A stretch of 64,000 bases of DNA from Nitrobacter vulgaris (lineage in GTDB: Bacteria; Pseudomonadota; Alphaproteobacteria; Rhizobiales; Xanthobacteraceae): positions 1 through 64,000 of the forward strand of contig NZ_MWPQ01000023.1 in NCBI RefSeq assembly GCF_002028545.1, read 5' to 3'. Made by a program: the position numbers and the translations under genes. How positions within the stretch are numbered: position 1 is the first letter of the stretch; each line of letters begins with the position of its first letter. Below are positions 1 to 64,000 of this stretch, one piece after another. Below the pieces are notes generated by a model. The model was given only the letters and a program-made list of their open reading frames with translations. It did no database searches and was not told the DNA's origin.

Positions 1-87
1 CGCCGCATCGCCACCAGATATGATCGTCTCGCAATCAATTTCCTCGCAGCCGTCTGCATCGCTGCGCTGGTCAGTTACTGGTTATGA
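1..87 (+). pseudogene. C-terminal tail of an IS5-type transposase (cut by window edge)
   Basis: Reading frame 1 from the first base gives 28 residues and a TGA stop. They begin RRIATRYDRLA, the characteristic C-terminal end of IS5-family DDE transposases. The rest of the element lies left of the window, so whether it is intact cannot be judged. The insertion sequence probably ends shortly after the stop, around 100. Confidence 0.8.
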
Positions 88-413
88 GTCCGGACCCTAA
101 GGTTGAGTTACATCGGGTCACCTGCGGTAATCGTGCGTGGAGAAAGTGGTTGGATGGAAACGTTGTTCATTGGGTATTGATTTTTCTGTACTTTGGAATT
201 TTTGCTGCGTTGGTTGTTCTTAACAGTCGAATGCAAAAAAAAGCGCGCACATCTCAAGATCACTTCCTTTCGCCTTTGCCTCTGGCTCGCCTGTTCATGA
301 TGCCCGAATTTTATCTGCTCGGGATTTTGCTCGGGTTAGGTATCGCCGTCGGTTTTGCCATGACCGTACCCTTTCGCACCTGGAGCGATTTGCTGACATT
401 ACTGTGGAATTGA
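84..413 (+). CDS. Hypothetical two-helix membrane protein next to the IS end
   Basis: This is a 109-residue open frame. Two hydrophobic segments are visible, roughly residues 30-47 and 75-95, so an inner-membrane location is likely. The ATG overlaps the transposase stop (ATGA), so the first few codons fall inside the insertion sequence. The natural N-terminus may have been replaced or lost when the element inserted. I do not recognise the family. Confidence 0.4.
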   Translation: MSPDPKVELHRVTCGNRAWRKWLDGNVVHWVLIFLYFGIFAALVVLNSRMQKKARTSQDHFLSPLPLARLFMMPEFYLLGILLGLGIAVGFAMTVPFRTWSDLLTLLWN

Positions 414-483
414 GCCTTACATAGGAACGTGCAATGGCAGATTCTGGCTTTCGCGGCATCACCTGAACGAACGCGGTGCAGTC

Positions 484-763
484 ATGAAGCTAAATGCTGC
501 ACAGGTGAAGCGGACCTTGACTGAGATGGATTGCTCAGGTCCTTCCAGACGATCATCCGGCGGTTAACCAATTGGTCGAGTTGTACGGCAACCACGCCTA
601 CTTTCTCGATCGGGGCGGTCTAAAAGTTTTGGCGGAATCAGATATGCTGGCGGGTAAAGTCTTCAGTCTTGCTGACTGGAGCGATGCAACTTTTAGGTCT
701 CTCCTAGCACACAAGCCAACGTCAACTGGTGTTGTGATCGCCTTCAACCAGATGAAACATTGA
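484..763 (+). pseudogene. Frameshifted small conserved protein
   Basis: The N-terminal part from the ATG at 484 (MKLNAAQVKRTLTEMD) and the C-terminal part (AQVLPDDHPAVNQLVELYG to FNQMKH, stop at 763) are in different frames. Removing one T at 531/532 restores a single protein of about 92 residues. It resembles a small hypothetical protein I recall from Bradyrhizobium relatives; its function is unknown. The single-base change in a TT pair could be a real mutation or a sequencing error. Confidence 0.55.
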
Positions 764-1408
764 TGTTTTGAAATAAAGTAAGAAACATGGCTCGATCGGC
801 CACGCCACCTATCAATGCCGCCCGGCTCGATCACTCGCTCTAGTCCACGCTGCTTGACTTCAAGCCGATGCAGAAGTCTGCAAACTGGAGCTCAATCTGC
901 CGAACGACCTAGTGCGGAGTATCTGCATTGCCCCTCGATCCGCCCCTCCGGCGGCAGGAACCAAGGGATGAAGGGGTCGCGAGCCTGACTAACATCGTCT
1001 TCGGGCCCGCAGTGGACGGCGTAACGGTCTGTAATGATCGTAGGAAAGTGACGCTACTCTATTTGGGAACGGGGTCGCCTAGCCCTTCCGCAGGATTATC
1101 GAGACGACGCGGCGCGCGCGAGTTTAACGGCAGCGCCCAACGCGCGAGCCGCATTACGTTCTTTAGCCTATCTCCACCAGCCTCCGACCGGCTCGGCGCG
1201 AGGGAAGATCGGCTTGCTTGCGCCATTGCTGGAAATCTGTCGGCGACAATCCTGTTGAAGCTACGATGAACCAGAAATGCTCTGCTCTCAGTTAAGCCAA
1301 TTTGGTTTCATTCAGTGCTGACGCCCGACAGATGACATATGGCACCAATGTGATTGGTCGACACGAGAATGGTTCTTACACGCTTGTTCTTTAGGGCGGC
1401 ACACGTCC
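764..1408. other. Region without a supported gene
   Basis: I see no convincing gene here. An open frame at 928-1269 (+) has low-complexity Arg/Ser-rich composition, no ribosome binding site and no recognisable family. The stretch lies between a frameshifted gene and the 3' end of the carbonic anhydrase gene and may be decayed sequence. Confidence 0.4.
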
Positions 1409-2950
1409 TCAATGATCATCGACAGCGTTGTCGGCGACGAAGGTGCAACGCTCGTCGCCGCCCCGTTCGCTCACCGCAATCGCGCAATTGAGAAGCCCCC
1501 TGGCGGCCAAATCGGAGTAACGCGCTTTGATCGCGTCACGCACCCGCCGTCCCCGCGCGATCGCCCGCTCGCGCGACTTGGGAACTCGTGCGTCATATTC
1601 GAAATGCACTAGAACCGGCACCGGCAGACCGTGCGCGGCGTTGAGCTTGGTGAAGATATCAATCCCGACATCCATGTCGGGCGCGCCTTCCTCCATTGTA
1701 TTGAGGTGAGCGAGATAAAACAGATTGCGCAGCTGCAGCGGCCGCAGCTTCTCACCGGCGATGATGTACTCCTCGTCGTGCCCGATGGTCTTATAGCGGC
1801 CGGTGTGGTGCTTGATGACGTATTCGATTTGCGACAGATTGGCCTCGGCCAGCGCCAGCACCAGGCGGCGCATACCTTCGTGCATTCGGTCGGTGCCCTG
1901 GCTCCCGTCATCCATGCCCTCGGCGACGGCGACGGTCTCGGCGATATGGACCCGCGCCGCTTCGGGCGAAAGACCAAGGGTATCGCGGTAGATTTGCGCA
2001 GTCTCAAAGTAGCGGTGCGCACTCGGTTCACCGAAGCCGTCGGGCAAGTGGATGCGCAACGCATCCAGATCCGTATCAACACCGATGAGCAAGACATCAG
2101 GCACCGCGCCCGTGCCAAAAGTCCGGTCGATCGCCGACCGCAACTCGCACAGGCGCTGCAACGCCGCCTCTGTGGCCTGACGGTCGTTGCTGCCGTGAGC
2201 CGCGCAACCGTGATTATCGGGCGAAGAACTGCTGAAATGATAAACGGCGATCTTGAGGAAGTTCAGGCGGTCCCCATCGACCATAGCGCCCGACAGTCGC
2301 TTGATTTCGCGCTCTGCCCAGTCTGACACATTGGCTTCGACATTAAACAGTGCGCCGGCATACCCCTTCACTCGCACATTTGGCCCAGGCAAAAAGCGCA
2401 GCACATAGGCTCCGACGCCCTGCAGCCGGCCGTCGGAACACGGACTGATGTCCACGGTGTGGTAACCGCACGAACGCAGAAAATTCTCGTCGAGCGGCAA
2501 GCGTTGGCGCCAACCGATCTGCTCGGTCTGCGCGTTATCGACGCTCAACTTCAGAGAGCTGAATATGCAGCGTGAATGCAGCGTGGACAAATCCAGCCCG
2601 GACACCCAGGCGTCCTCGAGCACCTGCGTCGGAAGATCGAAGCCGAGTTGCTCGCGGGCAAGCTGCCGCGCCCGCCCGATAAAATTCTCGTCGTGCTGAT
2701 ACGTCGAGATACGCTTGAGCACCTCGACGATGCGGGTAAAACGCGAGCGCACGGTCCGTTCGTAATCGAACAGCAGGCGATTGAGATCGCGATCAACCAG
2801 CGCATGCTCACACATCTGCTCGCGGCCGGTCATGCGCGCCGGACGATCAAGCATAGCTGCTGCCACGGGCGTCGCCGCGGCAACCGGGCTGGCTTTTCGT
2901 CGCAGGGCCTTACGGCGTTTAACCGCGCGGCGAAGGGTGAGGTCAAACAC
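1409..2950 (-). CDS. csoSCA: Carboxysome-shell-type carbonic anhydrase (CsoSCA / CsoS3)
   Basis: This is a 513-residue member of the CsoSCA family, the divergent beta-type carbonic anhydrase that converts bicarbonate to CO2 inside alpha-carboxysomes. The catalytic signature is complete. C171, H238 and C249 (in SPCSDGR and VYHF...HGCAAHGS) match the zinc ligands Cys173/His242/Cys253 known from Halothiobacillus, with the same His-to-Cys spacing. D173 and R175 match the Asp-Arg pair. The C-terminal half carries family motifs such as LLIGVDTD, LRNLFY and EEGAPDMDVGI. The basic, disordered-looking N-terminus (residues 1-45) corresponds to the region that tethers the enzyme in carboxysomes. The start is GTG at 2950; an internal ATG at residue 33 is possible. 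No RuBisCO, csoS2 or shell gene lies nearby, so here it is an orphan, divergent from an XRE regulator. Confidence 0.9.
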   Translation of the reverse strand: MFDLTLRRAVKRRKALRRKASPVAAATPVAAAMLDRPARMTGREQMCEHALVDRDLNRLLFDYERTVRSRFTRIVEVLKRISTYQHDENFIGRARQLAREQLGFDLPTQVLEDAWVSGLDLSTLHSRCIFSSLKLSVDNAQTEQIGWRQRLPLDENFLRSCGYHTVDISPCSDGRLQGVGAYVLRFLPGPNVRVKGYAGALFNVEANVSDWAEREIKRLSGAMVDGDRLNFLKIAVYHFSSSSPDNHGCAAHGSNDRQATEAALQRLCELRSAIDRTFGTGAVPDVLLIGVDTDLDALRIHLPDGFGEPSAHRYFETAQIYRDTLGLSPEAARVHIAETVAVAEGMDDGSQGTDRMHEGMRRLVLALAEANLSQIEYVIKHHTGRYKTIGHDEEYIIAGEKLRPLQLRNLFYLAHLNTMEEGAPDMDVGIDIFTKLNAAHGLPVPVLVHFEYDARVPKSRERAIARGRRVRDAIKARYSDLAARGLLNCAIAVSERGGDERCTFVADNAVDDH

Positions 2951-3182
2951 CTATACATTTTCGTTGTTTCCAGCGCAGGCATTCAGCCCAGAAACATAAT
3001 CTTAAAAAGCCAAAGATAAAAGTTAAAAATTCATGTTGACACTTTGTTTTATATGAATGATGTCGGTAGACTGATGTCTAATACATCTTCACAAATGAGT
3101 TGTGTATGTAAATTGATGCTTGATGCAACAGTTCGTATGGTGTAGATATACTCCGTGCACGTCGAGTCGAAGCCGCTAATTC
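2951..3182. promoter_or_regulatory. AT-rich divergent promoter region between csoSCA and an XRE regulator
   Basis: These 232 bp are clearly richer in A and T than their surroundings and separate two divergent genes. A TTGACA hexamer lies at 3036-3041 on the + strand, but no strong -10 box follows at the usual distance. The XRE protein may regulate both directions; that is inference. Confidence 0.4.
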
Positions 3183-3503
3183 ATGATTTCCGCTAATCAA
3201 CTCAGAGCCGCCCGCGCGCTCCTGAATATAGATCAACGGCAAATAGCCGAACTGGCGGATCTTTCAGTCCCGACCATTCAGCGCATGGAAGCAAGCGACG
3301 GCGTCATCCGTGGCAATGTCGATTCCTTGATGAAATTGGTTTCAGCTTTGGAGAATGCGGGAATCGAGTTGATCAGTCCGGGTGGTCATAGCTTGGCTGG
3401 CGGTCGAGGCGTTCGGTTAAGGGAACAAGTCACGCCGCCAAAGATGAAGAATATAAAGCAACGCAAGCCTTCCTCGTCGCGGACGCCGGAACGCGTTCGA
3501 TGA
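3183..3503 (+). CDS. XRE-family helix-turn-helix regulator
   Basis: This 106-residue DNA-binding protein has a Cro/C1-type helix-turn-helix in residues 5-60 (QLRAARALLNIDQRQIAELA, then SVPTIQRME). The rest continues as a basic tail with many Lys/Arg/Pro. Such single-domain regulators usually repress nearby genes. It is divergent from the orphan csoSCA gene across an AT-rich spacer, so that gene is the obvious candidate target. This is inference from position. Confidence 0.8.
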   Translation: MISANQLRAARALLNIDQRQIAELADLSVPTIQRMEASDGVIRGNVDSLMKLVSALENAGIELISPGGHSLAGGRGVRLREQVTPPKMKNIKQRKPSSSRTPERVR

Positions 3504-3516
3504 ATACAAGAGGAAA

Positions 3517-3657
3517 ATGGATTTCGCCATCCAAGATGACGACAGCGCTGAAGATAACTGTACTTGCGAGCGGATTTTGGCGCCTGAAGGCGCCGAGATG
3601 GCATTTGGGCGCCTATGCGTATCCGACGTGCGCGCGGGAGCGGTCTTCCATATTTGA
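3517..3657 (+). CDS. Possible 46-residue acidic ORF
   Basis: The ATG at 3517 is preceded at close range by AGAGGA. The frame encodes a 46-residue peptide with an acidic start (DDDSAEDN) and one CxC pair. I do not recognise it, and the spacer 3504-3786 otherwise shows no gene. It could be chance or the remnant of a larger protein. Confidence 0.25.
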   Translation: MDFAIQDDDSAEDNCTCERILAPEGAEMAFGRLCVSDVRAGAVFHI

Positions 3658-3786
3658 TCTGGACGCCGGGGCTACGATTGCCGCCGACGTCCTAAGTCGA
3701 CCGCTCGGTCTGGGCTTTTTGCCTGACGGGAATTTATTTATCCCATGTGCGCATACGGAAATCACTGACAAGGGATTCATTCAAAG

Positions 3787-4122
3787 ATGCCTTCACCATA
3801 TTTCACTGGGTTGATGTGCCGATGCCCGCGCTGCGGCAAGGGAAAGCTCTTCGACGGATTCCTGACGTTGAAACCCGAGTGTGAAAAGTGCGGTCTGAAT
3901 TTCACCTTCGCGAACGTCGGCGACGGGGCCGCCGTATTCGTCATATTGATCGCCGGTGCCGTCATCGTCGTCGCCGCCCTGGTTACTGAAATTAAATATC
4001 AGCCGCCATATTGGGTTCACGCCGCGCTTTGGATTCCGATGGTCCTGATCGTGACGCTTTGGCCGCTGCGGGGACTGAAGAGCCTCCTCATCTCGCTGCA
4101 GTATCACCACAAGGCATCGTAA
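3787..4122 (+). CDS. DUF983 family membrane protein
   Basis: This 111-residue protein begins with a zinc-ribbon-like pair of CxxC motifs (CPRC and CEKC, residues 13-38). Two transmembrane helices follow (about 45-67 and 75-95). This layout is typical of the DUF983 family of alphaproteobacteria, which is often found near cytochrome oxidase assembly genes; no such genes are present here. Its function is unknown. Confidence 0.85.
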   Translation: MPSPYFTGLMCRCPRCGKGKLFDGFLTLKPECEKCGLNFTFANVGDGAAVFVILIAGAVIVVAALVTEIKYQPPYWVHAALWIPMVLIVTLWPLRGLKSLLISLQYHHKAS

Positions 4123-4311
4123 GCGAAGCTCGTCCCACGCGTCGATGAATAGCTCCGGAGGTCAGCCTGAACGTTTAGGTTCGCGCTGCGTTCGGTGGCT
4201 CGCAGCAAGCCAAACGTGCTCCGCCGCGTGCGTGTAAAAAATCGCCAGGCCGGCCCGGCCAGGACATCCGCTCACATCGTTCCGGACGTCCATATCAGCA
4301 AAGCAGCAATG

Positions 4312-4655
4312 ATGAGCGCAGAATTCCGGTGACGCAAGGAGTTTGGTGATCTGAAGGGCCGATCAGGTAAAGCGCTTGAAAGAACTCGAGAAGAGAATGA
4401 CCGGCTGCGCAAGGCTGTGTCGGACCTGACGCTGGAGAAGCTAATCCTGAAAGAGGCTGCCTCGGGAAACCTCTGAGCCCTTCCCGTCGCCGTCGCTGCG
4501 TCGACCACGTCATGGTGGAGTTCTCCGTTTCGGAGCGCTTTGCCTGCAGGGTTTTCGGTCAGCATCGTTCGACACAGCGCAAGACGCCGAAAGGCCGAGC
4601 AGATAAGGAGGCGTTGACCGCCGACATCATCCGGCTCGCTTTTCGCTCAAGACTA
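4312..4655 (+). pseudogene. IS3-family transposase remnant
   Basis: Degraded frames retain parts of both IS3 open frames. The region near 4330-4455 gives a leucine-zipper-like stretch (RLRKAVSDLTLEKLILKEAA) typical of OrfA. The region 4512-4655 gives FGQHRSTQRKTP and EALTADIIRLA, typical of the N-terminal part of OrfB. The homology breaks off near 4650, and the catalytic DDE domain is absent. The element cannot be active. Confidence 0.7.
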
Positions 4656-4805
4656 CTGGCCGCTTCGTTCCTGCCCAAGCATCGAACGTGCTTCGCTTGT
4701 ATCTCCCTACGCTGAACGCGACGTTTTCCACCTACGCCGGCTGCGGCGTGCACTTTCCCACCGATATTCTTCAGGAACGGCCGCTCGAACTCGCTCAGCC
4801 TGTGA

Positions 4806-5771
4806 TCATGCTGCGGCTTCAGGATTAGCCGAGCGGCTGCGCCCCTCATCGCCGAACAGATAGACCCTGTTACGGCCAGCGGCCTTTGCGTCATACAGCG
4901 CTATGTCGGCCTCTGCGAACAATTCGGTAATCCGCCGGCGATGCGGGCGGCCGACGAGGGCAACTCCAATCGAAGCACCAACTCTAAGGCTAAGACCGTT
5001 CCAGAAAAACGGCTGGCGCAGCATCACGACGGTTTCCTGCAGCAAACGCACGATCCGGGCAGGAGCTGCTGGAGCGCTCAGGATGAGTGCAAACTCGTCA
5101 CCGCCCAGCCGGGCGATCAGGCCCGCATTGCTGAAAGCCTGTCCCAAACGCATCCCAATCTCGCGCAGGCATGCATCGCCGGCCTCATGGCCGAACGTAT
5201 CGTTTAGGTCCTTGAAACGGTCAAGATCGATCAGCACGAGCGCCGACGTGAACCCATAGTTGAGATTGTCACCAACAATTTCCCGATAACGAGCTTGGAA
5301 CACAGAGCGATTAGCCAGCCCGGTGAGCGGGTCCGTCTCAGCTTTCCGCCGCAGGCTTTCCAGTGCTAGCCGGTCAGAGGTGATGTCCTGTTTGTATCCG
5401 AAGATACGAACCGGCCGATCCTCCTCTCTGACCGCGCTGATTGAGAGTCGTATCCAGCGTCTTTCGCCGCGCCAGGTCCTAATCTCGGCATCGAGCGACA
5501 TTGCACGACCGCTCCGGATCGCCTCGGCCCGAGCTCGTTCCATATTACATCGGGACCGGTCCTCATAGAGTTCCACGATGCTCGCGCGCCGCAGCGGGGT
5601 ACCCATCGGATGCTCGAATATATCGTAGACGCCAGAAGTCCAGGTTAGGCGCTCCGTCTCAAGCTCGCATTCCCATACGCCAATGCAAGCATGGGCCAAC
5701 GCTTGATCGTAGAGACGCGCGCGAACCTCGGCCGGCAGAAGTGCGGCAACATGGTCGGCTTCATCTTTCAT
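4806..5771 (-). CDS. PAS-GGDEF diguanylate cyclase
   Basis: This 321-residue soluble signalling protein has a PAS/PAC sensory domain at about residues 20-140 (WECELETERLTWTSGVYDIF...FGYKQDIT). A GGDEF domain fills about residues 145-305, with an intact GGDEF active-site loop (ARLGGDEFALIL) and the substrate motif DxDxFKxLND. It should make cyclic di-GMP from two GTP. The RxxD inhibitory site normally found just before the loop is replaced by SNAG, so product feedback inhibition is probably missing. No EAL domain is present and no neighbour indicates its output. Confidence 0.9.
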   Translation of the reverse strand: MKDEADHVAALLPAEVRARLYDQALAHACIGVWECELETERLTWTSGVYDIFEHPMGTPLRRASIVELYEDRSRCNMERARAEAIRSGRAMSLDAEIRTWRGERRWIRLSISAVREEDRPVRIFGYKQDITSDRLALESLRRKAETDPLTGLANRSVFQARYREIVGDNLNYGFTSALVLIDLDRFKDLNDTFGHEAGDACLREIGMRLGQAFSNAGLIARLGGDEFALILSAPAAPARIVRLLQETVVMLRQPFFWNGLSLRVGASIGVALVGRPHRRRITELFAEADIALYDAKAAGRNRVYLFGDEGRSRSANPEAAA

Positions 5772-6313
5772 TTACGATCCAGCTGTCTCTAGGGATCTTG
5801 CCTAATTCCTATGGACTAAAGCTGCGGAGTTAACGCTTTCTAACATGCGGCCGTACAGATTCGTGCCTTCTTCATCTTGATCATTTCCATTGCCGCCAGC
5901 TTACTTCATATACTTGTCGGGAAAGGGCAGCACCTTCTTGGGATAGCGGCCGAACCAGTTGTAGCCGTCTTCGATCTGCGGTTCTATGCCTGTCCTTCGG
6001 CGCGGGCACTGATGGCCCCGAACCTCGCGAAGCTGTCGAATGCATGAGCACGAATGCGGCGATACGAGATGCTTGGGCGAATTTGTGTGAACTGAGGGGA
6101 ATATCGGCGCTGTGGCGTTCAGCCGTACAGGCGATCCGGCCAGCGGTGAGTTTGCTGATGCTGTTTTGCTGAAAGCGTTTGGCGAAGTGCCGAGTGATTT
6201 GAGCGCGTAATCCAAATTTTGGGTTCGCGACGAATCTATTTTCTTGAAGTTCCGCAGCTTCAGCCGGATAATTGATCGAGGTCCTTGGCTATTAGCATCC
6301 GAGGAGGACGATC
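5772..6313. other. Intergenic region with two possible gene ends
   Basis: No complete gene is visible. Two short frames look like C-terminal leftovers pointing toward each other. On the minus strand, 5901 to about 5995 ends EDGYNWFGRYPKKVLPFPDKYMK at a TAA. On the plus strand, 6094-6210 ends with AFSRTGDPASGEFADAVLLK and a TAA after an in-frame stop at 6088. Neither has a start or a ribosome binding site, and I cannot name either family. Confidence 0.35.
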
Positions 6314-6535
6314 ATGGCAATCCAGATCGTGATGGACCGTACCGGCGACAGCCGGAACTTTTTCAATGCGAATGACGCACAGGAACTGGCTAAGGCGGAG
6401 CAGCGATTTTGCGAGCTGACGAAGGTCGGCTTCACCGCCGCGGTTCGGACCGGTGCGGGGCAGGTCTCGCAAATCCGATCGTTCGACCCGGACGCGGAAG
6501 AAACCGTGTTCTTCCCCAGGCTGGTCGGCGGGTAG
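6314..6535 (+). CDS. Small conserved hypothetical protein
   Basis: This is a 73-residue soluble protein with a strong GAGGAGG ribosome binding site just upstream of the ATG. Features include MDRTGDSRNFF at the start and a C-terminus SFDPDAEETVFFPRLVGG. It matches a conserved small protein I recall from Bradyrhizobium-type genomes whose function is unknown. The next gene starts 14 bases downstream, so the two are probably co-transcribed. Confidence 0.75.
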   Translation: MAIQIVMDRTGDSRNFFNANDAQELAKAEQRFCELTKVGFTAAVRTGAGQVSQIRSFDPDAEETVFFPRLVGG

Positions 6536-6549
6536 AAACGGTCAGCGCC

Positions 6550-6963
6550 ATGTCGCGACTTCCACCATGCGAACGCTCGCGTATAAGAGCCGTAAGGGCG
6601 CTTTTCATCAGACTTGGGGCCGAGCGAACTGCGGAGGGCCGGTCTTTGCGGCTTCTGCGGGAGTGGCTGTCACCGGTGCAACGGATGCAGTTCGCGGAAA
6701 AGGAATACTTCGAAGTCGTCGGTGGCGACACGGGCAGGCGGTATAGGATTTATCCCGGCACCATGTCGAACGTCTGCGAGGTCGACGAAACAGGCCACCC
6801 GAGGCTAGGGCTGTGTTTTCGAACAATGGGTGAGCTGCCGATCGGTGACGTGATGCTTGCCCAGAAGATCGCGTTGGAAAACTGCGAGAGTGGCGTTCTC
6901 GCGGTGGCCAGAAGTTTCGTTCCCGGCATTTTCATGTTTCGGCGAGGCAGGCTGCTCGGCTGA
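6550..6963 (+). CDS. Conserved hypothetical protein (137 aa)
   Basis: The ATG at 6550 is chosen because it lies just after the preceding gene; a longer open frame upstream overlaps that gene. The protein contains LLREWLSPVQRMQF, YFEVVGGDTGRRYRI and GDVMLAQKIALEN, a pattern I recall from a conserved alphaproteobacterial family without known function. There are no membrane segments or signal peptide. Confidence 0.7.
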   Translation: MSRLPPCERSRIRAVRALFIRLGAERTAEGRSLRLLREWLSPVQRMQFAEKEYFEVVGGDTGRRYRIYPGTMSNVCEVDETGHPRLGLCFRTMGELPIGDVMLAQKIALENCESGVLAVARSFVPGIFMFRRGRLLG

Positions 6964-7043
6964 GCAGTCTGATTTGAACTTTCGCATCTGCGCCGGGCGC
7001 GTAGCCGTTCACGGGCCGCGCCTATGTCAAAGGAGAAGCCACA

Positions 7044-7529
7044 ATGAATCGGCATACTCTTCTCAGCATTGTTGCGATAACGGCTATCGGACTCACAACG
7101 CTGGCCGGCAGCGCCGTTGGCCAAGAGACAGGCGAGCACAAGTTGTTTGCGCCCCAGGACATCGTGTGGGGACCAGCGCCATCATCCCTCCCGCAGGGTG
7201 CGCAGGCGGCAGTGCTGTATGGCGACCCGGGCAAGGAAGGTCTGTTTGCTCTTCGGCTGAAGGTGCCAAAGGGCTATCACATTGCGCCGCACACTCATCC
7301 CAAGCCAGAGATCGTCACCGTGCTCTCGGGAGCAGCGCGGCTGGGAATGGGAACGACGGACGATCACGACAAAGCTCAGGTTCTTCCCGCGGGTAGTTTC
7401 TTTGCTATGGCCGCTCGTTCGGTGCACTCGTTCTTCGCCGACGACGCCACGATTATTCAGCTCAACAGCTCCGGTCCATGGGGCATCAACTACATCAATC
7501 CCAAGGATGATCCGCGTCCGAAGATGTAA
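7044..7529 (+). CDS. Exported cupin-domain protein
   Basis: This 161-residue protein has a signal peptide (residues 1-27, cleavage after SAVG/Q likely). A single cupin barrel follows, with the metal-binding motif PHTHPKPE and a second histidine in RSVHSF. The ribosome binding site AAAGGAGAAG is well placed. Cupins of this type bind a metal and may act as small-molecule enzymes or sensors in the periplasm; the substrate cannot be told from the sequence. Confidence 0.8.
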   Translation: MNRHTLLSIVAITAIGLTTLAGSAVGQETGEHKLFAPQDIVWGPAPSSLPQGAQAAVLYGDPGKEGLFALRLKVPKGYHIAPHTHPKPEIVTVLSGAARLGMGTTDDHDKAQVLPAGSFFAMAARSVHSFFADDATIIQLNSSGPWGINYINPKDDPRPKM

Positions 7530-7671
7530 TAGCGGGATCAACGCCGAAGGTTGCGGGCGGGCTTGCCAAGAGCGCGACCTCGTTGCGTCCGTCCCGCGTG
7601 TCGCGGCCGTGACCTGCTGAGGAGTGTCTTTGGTTTCGCACGAAGTTCGGGACTACGCTCTCCGGAGGGGT

Positions 7672-7788
7672 ATGGCTACCCAGCGGGTAGCGTCATTCAT
7701 GCCGATGTTGGCCGCGCTTCAAAAGCCATTCGGACGGGCGGCCGCGAATAGTCTTGAGGCCGTCAAGAGCGAGTTCAGGGCCGCGTAG
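7672..7788 (+). CDS. Possible 38-residue ORF
   Basis: An ATG preceded by GGAGGGG (short spacing) opens a 38-residue frame ending SLEAVKSEFRAA. It is Ala-rich and helical-looking, reminiscent of a phasin or helix-bundle fragment but too short to assign. It is the only candidate in the 270-base gap after the cupin gene. Confidence 0.25.
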   Translation: MATQRVASFMPMLAALQKPFGRAAANSLEAVKSEFRAA

Positions 7789-7890
7789 GGCGTTTCTATG
7801 GGGCTGTGGGCCAAAGAACGCGCGGTTGCCCGGAACCACTCCCGTCTCACTCAGTTACTTACATTAAGCGGGCGTGAGATCGCCATCACC

Positions 7891-8088
7891 ATGACCCTAT
7901 TCCTGAGCAACGTTTTGATTCCGATCGCGGTGGCTGCGGTCGCTGCCGTACTGCTCATGGGTCTGATCAACATGATGCGCGGCGGTAGTCCCAACCTATC
8001 GCAAAAGCTTATGCGAATGCGCGTCCTTCTCCAGTTCATCGCTATTGTCGTCACAATGACGACGCTCTGGATGGTGGGACAGCAATAA
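7891..8088 (+). CDS. HIG1-like twin-transmembrane small protein
   Basis: From the ATG at 7891 the protein has 65 residues and two transmembrane helices (about 5-25 and 42-62). They are joined by a polar loop RGGSPNLSQKLMRMRV. This is the layout of the short HIG1-domain 'twin transmembrane' proteins of alphaproteobacteria, related to respirasome-associated Hig1 proteins. A longer frame opening at 7798 is possible, but the extra 31 residues do not fit the family. Confidence 0.7.
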   Translation: MTLFLSNVLIPIAVAAVAAVLLMGLINMMRGGSPNLSQKLMRMRVLLQFIAIVVTMTTLWMVGQQ

Positions 8089-8146
8089 AGTTCGCGACTG
8101 GTAAGTCCTTTTTGTCTTGTCGGGCCCGGACCGCTTTCGGCTCTAA

Positions 8147-8717
8147 TCACTCAACAACCCCCGCTGCGCTTGAACATTTGTCGTGCTGCGGAACTAGCAT
8201 CAAGCCAGCCAGTGCAAGCATCAGGAAAGTTGCGCTAATCACGACACCTAACTTCAGCGTTTGCGCAGGTGATTTGCCGCCAACTGTTTCGGCTCGCTCC
8301 CTAATTTTGTCATACCGCCAGAGAGCAAAACCAAATATGGCCCCCAGGATAGTTCCCGTGACAGCCGACGCTATTGCAAGCGTATCCAGATGTAGGGGGT
8401 ACCGGACACCAGACTTATTGATGCAAATGATAGCGGTCCACCTACGAGGCCAATGAGCACAAACGCCAGCACCGAGACATGCGTTACGGGTCTTAAGAAT
8501 GCGGCGGCAAGTGGCAGAATCACGCAAGTGAGCGGCCACGCGTACACGCTCCCTGAAATATGGTCACGAGAGAAAGGACGCCTATAGCAGTAGGCCCAAG
8601 AAGGAATCCAAAAAGCCACAGCGGCAAAACCGCCGAAGAGATCACGCCGAGAAAGCCAGCAAGCGGTGTGAGTAAGAGCCCCAGCAGGATAGTGAAATTC
8701 GCTCGCTGCGCCGACAT
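8147..8717 (-). pseudogene. Multi-helix membrane protein gene with two frameshifts
   Basis: Three overlapping frames together make one hydrophobic protein of about 190 residues. They are an N-terminal part from 8717 (MSAQRANFTILLG...), a middle part (SVYAWPLTCVILPL...LVSGTPY) and a C-terminal part (LHLDTLAIASAVTG...VVE). The first break lies near 8553-8560. The second falls exactly at a run of five G (8395-8399), where a sixth would restore the frame. Five or six transmembrane helices are expected. The family is not recognised. It is either decayed or affected by homopolymer read errors. Confidence 0.6.
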
Positions 8718-8727
8718 TGGTATCCTT

Positions 8728-9724
8728 TTAGGGCAGTTGCTCGCCTAACGATTTGAGGTTTTTCAGGGCGGTCTTGTTCTGCGGATCAATTTCCAACGCC
8801 GCCTTGTAGTCGGTCACCGCTTCAGAGCGTTTACCAAGGCTCTGGTACGCCGCGCCACGCCACGCGAGTGTTTGGCTCGATCGTGGCATGATTTTCAACA
8901 CGGCGTTGTAATCCTCGATCGCCTGCCTATAGAGGCCGAGACGGTGTGACGCGAACCCACGACCGAGATGAGCATCGGCAGTTTCGCGCGGTGCCGACGC
9001 TGGATAGTAGCCGAGGGCCAAAGCCTTGTCGTAGTCAGCTTTGGCTTCCTCGAAAGAGTCCAGAGCGTTGTAGGCATTGCCGCGTTCGCGGTAGTAGCTC
9101 GTGACCTCGCCATCCTTTCGGATTGCTTCAGTGTAGCGCTCGACGGCCTTCCATATTGTCGGAGCTTTTGCTGGACCTCGCCTTCCCCGAAGGGGAATCC
9201 TCCATCAGTTGGAACCAACGCGCTGCCTTTGCGGAAATCGACTAACGCATCGTCGTAACGTCCGCGTCTGAAAAAATAGAATCCTCGCTTGGAGTAGAAG
9301 CTGGGATCCAGAGGCTCGATTTTCAGGGCCGCATCATAGTCGTTCTCGGCGCGCTCGTACTGCTCTAGGTCCTCGTACGCAAAGGCGCGTTGCCGCAACA
9401 GATCGCGTCGAACCTTGGCGTCATATGAACCGCTCTCTAGCCCATAGGTATAGAGACCAACGGGTCGGACAGAATGTCCGGACCCCAAGCCGTCTTGAGC
9501 TTGTACTTCTTCGCCAGATCATAGGCGGTGTCGGTGCCGGCGAACATGATTTTCTGCTTTTGACGGTTTGCTGATCCTTCCGGGTCAGGATTGGCAGCAG
9601 GTTGAAGATTCGGCCGCCGCTCTGCTTCAGCAAGGAAAATGCGGACATATTCGTCACGGCGTGTGAAGATGAGCTGTAGGAGATCTGCCCGGTCTGACCA
9701 AACGCTCATCCGCCGCCACGCCAA
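8728..9724 (-). pseudogene. TPR-repeat protein gene with two frameshifts
   Basis: Three frames reconstruct one tetratricopeptide-repeat protein of about 330 residues. The order is: from 9724, a non-repeat N-terminal part with FAGTDTAYDLAKKYKLKTAWG; then TPR units (RAFAYEDLEQYERAENDYDA and following); then the last units and the end at 8728 (GEQLP). Breaks lie near 9440-9460 and 9160-9175. TPR proteins mediate protein-protein contacts; no partner is evident. The adjacent membrane-protein gene is damaged in the same way. Confidence 0.6.
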
Positions 9725-9738
9725 ACGAGGCCCAGTCC

Positions 9739-11106
9739 ATGGATGCGAGAAGCGTAAAGAGTGCTGAAGATGCCCGTGCGCTGATCGAGGCGCGCCGTCT
9801 GTCCCACGTCAAGGTCGGCGTGGTCGATCTCGACGGCGTCATCCGCGGCAAATATCTGGCGCGGGACAAGTTTTTCAACGCGCTCGAATCGGGGTTCAAG
9901 TTCTGCGATGTGATCTTCGGCTGGGACTCCAGTGACCAGCTCTATGACAAGTCGACCTTCACCGGCTGGCACACCGCATTTCCGGATGCGACCGCCCGCA
10001 TTGACCCCGCCACCTGCCGCGAATTGCCGACCGAGCCGGGCATGCTGTTCTTTCTCGGCGAGTTTGATGACGCGGCAGCGCAGCTCTGCCCGCGGCGACT
10101 TCTCAAGCGCGTGATCGATCGGGCGACCGAGATGGGATTTACCGCCACGGTCGCTGCGGAATTCGAGTTCTTCGTCTTCGACGAGACACCGCACAGCATC
10201 AGGGAGAAGAACTTTCGCGATCTGAAAAACCTTACGCCCGGCTGGTTCGGCTATTCCGTACTGCGTTCGTCGGTCGAGGCGGATCTCAATCGCGGGCTGC
10301 TCGCGCTATGCGATGAGATGGACATTCCGCTGGAAAGCTTTCACACGGAAACGGGGCCCGGCGTACTGGAAGCCGCCATCCAGTACACGGATGCGCTCGC
10401 GGCCGCCGACCGCGCGGTCCTGTTCAAGACCTTCTCCAAGGTATGGGCCGAACGTCAGGGCAAGATGGTGACGTTCATGGCCAAATGGTCGGATGCCTAT
10501 CCCGGCCAGTCCGGCCATCTGCATTTGTCGCTGCGCGGTGCCGATGGCAAGCCGGCATTCCACGAAAGCGGCCGTCCGGGCTACATGTCCGACACCATGC
10601 GTCATTTCGTCGGAGGCCAGCAGGCGCTTCTGCCTGAACTTCTGGCCATGGTCGCGTCGACCGTGAATAGCTATTCGCGACTGATCCCGGGTTTCTGGGC
10701 TCCGACCGACGCCACCTGGGGTATCGAAAATCGCACTTGCGCCTTGCGCGTGATACCGGGATCGCCGTCGAGCCAGCGCGTCGAATACCGAATCGCCGCT
10801 GCCGACATCAATCCATATCTAGCCATCGCCGCCGCGCTCGGCTCGGGACTCTGGGGTATCGAGCACAAGATTGAGCCTGATGAACCGATCACCGGAAATG
10901 CCTATGACATGAAGCATGCATCTGCCCGCACGTTGCCGCGTACATTGTCGGAGGCTGCGGATCGGCTCGCCGGATCTGCCATTGCCCGAGAATTGTTCGG
11001 CGAGCTCTTCATCGAGCATTTTGCCATGACACGGCAATGGGAGGAGCGCGAATTCCGCAAGGCGATCACCGATTGGGAACTTGCCCGTTATTTTGAGATC
11101 ATCTGA
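9739..11106 (+). CDS. Glutamine-synthetase-like gamma-glutamyl-amine ligase
   Basis: This 455-residue member of the glutamine synthetase superfamily is closer to the gamma-glutamylpolyamine/amine synthetases (PuuA, IpuC, GlnA4 types) than to housekeeping GlnA. The N-terminal beta-grasp starts at about residue 20 (VGVVDLDGVIRGKYL). The catalytic domain carries AAEFEFFVFD, the HLHLSLRGADGK segment, and NSYSRLIPGFWAP followed by ENRTCALRV. It would use ATP to couple glutamate to an amine. The following alcohol dehydrogenase and class I amidotransferase suggest a pathway that oxidises a gamma-glutamylated amino alcohol or amine and then removes the glutamyl group. The substrate is unknown. Confidence 0.85.
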   Translation: MDARSVKSAEDARALIEARRLSHVKVGVVDLDGVIRGKYLARDKFFNALESGFKFCDVIFGWDSSDQLYDKSTFTGWHTAFPDATARIDPATCRELPTEPGMLFFLGEFDDAAAQLCPRRLLKRVIDRATEMGFTATVAAEFEFFVFDETPHSIREKNFRDLKNLTPGWFGYSVLRSSVEADLNRGLLALCDEMDIPLESFHTETGPGVLEAAIQYTDALAAADRAVLFKTFSKVWAERQGKMVTFMAKWSDAYPGQSGHLHLSLRGADGKPAFHESGRPGYMSDTMRHFVGGQQALLPELLAMVASTVNSYSRLIPGFWAPTDATWGIENRTCALRVIPGSPSSQRVEYRIAAADINPYLAIAAALGSGLWGIEHKIEPDEPITGNAYDMKHASARTLPRTLSEAADRLAGSAIARELFGELFIEHFAMTRQWEEREFRKAITDWELARYFEII

Positions 11107-11191
11107 AACCCGACGCTTCCCAAGAGTGATATCGTGAACGATGTCCCGGCTCAAATCATATTATCTCCGACTGAAGCATTGAGAGCCGTCC

Positions 11192-12364
11192 ATGCACGTT
11201 CAAATCACTGGAGCCTGGAATTTTCCGACGCGCGTCATTGCGGGGCCCGGGCGCATCGCCGAGTTGCCGGATCTCTGCCGGGCTCATGGCATCACCAGGC
11301 CATTGCTTGTCACGGATGCAGGACTCGCCAAGTCTGACATGATCGCGAGCATCGCACGGCTCGTGCGCGAGGCGGGAATCCCGATCAGCATCTTCTCCGA
11401 TGTCAAAGGCAATCCGGTCGAGTCCAACCTGACGGCCGGCGTTGTGGCGTTCAAGCAGGGTGGTCACGATGGCGTTGTCGCAGTCGGCGGCGGCTCGGCA
11501 CTCGACGTCGGCAAGTGCGTGGCGTTCATGGTTGCCCAGTCGCGGCCGGTCTTTGATTTCGAGGATGTCGGCGACCAGTGGACAAGAGCCAACACCGACG
11601 GCGTCGCCCCCATTATCGCGGTGCCAACCACCGCCGGCACCGGCTCTGAAGTCGGGCGCGCAAGCGTGATCACTCGCGAAGACACGCACGAAAAGAAAAT
11701 CATCTTTCACCCCTTGATGATGCCGAAGGTCGCCGTCGAGGACCCGGAGCTCGTGGTCGGCCTACCGCCGTTTCTGACCATGGCAACGGGCATGGATGCG
11801 CTGGCGCACTGCTTCGAGGCCTATTGTGTGAAAGCCTTTCATCCGCTCGCCGATGGCGTGGCGCTGGAGGGTATAAAGATCGTCGATACCTATTTGCCAC
11901 GCGCCGTCGCCGACGGAAGCGACTTGGAAGCTCGCGCCTACATGTTCGCGGCGGCGTCGATGGGAGCCACGGCTTTCCAGAAAGGGCTCGGCGCGATCCA
12001 TTCGGTGTCGCACCCCGTCGGCGCGCGATACGATACGCACCATGGCCTCACCAACGGTGTCATCTTCCCCTACGTCATGGTGTGCAACAAGAAAGCCATC
12101 GCCGACAAGATCCCGCACATTGCTCGCGCACTCGACCTGCCGGGCCGTGATTTCGATACTGTGCTGAACTGGATTATGGCCTTGCGGAAGAATCTTGGGG
12201 TACCGCATACGCTGGCGGAACTCGGCGTCAAGGAAGCAGATGCCGGAATGATTGCGAAAGATGCGGTCAAGGATCCGACCGCTAGCGCCAATCCCCGGTC
12301 ACTGACCGAAGCCGAGTTCGAGAAACTCACGCTAGCCGCGATCCGCGGTGACCTCGGGGGATAG
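11192..12364 (+). CDS. Iron-containing alcohol dehydrogenase
   Basis: This 390-residue group III (Fe-dependent) alcohol dehydrogenase is NAD(P)-binding through GGGSALDVGK (about residues 95-105) and has the family motif VPTTAGTGSEVG. Metal-binding histidines sit in AHCFEAY, HSVSHPVGARY and DTHHGLTNG. It lies 85 bases after the ligase gene and four bases before the amidotransferase gene, so the three are likely one operon. The expected role is oxidation of a hydroxyl on the gamma-glutamylated intermediate to the aldehyde; no aldehyde dehydrogenase is present in the window to complete the path. Confidence 0.88.
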   Translation: MHVQITGAWNFPTRVIAGPGRIAELPDLCRAHGITRPLLVTDAGLAKSDMIASIARLVREAGIPISIFSDVKGNPVESNLTAGVVAFKQGGHDGVVAVGGGSALDVGKCVAFMVAQSRPVFDFEDVGDQWTRANTDGVAPIIAVPTTAGTGSEVGRASVITREDTHEKKIIFHPLMMPKVAVEDPELVVGLPPFLTMATGMDALAHCFEAYCVKAFHPLADGVALEGIKIVDTYLPRAVADGSDLEARAYMFAAASMGATAFQKGLGAIHSVSHPVGARYDTHHGLTNGVIFPYVMVCNKKAIADKIPHIARALDLPGRDFDTVLNWIMALRKNLGVPHTLAELGVKEADAGMIAKDAVKDPTASANPRSLTEAEFEKLTLAAIRGDLGG

Positions 12365-12367
12365 GCC

Positions 12368-13198
12368 TTGCTGCGGTTATTGGTTCTTGAAGGCAACTCT
12401 CGATCCGGCCGCCGCCGGATTGCGCAAACTGCGGGGGCGACTCCGGGCGAGAGCTACGCCGATCTACTCCGGACCCTAGCTCCCCAAGCGGCGGTCGATA
12501 TTTATCTTGGAACTGACGAAGGTGCTTCGTCGCCTCAGCCAATCGATGCCTATCATGGCGTTGCCATTACCGGCTCGTCGCTCAACATCTACCAGTGCGA
12601 AGCCGAATCGATGCGGCAGATCGAGTTTGTTCGCGAGGTCTTTGCTCGCGGGATTCCGATGTTCGGGTCGTGCTGGGGATTGCAGCTTGCGGCAGTGGCG
12701 GCAGGAGGGGAGGTTGGGCTCAATCCCGCAGGTCGGGAAGTGGCATTCGCGCGCAAGATCACGCTGACCACGGAGGGACACCTACATCCAATGCATGCGC
12801 GTCGCGCCGCGGCATTCGACGCGCCGGCCATCCATAGCGATGTCGTTACCCGTCTTCCGGCTGATACCGTCATCACGGCACGAAATGCGATCTGCGAGGT
12901 GCAGGCAGCGGAGATCCGCTTTGGACGGGGCGTATTTTGGGGGGTGCAGTATCATCCGGAATATCGTCTGCACGACGTTGCTTCCGTGATCCGTCGTTAC
13001 GGCCAGACCTTGGTTGACGAGGGCTTTTTCGCTGATCTTGCTGAACTCGAACGATATGCCGCCGATCTGTCCGCGCTCGAAGCAGACCCAAAGCGGCGTG
13101 ACATCGCATGGCGTCTCGGACTGGACGCAGATATTGTTAGTGACGCGATACGCCAGACCGAGCTTGCGAACTGGGTCTCCTTTTTGGAGTGCAAATGA
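12368..13198 (+). CDS. Class I glutamine amidotransferase, possible gamma-glutamyl-amide hydrolase
   Basis: This is a 276-residue class I amidotransferase-like hydrolase. The nucleophile is the Cys in FGSCWGLQL (about residue 101). The His-Glu part of the triad is in VQYHPEY (about residue 197). There is no synthase domain, and the layout is like PuuD, which hydrolyses gamma-glutamyl-GABA. The start is TTG at 12368, three bases after the dehydrogenase stop, which implies coupled translation. As the last gene of the triad it would release glutamate from the oxidised intermediate. Confidence 0.8.
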   Translation: MLRLLVLEGNSRSGRRRIAQTAGATPGESYADLLRTLAPQAAVDIYLGTDEGASSPQPIDAYHGVAITGSSLNIYQCEAESMRQIEFVREVFARGIPMFGSCWGLQLAAVAAGGEVGLNPAGREVAFARKITLTTEGHLHPMHARRAAAFDAPAIHSDVVTRLPADTVITARNAICEVQAAEIRFGRGVFWGVQYHPEYRLHDVASVIRRYGQTLVDEGFFADLAELERYAADLSALEADPKRRDIAWRLGLDADIVSDAIRQTELANWVSFLECK

Positions 13199-13368
13199 AA
13201 GACCTGACGATCTCCACGCAACTTTCGCAGCGATCGGGGTAACCGACGACGGCGAGGTCTGTCGTCTGACAGCGGGTCAACTGGATAGCCTCGGCCGAAG
13301 GGAACGCCGCCTCGAACAGCATTGTCACAAGGACTGCCGTATCAAGGGCATTTGATGTGTGGCTCATA

Positions 13369-13847
13369 CTAGCCCACTTCTTCCGCGTCGTTATCGAGCA
13401 AATCGACCGGCGCAATCACGCGCTCATCTTTAAGCCGTTCGTCCGACGATCGTTGACGGGCTAAATAGGCGTCGAGGATCTCCTGGTGGTTTGGTGCCAG
13501 CGTCTCTTTTTGAGAGCTTCTGCCTTACCGGTAAGGTCAATGCCCAGCTGTTCAGAATACGTAAAAACGTCACGCCGCGCGTGGCGATCACCCTTGGCAA
13601 ACTGGTTTGCCAGTTGCTCGAAGCCCAGCTCAACCTTCGCCAGGGTCATGCGTCGGCCGTTGCGCGTCAGCGGAACCTTCTGCTTCAATGCATCTTCGAA
13701 TAGCCTCTTCACGTCTGCGAACATGGAATCTTTTCGCGGACGCCCTTTAGGATTGGGCGAGGGACCTCCTTTTTTCCAGCGTGTTGCTTTCGGCGGGCGG
13801 CCAGGGCCAACGGTGGCGTCATCAGAGGATGGGTTCTTCCAGGGCAC
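13369..13847 (-). pseudogene. DUF5681-domain gene, frameshifted
   Basis: The N-terminal part from 13847 has the DUF5681 signature (RWKKGGPSPNPKGRPRKD), common in small proteins of phage and plasmid-like regions. The frame breaks after EALKK. In another frame the sequence continues ETLAPNHQEILDAYLARQ... to a TAG at 13369. Adding one A to the run of five A (minus-strand sense, near 13497) restores a protein of about 159 residues. It is the fourth homopolymer or single-base frameshift in the left part of the window. Confidence 0.65.
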
Positions 13848-13864
13848 GACGACGGTGCGCGGTT

Positions 13865-14143
13865 GAGGAATATGCCTTGACGCTAAACAAGCGCGCTCTG
13901 CCGATTACGCTTGGTTCTTTCTACCTTGCCTATTACGCGGAACCCGCAGGCGCCGTGGCGCTATGGTCCAGCCCAGAAAATGCCGATGCTGCTTCCTTTA
14001 TGGCCGACGCTGACGCGAGGTGTCGGACCACACGCGAAAAGCTGGTCAACGCCAACCCATTCCTCAAGGTGCTAACGGTCGGAGACATTAAGAGGTGGGC
14101 CGATCGCAAGATGACAGCCGTCAATTCACTGGGGTGCGTGTGA
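13865..14143 (+). pseudogene. C-terminal fragment of a lytic transglycosylase-like protein
   Basis: The frame from about 13865 (EEYALTLNKRALPIT) to the TGA at 14143 closely parallels the C-terminal 90 residues of the transglycosylase encoded at 55891-56661, including TTREK, NANPFLKVLT and GDIKRWADRKM. The N-terminal membrane segment and the catalytic glutamate region are missing and no own start is visible, so this is a truncated duplicate. Confidence 0.7.
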
Positions 14144-14477
14144 AGACCTGAAGAAGGTGCGCGTGGAATTACGCGGTTCATGCTCCATTCGCGCGGGCTT
14201 TATGGCAGCCCATTCAAATCAGCGAGTGGAGAGCGCATGGTCCGAGGCTCCCGTTGATCGCTTAAATCAAATTCAGACTTATGCCTTCAACCATGAAACA
14301 ATCGTCGCTTCCCAGATTACCCCATAACCGGACATGCTGCTGACATGTCAAAATCGACGCGAATGACCATCTCCGATATCACCCTCTGGCCCCACCACTG
14401 CGTATGCCCCGCTACATGAACTCGCCCTTGGCGAGTCAATCGTCATAGCCGTTCTACAAAATGCCAAGCTAGACGAG
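14144..14477. other. Region without a recognisable feature
   Basis: These 334 bases lie between the transglycosylase fragment and the 3' end of the peptidoglycan-binding gene. I see no supported gene, strong hairpin or repeat. Confidence 0.4.
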
Positions 14478-14966
14478 TCATCTGCGGAACAGTCCGCCCA
14501 CCGCACGCCCTACGCCGTGCACAGCGCCGCCGATCGCGCCGATTGGACCGCCGACACCACGCGAATAGCGAGCGCGGCCCCCAGCGCGACGACGGTGTTG
14601 ATGGCCAGATTTGCCGGCGTTCGCGCTGGTGTCCGTTAGTACCTTATGCTGGGTGGCGTTGAGGAAGCCAGTCGTAGGGTAGCCGTTTTTCTCCTGCCAG
14701 CGCGCGATAACGGCGCGAGTCGATTCATCGAACTTCCCATTGATCTTGGTGTCGAACCCGAGCCTGGTTAGCCTACGTTGCACTTCACGGCGCTTTGTTT
14801 TGGTGAGGCCGATCTGTTCCTCGGTCTTCTGAGTCGCTTCGTCGGTAGCGATCGCCGTATCGGCAGGTATCAACGTCTCGCGAGGCGTGCTGCTCAGACC
14901 AGCCATAGCAAAGTGCGCGCTATCGATGATCGCTAGAATGGACAATGCCAGGATCAAGGCGCGCAT
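14478..14966 (-). CDS. Exported peptidoglycan-binding-domain protein
   Basis: The ATG at 14966 is preferred because GGAAAGG lies just upstream and the product then begins with a signal peptide (MRALILALSILAIIDSAHFAMA). The mature part of the 162-residue protein holds a PF01471-type peptidoglycan-binding fold (about residues 60-115: RREVQRRLTRLGFDTKINGK, then AVIARWQEKNGYPTTG). A Gly/Arg-rich tail follows (GGPIGAIGGAVHGVGRAVGG). It probably acts in the periplasm at the cell wall. The tail may interact with the outer membrane, but that is speculative. Confidence 0.75.
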   Translation of the reverse strand: MRALILALSILAIIDSAHFAMAGLSSTPRETLIPADTAIATDEATQKTEEQIGLTKTKRREVQRRLTRLGFDTKINGKFDESTRAVIARWQEKNGYPTTGFLNATQHKVLTDTSANAGKSGHQHRRRAGGRARYSRGVGGPIGAIGGAVHGVGRAVGGLFRR

Positions 14967-15444
14967 GCCCTTTCCTTCGCCCTCAAGTCGGATGGTTCGG
15001 TCTAGAAAGTAGGAGACACACCGCGCCGTCTGAACCATCAAAATCCGGCCGCGCCACTCCGCTTCGTCGCGGGGTAAACTGTTGTCCGCCGCAGACGGTT
15101 CCATAGCCTCGCCGATTGTCACGCCGTATTGCACGCGGGGGCAATGGGAACGGCACCGCCCTTGGCCCTTCGGGATCAACCTTAAAAACGGCCAGAGCCT
15201 CAGGTTCCCGAGATGTGATGCATGAGTCCGTTCGTGGGCCCTTTTAGGAATTGGCGCGATGTCGGACTTGAGGCATGCCCGATGGCGACGCAAGGCATAA
15301 TCCAAAGAGGTTCGTGTTGAACGCTGGCCGGAGGCGACGGCGGTCATCCCGCGATGATCGGCGGACTCCAGCAGAGCATATCAGCCTGCCGACGACACAG
15401 CTCTCGCCAGGCTCGGATAGGTAATCCCACCCATAAACATGATT
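14967..15444. other. Spacer without a recognisable gene
   Basis: An open frame continues upstream of the peptidoglycan-binding gene, but its composition (Arg/His/Cys-rich) and lack of a ribosome binding site argue against coding. Nothing else is seen. Confidence 0.4.
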
Positions 15445-15690
15445 TCATTGCGCACTCTTCGAAGACTTTCCAGCTGCAGGCGACTTAGTCACAGCCCATG
15501 GATCGTACTTTTCCTTGGAATCGGGAATGCGTTTGAGAGCTTCCTGATAGGCCTTTTCGTCGACCTTGGGCTTGTTGCCTGCGGCTGCAGGACCGCCGCC
15601 CTTATGCCCACGCTTGCCGCCTCCCATCTGCGCTTGTGCAGGCACTGCGAACAACGCCAGCACCGCCACTGCCATCACCAGAAACCTCAT
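15445..15690 (-). CDS. Small exported hypothetical protein
   Basis: This 81-residue protein has a clear signal peptide (MRFLVMAVAVLALFAVPAQAQ). A Gly/Lys-rich stretch follows (MGGGKRGHKGGG), then a conserved-looking segment KAYQEALKRIPDSKEKYDPWA. It is a short periplasmic or secreted protein of a kind common in Bradyrhizobium-type genomes. Its function is unknown. Confidence 0.7.
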   Translation of the reverse strand: MRFLVMAVAVLALFAVPAQAQMGGGKRGHKGGGPAAAGNKPKVDEKAYQEALKRIPDSKEKYDPWAVTKSPAAGKSSKSAQ

Positions 15691-15952
15691 CGCGAGCTGT
15701 CTCCCTAGCCGTCGCTTGGCGCAAGCTAATTCTCAGACAGCCGCTCGTAAGTCGGGAACGCCATCTGTCGGGAGCTTATTGAAAGCGCCGACGGACTTTC
15801 ATGCCGGCCCGAGATTACGAAACTCCCCGAACCGCGGCGCAAGACTGCTCTGCTTTGACAAACCGGCGACGCGAGCTGGTTGAAGGTTTCGCGCCACCAG
15901 ATCGAAACGGCTTTCTGACGAAGTTTCTCCGAATAACAGCTGTACCCCTAAG

Positions 15953-15984
15953 TGTCCCTGTCGGAAACCTAATCCGGCTGGCAA
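15953..15984 (+). repeat. Solitary left terminal repeat of an IS481-like element
   Basis: These 32 bases (TGTCCCTGTCGGAAACC...) recur exactly at 33282-33313, where they begin a short IS derivative. The right end of the same element (TCGGTACATACA at 20681 and 23877) is its imperfect inverted counterpart, with about 13 of 20 positions matching. No transposase follows here; the RiPP cluster begins about 340 bases downstream. Confidence 0.65.
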
Positions 15985-16293
15985 TTTCAGCACTTTGGAT
16001 CGGTTGATATTTGCTGGGCTGTATCGTTTGGCGCTAAGTGTTCTAGGTGCTCCGGCGATTTTGAAACTGAGACGGTGATCGTGTCGCCGAATTGCTACAG
16101 CGTATGTCGAGGGCATCATTTTAACATTTAACGCACTAAATCTGATCATGGGGCATCACAGCTTGATCATAAGTAATCGCATATAATGGAGCGGTCCATC
16201 ACGGAGCACAACGGTGCCGGTTTTGGAGAAGATTATTTATTTGTTTCGGCTCCGGGTGCGATGGGCGTCTTTCAATTTGAAAGGATTGCCAAA

Positions 16294-16515
16294 ATGGCCG
16301 AAGAACTCGATTCTGTTATCGAAGCCCTTTCTAGTGCCAAGCTGAGTCTGAGCAAGGCAGTCGAACAAATGACAACCGGCACGGCGGCGTCGAGCCTTTC
16401 CGAGGCTCAGTTGAGCCGGCTTAAGGCGCTGTCGGACCAGAACACTGGTTGTCAGAACAGCGGCTGCGGCGGTGCGGAAGCTGCGCTGGCGGCGAAAGCC
16501 GGGGGCCGGAAGTAA
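16294..16515 (+). CDS. Putative RiPP precursor peptide
   Basis: From the ATG at 16294 (AAGGA eight bases upstream) the product has 73 residues. A longer frame opening at 16186 has no good ribosome binding site. The first 46 residues look like a leader: helical and amphipathic, with no Cys. The C-terminal part holds the only two cysteines (C53, C58) in an N-x-GC repeat (QNTGCQNSGCGG). Ser47, Thr51 and Ser56 lie nearby, followed by an Ala/Gly-rich end. The gene is directly upstream of a radical SAM maturase and a YcaO cyclodehydratase and is followed by a strong hairpin, as expected for a highly transcribed precursor. No family is recognised; the role is inferred from size, composition and context. 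Confidence 0.7.
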   Translation: MAEELDSVIEALSSAKLSLSKAVEQMTTGTAASSLSEAQLSRLKALSDQNTGCQNSGCGGAEAALAAKAGGRK

Positions 16516-16528
16516 GTCCGTTCGCCTC

Positions 16529-16560
16529 GTCCGGCGGAAGCCAATGTTATTCCGCCGGAC
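16529..16560 (+). terminator. Strong hairpin (attenuator-like) after the precursor gene
   Basis: An 11-bp perfect inverted repeat (GTCCGGCGGAA at 16529-16539 and its complement at 16550-16560) encloses a 10-base loop and is followed by GTTTCT. It sits 13 bases after the precursor stop. There is no long T-run, so partial termination or mRNA 3'-end stabilisation is more likely than full termination. Either would let precursor mRNA exceed enzyme mRNA. Confidence 0.65.
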
Positions 16561-16623
16561 GTTTCTGATGCGGGTACGCTGCTCGGTTTGATAACCGTGC
16601 TTAGCTGCTAATGAGGCCCGATC

Positions 16624-17988
16624 ATGCAGAAGCTGTCCTCATATGTTGTCGCATCACCTATATTCTCCGAGGATAACGCACCCCTTCTAGTGGTTCTCGC
16701 CACCCGGACGGGCGTCGTTTTCGAGTTGCCGCTATCGATCTGGCAAGTCTTGCGGTCGGGCGCATTCGAGAAACTGAACGCCAAGACCCGGACCGAGCTG
16801 TCGGAAGCGGAAATACTGGTGCCGCAGGCGGAGGACGAGCTCGCGGTTGTGCTATCGCGCAATCGCGAGGCGATCCGGACCAATACTCATCTGAATTACG
16901 TAATCCAGCCGACCGCGCATTGCCAGCTCGGCTGTGGCTACTGCGGCCAGACGCATGAGCGAAGAAACCTCAGCACAGAGAACGAGACGGCCATTCTGCG
17001 GGACGTCCGAGACAGACTGGATGCCGGGAAGTTTGCAGAGCTGAACCTCTGCTGGTTTGGCGCCGAGCCGCTTTCCGGACTTGTGCAGATGCGCTTCCTG
17101 ACGCCCCAGCTTCGCCGAATTGCGGAAGAAAGGAATGTTGAATACCGGGCGAGCATTGTTACCAACGGACTGGCAATGTCCCCGAAGATAGGCGCTGAGC
17201 TAGTGAATACACTCGGGGTTGTGTCTATCACCGTGTCGCTCGATGGAACTGCGATGTATCACGACCGGCGACGGCATACGAAATCCGGTAAACCGACTTT
17301 CAACCAGATCCTTGCGAACCTCGTGGCGCTGGCGGATACGATCGGCTCCGATCCGGTGGAGATCAAGGTCCGCTGCAATGTCGACCGGGAGAATGCGCCC
17401 GATGTTGTACGGCTGCTACAGCGCCTGCATGACGAGGGGCTGCACCGTGCGGTCCAGTTCTATACGGCGCCGATCCACTCCTGGGGCAATGATGCCCATC
17501 GGCGGAGCCTTGACCCGGAGGACTACGCCCGCATGGAGCTGTCCTGGTTCGTGGAGATGAAACGGCTGGGCTTTTCGGTGCCGCTCGTCCCCAAGGTGCA
17601 GCATGTCGTCTGCCTTGCGGTGCAGCCGCAGGGAGCGCTGGTCGATGCGCATGGCACGCTCTTCAACTGCACCGAGGTCTCCTATGTGCCGAGCTACGGC
17701 ACGCCAAACCGATTTGCCATTGGTGATGTCATGAGCGGCGAGCGGGGCACGACGCGCGATGTCCTTGGTAGCTTCAACGATCAAGTTCAGAGCGGCGCCT
17801 TCGGCTGCAGCCGCTGCCGAATGCTTCCTGTTTGTGGGGGCGCATGTCCGAAGGAATGGGTCGAGGGCCGAGCGCCCTGCCCCAGCTCCAAGCGCAATAT
17901 GGCGGAACGGTTGCTTTTGGCGGCGGCTTTCAATCGCACCGATTCGGCGACTGATCCGGCCGAGGCTGCTCCCGTCGAAGCTGCGTAG
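16624..17988 (+). CDS. Radical SAM/SPASM peptide maturase
   Basis: This is a 454-residue radical SAM enzyme. C100, C104 and C107 (CQLGCGYC) form the CxxxCxxC site for the SAM-binding 4Fe-4S cluster. The TIM-barrel part runs to about residue 310. The C-terminal SPASM domain supplies further cysteines (FNCTEV, CSRCRMLPVCGGACP and one in APCPSS) for auxiliary clusters. SPASM enzymes of this size modify peptides, for example with thioether or C-C crosslinks. Residues 1-80 precede the barrel and could bind the leader, but I see no clear PqqD-like motif. It is the second gene of the precursor/maturase/YcaO set. The reaction type is not determined by sequence. Confidence 0.88.
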   Translation: MQKLSSYVVASPIFSEDNAPLLVVLATRTGVVFELPLSIWQVLRSGAFEKLNAKTRTELSEAEILVPQAEDELAVVLSRNREAIRTNTHLNYVIQPTAHCQLGCGYCGQTHERRNLSTENETAILRDVRDRLDAGKFAELNLCWFGAEPLSGLVQMRFLTPQLRRIAEERNVEYRASIVTNGLAMSPKIGAELVNTLGVVSITVSLDGTAMYHDRRRHTKSGKPTFNQILANLVALADTIGSDPVEIKVRCNVDRENAPDVVRLLQRLHDEGLHRAVQFYTAPIHSWGNDAHRRSLDPEDYARMELSWFVEMKRLGFSVPLVPKVQHVVCLAVQPQGALVDAHGTLFNCTEVSYVPSYGTPNRFAIGDVMSGERGTTRDVLGSFNDQVQSGAFGCSRCRMLPVCGGACPKEWVEGRAPCPSSKRNMAERLLLAAAFNRTDSATDPAEAAPVEAA

Positions 17989-18019
17989 GCGGTGGCGCAA
18001 GCCGGTTCGGAGAACGGTT

Positions 18020-20260
18020 ATGCGGATCACGCGGGACCGTATTCATCTAGAGCCGGACGGCGTTCTGCTGATCGGCCTAGCCGGCCCGATCCTGATCCGG
18101 AGCGAAACGGTCAGGGAGATGATCGAGGCGCTTCTGGCCTATGCCGATCCGACTTCTGGAGAAGTCTACGGGATTCGGCCGCACGGCGGCCGAATGGAGG
18201 CTTGTTACACTGAACTGACCCAGTTGCTTGAGATAGCGGGCGTGGCGGATGCTGGAAGTGCTGCGACGCAGGCGCCGCGCCCACGCGAGGGCCACGTGCT
18301 TATTGCTGGCGATGCCGATTGGGTGCCGGCCTTGGCCGAAGAACTCGCCCATTCGGGGATAGCGTACCTGTCGTTCTGGTATCCTGAGCCGGGTGGCAAT
18401 TGCGACGCGGCAACCAGTCCGGAAGCTCTGTGCAGCAGGATCAAAATCATGGCCCCGGAATGCATCGCCCGCTTGCACGCATGCGCCGACAGAGAATGGG
18501 ATTTACCTCCGGATGTGGACCTCGTCGTAGGCGCGCTGGCCCCGGTCAGGGTAGGACGGCAAGTCGAGCTGGAGCGCGCTTGCCGCGCTGTCAGGATCGC
18601 CTTTCTCGGGGCGGAGATCGTCGGCACGCGGGGTTGCATCGGCCCGATCTCCCTTCCAGGCACCGCGGGTTGCTGGCTCTGTGCACGTCAGCGGCGCCGT
18701 GCGCATAACCCCGATCCCGAGGCGGTGGCGCGCGCCGATCGTCTGACGGTTGTGAATTACCCACCTCTGCCGTGGGACGTGGCGCGGTCCTTCGGGCAAT
18801 CGGTTGCGGTGGAGGTCCGGCGCTATCTCCGCTCAGTTGCTGAAGGGTCGCTGCGCGCGCATGTGCGGATCGTCGAGGTGCACGGGCAGACCTCGGCGCG
18901 CCATGGCTTCGTTCCGATGCCTTGGTGCGAGACCTGTGGAACGGATGGTCCGGCACTGCCGCGGCCGGACCTTTCGGCCACCGTTGACGAGACTGACGTA
19001 GAGACGATCCGAACGGCGTTCCGGAACTGGATCGATCCGGAAACAGGACCGATTGTCGGGCCGGTCCTCCGGGAGCTGCCGCAGTTCGCGCGCAAAGCTT
19101 TTGTTGCGGTTGCGGAGATTGCCCCTTTTTGCGCGTTTCGAACCGATCCTACCCTACCGGAGCCGGCGTCTGGCAAGGGGATGGCGGGAGGGACAGCAAT
19201 GCTCGGCGCGATCGGAGAAGCGTTCGAAAGATATGCCGCTTCGCGCTGCGATCTTGATACCCTGGTCCAAGCCCGTATGGCCGAGCTCGATGGCCTAGTG
19301 CTCGATCCGCGTCGGGTTGGAATGTATGATGCTGCGCAATATGCCGCCGAAGGCTTTCCATTCGCGCCCTTCGATCGCGAGGCAGTTCATTTTTGGAGGT
19401 TGGCGAACAATTTGCGAACCGGAACGAAGACGTGGGTACTGGCCAGTCAACTGTACTACAAGTTTCCGTCCGTGTTTTCGGATTTCGTCGCGCAAGTCAC
19501 TTCGAACGGGCTAGCCGCTGGAGCGGACTTGGAAAGTGCAACGATGCGGGCCGTTCTGGAGCTCATTGAACGGGACGCGGTCATGGTCGCGTGGCTCTGC
19601 CGCGACCCGGGGCGCCAACTGCCGCTCAATCTCTGCGATGCCGAGACCCGCGACATCGCCGGTGAACTGATGTCCGCGGGCGCTTCTGTCGCATTTTACC
19701 TGCTCGAGGGCGCGGGAAAGACTCCGGTGGTTCTGTGCACAGCCATGGGAGACGGACGGTCATGGCCCGGCCTATCCGCCACTGCGGCGGCGCATCCCTG
19801 TCTCCGGCGTGCGGCCCGAGGGGCGATGCTGGAGCAGGCCGTCTCGGGCTTCGGCCTGAGGAAGATGCTGCGAGAGGGAAGTGGACCGCGGCCAATGCGT
19901 CCAGAGGAGGTGCGCTGCGGCCAGTTTCTCGACCACGCTTGTTATTATTTGCCTAAGCGAGAGGAGGAGTTGGCGTTTCTTCGAAACGCGCCGAGCTACG
20001 AACCGGAGGTGGAGAGTCATGACGAGCCGATTCCGAGCCTTGCTGAATTGGCGGCCCGTCTGGCCGGCGATGGAGTCGAGATCACGGTGGCCGACCTTAC
20101 CCCGCCCGACGTGGCGAGCGCCTCCATCCATGTCGTCCGCGCCGTCGCGGCAGGTCTACAGCCACTCCATTGCGGTTTCGGAATGGAGTTTCGCGGAAGC
20201 TGGAGGCTTCGACATTGGCGGAGGAAGGCGCTGAACCCGGCACCACACCCATTCTGCTGA
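18020..20260 (+). CDS. E1-like leader-binding / YcaO cyclodehydratase fusion (TOMM synthetase)
   Basis: The ATG at 18020 has GGAGA seven bases upstream; the product has 746 residues. Residues 1 to about 330 resemble the E1-like, leader-binding partner of TOMM cyclodehydratases. Two CxxC pairs (C218/C221 in GCWLC, C303/C306 in WCETC) would bind structural zinc. Residues about 385-746 are a YcaO domain with ATP-site motifs GKGMAGG, GEAFERY (E400, E403) and ELIERDAVMVAW. The protein ends NPAPHPFC, containing the PxPxP motif typical of azoline-forming YcaO enzymes. It should cyclise Cys/Ser/Thr of the precursor to azolines using ATP. No flavin dehydrogenase follows. The next sequence is a broken IS, so the operon may be truncated. 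Confidence 0.87.
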   Translation: MRITRDRIHLEPDGVLLIGLAGPILIRSETVREMIEALLAYADPTSGEVYGIRPHGGRMEACYTELTQLLEIAGVADAGSAATQAPRPREGHVLIAGDADWVPALAEELAHSGIAYLSFWYPEPGGNCDAATSPEALCSRIKIMAPECIARLHACADREWDLPPDVDLVVGALAPVRVGRQVELERACRAVRIAFLGAEIVGTRGCIGPISLPGTAGCWLCARQRRRAHNPDPEAVARADRLTVVNYPPLPWDVARSFGQSVAVEVRRYLRSVAEGSLRAHVRIVEVHGQTSARHGFVPMPWCETCGTDGPALPRPDLSATVDETDVETIRTAFRNWIDPETGPIVGPVLRELPQFARKAFVAVAEIAPFCAFRTDPTLPEPASGKGMAGGTAMLGAIGEAFERYAASRCDLDTLVQARMAELDGLVLDPRRVGMYDAAQYAAEGFPFAPFDREAVHFWRLANNLRTGTKTWVLASQLYYKFPSVFSDFVAQVTSNGLAAGADLESATMRAVLELIERDAVMVAWLCRDPGRQLPLNLCDAETRDIAGELMSAGASVAFYLLEGAGKTPVVLCTAMGDGRSWPGLSATAAAHPCLRRAARGAMLEQAVSGFGLRKMLREGSGPRPMRPEEVRCGQFLDHACYYLPKREEELAFLRNAPSYEPEVESHDEPIPSLAELAARLAGDGVEITVADLTPPDVASASIHVVRAVAAGLQPLHCGFGMEFRGSWRLRHWRRKALNPAPHPFC

Positions 20261-20330
20261 CCGAGCCGGCTGCAAAACGGTGACAGCTATCGTCTCGCGA
20301 CGGCCAGGCGATCTCTCCGAATTGCTCAAG

Positions 20331-20434
20331 TTACTCCGCTGTCGGATTTGTTGTGACGTTGATCCAGACCATCTCTCTGCGGTCGAGCCGGACGATGACG
20401 AAGGCATAGAGCAGGTCGGAACCGATAGTCGGGA
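20331..20434 (-). pseudogene. Inverted internal fragment of an IS481-like transposase
   Basis: On the minus strand this stretch reads TIGSDLLYAFVIVRLDRR...VWINVTTNP, the central integrase-core part of the same transposase whose C-terminus lies in the opposite orientation immediately to the right. The inversion shows that the element was rearranged internally. Confidence 0.65.
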
Positions 20435-20435
20435 C

Positions 20436-20681
20436 AACGAACGGCTGATCGGATCGATCCGGCGCGAGTGTTTGGACCACATCATTGTCTTGAGCGAGGT
20501 GCATCTGCGCCGGGTACTCAATTTTATGCCGACCATTGCAACCGTGTCAGAACCCCTCGATCTTTGGACAAGGATGCGCCGGCTTCCAGGCCGGTTCACC
20601 GAACCGGTGTCATTTGTTCACACGCCATTCTGGGCGGACCGCATCACCGCTACGCCCGTGTTCAAGTTTTCGGTACATACA
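20436..20681 (+). pseudogene. C-terminal fragment and right end of an IS481-like transposase
   Basis: It begins NERLIGSIRRECLDHIIVL. After a frameshift it continues SLDKDAPASRPVHRTGV...AILGGPHHRYAR, the usual end of integrase-core transposases of this type. The last bases TCGGTACATACA mark the right terminal repeat. A near-identical right end is at 23755-23877 and a shorter one ends at 33484. Confidence 0.75.
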
Positions 20682-20683
20682 AG

Positions 20684-20917
20684 GTTGTGGATCGTATGCG
20701 CGAGATCGGTGATGTCGGTGATCCGTTGAACCCATTGCTCGACGTAACGCGGCACAGCTTCTCTACCGATACCGATCTGGATCGCGCGATATGGCAGCGG
20801 CTGAAGGTGAAGATCGCGCTCAGGGTCCCACCGTATCCGAACCAGCGAAGCGGCCTTCAGCTTGACCCAATCGTCCTTGCTTGTTGAGGGATCGGATGGC
20901 CAGTGCCCAAAGCCCAT
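20684..20917 (-). pseudogene. Possible gene fragment truncated by the IS
   Basis: An open minus-strand frame from 20917 (MGFGHWPSDPSTSKDDWVKL...REAVPRYVEQWVQRITDITDLAHTIHN) has protein-like composition and runs into the IS right end. It may be a gene whose 3' part was lost there. The family is not recognised. Nothing else is seen between 20684 and 21014. Confidence 0.3.
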
Positions 20918-21014
20918 TCTAACGCCCGCGCAGGGCGCCAGGAAATATCTGGCAAGGCTGCCGATCTACCCTCTGATCGTTAGCACTAATCGGCAGCCTC
21001 CGATTAGCTTCCTA

Positions 21015-21515
21015 TCAACGAGTAGCCGCTTGAACGCCCGCTAGCGCGGCTTGGAGCGCCACTTCTTTCGTATGATCGAGCGATGTTTTCAACACCGTTC
21101 CGCCTTCACCTCTTAGACCTTCTAGCACTTTGTCGGCGGTGACCTTACGTACCAATACGAAGAGCGCAGCGGTCCCAGGCTGAATTGCGGCGGCAGTTTC
21201 CTTCATCCATTTGTCGTTGATGCCGACATCCGTTAGATATCCGCTAAGTGAACCGGATGCCGCGCCAAGCGCAGCCCCTGCCAGCGGCATCAAGAAGATC
21301 AGGCCGATAAGTGTTCCCCAAAAAGCACCCGAAACCGCACCCGTAGTCGTAGTGTTGAGTAGCTGGTTGAGTTTGACACGGCCTTGAGCATCCTTCGCTG
21401 CGATCACCGCGTCGCCGAGCTCAATCAGATATTCCTTCTGCATCGTCAGCAATTTCTGACGAACCTCTTCAGCCTTCTCTTCCGTAGGAAACGCGATCAC
21501 GACTAGATCACTCAT
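21015..21515 (-). CDS. DUF1269 family membrane-associated protein
   Basis: This 166-residue protein starts MSDLVVIAFPTEEKAEEVRQKL, typical of DUF1269. A Gly/Ala-rich hydrophobic hairpin is central (about 60-95: GAVSGAFWGTLIGLIFLMPL...GAASGSLSGYL), and an alpha/beta C-terminal part follows (GTAALFVLVRKVTADKVLE). AAGGAAC precedes the ATG. These proteins are often stress-associated in alphaproteobacteria; the molecular role is unknown. Confidence 0.85.
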   Translation of the reverse strand: MSDLVVIAFPTEEKAEEVRQKLLTMQKEYLIELGDAVIAAKDAQGRVKLNQLLNTTTTGAVSGAFWGTLIGLIFLMPLAGAALGAASGSLSGYLTDVGINDKWMKETAAAIQPGTAALFVLVRKVTADKVLEGLRGEGGTVLKTSLDHTKEVALQAALAGVQAATR

Positions 21516-21971
21516 GTTAGGGTTCCTTTTTGAGTTCAGTTTTCTTCGAGAACATTCGCGATGGGCGGTTGCTTTGATCTAAGTCAAAGACGAGTGGCAT
21601 GGTCTTTAGAAATGCACGGACTGGCAAGAATACTTTGTCTTGAGCCTTATAGGCAGGAAGGATGAACGAATGCACAAGTTCGGCGAGGCGTGGACCACAA
21701 GCTGCGGGGGGCTCCAGCACGCTGACATTACAGATTTCTGGGCCGGCTGCTGCATTCTTATTCTTCGTGAAATCGATTTCGGTCTGTTTCGCTAACCATT
21801 CTTACGATCTTGCCGAAACTCTCGACAGATTTACTGCACGCGATCCAGCAGCGTCGGTGCAGAGCGATTTTGACTTGGAAAAAAGTCGCCGCGCGGCTAG
21901 GCGACTTCGGAAGCCGACTGGAGGACTCGAACTTTCTCCATCGTTTAGATCTTGCTTGTATAGTTAAGTGA
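21516..21971. other. Spacer between two minus-strand genes
   Basis: Overlapping frames on both strands (for example 21662-21967 + and 21517-21720 -) lack ribosome binding sites and recognisable domains. The only supported element is the terminator at 21883-21907. Confidence 0.4.
21883..21907 (-). terminator. Rho-independent terminator downstream of the DUF4239 gene
   Basis: An 8-bp perfect stem (AAGTCGCC / GGCGACTT) has a 9-base loop. On the minus strand it is followed by a T-run (GGCGACTTTTTTCC). It lies 65 bases after the stop of the gene at 21972-22730. Confidence 0.75.
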
Positions 21972-22730
21972 TCATCTCGATAAAGGTGAAAGGGCTTGCG
22001 AGATCTGGGTCTCTGGTAGCTTCAGGAGCCCGCTGAAGGGCGTGTTGAGTTCAGCAATCAAAAACAAAGCGCTCGCTGCTGACAATGCAAAGAGACCTAC
22101 GAAGACCATTACAGTCGGATTGATCGCTCCGAGAATGCTGTAGCTTGCGAAGATAACGGCGAGCCAGAAAATAAGAAGCACCAGAAAAGGTACTGGAAGC
22201 GTGCTGCCCGAGTCGGTGTACAAATGTAGGCGAGCCTGGGCGCCGCGGTTTATGACCTCGTCGATTTGCTTCCTGAACTGGCGTTGCTGCTCGGTCGCAT
22301 TTGGCAGTTGATAGATAGTAGCCGAGAAGCGCTTCCAGGCGTCCGACGCCACGAACGCGTGATGGCCCAGCTGGCTTGCCGGAGCCCAGATGCCATTTGC
22401 CAGTGCTGCGGATTGCTGCCGCAAGGCTTCCCTCGCTCCGTCGGCCGGCGGGCCATATTCGGAAAGCAATTGGTCAAGCAAAACCAGATCAGATGATATC
22501 TGATTTAGCTGGGATGCGGTTGAATCATAAGAAATCTTTGCCGTCGAGATCAGCAGACCAAGAATGAGAGCTGCCAGTGTTGAAAGCAATCCCACGCCTG
22601 ACTTGATAACACTGATGGCTTGATCGTTGAGATGATGCTCCGGAAGGCGGTCGCGCAGCCATGAACCGACAGCGACCCCGCTGACCATTGCTGCGAGTGA
22701 GACGATCAATAACCACACGGATTCGCTCAC
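21972..22730 (-). CDS. DUF4239 (bestrophin-like) membrane protein
   Basis: This is a 252-residue inner-membrane protein. An N-terminal helix (residues 5-22) is followed by a second (about 42-62), a soluble segment rich in Gln/Ala/Leu (about 70-165), and two closely spaced C-terminal helices (about 178-200 and 205-225). This layout is that of DUF4239 proteins, distantly related to bestrophin channels. A terminator follows at 21883-21907. Its function is unknown. Confidence 0.8.
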   Translation of the reverse strand: MSESVWLLIVSLAAMVSGVAVGSWLRDRLPEHHLNDQAISVIKSGVGLLSTLAALILGLLISTAKISYDSTASQLNQISSDLVLLDQLLSEYGPPADGAREALRQQSAALANGIWAPASQLGHHAFVASDAWKRFSATIYQLPNATEQQRQFRKQIDEVINRGAQARLHLYTDSGSTLPVPFLVLLIFWLAVIFASYSILGAINPTVMVFVGLFALSAASALFLIAELNTPFSGLLKLPETQISQALSPLSR

Positions 22731-23047
22731 GCAGCGTGCCTTCCAGAGTTGTTAGCAGTCAGCTCGCGATCAAATAGTTTTGGAACTATATCATCGAAGG
22801 GCTTTTAGGGCATGCCTGGGCTGCGACGCCCACGTCCGTCCAGACTGCAGCGGAACCGATCGGGTTCGTCCAGAAAGAGCCGACGTCTTTTCGAAATGCC
22901 ACTAATTCCCCTTTCTCGAGGCTAGGGTTTGGGTCCTGACGCCAAAGGGGATCAGTGTACGCACGAGATGACATGAGATATCAAGTTCAGCGCGGTTTTG
23001 ATAAACTCGGCTACGTCACTTGCAATGTTGATGACGCGGTTGGGCGG
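22731..23047. other. Spacer without a supported gene
   Basis: A 62-codon minus-strand frame (22786-22974) has no ribosome binding site or known domain. I see no other signal. Confidence 0.35.
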
Positions 23048-23458
23048 TCACGCCAGATCCACTGCAAAGCGTTTGAGATCGGCGAGCGAGCAATGTGTCA
23101 GCGCACCCTCATGAGTGGCGCGCAAGACCACTCGCGGTGCTCGGTTTGCTTGGAATGCTTCCTGCCAGCGGGGTGCACATAAGCACCAACGGTCTCCGGG
23201 TTTCAGGCCTGGGAAACCGAACTCCGGCAATGGAGTCGAAAGATCGTTGCCGCGCGATACAGAAAAATCGAGAAACGCTGCAGTTACGACGACGCAGACC
23301 GTGTGACTACCATTGTCTTCTGGTCCAGTGTCGCAGCAGCCGTCCCGATAAAACCCCGTCATCGGCCTGATCGAACAAAGTTGAAGCGGCTCGCCGAGCA
23401 CGTTCCGACTTGTACGGCGGTGAGGGTCGCCCCCACTATCCTGATCGTCCCTTAGCAT
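23048..23458 (-). CDS. DUF2237 family protein
   Basis: This 136-residue protein contains the full DUF2237 signature: NVLGEPLQLC near residue 19, TGFYRDGCC, GSHTVC, then PEFGFPGLKPGDRWCLC and WQEAF in the C-terminal half. The conserved cysteines and the Asp/Gly-rich core suggest a metal or redox site, but no function is established. The IS remnant begins less than 75 bases upstream of its start, so its promoter may have been replaced. Confidence 0.88.
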   Translation of the reverse strand: MLRDDQDSGGDPHRRTSRNVLGEPLQLCSIRPMTGFYRDGCCDTGPEDNGSHTVCVVVTAAFLDFSVSRGNDLSTPLPEFGFPGLKPGDRWCLCAPRWQEAFQANRAPRVVLRATHEGALTHCSLADLKRFAVDLA

Positions 23459-23531
23459 TGCCGCACCTTGCCTTCATCCCTGCATCTGGCACCGAAAAAG
23501 CGGGCGCCGATGGCAATGTATGGACTAAGCG

Positions 23532-23877
23532 TTGCGACGCAAGCTGAAAAGCCGGGTTCGCCTCACGAACAGCGATCGCTGGTTCTTTGTCCAGCTGTAT
23601 CGCTGGTTTCCGTCGATCCTGCAGGTTCTCATGATTGTCCGGCCCGAGACGCTGGTGCGTTGGCATTGGGCTGGCTTTCGCCGCTATTGGCGGTGGAGAT
23701 CGCGCCCACTGGGAGGGCGACCTCAGATCGAGACGGAGCTGCGCGTAACCTATCGATCTTTGGACAAGGATGCGCCGGCCTCCAGGCCGGTTTACCGAAC
23801 CGGTGTCATTTGCTCACACGCCATTCTGGGCGGGCTGCATTAACGCTACGCCCGTGTTTAAATTTTCGGTACATACA
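23532..23877 (+). pseudogene. Internally deleted IS481-like transposase with right end
   Basis: The N-terminal part (RRKLKSRVRLTNSDRWFFVQ...RWHWAGFRRYWRWRSRPLGGRPQ) is fused in frame to the C-terminal part (SLDKDAPASRPVYRTGV...AILGGLH). About two thirds of the catalytic domain has been deleted. The right terminal repeat TCGGTACATACA ends at 23877. It precedes the pseudaminic-acid locus by about 90 bases and shares over 120 bases with the copy at 20549-20681. Confidence 0.75.
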
Positions 23878-23970
23878 ATCACTTGCCACTTCGTTGATTT
23901 AGTCTGACCGGCCCGTCATTGACATCGCGCGGACTTCGGTTACGCCACTCCCAGACAAAGAGAGGTCCAG

Positions 23971-24972
23971 GTGTTCAACGGCAAATCCGTATTTATTTCC
24001 GGCGGTACAGGCTCCTTCGGGCGCAAATTTGCGAATATACTACTCGAGCGCTACGACTTGGCGCGCCTGGTTTTCTATTCACGCGATGAGCTCAAGCAAT
24101 TCGAGATGCAGCAGGAAATAAACGCGCCCTGTATTCGCTGGCTAATTGGCGATGTGCGTGATCGCGCGCGTTTGATCGAAGCGACGCGTGGGATTGACTA
24201 TCTCGTTCATGCTGCCGCTATGAAGCAGGTGACAGCATCTGAATATAATCCAATGGAATGTATCCGCACCAACATTCATGGCGCGGAGAACATTGTGGCA
24301 GCCGCGCTTGCCAACGACGTTGAGCAGGTGGTCGCGCTCTCAAGCGACAAAGCGGCTAATCCGATCAACCTGTATGGCGCTACCAAGCTTGCATCGGATA
24401 AACTGTTCATTGCTGCCAACAATATGGCAGGCAAACGACGTACCGCCTTTTCGGTCGTGCGCTACGGTAACGTTGCCGGCTCGCGCGGATCGGTCGTCCC
24501 ATTTTTCGAAAAACTGATAGCGCAAGGCGCGACGTCATTGCCGATTACCGACGCCGCCATGACTCGTTTCTGGATATCGTTGCAGGAAAGCGTCGACTTC
24601 GTTCTGAAGTGCTTCCAACGTATGCATGGCGGCGAGATCTTTGTACCGAAGTTGCCGTCGATCCGGATAGTCGACCTTGCAACGGCGATTGCGCCGCACC
24701 TGCCACAGAACTTGATTGGTATCCGGCCGGGCGAAAAGCTGCACGAGATATTGTGCCCTGCGGATAATAGCCATTTGACGCTTGAGTTCAGTGATCATTA
24801 TGTAATGCGGCCGTCGATCAAGTTCCACGATCGCGGCTATGATTATTTGGAGAACCGTCTCGGGGAGACTGGTGCTCCTGTAGCGCGGGGTTTCGAGTAC
24901 AACTCCGGTACAAACCCCGTCCGTTACTCTGTGGAACAGATCCGGGAATTCTATGAACGGACCAAGACATGA
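23971..24972 (+). CDS. pseB: UDP-N-acetylglucosamine 4,6-dehydratase (inverting), PseB
   Basis: This 333-residue extended SDR enzyme begins with the NAD(P)-binding motif GGTGSFG (residues 11-17). It has AAAMKQV, the catalytic YGATK (about residue 135), and the PseB-specific C-terminus with PADNSHLTLEF. It performs the first step of pseudaminic acid synthesis: dehydration and C5 inversion of UDP-GlcNAc. It overlaps pseC by four bases (ATGA), showing translational coupling. The start is GTG at 23971 with AGAGAGG upstream. Confidence 0.92.
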   Translation: MFNGKSVFISGGTGSFGRKFANILLERYDLARLVFYSRDELKQFEMQQEINAPCIRWLIGDVRDRARLIEATRGIDYLVHAAAMKQVTASEYNPMECIRTNIHGAENIVAAALANDVEQVVALSSDKAANPINLYGATKLASDKLFIAANNMAGKRRTAFSVVRYGNVAGSRGSVVPFFEKLIAQGATSLPITDAAMTRFWISLQESVDFVLKCFQRMHGGEIFVPKLPSIRIVDLATAIAPHLPQNLIGIRPGEKLHEILCPADNSHLTLEFSDHYVMRPSIKFHDRGYDYLENRLGETGAPVARGFEYNSGTNPVRYSVEQIREFYERTKT

Positions 24973-26126
24973 TTCCCTATGGTCGTCAGGACATCTCTAG
25001 CGCCGATATCGAGGCGGTCGTCGAAGTCCTTCGGTCAGACTTCCTAACCCAAGGGCCGATGGTCCCGAGGTTTGAGGAGACGTTGGCGCGGGCAGTCGAC
25101 GCGCCTGAAGCGGTAGCCTTTTCCTCAGCAACTGCGGCGCTGCACGTCGCTTGTCTTGCGCTCGGGCTCGGTCCATCGGATCGACTCTGGACGGTGCCGA
25201 ACACCTTTGTGGCCTCCGCCAACTGCGGTCTCTACTGCGGAGCGACCGTCGATTTCGTCGATATCAATGCCAAGACCCGAAACATGGATGTCGAGGCACT
25301 GGCCGCCAAGCTCGAAGCGGCCGAACGCGACGGCACCCTGCCGAAGGTTGTCGTTCCAGTGGACTTCGCCGGTACTTCCGCAGATCTTGCCTCCATCCGC
25401 CGGTTGGCGGACCGATACGGCTTCCGCATCCTTGAAGACGCGAGCCATGCCGTAGGCGGATACTACCAGAATAGGCCCGTCGGTTCGAGCGAGCTCGCTG
25501 ACGTTACCGTTTTTTCCTTCCATCCCGTCAAGATTGTGACAACAGGAGAAGGCGGTGCGGCGACCACGCGTTCTGCCGAGATCGCCCATCGCATGCGCCT
25601 GCTGCGCAACCATGGCATTTCGCGCGATCCCGCTGATATGACCGCCGTTCCCGAAGGCCCTTGGTACTACGAGCAGGTGATGCTCGGCTTCAACTACCGT
25701 ATGACCGACATTCAGGCGGCGCTCGGCGTGAGGCAATTTGATCGCCTCGCCGAATTCGTTGCTCGGCGGCACACGATCGCGGCGCGTTATCATGAAGGGC
25801 TTGCCGGTCTTCCCGTGATTCGCCAGTTCGTGCCGGAGGGCACTCTCTCGGCGTTGCATCTATATGTCATTGAACTGGATGAAACCGTAAGACGTACTCG
25901 CGTCGAAGTTTTTGCAGCGATGCGCTCTTCAGGTATCGGCGTCAACGTCCATTACATCCCGGTCCATCTACAACCATGGTACCGGGCCTTGGGATTCTCC
26001 CGTGGCGATTTTCCGGCTGCCGAAAAATACTACGACTTCGCACTAACGTTGCCTATTCATCCAAACTTGAGCGCTGAACAGCAAGATTACGTTATGGAAC
26101 GGTTATCCCACGCGCTCGAAACTTGA
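24969..26126 (+). CDS. pseC: UDP-4-amino-4,6-dideoxy-N-acetyl-beta-L-altrosamine transaminase, PseC
   Basis: This 385-residue PLP-dependent aminotransferase of the DegT/DnrJ/EryC1 family begins IPYGRQDISSADIEAVVEVL. The PLP lysine is in SFHPVKIVTTGEGG (about residue 184). Other motifs are EDASHAVGG and LGFNYRMTDIQAALG. It converts the PseB product to the 4-amino sugar. The start codon overlaps the pseB stop, so the two form one operon. Confidence 0.92.
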   Translation: MIPYGRQDISSADIEAVVEVLRSDFLTQGPMVPRFEETLARAVDAPEAVAFSSATAALHVACLALGLGPSDRLWTVPNTFVASANCGLYCGATVDFVDINAKTRNMDVEALAAKLEAAERDGTLPKVVVPVDFAGTSADLASIRRLADRYGFRILEDASHAVGGYYQNRPVGSSELADVTVFSFHPVKIVTTGEGGAATTRSAEIAHRMRLLRNHGISRDPADMTAVPEGPWYYEQVMLGFNYRMTDIQAALGVRQFDRLAEFVARRHTIAARYHEGLAGLPVIRQFVPEGTLSALHLYVIELDETVRRTRVEVFAAMRSSGIGVNVHYIPVHLQPWYRALGFSRGDFPAAEKYYDFALTLPIHPNLSAEQQDYVMERLSHALET

Positions 26127-26421
26127 GGATCTAAATTGTTGTGTTTTGAGATTCCGACCCGAGATCCAACGTTCGGTCTTAGAGCAAGACGGGATGGCTG
26201 GCTTGTGACGTAGACGAGGCGACCAAAGCGCAACATCGAACGAGCCCTTCCACTTTTTCAGACCTTAAGTGCGAAGAAGTCATTCTTCAAAAACGCTGTT
26301 CATTGGAAGGACTGGGCCGACTGGACCTCAGATGGAGAGCTGCTTATAGAACGTGATCTTTTCGGGTTGGTTTGCGCGATCAGAAATTTGAAAACCAGAT
26401 CGCAGGGGTCTTCGTGGCGCC
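26127..26421. other. 295-base spacer between pseC and the next gene
   Basis: No gene or strong hairpin is seen. The length suggests that the 540-residue glycosyltransferase-like gene may have its own promoter. Confidence 0.3.
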
Positions 26422-28044
26422 ATGAATATTAGCGAGTTTCTAAAAGAAAATCGACGATTCTGGACATCCTCCACCCCGCCCAAGTCTGACCCGCCCAAGT
26501 CTGATCGCATCATAATTCTCGACCTTTATCATAATGCCAATGTGCACTCTCACCTGTTCGCGAATTGCGTCGTTGCAAAGTGCATACAGCACATATGGGG
26601 AGGTGAAATCGTCGGGATTTTCGCCGATGACTTTGGTGATGTTCAAAAGGCAGGCATTGAAGCGAACCAGGCGCTCGCTCGCTCGTTTGGCGTCAGTCGC
26701 TTCTGCAATATTTCCGAATTTCGCAATCGTCTCCTGTCTGATCCGGTTTGGTCGGCCAATGCGGAGAGTGACCTTCGCAGGCGACTGCAAGGCAAGTCGG
26801 GATCCTCGCTCCGGCAAGCAATTCGCTCATTGTCAGAACCGCAATCCCCACGATGCGGCCTTCTGATTTACAACGAATTTCTGAGACGATTTGGCTTCGG
26901 CACCATCGACAATCTGCGCGACGAACTGATCGCAGTTGCAAAGCTCGTGTTGGCCGACTACGAAGCCCTTCCCATGATGTTTGGAAAGTCCCCGGTTCAA
27001 GCGAGTGTATTGGGGCACATTTGCTATTCGGTATCGGGACAGCTGGCTGATTTTGCGGCCATGCACGGCGCGTCAACATTCCTAGTAGAACAGTACATCC
27101 CGATTGCTGTTACGCGATATCGGGATCTGACCGACTTGTCGTCCGGTCTTCCCGGCGACTGGAAGGAGATGCTGGAAAGGTACGTTTTCGATCAAGCTTT
27201 ACTGGATGATTCCAGGCTTGACCTGTTCGGCGGCGCTGTTGAAGGCACACTGGCGCGGACGATCGAGCCGCTATTGAACCGTGATGTTGTTGATCAGCTG
27301 CCGGCTTCTCGCGAGGCATTCCTTGAGAGCTGCGGTGTCAACCCCGAAAATCCTACGGTCTGTGTATTTGCGCATGTGTTTCAGGACGCCCCGCTGACGC
27401 GGCCCAGGCAACTCTCGGACGATTACTGGCAAGCTGTTGTCGACGTCGTCGATCTTGCGCGGCAACTGACGCATCTCAACCTGGTTATCAAGCCGCATCC
27501 GCTGAACGACAGCCATGATTGGAAAGGTTCGTGGAATACGCTGCGTGAATACTGTGCCGACATCAGGAATATCGGATTCGCAGATGGCGCCCTCAGCGCT
27601 GGTGAGGTCATGAAGCATTGCGATGCCGGTCTCACGGTTCGTGGAACGGTTCTCTACGAAATGGCCGCGGCTGGACATAGAATGATCGCGACGGGTGAAG
27701 ATAAGTTTTCTGGCCTTGGTATTATCGAGGAGGCGTCCAGCATGGAAGCTCTGAGAAGTATTCTGTTAGATGTGTCGCGAAAGGCTTGGTCGATGCCGCA
27801 GGATCAGCGTCGGCGCGCCGTGGCTTATTCCTACTGCATGCTCCAGGGATTTCGCAGTAAATCGATTTTAGTTCCCGATAAGCGCTGGGATCCTGAAGAA
27901 TATTTTCGCAGTGCGACGCTGGCGTTGTCGAATTTTAGATTGGAAGAAGATCCCCTCTTCATAAATCTCAAGTCGTTTCTCCAAGATGACCTGCCAATGC
28001 TGGTTTCGAAAGAGGCATTTCCCGTGGTTAGTTCGAAGCGGTAG
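26422..28044 (+). CDS. Glycosyltransferase-like (capsule-polysaccharide-type) protein
   Basis: This is a 540-residue soluble protein. The C-terminal half looks GT-B-like and resembles capsule-polysaccharide/CDP-glycerol-type transferases: TVCVFAHVFQDAPLT near 315, LVIKPHPLNDSHDWKGSW near 355, then GEVMKHCDAGLTVRGTVLYEMAAAGHRMIATG. The N-terminal half is not recognised. No membrane helix is visible. Placed directly after pseBC it is a good candidate for transferring the nonulosonate, or another sugar of this locus, to its acceptor. A 15-base tandem duplication near codon 20 repeats PPKSD. Confidence 0.55.
   Translation: MNISEFLKENRRFWTSSTPPKSDPPKSDRIIILDLYHNANVHSHLFANCVVAKCIQHIWGGEIVGIFADDFGDVQKAGIEANQALARSFGVSRFCNISEFRNRLLSDPVWSANAESDLRRRLQGKSGSSLRQAIRSLSEPQSPRCGLLIYNEFLRRFGFGTIDNLRDELIAVAKLVLADYEALPMMFGKSPVQASVLGHICYSVSGQLADFAAMHGASTFLVEQYIPIAVTRYRDLTDLSSGLPGDWKEMLERYVFDQALLDDSRLDLFGGAVEGTLARTIEPLLNRDVVDQLPASREAFLESCGVNPENPTVCVFAHVFQDAPLTRPRQLSDDYWQAVVDVVDLARQLTHLNLVIKPHPLNDSHDWKGSWNTLREYCADIRNIGFADGALSAGEVMKHCDAGLTVRGTVLYEMAAAGHRMIATGEDKFSGLGIIEEASSMEALRSILLDVSRKAWSMPQDQRRRAVAYSYCMLQGFRSKSILVPDKRWDPEEYFRSATLALSNFRLEEDPLFINLKSFLQDDLPMLVSKEAFPVVSSKR
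26475..26504 (+). repeat. Perfect 15-bp tandem duplication inside the glycosyltransferase-like gene
   Basis: The unit CCCGCCCAAGTCTGA occurs twice in direct succession (26475-26489 and 26490-26504). It keeps the frame and duplicates Pro-Pro-Lys-Ser-Asp. Confidence 0.85.
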
Positions 28045-28100
28045 GATTAATCTTTTCCGGTCTCTGTTCAACCGACGTTAGCGGCGCCATGGCGGGACCG

Positions 28101-29156
28101 TCACGCGATCGCTGACCACTTTAGCGCTTCACCATAGGCGATGTCGCGCGCGGCGGTGCGGCCGATGACATCGGGTAGATGCTTTGGTGGCAGGCCAAAG
28201 CCGGGCCGGATGACGCGGATGTTCTCCCTCGTCAGAGGCTCCCCCGCCTTGATCGGCTTGACTGCGTAGATCGAACGGCGAAACCGCATGTTGGCCTTCT
28301 CGCTCTGGACGGGGCCATAGCCGACAGATCCGAGCGCCGACCATGCCGACTTGCAATCGTCGACCAGTCGCTTGAACTCGTGCGGTTCGAGCGAAAACGC
28401 GGCGTCCGGACCACCGTCGGCGCGCGAGATCGTAAAATGCTTCTCGATTATGGAGCCGCCCAGCGCGATCGAAGCGACGCAGGCGGCGGAGCCCGGTGCA
28501 TGATCGGAAAGGCCGGACACGGCGTTGAAGGTCTGGCCGAGATGCGCCACCGTGCGCACATTCGCTTCCTCGATCGGAGCCGGGTAGGCACTGGTACAGT
28601 GCAGCAGCGCGATGCCGCCGGCGCCGTTGTTGCGCGCTGTTTCGACCGCCTCCTGAATCTCGCCGAGATTGGCCATCCCGGTCGAGATGATCATCGGTTT
28701 GCCCCGTTTGGCGACATATTTGATCAGCGGCAGGTCAATCAACTCGAACGATGCGATCTTGTAGGCGGGAGCATCGAGCCCTGCGAGCAGGTCGACGGCG
28801 GTCTCGTCAAAGGGACTGGAGAAGATCGTGATCCCAAGCTCACGCGCCTTCGCGAACATTTGCCCATGCCATTCATATGGCGTGTAAGCCTGCTGGTAGA
28901 GCTGGTGGAGCCTGTAGCCATCCCACAGGCCACCCTTGATCAAAAACTCCTCGCCATCGTGAGGAATGGTCATCGTGTCGGCCGTATAGGTCTGGATCTT
29001 GATCGCGTCAGCGCCGGCGGCGGCGGCGGCTTCGATCAGCTCCAGCGCCTTCAAAAGCTTGCCGTTATGGTTCGCCGACAGTTCGGCGATGATGTAAGGA
29101 GGACAGTCCGGGCCGATCTTGCGCCCCGCAATGATGAGGTCCGGGCTCTGCATCAC
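28101..29156 (-). CDS. pseI: Pseudaminic acid synthase, PseI (NeuB family)
   Basis: This 351-residue NeuB-type enzyme condenses the 6-deoxy-diaminohexose with phosphoenolpyruvate to pseudaminic acid. The TIM barrel (about 15-270) shows YIIAELSANHNG, ADAIKIQTYTADTMT, FSSPFDETAVDLL, KIASFE and the HFTISR segment. The C-terminal SAF antifreeze-like domain (about 290-350) includes KAGEPLTRENIRVIRPG. TADTMT fits PseI better than the sialic-acid enzyme. It is encoded on the strand opposite to pseBC, last in a minus-strand group. Confidence 0.92.
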   Translation of the reverse strand: MMQSPDLIIAGRKIGPDCPPYIIAELSANHNGKLLKALELIEAAAAAGADAIKIQTYTADTMTIPHDGEEFLIKGGLWDGYRLHQLYQQAYTPYEWHGQMFAKARELGITIFSSPFDETAVDLLAGLDAPAYKIASFELIDLPLIKYVAKRGKPMIISTGMANLGEIQEAVETARNNGAGGIALLHCTSAYPAPIEEANVRTVAHLGQTFNAVSGLSDHAPGSAACVASIALGGSIIEKHFTISRADGGPDAAFSLEPHEFKRLVDDCKSAWSALGSVGYGPVQSEKANMRFRRSIYAVKPIKAGEPLTRENIRVIRPGFGLPPKHLPDVIGRTAARDIAYGEALKWSAIA

Positions 29157-29311
29157 AATTTACGCTCCTGGTGCGAACTGGAAGTCTCGGTTCGCAGCAA
29201 CGCTGCCGCTTGGCGGAAACGACCGCCTCGGCAGCCGGTTTTACGAGGTTTGCGCGGCGCAGATCAAAGCTGCATCGGGGCTGCCGCGGGTTTTGACGAT
29301 TTTCATAAGTA

Positions 29312-30034
29312 TTACAAGCCGGCATGCATGAGAGCATCCAGAAGGGCGGCGGAAACAGCGCCCAACGAGCCAGCCCGGTCGCGCCGAAAGGCCCCCAACT
29401 CTGCGGGTGCAACGATCTCAAGTTCAGAATATTCACGATTCTCAAGCGCCGCGAAGCGCTGCTGGATTTGCGCAGCCGGGGAGGCAGTCGCGAGCATGAT
29501 TCCGACGTCGGTGACGTGGCTTTGCGGATCCTCGACGAGCGCGACGGCTCTGGAATGCTCCGACAGCTCGGACGCTCCGATGCCGGTTTCTTGCTCAAGT
29601 TCGATCAGAATGCATCGTTCGAGGCTCACCTGTCCGGCCGGCCCGACTGCCGCGTCGTCAACGCCGCCGGACGGCACCAGCTCCCAGCACCCGGCGTCCA
29701 TCTCGGAGCGAGCGCTGCGCCGGCCGAATAAGACGCCATCCGGACAAGATAGGATACCTGTGACGGCGAGCGGCTTGATCCTCAGCGCGGCATGAAGGCT
29801 CGGCTCGCGCCGTTGTGCGAGGAAGTAGCGGTATTCCGAAATCCAGCCGACGATCGTTTTGGCGTCACAATAATCGACGCTGAACAATCGCCCGTTGTGG
29901 AGATCGCGGGAGCGTAGCTCCTTCTCGCGCTGCCAGATTTCATCCACGCGTGCCTCGATGTTCGGGCCGATGGTTGGCGGTGCCGCTCCCAGCGTTACTC
30001 TCGGCTCCGACTGAAGCAGATGAACATTCAGCAT
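29312..30034 (-). CDS. NUDIX-domain protein of the pseudaminic acid locus
   Basis: The ATG at 30034 gives 240 residues; a longer frame to 30205 lies inside the neighbouring HAD gene. The central part carries a NUDIX-like box (GGVDDAAVGPAGQVSLERCILIELEQETG, about residues 120-150). The usual REL-x-EE core is altered to IEL-x-QE, so hydrolase activity may be changed. The N-terminal 80 residues are unassigned. It overlaps the HAD gene by seven bases. Its role in nonulosonate metabolism is inferred from position. Confidence 0.6.
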   Translation of the reverse strand: MLNVHLLQSEPRVTLGAAPPTIGPNIEARVDEIWQREKELRSRDLHNGRLFSVDYCDAKTIVGWISEYRYFLAQRREPSLHAALRIKPLAVTGILSCPDGVLFGRRSARSEMDAGCWELVPSGGVDDAAVGPAGQVSLERCILIELEQETGIGASELSEHSRAVALVEDPQSHVTDVGIMLATASPAAQIQQRFAALENREYSELEIVAPAELGAFRRDRAGSLGAVSAALLDALMHAGL

Positions 30035-30693
30035 GCCGATATTCTTCCAAGGAGGTCGGTGAGACGTTCGATGAACGCGACCTGACCGGGCCATCCGGCG
30101 CGATTGTTCGGTGGCGCCAATGCCCACGTTTTGAGCCCCGCGGCAACTGCCGACATCGCCCCGATGCGGGAATCCTCGACGGCATGCGACAGGGCGGCCG
30201 AGCAATTCAGCCGCCTCAATGCCCTGACGTAGGGTTCGGCCGCGGGCTTGCCTGCGTTCACCTCATCGCCGCCGACGACATCGTCGATCTCGTCGGCAAG
30301 CCCTCCGAATGCGAGCCATCTTTGCGCGGACAATTTAGGTGACGACGTCACTACGGCGATCTTCAACCCGCATGCGCGGGCGTGCGCCAGCAATTCATGT
30401 GCGCCGGCAGCGGGACGCACGCTCTGCTGCGCCTGCGACACCATGGCCGAGTATTTTTGCAGGAGATCGGCCGGTGTTCCGGGCAGCTTGTGAGCCATCC
30501 TCAGCCGTTCGATAATCTCGCCAAGCGGCGGTCCGTTGAGCCGCTGAAACTCGACCTCGTCGCCGCTCGCGCCGAAGGAGGCGAGAAAGGAATAATAGAC
30601 GTTTTTCAGCGCCGTCAGGCTGTCAGCGAGCGTGCCGTCAAGATCCAGAAAGAGGCCGCCGTGGAGCGGGCTGGCGTCAGTTTCCAGCATCAA
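30028..30693 (-). CDS. HAD-superfamily phosphatase
   Basis: This 221-residue phosphoglycolate-phosphatase-like HAD hydrolase has motif I FLDLDGTLADS (residues 15-25), motif II VVTSSPK (about 115) and motif III/IV GKPAAEPY with VEDSRIGAMSA. It overlaps its neighbours by seven and four bases, so it belongs to the minus-strand operon 31511-29312. It may dephosphorylate a sugar phosphate of the glycan pathway; the substrate is not determinable. Confidence 0.82.
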   Translation of the reverse strand: MMLETDASPLHGGLFLDLDGTLADSLTALKNVYYSFLASFGASGDEVEFQRLNGPPLGEIIERLRMAHKLPGTPADLLQKYSAMVSQAQQSVRPAAGAHELLAHARACGLKIAVVTSSPKLSAQRWLAFGGLADEIDDVVGGDEVNAGKPAAEPYVRALRRLNCSAALSHAVEDSRIGAMSAVAAGLKTWALAPPNNRAGWPGQVAFIERLTDLLGRISAC

Positions 30694-31511
30694 GGTTTCC
30701 GACAGACAAACATCCGGCCTTGCCCAAATGCGCCGAATGCGTTCGATATCTCCGCCGATACCGCTATGTTGAGCCGGGTTGCTGCGTGGACCAGCGGATG
30801 GTCGTAATCTACGGTGCCCCCATTGATGGCCGGGACCAGCACATAGAGCATCAGGTCGTGAAGCGAAATGAAATCCTCGATCTCGACCTCAAGGCCGAGC
30901 GTTTTGAGGTGCGGCAGGATGCATGTTTCGTCGAAGAACAAGTTGAATGCGGCGGGCGTGCGCGCGGGCAGGTCCAGCAGGGTGCGGCAATGATTTTGCC
31001 GATCATAGGTCGCCATCGAATTCTCGATCATGATCAGATGTCCACCCTCCCGCACCCTTGCGGCAAGGTCGGTGATGGCACGCATCTGCAGGTCGACCGA
31101 TTCGATGTTAATCAGGCAGCGATCGGTAAAAACGACATCGTATTGCGCCCGCAATCCCGAGGCCGCCGAAAGTTCGAGCGCATTGCCGATTCGGAAGCTG
31201 GACCTGTCCTGGAAGCCGTTGGCAACGGCGGCTTCACGCGCGGCGTCGATCATTTCCGCGGTATAGTCGATGCCGTCGAGTTGCATGCGCGGGAATTTTG
31301 CGGCAAGGCCGAAGCAGTTCAAGCCATTGCCGCAGCCGACTTCGAGAACGTGTGCCGGCGCATTGCCGAGCCCGATCGTAGACATCCGGCGCGCCAATGC
31401 GTCGATCTCGAGCATCTTCGCGGTTCCGGTTCTGGTGGTGGCGCCGAGCGCGGTGCCGAATTTCGATGCCCAGTCCCGCCAATGAGCCCTGACCTGCTCG
31501 CGATCCATCAT
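30690..31511 (-). CDS. Class I SAM-dependent methyltransferase
   Basis: This 273-residue protein has a Rossmann-type SAM site LEVGCGNGLNCFGLA (about residues 56-70), motif II GIDYTAEMI and a post-motif DVVFTDRCLINIE. The C-terminal region (about 170-270) probably binds the acceptor. It is the first gene of the minus-strand operon, divergent from the Pse-associated methylase gene. It may methylate a nonulosonate or another glycan sugar. Confidence 0.8.
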   Translation of the reverse strand: MMDREQVRAHWRDWASKFGTALGATTRTGTAKMLEIDALARRMSTIGLGNAPAHVLEVGCGNGLNCFGLAAKFPRMQLDGIDYTAEMIDAAREAAVANGFQDRSSFRIGNALELSAASGLRAQYDVVFTDRCLINIESVDLQMRAITDLAARVREGGHLIMIENSMATYDRQNHCRTLLDLPARTPAAFNLFFDETCILPHLKTLGLEVEIEDFISLHDLMLYVLVPAINGGTVDYDHPLVHAATRLNIAVSAEISNAFGAFGQGRMFVCRKP

Positions 31512-31693
31512 AGCCCTTCCATCTGCCTCTTCCTCGGCTCGCCTGACATTGCCGGGGGTTTATTCTCCTGCGTGCCCGGAGCCAATGAAAGGAACGTTAG
31601 TCTTCCGCAGGTTCGTGACGACAGCATATACAATGATCCGCCGCTCGTTTTAGTTGTAGTAATGACGTGAAACTTCAAGGGGAACCAGCACAT

Positions 31694-32314
31694 ATGACCC
31701 AGATCACAGCACAGGAGGAGTTCTGGGCCGGGGAGTTTGGCGACAACTACATCGAGCGGAATCAAAGTCAGGACGTGCTGGCCGCCAAGACCGCGATGTT
31801 TGCCCGGATTGTCCGGCGATGCAGTAACGTCCGGTCGGTTCGAGAGCTTGGCGCCAACATCGGCCTTAATATCCTGGCCCTCAAGACCCTGCTTCCAGAC
31901 GCAGCGTTCCAGGCCATCGAAATAAACAGCCTGGCCTTCGAAAGGCTGGCGACGATACCCGGAATAGCTGCTTCCAATACGACGTTGTTCGAACCGGTCG
32001 GGTGGTCGAGCGTCGATCTTGCGTTTACCGCCGGTGTTCTGATCCACCTCAATCCCGACATGCTGCCGGTGGCTTATGAAAGGCTCCATGAGGCCAGCAA
32101 TCGCTATGTCCTCGTGGCGGAATACTACAATCCCTCCGTGGTCGAGATCAGCTATCGCGGTCACAGCGGGCGTTTGTGGAAGCGGGATTTCGCTGGCGAG
32201 ATGATGGACAAATACCCTGATTTAAAGCTTGTCGATTACGGGTTTATCTATCATCGGGACCCAGCATTCCCTGCTGACGACCTGACGTGGTTCCTGATGG
32301 AAAAGCGGGCCTGA
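31694..32314 (+). CDS. Pseudaminic-acid-biosynthesis-associated methylase
   Basis: The ATG at 31694 is chosen because AGGGGA lies upstream and the product begins TQITAQEEFWAGEFGDNYIERN, the usual start of this family. The 206-residue protein has a SAM site ELGANIGLNILAL (Gly-poor variant) and motif FTAGVLIHLNPD. The family is known from pseudaminic acid loci and is thought to methylate the nonulosonate or a linked sugar. The downstream nucleotidyltransferase gene follows 158 bases later on the same strand. Confidence 0.85.
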   Translation: MTQITAQEEFWAGEFGDNYIERNQSQDVLAAKTAMFARIVRRCSNVRSVRELGANIGLNILALKTLLPDAAFQAIEINSLAFERLATIPGIAASNTTLFEPVGWSSVDLAFTAGVLIHLNPDMLPVAYERLHEASNRYVLVAEYYNPSVVEISYRGHSGRLWKRDFAGEMMDKYPDLKLVDYGFIYHRDPAFPADDLTWFLMEKRA

Positions 32315-32472
32315 TTAATCAGCCAAAATGGCATCAGCGGGTCGTTGTGATCTGCACTCCGCACAACGCCAAGGTATTGGCTCGTGGTGGTACAGAGGGA
32401 CCATGCTGTCGAATATGCTGAGTACTCCAAGGAGTCGGTATAAAACGGAACGACAGCTAGCGGTTCTCTCCG

Positions 32473-33198
32473 ATGCCAAATGAAGTCGTCATCATCACTC
32501 AGGCGCGCATGACGAGCACCCGCCTTCCGGGCAAGATCTTGATGCGCGCCGGGGAGCGCACACTTCTCGAAACGCATCTCGATCGCCTCGCCGACGTCGG
32601 CGTGCCCGTGATTGTCGCGACGACAACGAATCTCTCCGATGGTCCCGTCGTCGAGCTCTGCGCCGCACTCGACGTTCCGGTATTTCGTGGCAGTGAGAAT
32701 GACGTACTGGAACGTTACCGAGGAGCGGCGCGGGCACACGAGGCGCGCCACGTGATCCGCGTGACGTCGGATTGCCCGCTCATCTGTCCAGACGTGATTC
32801 GCGCCGGCCTCGACATCTATTCGGGCCTGAAGAGCGAGTCCATTTATCTCTCGAACGGCGAAAAGCGGACCTACCCTCGCGGCATGGATTTCGAAATTTT
32901 TTCCCGACGCTCACTCGACGTCGCCGCGGAGAATGCCAGGCTTCCGTCCGAGCGCGAGCATGTGACAGGTTATATCCGCACGTCGATGCCGGATATCCGT
33001 CACGAATACTGCACGGATGAAGAAGATCTCAGCGACTGGCGCATCACGGTCGACACCGACGACGACTTCAAACTCGCCAAACTTTTGATTGAAGATCATC
33101 ATGCGGCCGAGATGGACTACCCGGGCTTAAAGGCTTTGCTGAAAGCGCATCCGGAGCTCATGAAAATCAACTCTCACATTCAACAGAAACTGATCTAA
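32473..33198 (+). CDS. SpsF/acylneuraminate-cytidylyltransferase-like nucleotidyltransferase
   Basis: This 241-residue protein begins VVIITQARMTSTRLPGKIL, the nucleotide-binding loop of the SpsF/CMP-NeuNAc synthetase superfamily. VTSDCPLICPDV follows near residue 98, with an Asp-rich region ITVDTDDD near 195. In this locus it is the only candidate for activation of pseudaminic acid to CMP-Pse, the role of PseF. It looks closer to SpsF than to classical PseF, so the assignment is inference. Confidence 0.7.
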   Translation: MPNEVVIITQARMTSTRLPGKILMRAGERTLLETHLDRLADVGVPVIVATTTNLSDGPVVELCAALDVPVFRGSENDVLERYRGAARAHEARHVIRVTSDCPLICPDVIRAGLDIYSGLKSESIYLSNGEKRTYPRGMDFEIFSRRSLDVAAENARLPSEREHVTGYIRTSMPDIRHEYCTDEEDLSDWRITVDTDDDFKLAKLLIEDHHAAEMDYPGLKALLKAHPELMKINSHIQQKLI

Positions 33199-33281
33199 GG
33201 AATTGGAAAGACCCAGCGGATATCACAAGAGTATGCGCGCACCTTGCGTCCCAGGATCAAAAAATTGCCGCCGAGACCGGC

Positions 33282-33484
33282 TGTCCCTGTCGGAAACCTA
33301 ATCCGGCTGGCAACTGAGGTCGAATCGCGCAATGCTTCGGTCTTATGAGAGAAGCTTGCAGCTTGGTCTGGTTGGCGCTGGTCGGATTGTTCCGGTCGAC
33401 GGGCCTCGCTGGAAGCCGAGATAACGTGCCATTCTGGGCGGACTGCATCACCGCTATGCCCGTGTTAAGTTTTCGGTACACACA
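33282..33484 (+). mobile_element. 203-bp internally deleted IS481-like derivative (MITE-like)
   Basis: It begins with the 32-base left end also found at 15953 and ends with TCGGTACACACA. In between, 33338-33415 gives the start of a transposase (MREACSLVWLALVGLFRSTG). This is joined to a C-terminal scrap (AILGGLHHRYARV in the frame after 33426). The flanking bases do not show a clear target duplication. It lies 84 bases after the last gene of the pseudaminic acid locus. Confidence 0.65.
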
Positions 33485-33597
33485 GGAGGTCGTCGAAGTC
33501 CGGTCTCTACAGTAAATCTAATCTTGCGGTCTCAGCATCTTGCGGATCATCTCCGCGACGAGGTTATGGGCAGGATTATTGTCGAAGAACGCCGGAA

Positions 33598-33628
33598 AGG
33601 CCCTTTCATTTCAATTCGGAAAGGGCCT
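33598..33628. repeat. Perfect 10-bp hairpin
   Basis: AGGCCCTTTC (33598-33607) and GAAAGGGCCT (33619-33628) form a perfect stem around an 11-base AT-rich loop. There is no T-run on the + strand and only a weak one on the - strand, so terminator function is uncertain. It lies beside the IS30 remnant. Confidence 0.5.
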
Positions 33629-33749
33629 GATTCTAGACTTATGTTTGAATGGAACGAAAACCTCCAGTTCGCGACTTTTCCTACTGGCGCTGCGCTTTGG
33701 CGAAGCTCCGTGGCGATGAACCGTTCCAGCATCGGCACGATCAGCCTGA

Positions 33750-34050
33750 CGGGATCGGCAACGGGCTGGCCGGTCTCGCTGGCGGGCACTTCAACATAGG
33801 CGACCGGATAGCGTGAAGCGGCAATGCACTGGCGAAGGCGGTGGGTTGAGAGGTTGTGAGATCGGTCTTGCGTGGGATGAAGCGGCGTATGCGACGTTCT
33901 GCCAGGGCGCATGCGGATCGCAGAAGAAGGTCGCGACCGCGAGATCGTGCCGCGCCAGGTGACAGGCGAACTCGGTGCCGTAGCACATTGGGAAGATAGC
34001 TCGGCCGTTTGCTGCGAGACGGATGCCGCTTTTCTTTTGAATGGGAGCGT
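33750..34050 (-). pseudogene. IS30-family transposase remnant
   Basis: On the minus strand frames give CYGTEFACHLARHDLAVATFFCDPHAPWQ and, after a shift, RRIRRFIPRKTDLTT, typical of the C-terminal catalytic part of IS30 transposases. Only a fragment with frameshifts remains. Coordinates are approximate. Confidence 0.65.
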
Positions 34051-34159
34051 GCTGTCCCTTGCCGTCAAGGCCATGCCCTTCGGGCGAAAGCGTCAGTCCG
34101 TGTAGTCGCTTCGCTTCCGGCCCCGCGCCGGATCCGGGCTTAAAGCATTGTCTCCGGAT

Positions 34160-34708
34160 CTAGCGTCGACCCGACGATGCGTGTGCCGATCCACTCACGA
34201 TGGGACCGCGAGGTGGGGCTCCGCCGGACGAGACGATAGGCCCCCGTGGTGGTGTCGCCGTTCCGCTCGACGAGACGGTGGGGCCTCGTGGCGGCGTTGC
34301 CGTATTGCCCGGCATATATGGATTTTGATAGCCGGGATCGCGGGGGCGGGGTGGGCGCCCAGCGCCCGGATCGTTGCGGTGGTCCTGATAGTGTCCAGCA
34401 CGGTGGTCTTGATAGTGCGGCGCACCTCGCGGCGTGAAGCTGTGGCCACAAAATGGAATGATGCACCTGATCCGCGTGCCTGAGCTGGCCGCGCCTCCGA
34501 AATTGTGATCCCCCTGCTGCGAACGATGATCCTGATAGTGATCGCCGCGATGATCTTGATAGTGATTGCTGTGCGGGTGTTGATAGCTTCCGATTCTTGG
34601 TGGTCTGCCGTCGCTACCAGCTTCCGCCATACCTGCAAAGGACAGGCTCGCTGCGATGGGGATCACGATGATTGCTATGTTCCGACAGACACGTGCGATG
34701 CCCAGCAT
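34160..34708 (-). CDS. Secreted low-complexity protein with HYQDHR and PPRGP repeats
   Basis: This 182-residue protein starts with a signal peptide (residues 1-30, ...SFAGMAEAG). The mature part holds four copies of HYQDHR, grouped two and two (about residues 48-62 and 97-112). Two cysteines are in RCIIPFCGH. At the C-terminus there are three PPRGP-[TI]-V-S units. The His/Asp/Arg-rich repeats could bind metal or acidic polymers; that is speculation. The family is not recognised. Confidence 0.6.
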   Translation of the reverse strand: MLGIARVCRNIAIIVIPIAASLSFAGMAEAGSDGRPPRIGSYQHPHSNHYQDHRGDHYQDHRSQQGDHNFGGAASSGTRIRCIIPFCGHSFTPRGAPHYQDHRAGHYQDHRNDPGAGRPPRPRDPGYQNPYMPGNTATPPRGPTVSSSGTATPPRGPIVSSGGAPPRGPIVSGSAHASSGRR

Positions 34709-34893
34709 GATCTTCTACCGTTTGGGAGGCTCTCATGACCAGGATAGCTTGGGTGCCCGATATCTGTCGTCCGCCGCACGGGGGATAGAGACCGAGGCGC
34801 CGTCGATTCCGTTTTTCTGCTGATGCGCATTTTCTACATGTTCGGAAGGTTGCTCTTGACAAATAGTATTTTCAGAAGAGTAGCGGGACCGCA

Positions 34894-36066
34894 TTACGTT
34901 TCGGTGCGATTTGCCGCAGGCGAGGTCAAGTCGGTAATCAACTTTGCCAATTCCGATTGCCCGGAGGTTCTCGTTTTTTCAAATACACGGGCGAGGTGGG
35001 TCTTTACGGTTGAGTCGGCTATGCCGAGGGCGGCTGCGGCTGTCGCGCGATTGTTCCCCGATGCTATCTCGATCATCACGCGCGCTTCGGTCGGTGTCAG
35101 ATCATAAAGCGCAGCCAGAGCTTCGAACGGAGGCGTGGCGTTTTTCGCCGACGGCGTAATGAATACGGCCGCAGCGGCGAGCGAGAGACCAGGGCGCAAT
35201 TCTCCCGATTTCAGCGGCAAGACATGCGCGATAGAATGGAAAGGGGTTTGTGTATCCTGGCTTTTGAGCGGCACTCCAATTCCGCCATAGCCAAGCTCGC
35301 TCTCATCCAAGGCGGCACGGGCTATAGCTTCTCGAATTGCTGTGGTTGCGTCCATCCCGCACGCTGCGAGCATGCTGCGTTGAGATAATATTGGGTCGCG
35401 GGCTCTGAACATTCTTCGAGCGGAGTGATTGGAATAAAGGATGCTGCTGTTCGCATCGACTAACACGACGGCTACCGAAAGCGCTTCGAGCGTTTCCTCA
35501 AATGTCGACGCCGCAAGCGAGCGCATATCCAGCAGGTCGCTGATGGAAGCAGCGCGTCGCATATGCGGGGTCAACAATGAAACAACAGCAAGATCATTTG
35601 ACCCCACACGGTCGCGCGTTGGCGGCACAAATAGTTCGAACGTCCCGCTTCGCGTTGAGCTGCGCAAAAGGACGCTCGCGGCGACATCGCGATAGCCAGC
35701 AGGCTCAGCCCACTCGGTAAAGAACGGGAGCTGACGAATTTTATCTTCCTCCACTCCCAAGCGCTTTACCAGCATTGCCGTATTGGCGACATCGCCGACC
35801 TGAAAAGTCGGATATATCTCCCAGAAGGGATCCAGTTTGGCGTATTTCGAATGCAGGAGTTCCATCCAGTAAGGATCGCCGCCCCAACGGGCTGTGAAGT
35901 TCTTTTTCTGATTTTCTAGATCGTACAGGCTCACTGATCCGAGCGTCGCTCCGATCAGGCCGCAGCACGCTTCAAGGGCTTCTGGCCACAATGCGGGTTC
36001 CACCGCGCTATCGTAGATTTTACCAATGGCTGAAGAAAGTTGAGATGGAGATATATCTGCATGCAT
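34894..36066 (-). CDS. LuxR-type transcriptional regulator
   Basis: This 390-residue regulator has a C-terminal LuxR/GerE helix-turn-helix at about residues 322-380 (LTPTEARVMIEIASG...STVKTHLARVFEKTRTSGQSEL). A long N-terminal region (about 1-180) may sense a ligand. A PAS-like middle part (about 195-240) contains VVLVDANSSILYSN. The family is common in Bradyrhizobium-type genomes. It is divergent from the VOC gene at 36188, which it may regulate. Confidence 0.85.
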   Translation of the reverse strand: MHADISPSQLSSAIGKIYDSAVEPALWPEALEACCGLIGATLGSVSLYDLENQKKNFTARWGGDPYWMELLHSKYAKLDPFWEIYPTFQVGDVANTAMLVKRLGVEEDKIRQLPFFTEWAEPAGYRDVAASVLLRSSTRSGTFELFVPPTRDRVGSNDLAVVSLLTPHMRRAASISDLLDMRSLAASTFEETLEALSVAVVLVDANSSILYSNHSARRMFRARDPILSQRSMLAACGMDATTAIREAIARAALDESELGYGGIGVPLKSQDTQTPFHSIAHVLPLKSGELRPGLSLAAAAVFITPSAKNATPPFEALAALYDLTPTEARVMIEIASGNNRATAAAALGIADSTVKTHLARVFEKTRTSGQSELAKLITDLTSPAANRTET

Positions 36067-36187
36067 CGGTCTGTCTCTCTGGAAGGTTGGCCCGACCCCG
36101 CTCGACGGGTCCTTCCGTTACGCTCGTAGCGGCCCAAGACTATCAGGGTGCTTGTATCGTGCAGGTGCCGATAGAAAGGAGCTGGAC

Positions 36188-36613
36188 ATGAAACCTCGTA
36201 TTTCCGTTGTCACGCTCGGCGTTGCCGATATCGAGAAGTCACTTGCCTTTTATCGTGACGGCCTCGGCCTTCCGACTGAAGGGATCATCGGTCGCGAGTT
36301 CGAGCATGGCGCGGTGGCCTTCTTCGATTTGTCGGGCGGTCTGAAGCTCGCGATCTGGGCGCAGGATGATATTTCCCACGATACGGGCTTACCGAAGCAT
36401 CCCATCTCTTCCACGGCCTTCACGATCGGACATAATGTCCTGTACCAGAAGGAAGTCGACGAGACGATGGATGCAGCGCAACGTGCAGGGGCAGAGATCA
36501 TCAAGGCTCCACAAGACACGTTCTACGGCGGTTACGCCGGATATTTTCGCGATATCAACGGGCATCTGTGGGAAATTGTCTGGAATCCTCAAATGCTACC
36601 CGCAGATTCCTAA
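36188..36613 (+). CDS. VOC-superfamily (glyoxalase-like) protein
   Basis: The ATG at 36188 has AAAGGAG upstream; the frame could open at 36152 but without a site. The 141-residue protein has two beta-alpha-beta-beta-beta units of the vicinal oxygen chelate fold. They start VVTLGVADIEKSLAFYRDGLGLPTEG and end GYFRDINGHLWEIVWNP. The Glu of WEIVWNP is a usual metal ligand. It may be a dioxygenase, a lyase or a resistance protein; the substrate is unknown. Confidence 0.82.
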   Translation: MKPRISVVTLGVADIEKSLAFYRDGLGLPTEGIIGREFEHGAVAFFDLSGGLKLAIWAQDDISHDTGLPKHPISSTAFTIGHNVLYQKEVDETMDAAQRAGAEIIKAPQDTFYGGYAGYFRDINGHLWEIVWNPQMLPADS

Positions 36614-36816
36614 TGATCTTTTGCAGTACCGTCGATAATGCATCCGAGACCGCAAGCACAAAAAACTGAGGCGGCTACCCCCACGCGGCGTAATGCGACC
36701 GAACGACCGTTCAGGCGGCAGCGTTGCCAAACTGTCGATTGCCAATTTTCGGGAACATATGAGCGCAATTATGCATTTTCCTGCCTCACAAAACCGTTGT
36801 CATCTCTCACCATCAG

Positions 36817-37305
36817 CTATTGCGTCCGCTGGCTGAACTTCGGTCGCCAAGCGCGCGCATCGAGCGACCAGCGACCCGATCCGGACAGCAACATGAAGAT
36901 TGCGCCCATCAGCATCGCCCAATCAGTGCGCGTCTCGTGAGTGAAGCTCAAGAAACCATAGCGATTGAGGTCGCGGAGGCTGAATATCCACCAGTTGCGG
37001 CCTAACAGGATTGGGATTTTCGTGGAGATGATCGCCACGATCATGACGATGATGATCGGCACGGCCGCCGCGCGCGAAGCATAGCCGATCATGAACATGA
37101 TCCCCGCTAGCATTTCAATCACGCCAACGAATGGCCCAAAGAATTCTGGCCAGGGAATACCGATCTTAACGAAACGGCCGGCACCGAGAATGTCGGCATG
37201 CGTCAGTTTCTGCAGGCCTTCGGGGATGAATACACCAGCGAGCGCCAAGCGGATAAAAATAGCCCAGGTCGATTCGCCGGGAGAGAACCACCAGGACTGT
37301 TTCAT
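36817..37305 (-). CDS. DoxX-family membrane protein
   Basis: The start at 37305 (MKQSWWFSPGES) is preferred because AGGAG lies upstream; the frame extends to 37329. The 162-residue protein has about four transmembrane helices, with the DoxX pattern RLALAGVFIPEGLQKL in the first and GVIEMLAGIMFMIGY in the second. DoxX proteins are inner-membrane proteins often linked to thiol or sulfur redox stress. Confidence 0.82.
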   Translation of the reverse strand: MKQSWWFSPGESTWAIFIRLALAGVFIPEGLQKLTHADILGAGRFVKIGIPWPEFFGPFVGVIEMLAGIMFMIGYASRAAAVPIIIVMIVAIISTKIPILLGRNWWIFSLRDLNRYGFLSFTHETRTDWAMLMGAIFMLLSGSGRWSLDARAWRPKFSQRTQ

Positions 37306-37329
37306 GAAAGCATGTGCTCCTGAGAACAT

Positions 37330-38260
37330 TGACCGGTGCGGGCGTGTGGTCGGCTACCATGAACCCGGATTTCCCGCACAGCTCCTAAAGGACGTACACG
37401 ATCCATCGCTCTTAGTTATACCTCCGGCTCTCGTACGTCTTCCCTCTTGATCGGTGTCCGTGAAACCGCACCTCTCATGAACTGTCAATATTGAACCAGC
37501 TATAGAGTTCGTGGACTTTGAGAACCAAGATATCCTCATCATGCCAGACGTGAAATGGCTTGACGACTACTTGGGTGCCTCATGCCGCCCGCTGCAACTC
37601 AGTCCCCGCGACCCCGACGCGGGCCTGATCACAGCGGGGGCCCCGTGCGGCTCCACAGTCAGCGACTTCTCAGAAATCGGCTTTGCTGCGGCGTTTGCTT
37701 CCGACCGACGGGGCCGCAAAGTGCCGTCGGACACTCGGCAAGGTGCACATCTCGACAGAGGAAATCGAGGCGGGAGGCCAGGTAATTTCATAAGCGCAAA
37801 ATAAAGAAGCCATATCACTGACGCGGAATGGCGATGACCAGATGCCAATCGCGCCATGCACGCAGTCAAGCCGTATGCGGCAGCCTCATTGAAATTGGTG
37901 GGTGCAGGGCCAAAGAGAGCCTCGCGCCGTATGGCTGCCAGTGCGCCACAATAGATGAGATGGCCGCAGAGGGTCGCAAGTCCAAACAGACTCTTTCGTC
38001 CGATCAAGAAAAGATTTGGGGGCCAGCCCGGCGGCGACGAAGACGGCTGTCTGCGCTCAGGAGAAAGCTGCGCGGCCGCAGCGGGCTGGCGACCGACACC
38101 CTCTGAGCCAAGAAAGAGTGTGCGCTGATCTTTATGGAATTCCTATACCGCGGAGCCGCGTTCCCTCTCGAATTCCTATGCGCTGTGGTGCCACGTACAG
38201 AGTGAGGGCTGTCAGCGCGCCGTGACGACCCAAAACAGTTCACTCGGCAGGAGCGGGCAA
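37330..38260. other. Long non-coding region upstream of the kdp operon
   Basis: These 930 bases hold no well-supported gene. A minus-strand frame (37567-38007) starts with a hydrophobic stretch (GLATLCGHLIYCGALAAI) and could be the start of a decayed membrane-protein gene, but it becomes low-complexity after about 75 residues. The last 130 bases carry the direct repeats described at 38137-38179 and probably the kdp promoter. Confidence 0.4.
38137..38179 (+). promoter_or_regulatory. Direct repeats GAATTCCTAT upstream of the kdp operon
   Basis: GAATTCCTAT occurs at 38137-38146 and 38170-38179, 33 bp apart (about three helical turns). An inverted repeat CGCGG-AG-CCGCG lies between (38149-38160). 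A third copy lies on the minus strand at 48076-48085, upstream of the outer-membrane protein gene. It may be a regulator site; KdpE is a candidate but this is unproven. Confidence 0.4.
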
Positions 38261-38344
38261 ATGCTGGACTTCTTCATGCTGGTCATCGGCCTCGGGTTCT
38301 TTGCGCTGGCGGTTGCCTACACCTACGCCTGCGACCAGCTCTAA
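38261..38344 (+). CDS. 27-residue single-helix membrane peptide at the head of the kdp operon
   Basis: The ATG at 38261 is preceded by AGGAG. The product is essentially one transmembrane helix (LVIGLGFFALAVAYTYA) ending CDQL. The kdpF gene starts ten bases after its stop. It is too short to assign by family, but position, spacing and ribosome binding site make it a likely real accessory subunit or leader gene. Confidence 0.6.
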   Translation: MLDFFMLVIGLGFFALAVAYTYACDQL

Positions 38345-38354
38345 GAGGGCTTCC

Positions 38355-38444
38355 ATGATCTTCGATTACTCGCTTGCCGCCCTCGTTTCTGGAGGCTTGC
38401 TCGTCTACCTCACCTACGCGTTGCTCAAGCCCGAGCGGTTCTGA
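38355..38444 (+). CDS. kdpF: KdpF, small stabilising subunit of the potassium ATPase
   Basis: This is a 29-residue single-helix protein ([20 protein letters not shown]) ending in the usual KdpF tail ALLKPERF. KdpF stabilises the KdpFABC complex in the inner membrane. It is followed ten bases later by kdpA. Confidence 0.85.
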
Positions 38445-38454
38445 GGGACATGTC

Positions 38455-40158
38455 ATGACTGCCAACGGCTGGATTCAGATCCTGATTTTTTGCGCGATCA
38501 TTGTCGCACTGGTTGTTCCGCTCGGCGCTTATATGACCCGCGTCTTCAACGGCGAGCGCACTTTCCTGTCGCCAGTCTTACGCCCAATTGAGATCGGCCT
38601 CTACCGCATCGCCGGCATCGATGAGAGCCGCGAGCAGCATTGGATCATGTACACGATCGCGATGCTGTTCTTTCATGTCGCGGGCTTCCTGTTCCTCTAC
38701 GCGCTCATGCGCTTTCAGGAATTCCTACCGCTCAATCCGCAGGGCATGACGGCTGTCGCTCCAGATCTCGCCTTCAACACATCGGTCAGCTTCATCGCCA
38801 ACACCAACTGGCAGAACTATGGCGGCGAGAGCACGATGTCCTACCTCGTGCAGATGCTCGGGCTAACGCATCAGAATTTCCTGTCCGCCGCCACGGGCAT
38901 GGCGATCGCGGTGGCCCTGATCCGTGGCTTTACACGCGCATCGTCGCGGACCGTTGGCAATTTCTGGGTCGATCTCACCCGCTCGACGCTCTACATCCTG
39001 CTGCCGATCTGCGTGGCCGGTGCGATCGTCCTTGTAGCGCTTGGCGTGCCGCAGAATCTCAACCCATATGTGGAAGCGACCACGCTCGAAGGCGCCAAGC
39101 AGACGATCGCGCAAGGGCCGGTCGCCTCGCAGATGATGATCAAGCATCTTGGCACCAATGGCGGCGGCTTCTTCAACGCTAACGCCGCGCACCCTTACGA
39201 GAGCCCGAACGCCATCACCAACCTGATCCACATGGTGGCGATCTTCGCCATCGGCGCGGGACTGACCAGCGTGTTCGGCCGCATGGTCGGCAACCGCCGT
39301 CAAGGGTGGTCGATCTTTGCTGTGATGGGCATCCTGTTCGTGGCCGGCGTTGTCGTCTGCTACTGGGCGGAGGCGTCCGGAACGACGGGCCTGAACGCAC
39401 TTGGCCTCACTGGCGGCAACATGGAAGGCAAGGAGGTTCGCTTCGGTATCCCCCTGTCGGCGTTGTTCGCCGTGGTCACGACCGCGGCCTCCTGCGGCGC
39501 CGTCAACGCCATGCACGACTCCTTCACCGCGCTCGGCGGCATGATCCCGCTGATCAACATGCAGCTTGGCGAGATCATCATCGGCGGCGTCGGCGCGGGC
39601 CTCTACGGCATGCTGCTGTTCGTCATCATTGCGATCTTTGTTGCAGGCCTGATGGTCGGGCGGACGCCCGAGTATATCGGCAAGAAGATCGAGGCGAAGG
39701 AGGTCAAGATGGCCATGCTCGCCATCCTGATTCTGCCGCTGATGTATCTCGGCTGGTCCGCGATCGCCGTCGTCTATCCCACGGCCGTCGCCTCGATCGC
39801 GAATCCCGGGCCGCACGGCTTCAGCGAGGTGCTCTACGCCTTCGTGTCGCAGACTGCCAACAACGGCTCCGCCTTCGGCGGGCTTACCGGGAATATCCTT
39901 TTCTACAATATCACCGGTGGCATCGCGATGCTGGTCGGACGCTTCATCATGATTGTCCCGGCCATGGCCATAGCCGGCTCGCTCGCCGCCAAGAAGTCCA
40001 TACCCGAGTCCGCCGGAACGTTTCCGACGACCAGCGGCCTCTTCATTGGCCTCGTCGTGGGCGTCATCGTCATCATCGGCGGATTGACGTTCTTCCCGGC
40101 ACTCGCGCTCGGGCCGCTCGTCGATCACATCTCGATGATCCAGGGGCAGACATTTTGA
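38455..40158 (+). CDS. kdpA: KdpA, potassium-binding channel-like subunit
   Basis: This is a 567-residue polytopic membrane protein of normal family length; the ATG at 38455 gives the usual start [12 protein letters not shown]. It shows selectivity-filter-like segments typical of Kdp[41 protein letters not shown] and [12 protein letters not shown]. It takes up K+ at nanomolar to micromolar levels, driven by ATP hydrolysis in KdpB. It is followed by a 51-residue membrane protein gene and then kdpB. Confidence 0.95.
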
Positions 40159-40174
40159 CAGTCCGTCATGATCA

Positions 40175-40330
40175 ATGGAGCCAACGAGACCAGAGCGACG
40201 GAATAGGGCACGGGTGGATGCGTTCGCCAGTGTGACCGGAATCATTATCGGTCTGCTCGGCGTGCTGCTGATGATCCTAGGACTCGTGATCTCCGTTCGC
40301 GCCGTCATTCAATGGATTGCGCCGGCCTGA
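40175..40330 (+). CDS. Small membrane protein between kdpA and kdpB
   Basis: The frame from the ATG at 40175 gives 51 residues: a basic N-terminus (EPTRPERRNRARVD) then one long hydrophobic helix (VTGIIIGLLGVLLMILGLVI). A GTG at 40214 would give a 38-residue form. It lies 16 bases after kdpA and about 50 before kdpB in the same orientation, so it is translated from the kdp mRNA if real. It is not part of the classical operon. Confidence 0.5.
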   Translation: MEPTRPERRNRARVDAFASVTGIIIGLLGVLLMILGLVISVRAVIQWIAPA

Positions 40331-40378
40331 AGTCTTCTCTTGCCGGCCTGCCACGAATCACACGCTGGAGTTTTTCAT

Positions 40379-42472
<2,094 letters not shown>

Positions 42473-42483
42473 GGAGAGACATC

Positions 42484-43089
42484 ATGCTGAGAGAAATCCG
42501 TCCCGCCATCACGTTCCTCATCACACTTACCGTGATCACAGGCCTCATCTATCCTCTCGCCATAACGGGGATCGCCGGCGCGATCTTTCCTCATCAGGCG
42601 CAAGGAAGCCTAATCGAGCGCAACGGAACGGTCATTGGTTCTGAGTTGATTGGGCAGCAATTCACGAGCGAACGCTATTTCCACGGGCGGCCGTCGGCGA
42701 CTCTCGGTCCTGATCCCGCTGATTCCTCCAAGACCGTTCCGGCACCCTACAATGCGGCCAATTCGATGGGCTCAAACCTAGGCCCGACCAACAAGGCGCT
42801 CCTCAAGCGCGTACAGGCCGACGTCGAAAAGCTCAGGCAGGAGAACCCCGGTATGCCGGTGCCGATCGATCTGGTGACGACCACGGGCAGCGGTCTCGAT
42901 CCGGACATCTCTCCGGAGGCAGCGCTCTTCCAGGTTCCCCGCGTAGCGAAGGCGCGAAACATCCCGGAGGCTCAGCTCCGCGAGTTGGTCAACCAGCAAA
43001 TCCGGGGTCGGGCTCTGGGGGTTTTCGGGGAGCCGCGCGTGAACGTTCTCGCCCTCAACCTTGCCCTGAATGAGGTCGAGGCGCGATAA
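42484..43089 (+). CDS. kdpC: KdpC subunit
   Basis: This 201-residue protein has one N-terminal transmembrane helix ([21 protein letters not shown]) and a periplasmic domain. Family motifs include [25 protein letters not shown]-like PDPADSSKT and [12 protein letters not shown]-like [15 protein letters not shown]. It assembles with KdpA and KdpB and is thought to increase affinity for the complex. It starts 11 bases after kdpB. Confidence 0.95.
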
Positions 43090-43126
43090 GAGTTGACTGG
43101 CCGCGTGGGCCATCCGGGAGAACCTG

Positions 43127-45850
43127 ATGGCAGAACAGAACCTCGATAACGATCAACGTCCGTGGCCGGAGGCCCTCCTGGAGGCTGCCCGGCGTGAGGA
43201 TAGACGTATCGGCAAGCTGAAGATTTTCGTCGGCGCCGCTCCCGGCGTCGGCAAGACCTACGAAATGCTCCAGCAAGGGCGCGCCCGGAAGAACGACGGC
43301 TGCGACGTTGTGGTGGGTGTGGTGGAGACGCATGGCCGCAAGGAGACGGCCGCCCTGTTGGAAGGCCTCGAGGTCATTCCGCGCCGGCAGACCGACTATC
43401 GCGGGCAGCATCTCGACGAGATGGATATCGACGCGGTCATTGCGCGGTTGCCGCAGATCGTGCTCGTGGATGAGCTCGCACACACTAACGCTGCGGGCAG
43501 CCGCCATCCGAAGCGTTATCTCGACGTGCAGGAGCTCTTAAGCCACGGCATCGACGTCTACAGCACGGTCAACATCCAGCACATCGAAAGCTTGAATGAC
43601 GTGGTCGCGCAGATCACCCATGTGCGTGTCCGCGAGACCATTCCAGATGTCGTTTTCGACCAGGCGGATGCCATCGAGCTGGTCGATCTCACGCCTGACG
43701 ACCTGATTGACCGCCTGAAAAACGGCAAGGTCTATGTTCCAAAGCAGGCCGAGCGTGCCCTGCAACACTTCTTCTCGCCGGCGAATCTGACGGCACTCCG
43801 GGAAATTGCGCTGCGTCGTACCGCGGAGCGCGTTGACGAGCAGCTCCTCACCGAGATGAGGTCGCGTGCCATCCAGGGTCCATGGCCGGCCGGCGAGCGC
43901 GTGCTCGTCTGCGTCAGCGAGGATCCCCGCGCCGCCGGACTCGTGCGCTACGCCAAACGCCTCGCCGACCGCCTGCATGCATCATTCATCGCGCTGTCGG
44001 TCGAAGGCAGACGGAGCCTCCAGCTCACCGAGGAGGAGCGAGATCGTATCGCCGATACGCTGCGCCTCGCGCAGACGTTGGGTGGCGATGCCAACACCAT
44101 CCCAGGTGGCGACCGGCGGATCACCGACGACATCATCAAATACGCGCAGTCCACCAACGCCGCCCATATCATCGTCGGTAAGTCGACCCGCTCGCGCTGG
44201 TTCGAAATCCTGCATGGCTCGATAGTGCATGACCTGGTTCGTCGCTCTGGAAGCATCAGCGTCCATGTGATCGGTGGTGACGAGACCTCAGGAGAGATCG
44301 TTTCGAAGAAATCTGTGAAGACCACGCCGAAGCCAAAGTTTGCGGATCCGCTCCCCTTTGCGGCGTCGCTTGCGGCGGTCGCCGGGGCGCTCGCGGTCGG
44401 AAAGTTGATCCTGCCACTTGTTGGCATCGAGACCGTTGATCTCGTCTTCCTGACGGCGATTGTCGCCGTTGCCGTGCGCTTCGGCCTCTGGCCATCTCTC
44501 CTGGCCAGCGTCGCTGCATCCCTTAGCTACAATTTCTTCTTCATGGAGCCATTATATACATTCTCGATCTCCGATCCGACGAACATCGCCGCCTTTGCCT
44601 TCTTCGTCATCATGGCGGTGTTCGTCTCCAATGTCGCTGGTAGGGTCCACACTCAGGCCATTGCGGCGGCAACACGCGCCCGCACCACGGAATCTTTGTA
44701 CGCCTTCAGCCGCAAGCTTGCGGGCGTCGGCACGCTAGATGACGTACTCTGGGCCGCTGCCTACCAGACCGCGTTGATGCTTAAGGTCCGGGTGGTCTTC
44801 CTCCTGCCAGAGGAGGGAAGCATTGTCGTGAAGGCAGGCTACCCACCGGAAGATACGCTGGACGAAGCGGACATCGGTGCGGCGAAATGGGCGTGGCAAA
44901 ATGACCGTCCCGCGGGTCGCGCCTCAGACACGCTGCCCGGGGCTAAATGGCTATTCCTGCCCATGCGCACGGGTCGCGGCACCATCGGCGTCGTGGGTAT
45001 CGATAGCGATCGGTCGGGGCCGTTGTTCACGCCCGACCAGCGCCGTCTGCTGGACGCCTTGATCGACCAGAGCGCATTGGCCATCGAGCGCGTTCATCTG
45101 GTCGAGGATATGGATCGCGTCAAAAGATCGGTCGAGACCGATCGGTTGCGGTCGGCGCTGCTCACCTCGATCTCCCATGACCTCAAGACGCCGCTTGCGG
45201 CGATTCTGGGGTCGGCCGGAACGCTGCGCGATCTGTCGGGCAAGTTGAGCGAGATCGAAAAGGCGGATCTCCTCGCTACTATTATCGACGAGTCTGAGAG
45301 GCTCAATCGTTTCATCGCCAATCTTCTCGACATGACCAGGCTTGAGTCTGGAGCGGTCGTGCCGAACCTGGCTCCGCATGATGTGAGTGAGATCATCGGC
45401 AGCGCGCTGTGGCGCGCCAATAAGATCCTTCTCCATCATCAGATCGATGTGCAACTGGCGCCTGAGCCTCCGATGGTTGGAATCGATGCGGTTCTGTTCG
45501 AGCAAGTCTTGTTCAATCTCCTCGACAACGCCGCAAAATATGCCCCGCCGGACACGACGATCCGAATTCAGAGTTGGCGCGATGGCGATGAAGTATGTGT
45601 CCAGGTCGTCGACGAAGGCGATGGCATCCCGCAGGCTGATCTCGAGCATATCTTTGACAAGTTCTACCGCGCAAAGAAGACAGATCAGGTCCGGGCTGGA
45701 ACCGGCCTTGGGCTGGCCATCTCGCGCGGTTTCGTCGAGGCGATGAACGGCACGATCGTCGCGGCTAATCGGCCAGACCGGTCGGGTGCAGCCTTCACCA
45801 TCCGCCTGCCGATTCCACTCCAATCTCAGCCGCTGGATACCGCCGCATGA
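43127..45850 (+). CDS. kdpD: KdpD, potassium-sensing histidine kinase
   Basis: This 907-residue sensor kinase of full length has the N-terminal KdpD domain with Walker A GAAPGVGKTYEML (about residue 36) and DELAHTNAAGSRHPKRY. A USP-like domain follows (about 250-370), then four transmembrane helices (DUF4118, about 395-500), a GAF-like part, HisKA with the phospho-accepting His in SISHDLKTPLAAI (about 685), and HATPase with GTGLGLAIS. It detects low K+ or ionic stress and phosphorylates KdpE. The kdpE start overlaps its stop by four bases. Confidence 0.95.
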   Translation: MAEQNLDNDQRPWPEALLEAARREDRRIGKLKIFVGAAPGVGKTYEMLQQGRARKNDGCDVVVGVVETHGRKETAALLEGLEVIPRRQTDYRGQHLDEMDIDAVIARLPQIVLVDELAHTNAAGSRHPKRYLDVQELLSHGIDVYSTVNIQHIESLNDVVAQITHVRVRETIPDVVFDQADAIELVDLTPDDLIDRLKNGKVYVPKQAERALQHFFSPANLTALREIALRRTAERVDEQLLTEMRSRAIQGPWPAGERVLVCVSEDPRAAGLVRYAKRLADRLHASFIALSVEGRRSLQLTEEERDRIADTLRLAQTLGGDANTIPGGDRRITDDIIKYAQSTNAAHIIVGKSTRSRWFEILHGSIVHDLVRRSGSISVHVIGGDETSGEIVSKKSVKTTPKPKFADPLPFAASLAAVAGALAVGKLILPLVGIETVDLVFLTAIVAVAVRFGLWPSLLASVAASLSYNFFFMEPLYTFSISDPTNIAAFAFFVIMAVFVSNVAGRVHTQAIAAATRARTTESLYAFSRKLAGVGTLDDVLWAAAYQTALMLKVRVVFLLPEEGSIVVKAGYPPEDTLDEADIGAAKWAWQNDRPAGRASDTLPGAKWLFLPMRTGRGTIGVVGIDSDRSGPLFTPDQRRLLDALIDQSALAIERVHLVEDMDRVKRSVETDRLRSALLTSISHDLKTPLAAILGSAGTLRDLSGKLSEIEKADLLATIIDESERLNRFIANLLDMTRLESGAVVPNLAPHDVSEIIGSALWRANKILLHHQIDVQLAPEPPMVGIDAVLFEQVLFNLLDNAAKYAPPDTTIRIQSWRDGDEVCVQVVDEGDGIPQADLEHIFDKFYRAKKTDQVRAGTGLGLAISRGFVEAMNGTIVAANRPDRSGAAFTIRLPIPLQSQPLDTAA

Positions 45851-46536
45851 ACGCACCCGCATCCAAGGTTCTCATCATCGATGATGAACCGCCGATTCGT
45901 AAGCTGCTACGCATGGGATTGACGACACAAGGCTACCAGATCATCGAGGCGCCGAACGGGAAGATGGGGATGGAATTGCTTAAGGAAGAACCCGATCTGA
46001 TCATTCTCGACCTCGGACTGCCGGACATCCAGGGACACGAACTCTTGCGGATGATCCGTGCTCGCAGCGAATCCGTTCCGATCGTGGTCCTCTCAAGCCG
46101 CGGCGACGAAGCCGGGAAGGTCCAGGCGCTCGATTACGGTGCTGATGACTACCTGACAAAACCGTTTGGAATGGAAGAGTTGCTCGCACGCATGCGTGCG
46201 GCACTGCGCCACCAGCTTCAAGCGCAGGGCGAACGCCCAATCTTTAAGGTAGGTGACCTCTCCGTCGATCTCGTTCGGCGCATTGTTAGAATGGGCGAAA
46301 GAGAGGCAAAGCTCTCGCCCAAAGAATATGACCTGCTCCGTGTCCTCGTGCAGCATGCGGGTAAGGTGCTGACACACAAGTTTCTGCTTGGGGAGCTATG
46401 GGATTCGATGACAGACGCGCAATATTTACGCGTCTATGTCCGCCAACTCAGACAGAAGATCGAGAAGGACCCTGAGCGCCCTCAATACATTCTGACTGAA
46501 ACCGGGGTCGGCTATCGGCTTCGCTCACCAGACTGA
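45847..46536 (+). CDS. kdpE: KdpE response regulator
   Basis: This 229-residue OmpR/PhoB-type regulator has a receiver domain (about 1-120) with the acidic pocket IIDDE, the phospho-acceptor Asp in LIILDLGLPD (about residue 57) and the lysine in DDYLTKPF. The C-terminal winged helix (about 130-226) contains SPKEYDLLRVLVQHAGKVLTH and YLRVYVRQLRQKIE. It activates the kdp operon under K+ limitation. Confidence 0.95.
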   Translation: MNAPASKVLIIDDEPPIRKLLRMGLTTQGYQIIEAPNGKMGMELLKEEPDLIILDLGLPDIQGHELLRMIRARSESVPIVVLSSRGDEAGKVQALDYGADDYLTKPFGMEELLARMRAALRHQLQAQGERPIFKVGDLSVDLVRRIVRMGEREAKLSPKEYDLLRVLVQHAGKVLTHKFLLGELWDSMTDAQYLRVYVRQLRQKIEKDPERPQYILTETGVGYRLRSPD

Positions 46537-46569
46537 CACTCACGATAGAAAAACAATGTGGAAAGCACA

Positions 46570-47013
46570 ATGCAACTTGCCGATTATCTCTCGGAGGAAA
46601 ACACTCTTGTGGACGTCCAGGCATCAACCAAAACCGATTTGTTGAGCAATCTTTGCGCTCGTGCGGCTGTAGCCGCCAGTTCTGATGAAAAGACGGTCTC
46701 ATGCGAAATATTAAAGCGCGAAGGGCTTGGGTCGACCGGCGTGGGTGGCGGAGTTGCCATTCCTCATGCACGGATTCCAGGTCTTAAGAGCGCTTTTGGT
46801 GTACTCGCGCGCCTTCAGAAGCCGATTGATTTCGAGGCTATCGATGGGGAGCCCGTGGATATCGTGTTTTTGCTTCTTCTGCCGACAGCGACATCTGGCG
46901 AACATCTGAACGTGCTCGCTGCGGTTGCGCGCAGGTTGAGAAATGCGGAAGCGCTCCAGGCGCTTCGTCAGGCGCAAGATGGTGCTGCCTTCCATAGCGC
47001 GATGGTCGCTTAG
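46570..47013 (+). CDS. PTS IIA component, PtsN-like
   Basis: The ATG at 46570 gives 147 residues (a GTG at 46558 is possible). The EIIA fold of the fructose/nitrogen-regulatory type has its phosphorylatable His in GGGVAIPHARIPGL (about residue 66). PtsN proteins are regulators rather than transporters in proteobacteria, and dephosphorylated IIANtr is known to act on KdpD and on K+ transport in enterobacteria. Its place 33 bases after kdpE suggests a dedicated link to Kdp control; that link is inference. Confidence 0.82.
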   Translation: MQLADYLSEENTLVDVQASTKTDLLSNLCARAAVAASSDEKTVSCEILKREGLGSTGVGGGVAIPHARIPGLKSAFGVLARLQKPIDFEAIDGEPVDIVFLLLLPTATSGEHLNVLAAVARRLRNAEALQALRQAQDGAAFHSAMVA

Positions 47014-47088
47014 CCAACGTCGAGAACCGCCGTGAACATTGTCACACTGGTGATCGCTGGGCGAAGATGAGCGAGCATGCCAACCTCA

Positions 47089-47898
47089 TCAGAAGCGTGT
47101 GGAGACGCCGACGTAGCTTACAATGGCGGGCGTGTTGCGATTGAGGCCGATGTTGACGCCGATATCAAACTGCAGAGTCGGGTGTGGTAGCCAAACCAAA
47201 GCCGTATCATAGCTGTATTGCTGTACGGTCCCGGCAGGATCGAAATTCTGGCTGGTCCAGATTTCATTGTAGATCGTGAACTTGCCGATCTGCTTCGCTA
47301 CGTTCACGAGCCCCGTCGCTCCAAGATGCCGGCCTTGGCCATCAGAGTCGGCAAGAACGTCGAGTTGCGGTCCCAGCGTCACCGTCCAGCCGTTCGGCAC
47401 ACTGATGTTGATGGGCACGGCCATGCCGCCCTCCACCTTGCCATTGCCGATGCCAGTGGGTGCTGTGGGCAACTTCACGAACGGCAGAACGGCGAGTTGG
47501 AAGTCGCCTTCGGGGCCGGTGAGCCGCCGCTTGAACCGCACGGTTGCGTCGCCGATGCCCGACTGGGTGGACACATTGCCGACAGCATCGCCGGTCCGCA
47601 CCCGCGTGAAGGGTACCCAGTTCAGCTGGATGTCAGAACTATCGGTCAGGCCATACTTCACGGTGGGATTGCTGAACAGCAGCTGATCGGTCCGGTTACC
47701 TCCCGCGGTGTTGTTCAGCCAGGTAAAGCCATCCGCTTCGATCTGCACCAGCCCCTTGGGGACCGTGCAGGCGAAGTTGGACTTGGTCGGCCGGTCGGTA
47801 CAGATCGGCGCATCGGCCACAGACGCCGTTGGTACGGCATCCTGTGCGAAGGCGGGACCTGCAAGCAGCGCGGCAAACAGGATAGAGCAACGAGTCAT
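47089..47898 (-). CDS. Outer-membrane beta-barrel protein (phenol MetA-pathway/transporter-like)
   Basis: The ATG at 47898 has AAAGGA nine bases upstream and gives 269 residues beginning with a signal peptide (TRCSILFAALLAGPAFAQ). The mature part alternates hydrophobic and polar residues as in a beta barrel and resembles PF13557-type proteins: TDRPTKSNF near the start, FSNPTVKYGLTDSSDIQ, GIGDATVRFKRRL. It ends in VSTRF, the C-terminal Phe typical of outer-membrane insertion. A longer frame to 48042 is not supported. The transported molecule is unknown. Confidence 0.75.
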   Translation of the reverse strand: MTRCSILFAALLAGPAFAQDAVPTASVADAPICTDRPTKSNFACTVPKGLVQIEADGFTWLNNTAGGNRTDQLLFSNPTVKYGLTDSSDIQLNWVPFTRVRTGDAVGNVSTQSGIGDATVRFKRRLTGPEGDFQLAVLPFVKLPTAPTGIGNGKVEGGMAVPINISVPNGWTVTLGPQLDVLADSDGQGRHLGATGLVNVAKQIGKFTIYNEIWTSQNFDPAGTVQQYSYDTALVWLPHPTLQFDIGVNIGLNRNTPAIVSYVGVSTRF

Positions 47899-48549
47899 TG
47901 CATCCATTCCTTTCAGACAAGTCCAAGCGCGCCTCATGATCTTCCTTAATCCGCGATTGACACGTCGAGGCCGAGTTTCATGTTTGCATTCAAGCGCAAC
48001 GAGGAGCCCGTTAGCGGCAAATGCCCCGTTAGCTCTCGACATACTCCGGGGCTCTCAGTGGCTATCGCAACGCGTATAGGAATTCGAGGTGAGTCCGACG
48101 CCAGTTGCATAAGCAACTCTTTATGCGGGCTCTTGAAGGTAATCGAGTTCATCACAAGCCAGACGAACGAACGGCTCACCACGCATTCCGAGGTCGGTAG
48201 AAACCCATAGGAGGGGTAAAGCGTGACTCAAAGATACCATCTTGCGAGTGCAAGCGCATCATCTGCGTGGGCCGGCACGCGGTTGCGAGTTAAGGCATCG
48301 CTCTACCCAAGGAACTGGACTCGGGGCGATGAGCTGTCCCGTCTCGGGAGGCGGTGGTCACTGTTGCTACGCAAAGTTTCCAGCAACCGGGGGTACCCTA
48401 ACAATGATCGGCTCCGGAAAAGACCCGTGAACATCCGCTTGATCAGTCTGCACAGGTCCAACATCACTCGATTATGGTGGGCTTTCTCTCCGCCACCGGC
48501 GCGGTTTGCCTGTGGGGCGGTCAATTCTCCGATCGATGTTACCGTTCAG
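47899..48549. other. Spacer with a GAATTCCTAT motif
   Basis: No supported gene: the plus-strand frame 48223-48648 is Arg/Ser/Pro-rich and overlaps the lipase gene. ATAGGAATTC at 48076-48085 is the reverse complement of the repeats upstream of kdp. Confidence 0.4.
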
Positions 48550-49233
48550 CTAAAAGCTTCGAAGATGGCTGTCTATAGCGGTCCGGAGAAATTGGCCATC
48601 ACGCAGAAAGGACAGAGTCTGATTGATCGCGCTCTGGTGTCTCAATAAACCGGAGTGCGTTGCGCCAAGTACGATATGGTCGCTCATGCCTTTTAGTCTG
48701 GTGCTCTTTACCGAAACTCTGCCGTCATTTGGCTGCGGTACAATAAAGAAGGACGAGATCGGATCGATCGTTTTGTTTCCCGCTATGATCCCAACAGAAT
48801 AATCCGGTAGTGGAAGCCGCTCGGAAGATTGCAGCCGGCTCGTCCCGAGTTGGTGACCGGCAGGTCCATAAAATGCACGATAAGGCGCAGTTTCCTTTAG
48901 AAAATCCGTGACCTCGCTGCCGCCATTCGGTGGGCCGAGCATGACGACGCGATGTAGCCGGATCGGTCGATATCTTGCCAGATAGAATTGCGCGAGTAGT
49001 CCACCCATGGAGTGTGTGACGAAGTGAAGCGCGTCCGTCTGCATAGCAAACGGATGTATAGCAGTGTGAACATTTTCGACGAGTACCTCCAGCGGATATT
49101 TTCGGCTCGGATAGGCGAGGTTCAGCGTCGCGAAGCCTTCCTTTTGCAGCGCTCGTTCCATTCGCCTGAATGAGCGTGGCGTTTTTGCCAGGCCATGGAG
49201 GAGAACCACGCCTGATGAAAGTGTATCAGTCAC
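48550..49233 (-). CDS. Alpha/beta-hydrolase, lipase-like
   Basis: The start is the GTG at 49233, inside the stop of the preceding gene (GTGA overlap). The product has 227 residues. It shows the oxyanion motif VLLHGLAKTPRSF (residues 9-22) and the nucleophile elbow VTHSMGGLLAQF (Ser at about residue 80). Asp and His of the triad probably sit in the C-terminal half (HIVLGATHSGLLRH). The longer frame to 49629 is antisense-like and rejected. Coupling to the acyltransferase/acyl-ACP synthetase fusion suggests a role in phospholipid deacylation and re-acylation. Confidence 0.82.
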   Translation of the reverse strand: MTDTLSSGVVLLHGLAKTPRSFRRMERALQKEGFATLNLAYPSRKYPLEVLVENVHTAIHPFAMQTDALHFVTHSMGGLLAQFYLARYRPIRLHRVVMLGPPNGGSEVTDFLKETAPYRAFYGPAGHQLGTSRLQSSERLPLPDYSVGIIAGNKTIDPISSFFIVPQPNDGRVSVKSTRLKGMSDHIVLGATHSGLLRHQSAINQTLSFLRDGQFLRTAIDSHLRSF

Positions 49234-52200
49234 GCTACTTCGCGCCCGGCAATCCGTACCGTCTCCTTGCCGAGCGCTGTCGCCGCCACGTAGTCGGTCT
49301 TGCCGGAGCCAAGCAGTGGGACCTTGTCCACTACGCAGACGTCGGCGGGGACGGCCAATTCCGATATCCCTGACGCCTTGGTGTGGCGCTGCATCGCGGC
49401 ACGGTTGGCATCCTTCTGGGTCGTGAGCAGCACAATCCGCTCGCCCTTGCGCTGGTCGGGAATCGAAACCGCGACCGAAATTGCTTGCGGCCAGAGGGTG
49501 GTCGCCATCGCTTCGACGACCGACAGCGAAACCATCTCGCCGGCGATTTTCGCAAAGCGCTTGGCGCGACCCTTGATCGTGATAAAGCCGGCAGTGTCGA
49601 TGCTGACGATGTCGCCGGTATCGTGCCATCCGCCCGGCAGGGGCTCCAGCACACCCGGGTTTTCCGCACGCAGATAGCCGAGCATGACGTTCGGGCCGCG
49701 AACCGAAAGACGTCCGCCTTCCTCGATTCCAGGGACAGGATCGAGGCGCGCCTCCATCAGCGGCGACAACCGGCCGACCGTGCCCGGGCGATTTGCCATT
49801 GGCGTATTCATGGCGAGCACCGGCGCGGTTTCGGTGACGCCGTACCCTTCCAGGATACGCAAACCGTAGCGCTCCATGTAGATCTGGCGCGTCCGATCCT
49901 TGACGGCCTCCGCGCCCGCAAGCACCAGCCGTAGCGAGCGGAAATCGTAAGCGTGAGCCGAACGTGCGTAGCCGGCGAGGAAGGTGTCGGTTCCGAACAG
50001 GATGCTGGCACCGGTTTGGTAGATCAACTCGGGCACGATCCGGTAGTGCAGGGGTGACGGATACATGAAAATCGGGATGCCCGTCAGCAGGGGCATCATC
50101 ATGCCGCCGGTCAACCCGAAGGAATGGAACACCGGCAGGACGTTGAAAACCTTGTCATTGGCGTTGGCATCGACGCGCGCCATTGCCTGTGATGCGTTGG
50201 CGAGGATATTGCGATGGGACAGCACCACACCTTTAGGCGTCCCCTCCGAGCCGGACGTGACCAGCACGACCGCCGGGTCATCGGCCTTGCGCGCAACTCG
50301 GGGCGCGGACCCGGCTAACAGGCCGGCCAGCTTGTCGGCAAAGCCAATTCCGGCCCGGATGTCTTCGAGGTAGAGCACGCGGGCTTCGCCTGCGACCGCC
50401 GCCACGAGCTTGTCGAGCTTGGCTTTCTCAACGAACGCTTTCGACGTAAGGACAGTGCGAACCTGCGCCGCCTTCATCGCCGCTTGCACGTTCGAGATGC
50501 CGGCCGAAAAGTTCAGCATCGCCGGCACGCGGCCGATGGTCTGAAGCGCCATGAATACGACCGCCACGCCGGCCGAGTTCGGCAATAGCACGCCGACGTT
50601 CTCGCCGATGGATGTGCCTTGTTCGAGCTTGCGGCTCAATACTTGCGCACCAAGGATCAACTTACGGTAGGTCAAGGACGTGCCAAGCGCGTCTTCAATA
50701 ATCGGCTTACCGGTATCGCGATCGCGATGCGCGTGTGCCAGTCCATCGAACAGCGTTTGGTCCAGCATCGCGTTCTTCACCATGGCGTCGATCATGACGT
50801 CCTGCAACGCGCTACCGGCGGCATTGCGCCGCGCCTTGCCCTTCAAGAGGGGGGCAATCGCCAGCTTCACCGGCGGCAAGATGGAGATCGTGACTTTCGG
50901 GAAAAGACTGCGCTTGATCTCACCGTTCTTCAGGTAGCTCAGATATGAGCGCTGGGCGCCTTCGATCCGCACCGGCACCACGACGGCGTCCGCCTTGTCC
51001 GCGATCATTGCAGTACCGTCGTAAACCTTCATCAAAGAGCCAGAGACCGTGATGCGGCCTTCCGGGAAGATGACGACCGGCTCCCCGGACGCGACAAGCT
51101 TGATCAGGTCGCGTGCTGCAAGCGGCCTGGACGGATCCATGGTGTAGTGTCTGATCTGTCGAAGGAACGGCTTGGCCCACCATGCCTTTGCGATTCCGGT
51201 GTCGACCGCGAAGCTGGCGTCAATCGGTAATGTCGCATGTATCAGCGGGCCGTCGACCAAGCTGACGTGGTTGGGGGTAATCAGCATGCGGGTGCCAGGT
51301 TCGGGGAGATTTTCCAATCCCCGTACTTCGACCCGAAAGAGTGCCCGAAACAACAGCGCACCGAAATCGCGGACGCCTTCCTTGCCCCATTTACTGAGAA
51401 CAAAGAAGATCGAACCGAAGGACGCGAGCGCGAGGCCAAAGAAGATCCATGCGATCGAAAGCCCGGCAGCTTGAACCAGCGCGACCATCAGCGAGCCCGC
51501 CACCATGAAGCCTGCCTGGAGGATGTTGCCAGCTGCAATCACGCGAGCGCGCTCGGACGGCATAGACCACGCCTGTACGGCGGCAAAGGAGGGGACAACG
51601 AACAGGCCGCCACCGAAGGCGAAGATCGCGAAGTTGGCAACGATCCACAGGCCATCAACCGAGGTAAGAAAGGCTGTCGGCGTGACACCGGAGGCCGGCG
51701 TGGCGTGACCCACCACCCATGCGATGTCGAGGCCGGAAATGCCCATCACGATCGCGCCGATCGGGACCAGCGCGAGGTTCGGCCTCACATGCGAAAGCTG
51801 AGCGGCAAACAGCGAACCCGCGGCAATGCCAATGGCGAAGATCGCGAGGCACATTGTCACGACAGTCTCGGTGCCGCCGATGATATCCTTTATCAAAGTG
51901 GGCAGCAGCGACAGCACGATGGCGCCGGCCAGCCAGAACCACGACACGATTAGCATGCCATCCCAGAGCCGCCGCTCGGCATAAAGTGATCTGAGCAGAC
52001 GAAGGGTCGAGGTCCAGGGGTTGGCTGTTATGGCTAGTTCAGGCGCCGATGGCGTCGTGATCGGTATGCGGGAAGCGAACGCCCATGACAGGAACGCAAG
52101 CAGCACGATCGCGAAGGCGACCCAGCCCATATGGGCCGTACCGGAGACCAGTAAGCCGCCAGCGATGGTGCCGATCAGGATCGCGAGAAAAGTCGCGCCC

Positions 52201-52637
52201 TCCACCAGCGCATTACCCGTCGCAAGTTCTCCGACGGACAACTGATCAGGCAGAATGGCATATTTTACAGGGCCGAAAAGCGCGGCAACGGTCCCGAACA
52301 TAAAGAGCGCCAGGAATAGAAACGGAATCGAGTGCAAGAAGAATCCGACAGCAGCAAAAGCGGCGGCGAAAATTTCTACGAACTTCAACCGTCGCGCCAC
52401 GACGGACTTGACGTATTTGTCTGCGAGTTCGCCGCCGAGGCCCGAGAGTACGAAGAAGGGAAAAATAAAAACCGCGCCGGCGATCGTCACCAGAGTGCCG
52501 CCGCCCTGCGTTGTCGTAGCCCCATACAGCAGGATGATGACAAGGCCGTTCTTCAAAACGTTATCATTTAGCGCGGCGCAGAATTGAGCCCAAAACAACG
52601 GCGCAAAACGGCGTGATGACATCAGTTCCCGGATCAT
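49230..52637 (-). CDS. LplT-PlsC-acyl-ACP synthetase three-domain fusion (Aas-type)
   Basis: This 1135-residue fusion has three parts. Residues 1 to about 410 are an MFS transporter like LplT (lysophospholipid flippase; PLFWAQFCAALNDNVLKNGL at the start). About 425-620 is a PlsC acyltransferase with NHVSLVDG (HxxxxD) and FPEGRIT. About 640-1135 is an AMP-forming acyl-ACP synthetase with TSGSEGTPKGVVLSH and GYGVTETAPVLAMN. In enterobacteria LplT and Aas are separate proteins that import and re-acylate lysophospholipids; here all steps are on one chain. It is followed by an overlapping lipase gene. Confidence 0.92.
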   Translation of the reverse strand: MIRELMSSRRFAPLFWAQFCAALNDNVLKNGLVIILLYGATTTQGGGTLVTIAGAVFIFPFFVLSGLGGELADKYVKSVVARRLKFVEIFAAAFAAVGFFLHSIPFLFLALFMFGTVAALFGPVKYAILPDQLSVGELATGNALVEGATFLAILIGTIAGGLLVSGTAHMGWVAFAIVLLAFLSWAFASRIPITTPSAPELAITANPWTSTLRLLRSLYAERRLWDGMLIVSWFWLAGAIVLSLLPTLIKDIIGGTETVVTMCLAIFAIGIAAGSLFAAQLSHVRPNLALVPIGAIVMGISGLDIAWVVGHATPASGVTPTAFLTSVDGLWIVANFAIFAFGGGLFVVPSFAAVQAWSMPSERARVIAAGNILQAGFMVAGSLMVALVQAAGLSIAWIFFGLALASFGSIFFVLSKWGKEGVRDFGALLFRALFRVEVRGLENLPEPGTRMLITPNHVSLVDGPLIHATLPIDASFAVDTGIAKAWWAKPFLRQIRHYTMDPSRPLAARDLIKLVASGEPVVIFPEGRITVSGSLMKVYDGTAMIADKADAVVVPVRIEGAQRSYLSYLKNGEIKRSLFPKVTISILPPVKLAIAPLLKGKARRNAAGSALQDVMIDAMVKNAMLDQTLFDGLAHAHRDRDTGKPIIEDALGTSLTYRKLILGAQVLSRKLEQGTSIGENVGVLLPNSAGVAVVFMALQTIGRVPAMLNFSAGISNVQAAMKAAQVRTVLTSKAFVEKAKLDKLVAAVAGEARVLYLEDIRAGIGFADKLAGLLAGSAPRVARKADDPAVVLVTSGSEGTPKGVVLSHRNILANASQAMARVDANANDKVFNVLPVFHSFGLTGGMMMPLLTGIPIFMYPSPLHYRIVPELIYQTGASILFGTDTFLAGYARSAHAYDFRSLRLVLAGAEAVKDRTRQIYMERYGLRILEGYGVTETAPVLAMNTPMANRPGTVGRLSPLMEARLDPVPGIEEGGRLSVRGPNVMLGYLRAENPGVLEPLPGGWHDTGDIVSIDTAGFITIKGRAKRFAKIAGEMVSLSVVEAMATTLWPQAISVAVSIPDQRKGERIVLLTTQKDANRAAMQRHTKASGISELAVPADVCVVDKVPLLGSGKTDYVAATALGKETVRIAGREVA

Positions 52638-52710
52638 TGGCTTCCTGTGATGGCTTTGAATTGCAAAACGGCAAGTTTGACGGGGGGGCCGCAGTTTGGA
52701 AATTTTGGTG

Positions 52711-52989
52711 TCAAGCCCGCTCGGCGCTCAAGAGCTTTTCCGTCCGCGCTTCCTCAATCCGGTTGATCATGCGGTTGCTCTCGTGAAGGTCACGAACCGT
52801 CTTGGCGAGCGTTAGGCAGGATTGAATCAACATCCCCATTCCCATTGCGAAGTAGGCGCGTGTCCACCAATCCAGCGGAAGCGCGAAAATACCCCCGCCC
52901 ACCATCAGGACAGATGCTACGAAGCAGATGTAGGAAAAGTTGACCCATGCGCTGGTGGGACGATCGGAATGCGTCATATGCTGTGACAT
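52711..52989 (-). CDS. YiaA/YiaB-like two-helix membrane protein
   Basis: This 92-residue protein has two transmembrane helices (about 18-38 and 42-62) in the pattern AWVNFSYICFVASVLMVGGGIFALPLDWW, as in the YiaAB domain. A charged C-terminal tail follows. GAAGGAG precedes the ATG. Its function is unknown. It may be the last gene of a small minus-strand operon read from 53411. Confidence 0.82.
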   Translation of the reverse strand: MSQHMTHSDRPTSAWVNFSYICFVASVLMVGGGIFALPLDWWTRAYFAMGMGMLIQSCLTLAKTVRDLHESNRMINRIEEARTEKLLSAERA

Positions 52990-53165
52990 AGTAGCTCCTT
53001 CGTTAAGACTTCAGGTTCGGCGATTGCGATCGCAAGCGCGCGCCGAGCCGCGATGTGAGATTGATGAGCCGCCGCCAGTGAACGATTCAGGCTTGTTATC
53101 GGGGATAACGATTGCCGATACAGGTCGCTCAGTATGTCGAACAGTCGGAAGAGGGATTGGCGCAT
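52974..53165 (-). CDS. Possible small protein upstream of the YiaAB gene
   Basis: A 63-residue frame starts at 53165 (GAGG seven bases upstream) and its stop overlaps the start of the YiaAB gene by 16 bases. The composition (RQSLFRLFDILSDLYRQSL..., Ala/Arg-rich) suggests helices. It fits an operon with 53175-53411 but has no family match that I know. Confidence 0.4.
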   Translation of the reverse strand: MRQSLFRLFDILSDLYRQSLSPITSLNRSLAAAHQSHIAARRALAIAIAEPEVLTKELLCHSI

Positions 53166-53174
53166 CGATCGGCC

Positions 53175-53411
53175 TCATGTCAGGTGTTTCAGGTGGCCGA
53201 AAGAAAACGGACAACGGCGTTTTCCTGTCTGCTGCCGCTTGCGGCGGTGGACCAGCACGCCCGCAACGTCGCTGGCTTGGGCCATCCGGTCGATTGGAGA
53301 TAGGAGGAGCTTCATGACGAGTTTGACGGCAATCCTGCCGACGCCGGTCGCGAGGGCATGGGCATCGTCGACAGCGGTAAGAGCTATGTTTTCAAGAACG
53401 ACCGTTTGCAT
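53175..53411 (-). CDS. Small protein divergent from tetR, under the palindromic operator
   Basis: The ATG at 53411 has a strong AGGAGG site eight bases upstream. The 78-residue product starts MQTVVLENIALTAVDDAHALATG, contains a hydrophobic/Lys stretch VGRIAVKLVMKLLLSPIDRM, and ends in a basic tail. I do not recognise it. The 21-bp palindrome 19 bases upstream of its start makes it the probable main target of the divergent TetR protein. Confidence 0.6.
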   Translation of the reverse strand: MQTVVLENIALTAVDDAHALATGVGRIAVKLVMKLLLSPIDRMAQASDVAGVLVHRRKRQQTGKRRCPFSFGHLKHLT

Positions 53412-53429
53412 ATTCAAGGGCCTCCTGCT

Positions 53430-53450
53430 ATTTTGAACATTGTTCAAAAT
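53430..53450. promoter_or_regulatory. Palindromic operator 1 in the tetR divergent region
   Basis: ATTTTGAACA-T-TGTTCAAAAT is a perfect 21-bp palindrome between the divergent start codons (53411 and 53465). Its core TGAACATTGTTCA recurs 32 bp away at 53466-53478. This is the usual form and position of a TetR-family operator. Confidence 0.8.
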
Positions 53451-53464
53451 TCGGTACGGGAAAA

Positions 53465-54079
53465 ATGAACATTGTTCAAGAAGAATCTTTGCGCGATCAG
53501 AAAAAAAGTCGCAGGCGCACACTGATGCTCGATACCGCACGACGCATTATCGCGTCTAAGGGACTGATTTCATTGAAAGTTCGAGACGTTGCCGAAGCCG
53601 CGGAATGCTCGATTGGGAGCGTTTACAATGAGTTCGGTGACTTTGACGGCCTGATCCTGACCGTGAACCGCGAGACGGTTCAGCTGCTCACATCGAAACT
53701 ACGCATGGTTCCCAGCGAAGACCCGCGCGCCCAGCTCCATGGTTTGGCGACCGGTTATCTCGAGTTCGCCGTGGAGCACACGAATCTGCTCCGATCGCTA
53801 TTTGAGCATCGTATGGAGAAAAACCGCCCATTTCCCAAAGATATTCTCGATATGGTCATGGAGGCGTTCGCGCTGATGTATTCGCCGCTCTCGCGGCTTT
53901 TATCGAAGCGCGATCCCGATGAGCTGTTATTGATCGCGCGAACCATGTTTTCAGCCACGCACGGGATCATTTCGCTCGGGCTCGAAGACCGTATGGTCGC
54001 CGTACCATCGCCAAATCTCAGGCAGCAACTTGCGCAATTCGTCGATGCGCAACTCAAAGGATTGAGCGCGCACGCCTGA
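53465..54079 (+). CDS. TetR-family transcriptional regulator
   Basis: This is a 204-residue regulator. The N-terminal helix-turn-helix (about residues 18-65) reads TARRIIASKGLISLKVRDVAEAAECSIGSVYNEFGDFDGL. The C-terminal ligand-binding helices include a TMFSATHGIISLGLE segment typical of the WHG-type TetR C-terminal domain. The start codon lies next to operator 2, so autorepression by blocking transcription or early elongation is likely. Probable targets are the divergent small-protein genes at 53411-52711. Regulation of the lipid-remodelling genes further along is possible but unproven. Confidence 0.88.
   Translation: MNIVQEESLRDQKKSRRRTLMLDTARRIIASKGLISLKVRDVAEAAECSIGSVYNEFGDFDGLILTVNRETVQLLTSKLRMVPSEDPRAQLHGLATGYLEFAVEHTNLLRSLFEHRMEKNRPFPKDILDMVMEAFALMYSPLSRLLSKRDPDELLLIARTMFSATHGIISLGLEDRMVAVPSPNLRQQLAQFVDAQLKGLSAHA
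53466..53478. promoter_or_regulatory. Palindromic operator 2 overlapping the tetR start
   Basis: TGAACA-T-TGTTCA is a perfect 13-bp palindrome identical to the core of operator 1. It overlaps the first codons of tetR. Centre-to-centre distance is 32 bp, about three turns, so two dimers could bind on the same helix face. Confidence 0.75.
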
Positions 54080-54321
54080 CCGCGCTCGCCGATCGCCACA
54101 AGAAGCTATAATTCGTTTTGAGAGATGTACCGTTCACGCGCAGGACGATCATCGCGGCGGTTACGTTTCTCAGCGAGTGGCTGACTGAAAGCTTACGAAG
54201 AATGGATTGGAAGAAACCTTTGCGGATTGTCGGAAGGCGTGCAGGTCGTTCGTCCTAAGAGAAGTTCATACGTAAAACGCGGCTGGGAACGCCCTGGGGA
54301 ACTTATGAAAGGATATGATCT

Positions 54322-54762
54322 ATGCCTAACACTGTTAAACTGCACCGGGTCTTTGCTGCCCCACCCAAAAAGGTCTACCGCGCCTTTCTGGAACCTGATG
54401 CGATTGCGAGCTGGCTCCCGCCCTTCGGTTTTACCTGCACTGTCCATGAGCTTGAGGCCAAGGAAGGCGGCAAGCACAGAATGTCCTTCCGAAATTTCAC
54501 GACGGGGCAAAGCCATTCATTCGGCGGGACCTATCTGAAACTCGTTTCTGGCGAGACAATCGTCTACAGCGACGTGTTCGATGATCCGAACCTTCCGGGC
54601 GAGATGAAAGTAACGGTCACGTTGACGACCGTTTCAGTTGGAACGGAGATGACGGTGGTTCAGCAGAACGTACCCGATCTGATCCCAGTCGAGGCATGTT
54701 ATCTCGGTTGGCAGGAGTCGCTGCGCAAGCTTGCAAAGCTTGTCGAGCCCGACCTCAAATGA
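54322..54762 (+). CDS. SRPBCC/AHSA1-family protein
   Basis: This 146-residue protein has the activator-of-Hsp90-like (START-type) fold: VKLHRVFAAPPKKVYRAFLEPDAIASWLPP at the start and a C-terminal helix LGWQESLRKLAKLVEP. AAAGGA precedes the ATG. Such proteins bind hydrophobic ligands in a central cavity. No partner gene points to a specific role. Confidence 0.85.
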   Translation: MPNTVKLHRVFAAPPKKVYRAFLEPDAIASWLPPFGFTCTVHELEAKEGGKHRMSFRNFTTGQSHSFGGTYLKLVSGETIVYSDVFDDPNLPGEMKVTVTLTTVSVGTEMTVVQQNVPDLIPVEACYLGWQESLRKLAKLVEPDLK

Positions 54763-54853
54763 GGCAACGATACAGTTAAATATTATGGGAGGTTACCCGG
54801 CAGGGAAGGCAGGGCTCGAACTCAGATTTAACCGTCGGTATAAAATAGTCCTG

Positions 54854-55387
54854 CTAGTTGTCGTGCGCCGCGATTAGGGCGTCGATATCATCCTCGGTAA
54901 GCCCGGGACGGCTTAGCAGGGCCGCAGCGACGCGCTGGATTGCAGGCCAGTTTTCCTCGACCAGATCGGCAGTCTTTTGGGTCGTACGGCTGAATAGGCG
55001 GCTGAACTCCTCTGTCTCGGGGCCGTCCAACTCAACGTAGCTGCCCGGCACCGCCGGCTTGCCGTGCTGCCGCAAAACCAGCATCGCCAGGAGGCTGGTC
55101 GCGTTGGCGCGATCCACGCGCCAACCACCCTCGCACGCGTGATTCTGGGCCGCGAGTGACATGGGACGATAGTGATGCTGCGCTTGCGGGCCGGCCAGCG
55201 CGACAATGGCGTACTTCTCCGGCGTCTCAAGGTCGTCCAGGGCGAGGTGCGTCGCGCTGGACCTCGTCACGACGGCGCCAGCGCCGTCGTGTGCATCGAG
55301 GGTCGCGTAGCTTACCGGGATGTCCAGCACGCGCGCTATCACGGCGTGTCCGGCCTCGTGATGGGCGATGGTCTCTTTCTTCTCCAC
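54854..55387 (-). CDS. Orphan M41 (FtsH-type) zinc-protease-domain protein
   Basis: The GTG at 55387 is chosen because GGAG lies nine bases upstream and the domain starts at once (VEKKETIAHHEAGHAVIARVL). The 177-residue protein holds the HEAGH zinc motif and LAGPQAQ, resembling the peptidase part of FtsH but with no AAA+ ATPase or membrane segment. A third metal ligand would be expected in the region RVDRANATSLLA (Asp). Whether it cleaves proteins without an ATPase partner is unknown. The longer frame to 55570 is low-complexity. Confidence 0.7.
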   Translation of the reverse strand: MEKKETIAHHEAGHAVIARVLDIPVSYATLDAHDGAGAVVTRSSATHLALDDLETPEKYAIVALAGPQAQHHYRPMSLAAQNHACEGGWRVDRANATSLLAMLVLRQHGKPAVPGSYVELDGPETEEFSRLFSRTTQKTADLVEENWPAIQRVAAALLSRPGLTEDDIDALIAAHDN

Positions 55388-55890
55388 GACGACAAGCTCC
55401 GATAACCTGCTGACCAAAGTTGCCGACCGGACGCTCGAACGCCGGATCGGACTGACCTGACCTCGGCGTACCGATGGCCAAGCGGTAGAAAGGTAGCAAG
55501 ACGGTGCCGAAGGGCAAGGCGCCGCTCGGGGAGTTGCCCTTGCCTTGCCTACGAGGTCCCGGTCGGGCAAGCTTCATCTCACCGGCGGATGTCGGGCCCT
55601 CCCGGCCCAGGCAGCAGCTTCAGCATGACTCATACCGGATCGATCGGGAGAAAGCGTACATGACGGCGCCAGTCCGTCGGACGCGGAGTCGCCGAGCAAG
55701 ACGGCAATGCCGCCGGTAACACCCACGAGCGAGGAGTCTCAAGCTTCCAAAGGCCGGGTCAAATCTCAGGCTTGCATCAATGGCGGGGGCATGGACACCG
55801 CCAAGCAAATGAAGCATGACAACGAAATTTCCAAGGGCATCCTCTTCAAAACGCCCTTCTCCGAGGAACTGGCGCGGCGGGTGGAACTTC
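55388..55890. other. GC-rich spacer with one possible small ORF
   Basis: The stretch shows no clear gene. The only plausible frame is 55707-55913 (+), 68 residues with a hydrophilic C-terminal part (KHDNEISKGILFKTPFSEEL) but no good ribosome binding site. It overlaps the end of the transglycosylase gene. Confidence 0.35.
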
Positions 55891-56661
55891 TCACAAGCGC
55901 CCTGGAGAATTGATTGGTGTCATCTTGCGGTCGGCCCACCTCTTGATGTCGCCGGCGGTTAGCACCTTGAGAAACGGATTGGCGTTGACGATTTTTTCGC
56001 GCGTCGTCCGACCCGTTGTGTCAGCGGTAGCCATAAGGGAAGCAGCATCGGCATTTTCTGCGCCGGACAATAGCGCCACGGCGCCCGCGGGTCCCGCGAA
56101 ATGGGCAAGATAAAGAGAACCGGGCGTAATCGGCAGACCGCGCTTGTCTAGCATCGCGGCATATTCGTCGATCAACTGCGCGGCAATCTCTCGCGTAAGC
56201 TCGGGATCTCGCCGTAACTCCAGAACTTCCTTCTTGCTGCGCCCCGCCATCAGATCGCGTCGATGCCTACGAATGGCTTCGAGCCACGTGTCGTCAACAA
56301 ACTGGGCGGCACCCGTCGCGCTCGAGCGCTTGTTCCTTGCATTCGCGTCACCATTGGACTCGGCGATAATAATGCGCTCGACCAAAGCCTTCGTGACCGC
56401 CTTGTCGATTGTCCCGTTCAATTGGGTGTCACGAAGCAGGACGAAACTTGCGACGAAAGCCAGACCAATTGCCACTCCAAGAACGAGCGTGATGGACTCT
56501 GCCGACAGCCAGTCCCTCGCCGCGACAACGTACTCACGCTCGTCGGGGCGAGGTGGCCGTATTTCATCAATACGGCCCGTTTGCTCGGACGTATGCGCGA
56601 GGGTCCGCGAATTGCCGCAGGCAAGCTCGATCCAAATGAATCGTTGGGCTAGGTTTGCCAT
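55891..56661 (-). CDS. Membrane-anchored lytic transglycosylase (SLT-like)
   Basis: This is a 256-residue protein. A transmembrane helix lies at about residues 57-76 (TLVLGVAIGLAFVASFVLL). An SLT-like catalytic domain follows; the probable catalytic Glu is in RIIIAESNGDANARN (about residue 99), then SSATGAAQFVDDTW. It would cleave peptidoglycan glycan strands in the periplasm, as in phage, conjugation or secretion systems; none is seen nearby. Its C-terminal 90 residues are duplicated, degraded, at 13865-14143. Confidence 0.8.
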   Translation of the reverse strand: MANLAQRFIWIELACGNSRTLAHTSEQTGRIDEIRPPRPDEREYVVAARDWLSAESITLVLGVAIGLAFVASFVLLRDTQLNGTIDKAVTKALVERIIIAESNGDANARNKRSSATGAAQFVDDTWLEAIRRHRRDLMAGRSKKEVLELRRDPELTREIAAQLIDEYAAMLDKRGLPITPGSLYLAHFAGPAGAVALLSGAENADAASLMATADTTGRTTREKIVNANPFLKVLTAGDIKRWADRKMTPINSPGRL

Positions 56662-57033
56662 CGCGTTGAAAGATTCAATGCTCGGGATAGGCCATCAGCG
56701 GGCGGCTCGCTCATCCGCTTTGTCGTGCACGGCGGTGTCTCGAATTTCATTGTGGTGAGTGTATCGAGACCAACAAGGACGAGAGCCACTTTCATCTGAT
56801 TTCACACTCCCGAAGAGGAAAGCCTTACTCAAAGGCCGCCGGAAAAAACTCCCCAAAGGTCGAGAGATATTGCAAAGATCCAATAGGGCGGCTTAGCGGC
56901 AGAAGTTGACCCGCCGTCGCGGTTACGCGACAAGATTTGGGGATACGGTTAACGCGGGCAATGCTCGACTGGCCTGAGGTCGTCGATCAAGAAGCCACAC
57001 AAGAAGCTGGGGACGCGCGCTGAAGGGCCTTCC
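56662..57033. other. Spacer without a supported gene
   Basis: No coding frame with a ribosome binding site and no known element is seen. A short stem GTCGCG/CGCGAC with a four-base loop lies near 56920. Confidence 0.35.
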
Positions 57034-58407
57034 TCAGGATGTGGTACGGGTGGTCGATGCCTGCGGCAGCAACGGATCGGGCGGCCCCATGGCGACCTCG
57101 GGTTCGGACGCTTCGAGTTCCGGTTTCTGATCGAGTAACCTGTGCATGCGTTCTTCGTCGAGCGCGTTTTCCCATTTAGCAATCACGACGGTGGCGACAC
57201 CGTTGCCAACCAAGTTGGTCAGCGCACGCGCCTCGGACATGAAGCGATCGACCCCCAGGATCAGCGCAATGCTGGCAACCGGAATTGTGCCGACGGACGC
57301 GAGCGTCGCGGCCAACACGATGAACCCAGATCCGGTCACACCGGCGGCGCCCTTCGAGGTGAGCAGCAACACGCCGATGATGCCGAGCTGTTGCCAAAGA
57401 GTCAGTTCGGTATTGGTCGCTTGCGCAAGAAAGATAGCCGTCATGGTCAGGTAGATACAGGTGCCGTCCAGATTGAAGGAGTAGCCGGTCGGGATCACGA
57501 GGCCGACGACCGACTGTTTGCAGCCCAAATTTCCCATCTTCTCGATCATGCGCGGCAGCACCGACTCGGATGACGATGTTCCGAGCACGATTAGAAGCTC
57601 TTCCTTGATGTAGTTGATGAACTTGAAGATGTTAAAGCCGACGAGCCACGCGATCCCGCCCAGCACAAAGATCACGAAGATCACGCAGGTCAGATAGAAG
57701 GACGCCATCAACTTCGCTAGCAGGAGCAGAGCGCCCAAGCCGTACTTTCCGATGGTGAACGCCATCGCGCCGAATGCACCGATCGGCGCCGCCTTCATGA
57801 TGATGCCGACGATCCCGAAGAACGTATGCGAGACGATGTCGATAAAAGCCAGGACGGGACGGCCGCGCTCGCCCATCATGAACAGGCCGAAGGCGAACAG
57901 GATCGCGAACAACAGAACCTGCAGGATCTCGCCTTCCGCGAAGGCACCCACCACCGTATTGGGGATGATGTGCATCAGGAACTCAACCGTACCCTGCTGG
58001 CCGGCCTTCGTGGTGTAGACTTGGATCGACTTGGTATCGAGCGCGTGGGTGTCCACATTCATGCCGACGCCGGGCTGCAGGATGTTGACTACGATCAGGC
58101 CTACGATTAGCGCGAGCGAGGTGACGACCTCGAAATAGACCAGTGCTTTAATTCCGACGCGCCCGACCTTCTTCATGTCGTCCATGCCGGCGATGCCGTG
58201 CACGACGGTGCAGAAAATGATTGGCGCAATCAGCATCTTGATCAGCTTGATGAAACCGTCGCCCAGCGGCTTCATGGCCTCTCCGAGATGCGGGTAGAAA
58301 TGCCCCAGCAGGACGCCAAGCACGATGGCGGTGAGCACCTGGGCGTAGAGATGCTTGTAGAACGGCTTGAGCGGACTACCAGCCGTCGTCGAGCGTGCCG
58401 TCTCCAT
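57034..58407 (-). CDS. dctA: C4-dicarboxylate/cation symporter, DctA
   Basis: This 457-residue protein of the DAACS family has start [28 protein letters not shown], preceded by GGGAGGGAG. The open frame to 58782 is not supported. Features are HP1 with [15 protein letters not shown]7 with [18 protein letters not shown] (cation-binding NxDGT), HP2 with [19 protein letters not shown] and TM8 with [19 protein letters not shown]. It imports succinate, fumarate and malate with H+ or Na+. In rhizobia it is needed for symbiotic fixation. The usual dctBD regulators are absent here. Confidence 0.92.
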
Positions 58408-58792
58408 GTGCTCCCTCCCGTGGTTTCGACGCCGGTCAGTGTTCCGATGTCGGGCGGTTCGCGGGCTTGTCGCCCGCTGCCTCCCTATTCCCAGCAAATT
58501 TCGCCCGTTGACGTGCTCGTGCAAGCGGCAGCAAGTCAATGGACTCGATATCGCAATGCCAGCAAGGTCCATGTGGACGGCTGCCGGACACACGCCGCGC
58601 GCTTCTGCGCCCACGCGAGGTAGATCATTTCCACCCATCCCGCTCGCCAAATGAGGCCAACAGACTTGCGTCACGAATGGCAGCGCGATCGCTGCCAACG
58701 CCCGGATCAGGCCATGGTCACGAGAAACGAACGGCGCGGGACATGAGGCAGTCGCCGACCATTTTTGCGGCTGCTCTCGCAATAACAGTCGC
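58408..58792. other. Spacer between dctA and the efflux operon end
   Basis: No gene is supported. I looked for a sigma-54 promoter (TGGCAC-N5-TTGC type) upstream of dctA and did not find a convincing one. Confidence 0.35.
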
Positions 58793-59167
58793 TTATTCGA
58801 CCGTATATCGGGCGGTTAGGGAATGACCGTGCACGTTGCCCGAGAACACGACCCGCACTTGCGACGCCAGTTCGGTCTCGGCCTTGCCGACCATCATGTT
58901 AGGATTAACTGGTTTGAGCTGCACGGTGACAGTCTTGCCGCCTTGCTGGACCGTTGCGCGGCCCTTCATCTCCTTGGTCGGTAGGGGCGATCCATCATGA
59001 TCACCGATATAGAAGATCATCTCCCCTCCCTTGTGGACGAACTCGATCGCATGTCCCTGCGAGGTGACGACCGGACCGTCGTTATTGCCTTTCTTCGTTT
59101 GGGCCGTAGCTGGGCCGACAGAGGATGTCAGGGTGACGATCATGGCCAGGAAGATATATTTCTGCAT
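58793..59167 (-). CDS. Exported protein at the end of the metal-efflux operon
   Basis: This 124-residue protein has a signal peptide ([21 protein letters not shown]). The mature part is a small beta-rich domain: [25 protein letters not shown], then [23 protein letters not shown]. It starts 30 bases after the RND transporter gene, so it is probably the third gene of that operon. It may act as a periplasmic metal-binding or accessory protein; the His/Asp/Met residues allow this but do not prove it. Confidence 0.65.
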
Positions 59168-59197
59168 TGCATTTCTCTGTTTGGGGTTGGGTAAGGG

Positions 59198-62100
59198 TCA
59201 GAAGGCTTCCGCTAGTTCGGAAGTTGCGGTGTGTTCGGTCAGAAGGCGGTTCAAAGGTTTTTGGCCGAACAACAGGAACAGGACAGGCGTTACGACGGTA
59301 TCGAGGGCCGTTGCGCTCAGCAGACCGCCGAAGATCGTGACAGCAACGGGATGAAGTATTTCTCGGCCAGGCTCATTGGCGCCGAACAGTAACGGCGTCA
59401 GTGCAAGGCCTGCACAAAGCGCCGTCATGAGAACGGGGCTCAACCGTTCCAGACTGCCGCGCACGATCAGGCGGTGGCCGAAGCGTTCACCCTCATGAAG
59501 CGCAAGATTGACGTAGTGGGATATCTTCAAGATGCCGTTGCGGGCCGAGATGCCCGCGAGTGTGATAAAGCCGACCATGGAGGCGACCGACAATGGCTCA
59601 CCCGTGATGGTCAAGGCGATCACGCTACCTATCAATGCCAGAGGGATGCCACCCATGATGATGAACGCTAGCGCAACCGATCGGTATCGCCCGTAAAGAA
59701 CGATGAAAATCATCGACAGCGACACCAACGACAGGATGCCAATCCGCAATGCTGCTTCCTCTTGTGCTTGGAATGCTCCCTCGAGGTTGGTCGTATAACC
59801 CTGCGGGAAGCTGATCTCGGCCAAGGCGCGCCGGATGTCTGACGCGATCTCGGTCATGTCGCGGCGTCCGTCGCCGTTTCCGTAAACAACGATTCTGCGT
59901 TGCGTGCCTTCCCGCTGGATCTGGTTCGGTCCGTCGGTCTCTGTGACCTCCGCGAGTTCCTTTAAGGGGATGAACCCGGACGACGTCGGAATCAGAAGAT
60001 CCCGGAGGCCGCTTGTTGACCTGTTCTGATCGGACAAACGCATGACGACATCGAAGCGTCGATTGCCGTCGACGATCTGCGAGACCTTGCGACCATTCGA
60101 GAGGGTGTCCAATGCCTGCGTGATTGCCGCGGGCGTCAGGCCGTGGAGGGCGGCGCGTTCGTGATCAACCTGGATCCGTACTTGCGGAATGAGAACCTGT
60201 TTCTCCACCTGGAGATCGACCAGCCCGGAGATTGGTGACAACCGCTGGCGGGTGGTTTCCGCCAACTGGCGCAGTGTATCGAGGTCTTGCCCATAGATCT
60301 TGAGGACGATCTGGGCGCGAACGCCAGACTGCAAATGATCAAGCCGATGGCTGATTGGCTGTCCGATTGCGACGGAGGCGGGTAAGGCTGACAGTTTGTC
60401 CCGGATGTCGGCGTAGATATCGGTCTTGTGCCGTGTCGATGGAGTCAGATCGACATCAATCTCGCTGTAATGCACGCCCTCGGCATGTTCATCGAGTTCG
60501 GCGCGGCCGGTTCGGCGTCCGACTGATTTCACCTCCGGCACCTGCGACAGAAGCTGTTCGGCCAAAAGGCCGAGACGATTCGACTCCACCAGCGAAATGC
60601 CCGGGTTGTACTGACGGGATAGCACCAGCGTGCCTTCGTTGAAGGGCGGGAGAAAACTGCGCGGCAACATGACCGCGGCATATCCAGCGATCAGAACCGC
60701 AATGCTGACTGCGCCGAGAACGAGTCTCCAGCGATCGAACGCCCAGGTGAGAAGCCACCGATTGCCTTGCTTCAGCATTCGCACGACGATGCTGTCGCGC
60801 TCGCGCGAACGAGCCTTTCCAGAGAGCAGATAGTAGGAGAGGACGGGTGTAACGGTCACCGACGTCAGCAAAGACGCCAATATGGAAACGATGTAGGCGA
60901 TGCCGAGCGGGGTGAACAGCCGCCCCTCGATTCCGGGAAGCGCGAACAACGGCACAAAAACCAGGACGGTAATCATTGTCGCATAGACGATGCCGGAGCG
61001 GATCTCCTGGCTCGCTTGCGCGATTACTTCGAGAACGGGTCGGGGATTGCGCTGCGTGCGGTTCTCCCGAAGCCGTCGCAGGATATTTTCGACGTCGACG
61101 ACTGCGTCATCAACCAGTTCGCCGATCGCAATCGCAAGTCCTCCGAGCGTCATCGTGTTGATAGTGAGTCCGAAGGCGCCGAAAGCCAGAGCGGTCACCA
61201 GGATCGATATCGGAATGGCGGTCAATGATACGACCGTCGCACGCGCGTCGAGCAGGAAAATGAAGAGGATCACGGCGACGACGACCGAGGCCTCAACGAG
61301 GACTCGCTCAACATTGCGGATCGAGGTCTCGATGAACGTGGCCTGCCGGAACTGGACGTTTGTGACGGAGATTCCAGCAGGCATCGTAAGCTGCAAATCT
61401 CGCAGTTTAGCTTCGATCTCGCGGGTCAGTACCACGGTATCCGACGCGGGTTGCTTCTGGACGCTTACAATGACGGCTGGCTTGCCGTTGTAGCCGGCAT
61501 CGCCTCGCTTGACGCGCGGAGCGAAATCGACCCGCGCCACTTGCTTCAGCAAAATGGGTTGATGGTCGCGGCCCGCAACAACGGTATTGCCAAGGTCATC
61601 GATCTTCCTCGTTAGCCCCACGTTCCGGATTAGGAATTCCCGGCCGTGCTGATCAACGAATCCTCCACCGGTGTTGGTGCCGAAACGTGTAACAGCTCGC
61701 TCGATCTGTTCATGTGTGACGCCAAGGGCCTGCATCGTGGCAACGTTCGGCGTCACCCGATATTGCCGAACCTCGCCGCCGATGGGGATGACCTGAGCGA
61801 CGCCCGGAATGGCGAGCAACCGCGGCCTGACCACGAAATCGGCGATCTCGCGCACGTCCATCGCCGATGCCTTGCCGTCCGTGTTGAGCGCGATCAACAT
61901 GATCTCGCCCATGATGGAGGTGACCGGACCCATTCGTGGATTCACGGATGTGGGCAATTGCTCGCGGATCAGCGCGAGGCGTTCCGAAACGAACTGGCGC
62001 GCCCGGTAGACATCGACGCCCCAATCGAATTCGACGTAAACCACCGAAAGCCCTACGCCGGAGACTGAACGGACGCGGAGGACGCCGGGCATGCCGTTCA

Positions 62101-62317
62101 TCGAGGTTTCGATTGGAAACGTGACGAGTTGCTCGACTTCTTGCGGGGCAAGCCCCTCCGCCTCGGCCAGGATGTTGACTGTCGGTCGGTTGATATCCGG
62201 AAAGACGTCAATCGAGATGCGCGGAAGCACGAACAGGCCGTAAGCGATCAGGACTGCCGCTGCTGCCAATACGAACAGGCGATTGCGCAAACTCGTCTGC
62301 ACGATGAGCTTGAACAT
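59198..62317 (-). CDS. CusA/CzcA-family heavy-metal efflux RND transporter
   Basis: This 1039-residue proton-driven exporter has the usual RND layout: one N-terminal helix, a large periplasmic loop, helices 2-6, and a repeat of the same. The HME-RND signature in TM4 is intact ([21 protein letters not shown]), which separates it from drug exporters. The N-terminus [22 protein letters not shown] and the porter sequence [23 protein letters not shown] are typical. It starts eight bases after the adaptor gene. The metal cannot be fixed from the sequence; Cu/Ag and Co/Zn/Cd are the alternatives. Confidence 0.92.
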
Positions 62318-62325
62318 GATGGCTC

Positions 62326-64000
62326 CTAGCGGATCTGGTTGATGAGGTCCGCGCCGCGCACGACGACCCGATCGGAGGCATTAAGGCCGGCTGTGACGAT
62401 TATGTTTTTGGCATCGAGCGGCTCTATCCGGACGGGTCTCGGCTCGAAACGTTCAGGGGCGACATGCACCCAGACGACGCTCTCGCCGTTGTTACTCTTC
62501 ACCACGGCATCGCGTGGAAAGATCAAACCCTGCTTCGCCCTGCCGCCCTGGACGAGCACGGTAACGGGTTGGCCGATGCGAAGGCCCGAAAGAGGTTCCG
62601 GAATGGAGAAATGAACCACAGTCGCATGCTGTCTCAGGGCGCGGCTGGTTCCGAGATAGGACAAAAGAAACGAGGTGCCGTCCGAATCTGACGCCGTCGC
62701 TTGGACAGGACCCGCGGGGTCAAGCTCGTCGTAGGCCAATGCTTCGATCCAGAGTCCTTGAGGATCGGCGATTTCGAACAGAATGTCTTGCGCCTGAACG
62801 ACCTGACCAGGCACGGCCTTGGCCGCTGTGATGACGCCATCGGTCGATGCCCGCAAAAGCTCATAGTCACCGCGAGAGTTGCGTATGGTTTCGCGTCGGG
62901 CCCGCAATCCTGCCAGTTCACTCTCAAGATCGTTGAGCTGACCCATCGGCGCCGCACCGCGTTCAACCAATGGCCGCAGACGTTTGATCTTGGTTTCGGC
63001 GACCGCGATGAGTTGCTCGATTTCCCCCATCTTCTCGGAAATCGTCGTGCGGTCTGCCACGGGCAGATAAGGTTCGATCCGGAGAAGTGTTTCTCCCTTG
63101 GTGACTTTCTGCCCGATACGCGGCAACGTTCCGTCGTTGGGGACGATGCGGCCGCCGTAAATGCTTTGGACAATGCTACTGCGGTTTGGATCGCCGATAA
63201 TGCGGCCAATCAAGTTAAACGCTGGTCGTGCAGTTCCGGGCTCGGCGGTAGCCGTGCGGATATCCAGTAGGCGCTGCGTCGGTTTGGCAGCAAATGCGGT
63301 GCCGTCCGGCAGCCGTCGTGGGGCATCGCTTTGAGCTTGCAGCTGTGGCGTGCTGGCCGACATTCCTGCGTTCTGCAATCCGGCGGATGCGGCGGCTGCC
63401 AGAAGCACGCAAGCTCCAGATGTCAGCCCGGCGATGTAGGACGCGTTGCGCCGTCCTCGACGTCTCAGATAACCGAACAGCAGCCCGAGGATGATTCCCG
63501 CGAAAACAAGGGCTTCCGCGGTCCCTATCGGAGAAAACCGTGTCGAATTGCGCCGCATGTTCGGTTCGATCGGCTGGGAGGGGGTAAAGGAATCGACGAG
63601 CAGGTCGTCACCCTTTCCACCATTGATCGAGAAGATCACCTCCGTCGATCCGGAACGGACCAGATCAGGAGAGGGAATTGTATAGCCGTTCGGGCCGTGC
63701 TCGGCTTCGATGGCTTCCGTGTCACCGATCGTGACCTGCACGGTGACATCCGTTACCGGTTGGTTGGACACAGCGTCATCGACGAATATCGAAAACTTGC
63801 CGTTCTTCAGGACGCCGACGACCTCGTAGCGATCAGATTGCGCCGTCACCCGAGGAAACACAGACGAGGCGGCTGCCGATTTTTGATCGTCGCCATGATC
63901 GTGCCCCTCATGGGCGGCCGAAACAGAAAGACTGAGCACGAAGGCAAACAGACAGCCAAATCCAATGGCGCCAAGCCCTACGAACTGCCCACGCGGGCAG
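62326..64000 (-). CDS. Periplasmic adaptor (CusB/CzcB type) of the metal efflux system, 5' end outside the window
   Basis: The frame stays open to the right edge. A GTG at 63939 would cut the signal peptide, whose hydrophobic part ([24 protein letters not shown]) continues upstream, so the true start is probably beyond 64000. The mature N-terminus is His/Asp-rich ([10 protein letters not shown]) and probably binds metal. A transmembrane segment follows ([18 protein letters not shown]), then the HlyD-like barrel-sandwich hybrid ([25 protein letters not shown], later [18 protein letters not shown]) and the coiled-coil region (about 320-370). It links the RND pump to an outer-membrane channel, which is not in view. 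Confidence 0.88.

Follow-up and report, generated by a model that had tools for sequence, protein, structure and literature searches.

A conserved three-gene cassette that places a probable NxxC-type radical SAM/SPASM enzyme and a fused E1-YcaO protein beside a single 73-residue precursor

The described systems closest to the locus analysed here are the streptococcal pair NxxcA/NxxcB, the clostridial thermocellin/SCIFF maturase CteB, the TOMM (linear azol(in)e) enzymes TruD, LynD and MusD, and the Itf pathway of Bacteroides thetaiotaomicron. In the accessible parts of PMC8326336 and PMC13361665, NxxcB forms a link between Cys and the beta carbon of an Asn that lies three positions before it. 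Likened by motif and description, our locus also contains a radical SAM/SPASM enzyme and a short precursor with Asn three residues before Cys; the described product of the streptococcal pair, however, has a single bridge, and no YcaO protein is mentioned in those parts of the two papers. CteB, which bonds Cys to the C-gamma of Thr (PMC11002830, accessible part), is 18-19% identical to our radical SAM enzyme; its leader-binding end aligns with the N-terminal region of that enzyme. TruD, LynD and MusD share the E1-YcaO architecture, PF02624, TIGR03882 and the PxPxP tail with our second enzyme, whereas the latter scores below the SagD cut-off, has no SagB protein found with it and has a radical SAM/SPASM partner. 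The accessible text of a TOMM survey brings up radical SAM proteins in connection with bottromycins alone, and its main text is silent on Nitrobacter and Paracoccus (PMC4603692).

Itf consists of the precursor ItfA, the YcaO protein ItfB and the SPASM/twitch radical SAM enzyme ItfD (PMC11002830, accessible part). Compared by description, it resembles our locus in having one precursor, one radical SAM enzyme and one YcaO protein, but the same source describes an amidine as the YcaO product, a Trp-Ile C-C bond as the radical SAM product, an Ile-Thr-Phe core motif, and its own C39/ABC and TonB-dependent transporters. Among the open-licence papers searched, a collection that leaves subscription journals mostly outside, no description was found of our cassette or of an NxxC radical SAM enzyme paired with an azoline-type E1-YcaO protein. 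The suggestion of an earlier note on this DNA that the locus may be a new RiPP subclass is therefore supported, within the papers searched, for the trio as such, but the combination of radical SAM and YcaO enzymes is not wholly new, as Itf already contains it (PMC11002830, accessible part).

The window, a stretch of 64,000 nucleotides from Nitrobacter vulgaris, contains a self-contained cassette of 4.2 kb in which the genes for the precursor, the radical SAM/SPASM enzyme and the E1-YcaO fusion adjoin. Its features are as follows.

16084..20270, + strand: whole cassette; edges are the start and stop of the DNA match with Nitrobacter sp. Nb-311A (L014), beyond which the flanks differ
16294..16515, + strand: precursor peptide, 73 aa, two Cys, QNTGCQNSGCGG; residues 1-38 resemble a leader and vary more
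16408..16488, + strand: invariant precursor stretch, residues 39-65, with both NxxC motifs inside (six-sequence alignment)
16441-16452, + strand: N50TGC53 of the precursor, first NxxC motif
16456-16467, + strand: N55SGC58 of the precursor, second NxxC motif
16528..16561, + strand: G+C-rich 12-bp hairpin, directly 3' of the precursor stop codon
16624..17988, + strand: radical SAM/SPASM peptide maturase, 454 aa; its N-terminal region is alignable with CteB's leader-binding end
16921..16944, + strand: CxxxCxxC (C100, C104, C107) for the SAM-binding [4Fe-4S] cluster; invariant in 30/30 aligned rows
17611..17880, + strand: SPASM domain with seven Cys (C330, C349, C395, C398, C404, C408, C419); invariant in 30/30 rows
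18020..20260, + strand: predicted E1-YcaO fusion cyclodehydratase, 746 aa (Pfam/NCBIfam domains)
18614..18958, + strand: E1-like region, residues 199-313, with zinc-type C218xxC221 and C303xxC306 (TIGR03882 match)
19169..20257, + strand: YcaO domain (PF02624) with E400/E403/R404, E514/E517/R518 and the C-terminal PAPHPFC tail; residues invariant in 6/6

The earlier note had read from the letters a two-cysteine peptide of 73 residues adjoining the enzyme genes on the same strand, a CxxxCxxC radical SAM protein with SPASM cysteines, and a 746-residue protein with two CxxC pairs, YcaO motifs and a PxPxP end. All of these are present at the positions listed: the radical SAM protein matches Radical_SAM (1e-08) and the SPASM model TIGR04085 (34.9 bits, cut-off 27), and the fusion, which ends in NPAPHPFC, matches PF02624 (1e-50) and the TOMM leader-binding E1 domain TIGR03882 (62.1 bits, cut-off 36.9).

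The trio recurs, with its gene order kept but with unrelated flanks, in a further two Nitrobacter genomes, two genomes of Paracoccus and one MAG, so that the cassette genomes number six (the window and L014-L018). By blastn, L014 is 93.7% identical over window positions 16084-20270, and L015 is 89.8% identical over 16125-20269; between the two Paracoccus loci the match is limited to the three genes, and DNA comparison finds nothing beyond these genes that all cassette genomes share. One precursor with two maturases, as the note had supposed, is thus a conserved unit in all six genomes, with DNA similarity confined to the trio, and a search for E1-YcaO homologues lacking the 73-residue ORF, a finding that the note had named as refuting its reading, gave none, the ORF being present in 6/6. 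The precursor is single-copy in each of the five other cassette genomes (the search covered those five), and the fusion is the sole YcaO gene in 5/6.

Among the genomes searched, the cassette is known from six only. In genome draws that are samples of larger groups, at set cut-offs, this E1-YcaO was found in 4/296 genomes of the family (that of the window, two congeners, and G105 at 28%), 1/385 of the class (the window's own), 2/398 of the phylum (the window's own and G105) and 1/295 of the family of G1058 (G1058 itself); of the nine genomes listed for the genus, three have it. Carriage by phages or plasmids was considered and dropped: protein P0003 has no close relative among viral contigs and two distant plasmid matches (24-31% identity), and the precursor has no match on plasmids.

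Residues 39-65 of the precursor do not change at all across the six cassette genomes, while synonymous divergence in the same codons reaches a pS of 0.15-0.30 within a genus and 0.45-0.89 between lineages; by this codon comparison, the core is under strong purifying selection. Because the ORF also recurs beside the enzymes in six genomes, its identity as a chance ORF was rejected. Searches against Pfam and NCBIfam gave no significant family match, and the XseB-like small subunit, the one sub-threshold candidate (E 0.007 and 0.015; 16.4 of 35 bits), was dropped. In all six precursors, both cysteines have Asn at position Cys-3, that is, Cys and an acceptor Asn/Asp at the fixed spacing that characterises NxxC-type ranthipeptides. 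Gly precedes both cysteines, a context that suits thiazolines and counts against oxazolines from Thr/Ser.

On the enzyme side, the complete set of CxxxCxxC and SPASM cluster cysteines in 30/30 rows also agrees with the ranthipeptide class, and both profile and fold comparison place the enzyme nearest, among solved structures, to the ranthipeptide maturase CteB. Among the 25 of 54 NCBIfam matches listed for the radical SAM protein, however, the SPASM domain model is the only one above its cut-off. TIGR04463 (193.7 of 525 bits), geopeptide (138 of 400) and CefB (114 of 600) are among the best-scoring curated families listed, and since these scores are far below the cut-offs the enzyme is placed outside all three; PapB NF047865 (88.6 of 340 bits) and SCIFF TIGR03974 (44.3 of 425 bits) are also below cut-off, and we found no open-licence paper that names TIGR04463. 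Judged by these profile scores, the enzyme belongs to an uncurated family, members of which are present in Alphaproteobacteria, Bacteroidota, Cyanobacteria and other groups. In a 30-row tree, a branch with support 100/100 separates the six YcaO-linked rows from the others. Homologues occur in 3/397 genomes of the order: the window's own, G540, which by coordinates is the Roseibium locus L031 (40% identity), and G548 (L013; 32-34% identity), which has no YcaO match within 12 kb and was excluded from the tree and the counts.

In the precursors of YcaO-less relatives, Asn stands at Cys-3 for 61/101 cysteines, compared with 104/2137 in control ORFs taken from those loci, and Asp for 10/101 compared with 38/2137; at least two [N/D]xxC motifs are found in 26/38 candidate precursor ORFs, which include chance ORFs, against 16/790 control ORFs. 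These counts exclude the five YcaO loci and the near-copies L028, L039 and L044, and the pattern was first noticed in the same lists that were later counted. By locus, the motif is found in 17/28 YcaO-less loci with near-copies counted and only the five YcaO loci excluded, or in 15/25 without near-copies. Candidate ORFs of L024, L040, L043 and L044 contain no [N/D]xxC and those of L034 contain it in 1/4, while six YcaO-less loci have no candidate under the precursor filter, which missed the likely precursor of L035. For L025, in which the sequence 3' of the radical SAM gene spans about 0.4 kb, the YcaO-less call is very weak; for the other 27 it covers at least 2 kb. Thr or Ser occupies Cys-2 for 35/101 of the same cysteines and so does not mark a YcaO target; this marker, Thr/Ser next to Asn, was dropped as uninformative.

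As for the fusion, its four zinc-type cysteines, ATP-site residues and C-terminal motif are invariant in 6/6, and its solved relatives by sequence are MusD (7u58), TruD (4bs9) and LynD (4v1t). It has the YcaO cyclodehydratase and E1-like partner by which TOMM pathways are defined, although its SagD TIGR03604 score (196.1 of 219.25 bits, over model positions 1-376 of 377) is below cut-off. A structure model of it from a six-sequence alignment was of low confidence (pLDDT 42). A SagB-type dehydrogenase is needed for azoles, not azolines; TIGR03605 matched in 0/6 cassette genomes, in a search that was positive in 8/14 control genomes, so any azolines should persist.

We propose, with confidence a little short of even, that the cassette makes a hybrid RiPP with Asn-Cys thioether rings and Thr51/Ser56 azolines from one precursor. 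That both enzymes act on the 73-residue peptide is very probable. Its leader would be held by the N-terminal domain of each enzyme; that of the radical SAM enzyme is RRE-like in the model, and for that of the fusion a leader-binding role is only guessed. The radical SAM/SPASM enzyme would abstract hydrogen from Asn50 and Asn55 and bond these residues to the Cys53 and Cys58 thiols, respectively. Two thioether rings of four residues each, N-T-G-C and N-S-G-C, would result, by chemistry like that of NxxcB, and thioethers at both NxxC sites are, on the motif counts, the likely outcome. The fusion would activate backbone amides with ATP and close Thr51 and Ser56, each directly after its own Asn and inside a ring, to (methyl)oxazolines. 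Since both cysteine thiols would be taken, Thr51 and Ser56 are its most likely targets; this step is the weaker of the two inferences, and we hold it tentatively.

The principal question is which enzyme uses the cysteines. They may instead be shared, the fusion forming a thiazoline at one or both, with the radical SAM enzyme cross-linking the remaining cysteine or working on the heterocycle itself. Enzymes of the E1-YcaO type usually favour Cys, and the fusion is intact. Both cysteines also follow Gly, and Gly-Cys repeats are found in heterocycloanthracin precursors (PMC4603692, accessible part), but Gly directly precedes Cys in 43/101 cases in YcaO-less relatives as well. Asn-x-x-Cys, moreover, is kept at both cysteines in 6/6 precursors and in most relatives without YcaO; both cysteines therefore look like radical SAM substrates, whose thiols that enzyme alone probably uses, and sharing seems rather unlikely. 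The competition for C53 and C58 envisaged in the earlier note need not occur, Asn-x-x-Cys repeats being typical where YcaO is missing. The bond itself might be an alpha-carbon thioether or a C-C bond, as SPASM enzymes are diverse and no maturase family cut-off is reached among the matches listed; with Cys and Asn the constant letters of the motif, and a fold closest to CteB, a non-alpha thioether maturase, we consider this improbable.

The YcaO step, too, can be read otherwise. Itf provides a precedent for a radical SAM and a YcaO enzyme in one pathway with an amidine formed (PMC11002830, accessible part), and the fusion might make such a backbone change, as ItfB does beside ItfD, rather than an azoline; we give this little credence, since the fusion carries an E1 domain and a PxPxP tail, as azoline-forming cyclodehydratases do, and its solved relatives are MusD, TruD and LynD, with ItfB considered by description only. 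Alternatively, the radical SAM enzyme could be the sole modifier, with the fusion as a neighbour or as a substrate carrier replacing an accessory protein. An unrelated accessory gene does follow the radical SAM gene in 15/28 YcaO-less relatives, as detected by a profile built from 12 of these 15 proteins; the protein was found in none of the six cassette genomes. A mere carrier, however, would not need ATP-site residues, zinc residues and a C-terminal motif that are invariant in 6/6, and the three genes are all that the cassette genomes share, which makes this reading hard to sustain.

The locus thus pairs two large RiPP enzyme classes, NxxC-type radical SAM and azoline-type E1-YcaO, on one 73-residue peptide, and brings to light a radical SAM family outside the curated ones, with Asn-x-x-Cys repeats in most of its precursors and a partner protein that, the comparison suggests, is exchangeable for YcaO. 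If the preferred thioether-and-azoline reading is true, a thioether ring enclosing a (methyl)oxazoline would result, a fused ring type of which the literature search gave no example; since the unit is self-contained within 4.2 kb, it should be easy to test in E. coli. A core that stays invariant in more than one genus suggests that its target or role is fixed. The cassette contains no exporter or immunity gene, and C39 peptidases were found in 3/6 cassette genomes, so there is no common exporter of the C39 kind. With the frozen core, the missing exporter and immunity genes weakly favour a conserved signal, metal ligand or cofactor over a bacteriocin. The combined conjecture, in which an oxazoline from its own Thr/Ser would lie inside each Asn-Cys ring, E1-YcaO would have taken over from the accessory protein that accompanied an NxxC maturase, and the frozen core would serve nitrite oxidisers and Paracoccus in a conserved way, as a cofactor, metal ligand or signal might, and not in warfare, is speculative and as a whole unlikely.

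The hairpin at 16528..16561 was not called by terminator prediction, and an Rfam scan of the window gave 0 matches at gathering thresholds, by which a known RNA element was rejected. A hairpin after the precursor stop codon is nevertheless predicted in 6/6 cassette genomes, with z-scores of -3.8 in the window, -3.8 in L014, -4.1 in L018, -2.7 in L015, -1.95 in L016 and -0.38 in L017; it is possibly an attenuator or mRNA end that yields more precursor than enzyme.

The three open reading frames on which the earlier note based its proposal were confirmed at the positions claimed, all on the + strand:

16294-16515, + strand, precursor peptide (73 aa)
16624-17988, + strand, radical SAM/SPASM enzyme (454 aa)
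18020-20260, + strand, E1-YcaO fusion (746 aa)

The precursor start codon at 16294 is preferred over that of a 109-aa ORF beginning at 16186 because a purine-rich stretch lies immediately 5' of the former and the relatives' precursors align from this Met. The motifs that the note had read in the enzymes are also present: CxxxCxxC (C100-C107) and seven SPASM cysteines (C330, C349, C395, C398, C404, C408 and C419) in the radical SAM protein, invariant in 30/30 aligned rows, and, in the fusion, an E1 region containing two CxxC pairs, followed by a YcaO domain and the tail NPAPHPFC. The E1 region scores over the TIGR03882 cut-off, and the YcaO domain matches PF02624 (1e-50).

A search of sequenced genomes based on the radical SAM alignment turned up 33 loci, five of which have the precursor upstream of the radical SAM gene and E1-YcaO directly downstream: L014 (Nitrobacter sp. 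Nb-311A), L015 (N. winogradskyi NBRC 14297), L016 (MAG bin.62), and L017 and L018 (Paracoccus). A check for clusters without the 73-aa ORF found the precursor at all five other E1-YcaO loci, in one copy per genome. In the other 28 loci, tblastn of the locus DNA (E 1e-3; for L025, only ~0.4 kb downstream) detected neither the cassette precursor nor an E1-YcaO relative. The common unit is the three genes, without exporter, peptidase, regulator or immunity gene, because DNA similarity ends at the cassette borders: it spans 16084-20270 against L014 and 16125-20269 against L015, with flanks that do not match, and is confined to the three genes between L017 and L018. L014, L017 and L018 have transposase genes in the vicinity of the cassette. 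Downstream of the cassette in the window, a 132-nt direct repeat (20551-20682 and 23747-23878, 92% identical) lies in a region that, by eye, looks like insertion-sequence remnants.

The six precursors do not differ at any of residues 39-65, with pS over these core codons at 0.15-0.30 for comparisons inside a genus and 0.45-0.89 across lineages; the small non-zero core pN is an artefact of multi-step codon paths between identical residues. In the leader, pN reaches 0.25 between lineages. In the fusion, all six loci retain the same four CxxC cysteines, acidic YcaO residues and C-terminal tail, at only 54-55% identity between the window and Paracoccus proteins. A G+C-rich hairpin is predicted 3' of the precursor stop codon in 6/6 loci, despite differing sequence, and may favour an excess of precursor. 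Compared with shuffled sequences, it stands out strongly in the window, L014 and L018 (z from -3.8 to -4.1); the signal is moderate for L015 (z -2.7), weak for L016 (z -1.95) and lacks significance for L017 (z -0.38).

Small Cys-containing ORFs, very different from one another in sequence, also adjoin the radical SAM genes of YcaO-less loci. We collected candidate precursors as upstream ORFs of 35-140 aa on the same strand with two or more Cys among the C-terminal 45 residues, leaving out near-copies and YcaO loci (n = 38). The NxxC motif was spotted by eye in the very data counted, so that the following is a description with a control rather than an independent test: the position three residues before Cys is Asn at 61/101 and Asp at 10/101 candidate cysteines, compared with 104/2137 and 38/2137 in a control set of 790 further ORFs from these loci. 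Elsewhere between -7 and +7, Asn counts are 2-8, except for 22 at +3 and 13 at +4, because the motif is repeated. At least two [N/D]xxC occur in 26/38 candidates versus 16/790 control ORFs. Such a candidate is present in 17 of the 28 loci; five (L024, L034, L040, L043 and L044) have only non-fitting candidates, and six have none under the filter. L040, L043 and L044 also form the outermost branch of the midpoint-rooted radical SAM tree.

Both window cysteines match the motif (N50-T-G-C53 and N55-S-G-C58). In the streptococcal precursor NxxcA, the Asn20 beta carbon is joined to Cys23 (PMC8326336; PMC13361665), and by analogy the radical SAM enzyme probably forms an Asn-Cys thioether at NxxC. 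The fold nearest to its AlphaFold2 model (pLDDT 92.5), over residues 5-435, is CteB, a non-alpha thioether maturase, which also ranks first by profile. Among the best 25 of 54 NCBIfam matches, only the SPASM domain exceeded a curated cut-off for this enzyme, and eight relatives' precursors matched no NCBIfam model at E 0.1.

Several candidates deserve separate mention. Tandem genes, 3-4 per cluster and mostly with 2-3 [N/D]xxC each, precede one maturase at L045:2025-3010, L027:8795-9924 and L033:9046-9899. Two Chromobacterium loci (L043 and L044) encode identical 57-aa candidates, ending in DPTQCDSGYVRCDKGFSG and outside the NxxC rule, ~0.2-0.4 kb upstream of strongly diverged maturases. In two Caedibacter MAGs (L025 and L026), the radical SAM gene is preceded, at a distance of ~0.8-1.0 kb, by candidates ending in NTGCVNGVCW and NGICYNGSCGKD; their N-termini, signal-peptide-like by eye, suggest export by another route.

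The best solved relatives of E1-YcaO by sequence are MusD, TruD and LynD; it has the components of a fused cyclodehydratase that forms azolines, and probably acts as one. Of the six cassette genomes, five have no YcaO gene besides it, and bin.62 carries three. None of the six yielded a SagB-type dehydrogenase; therefore, any ring should remain an azoline. With both Cys thiols in thioethers, Thr51 and Ser56 would be left as the obvious neighbouring sites, and these may be the targets of E1-YcaO; Thr or Ser at the same place (Cys-2) is also common without YcaO (35/101 cysteines of the relatives' candidates). In another genome of the window's family (G105), a distant E1-YcaO (28%; L008:7215-13076) follows an ORF of 99 aa whose tail is rich in Cys and Asp, beside genes that by eye we take to encode FAD oxidoreductase-like and LodA-like proteins.

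The note had suggested that the three-gene composition might be new. This holds insofar as we found no paper on the cassette in the open-licence literature, and the accessible part of a TOMM survey mentions radical SAM proteins for bottromycins only (PMC4603692). The combination of radical SAM and YcaO enzymes in one RiPP, however, has a precedent in the Itf pathway of Bacteroides thetaiotaomicron (PMC11002830), with chemistry that differs from that proposed here.

In 15 of the 28 YcaO-less loci (L020, L021, L023, L027-L029, L031-L035, L038, L039, L045 and L046), the radical SAM gene is followed, with overlap in L023, by a gene of one accessory family, which travels with NxxC-type maturases in several phyla. 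Its members (243-404 aa as called) match no curated model, match TPR models weakly if at all (3 matches from 12 members) and share six invariant residues (R85, A125, H163, Q166, N170 and R173; alignment A8). None of the six cassette genomes gave a hit to the family, while a Roseibium genome, the positive control, did. In the radical SAM tree, which is rooted at midpoint only and in which L017 and L018 deviate in composition, a single branch (support 100/100) separates the six YcaO-linked rows from all others. Since these rows are set apart by one branch and the accessory family was not detected in the cassette genomes, a single gain of E1-YcaO, into the slot of the accessory protein, would be the simplest history.
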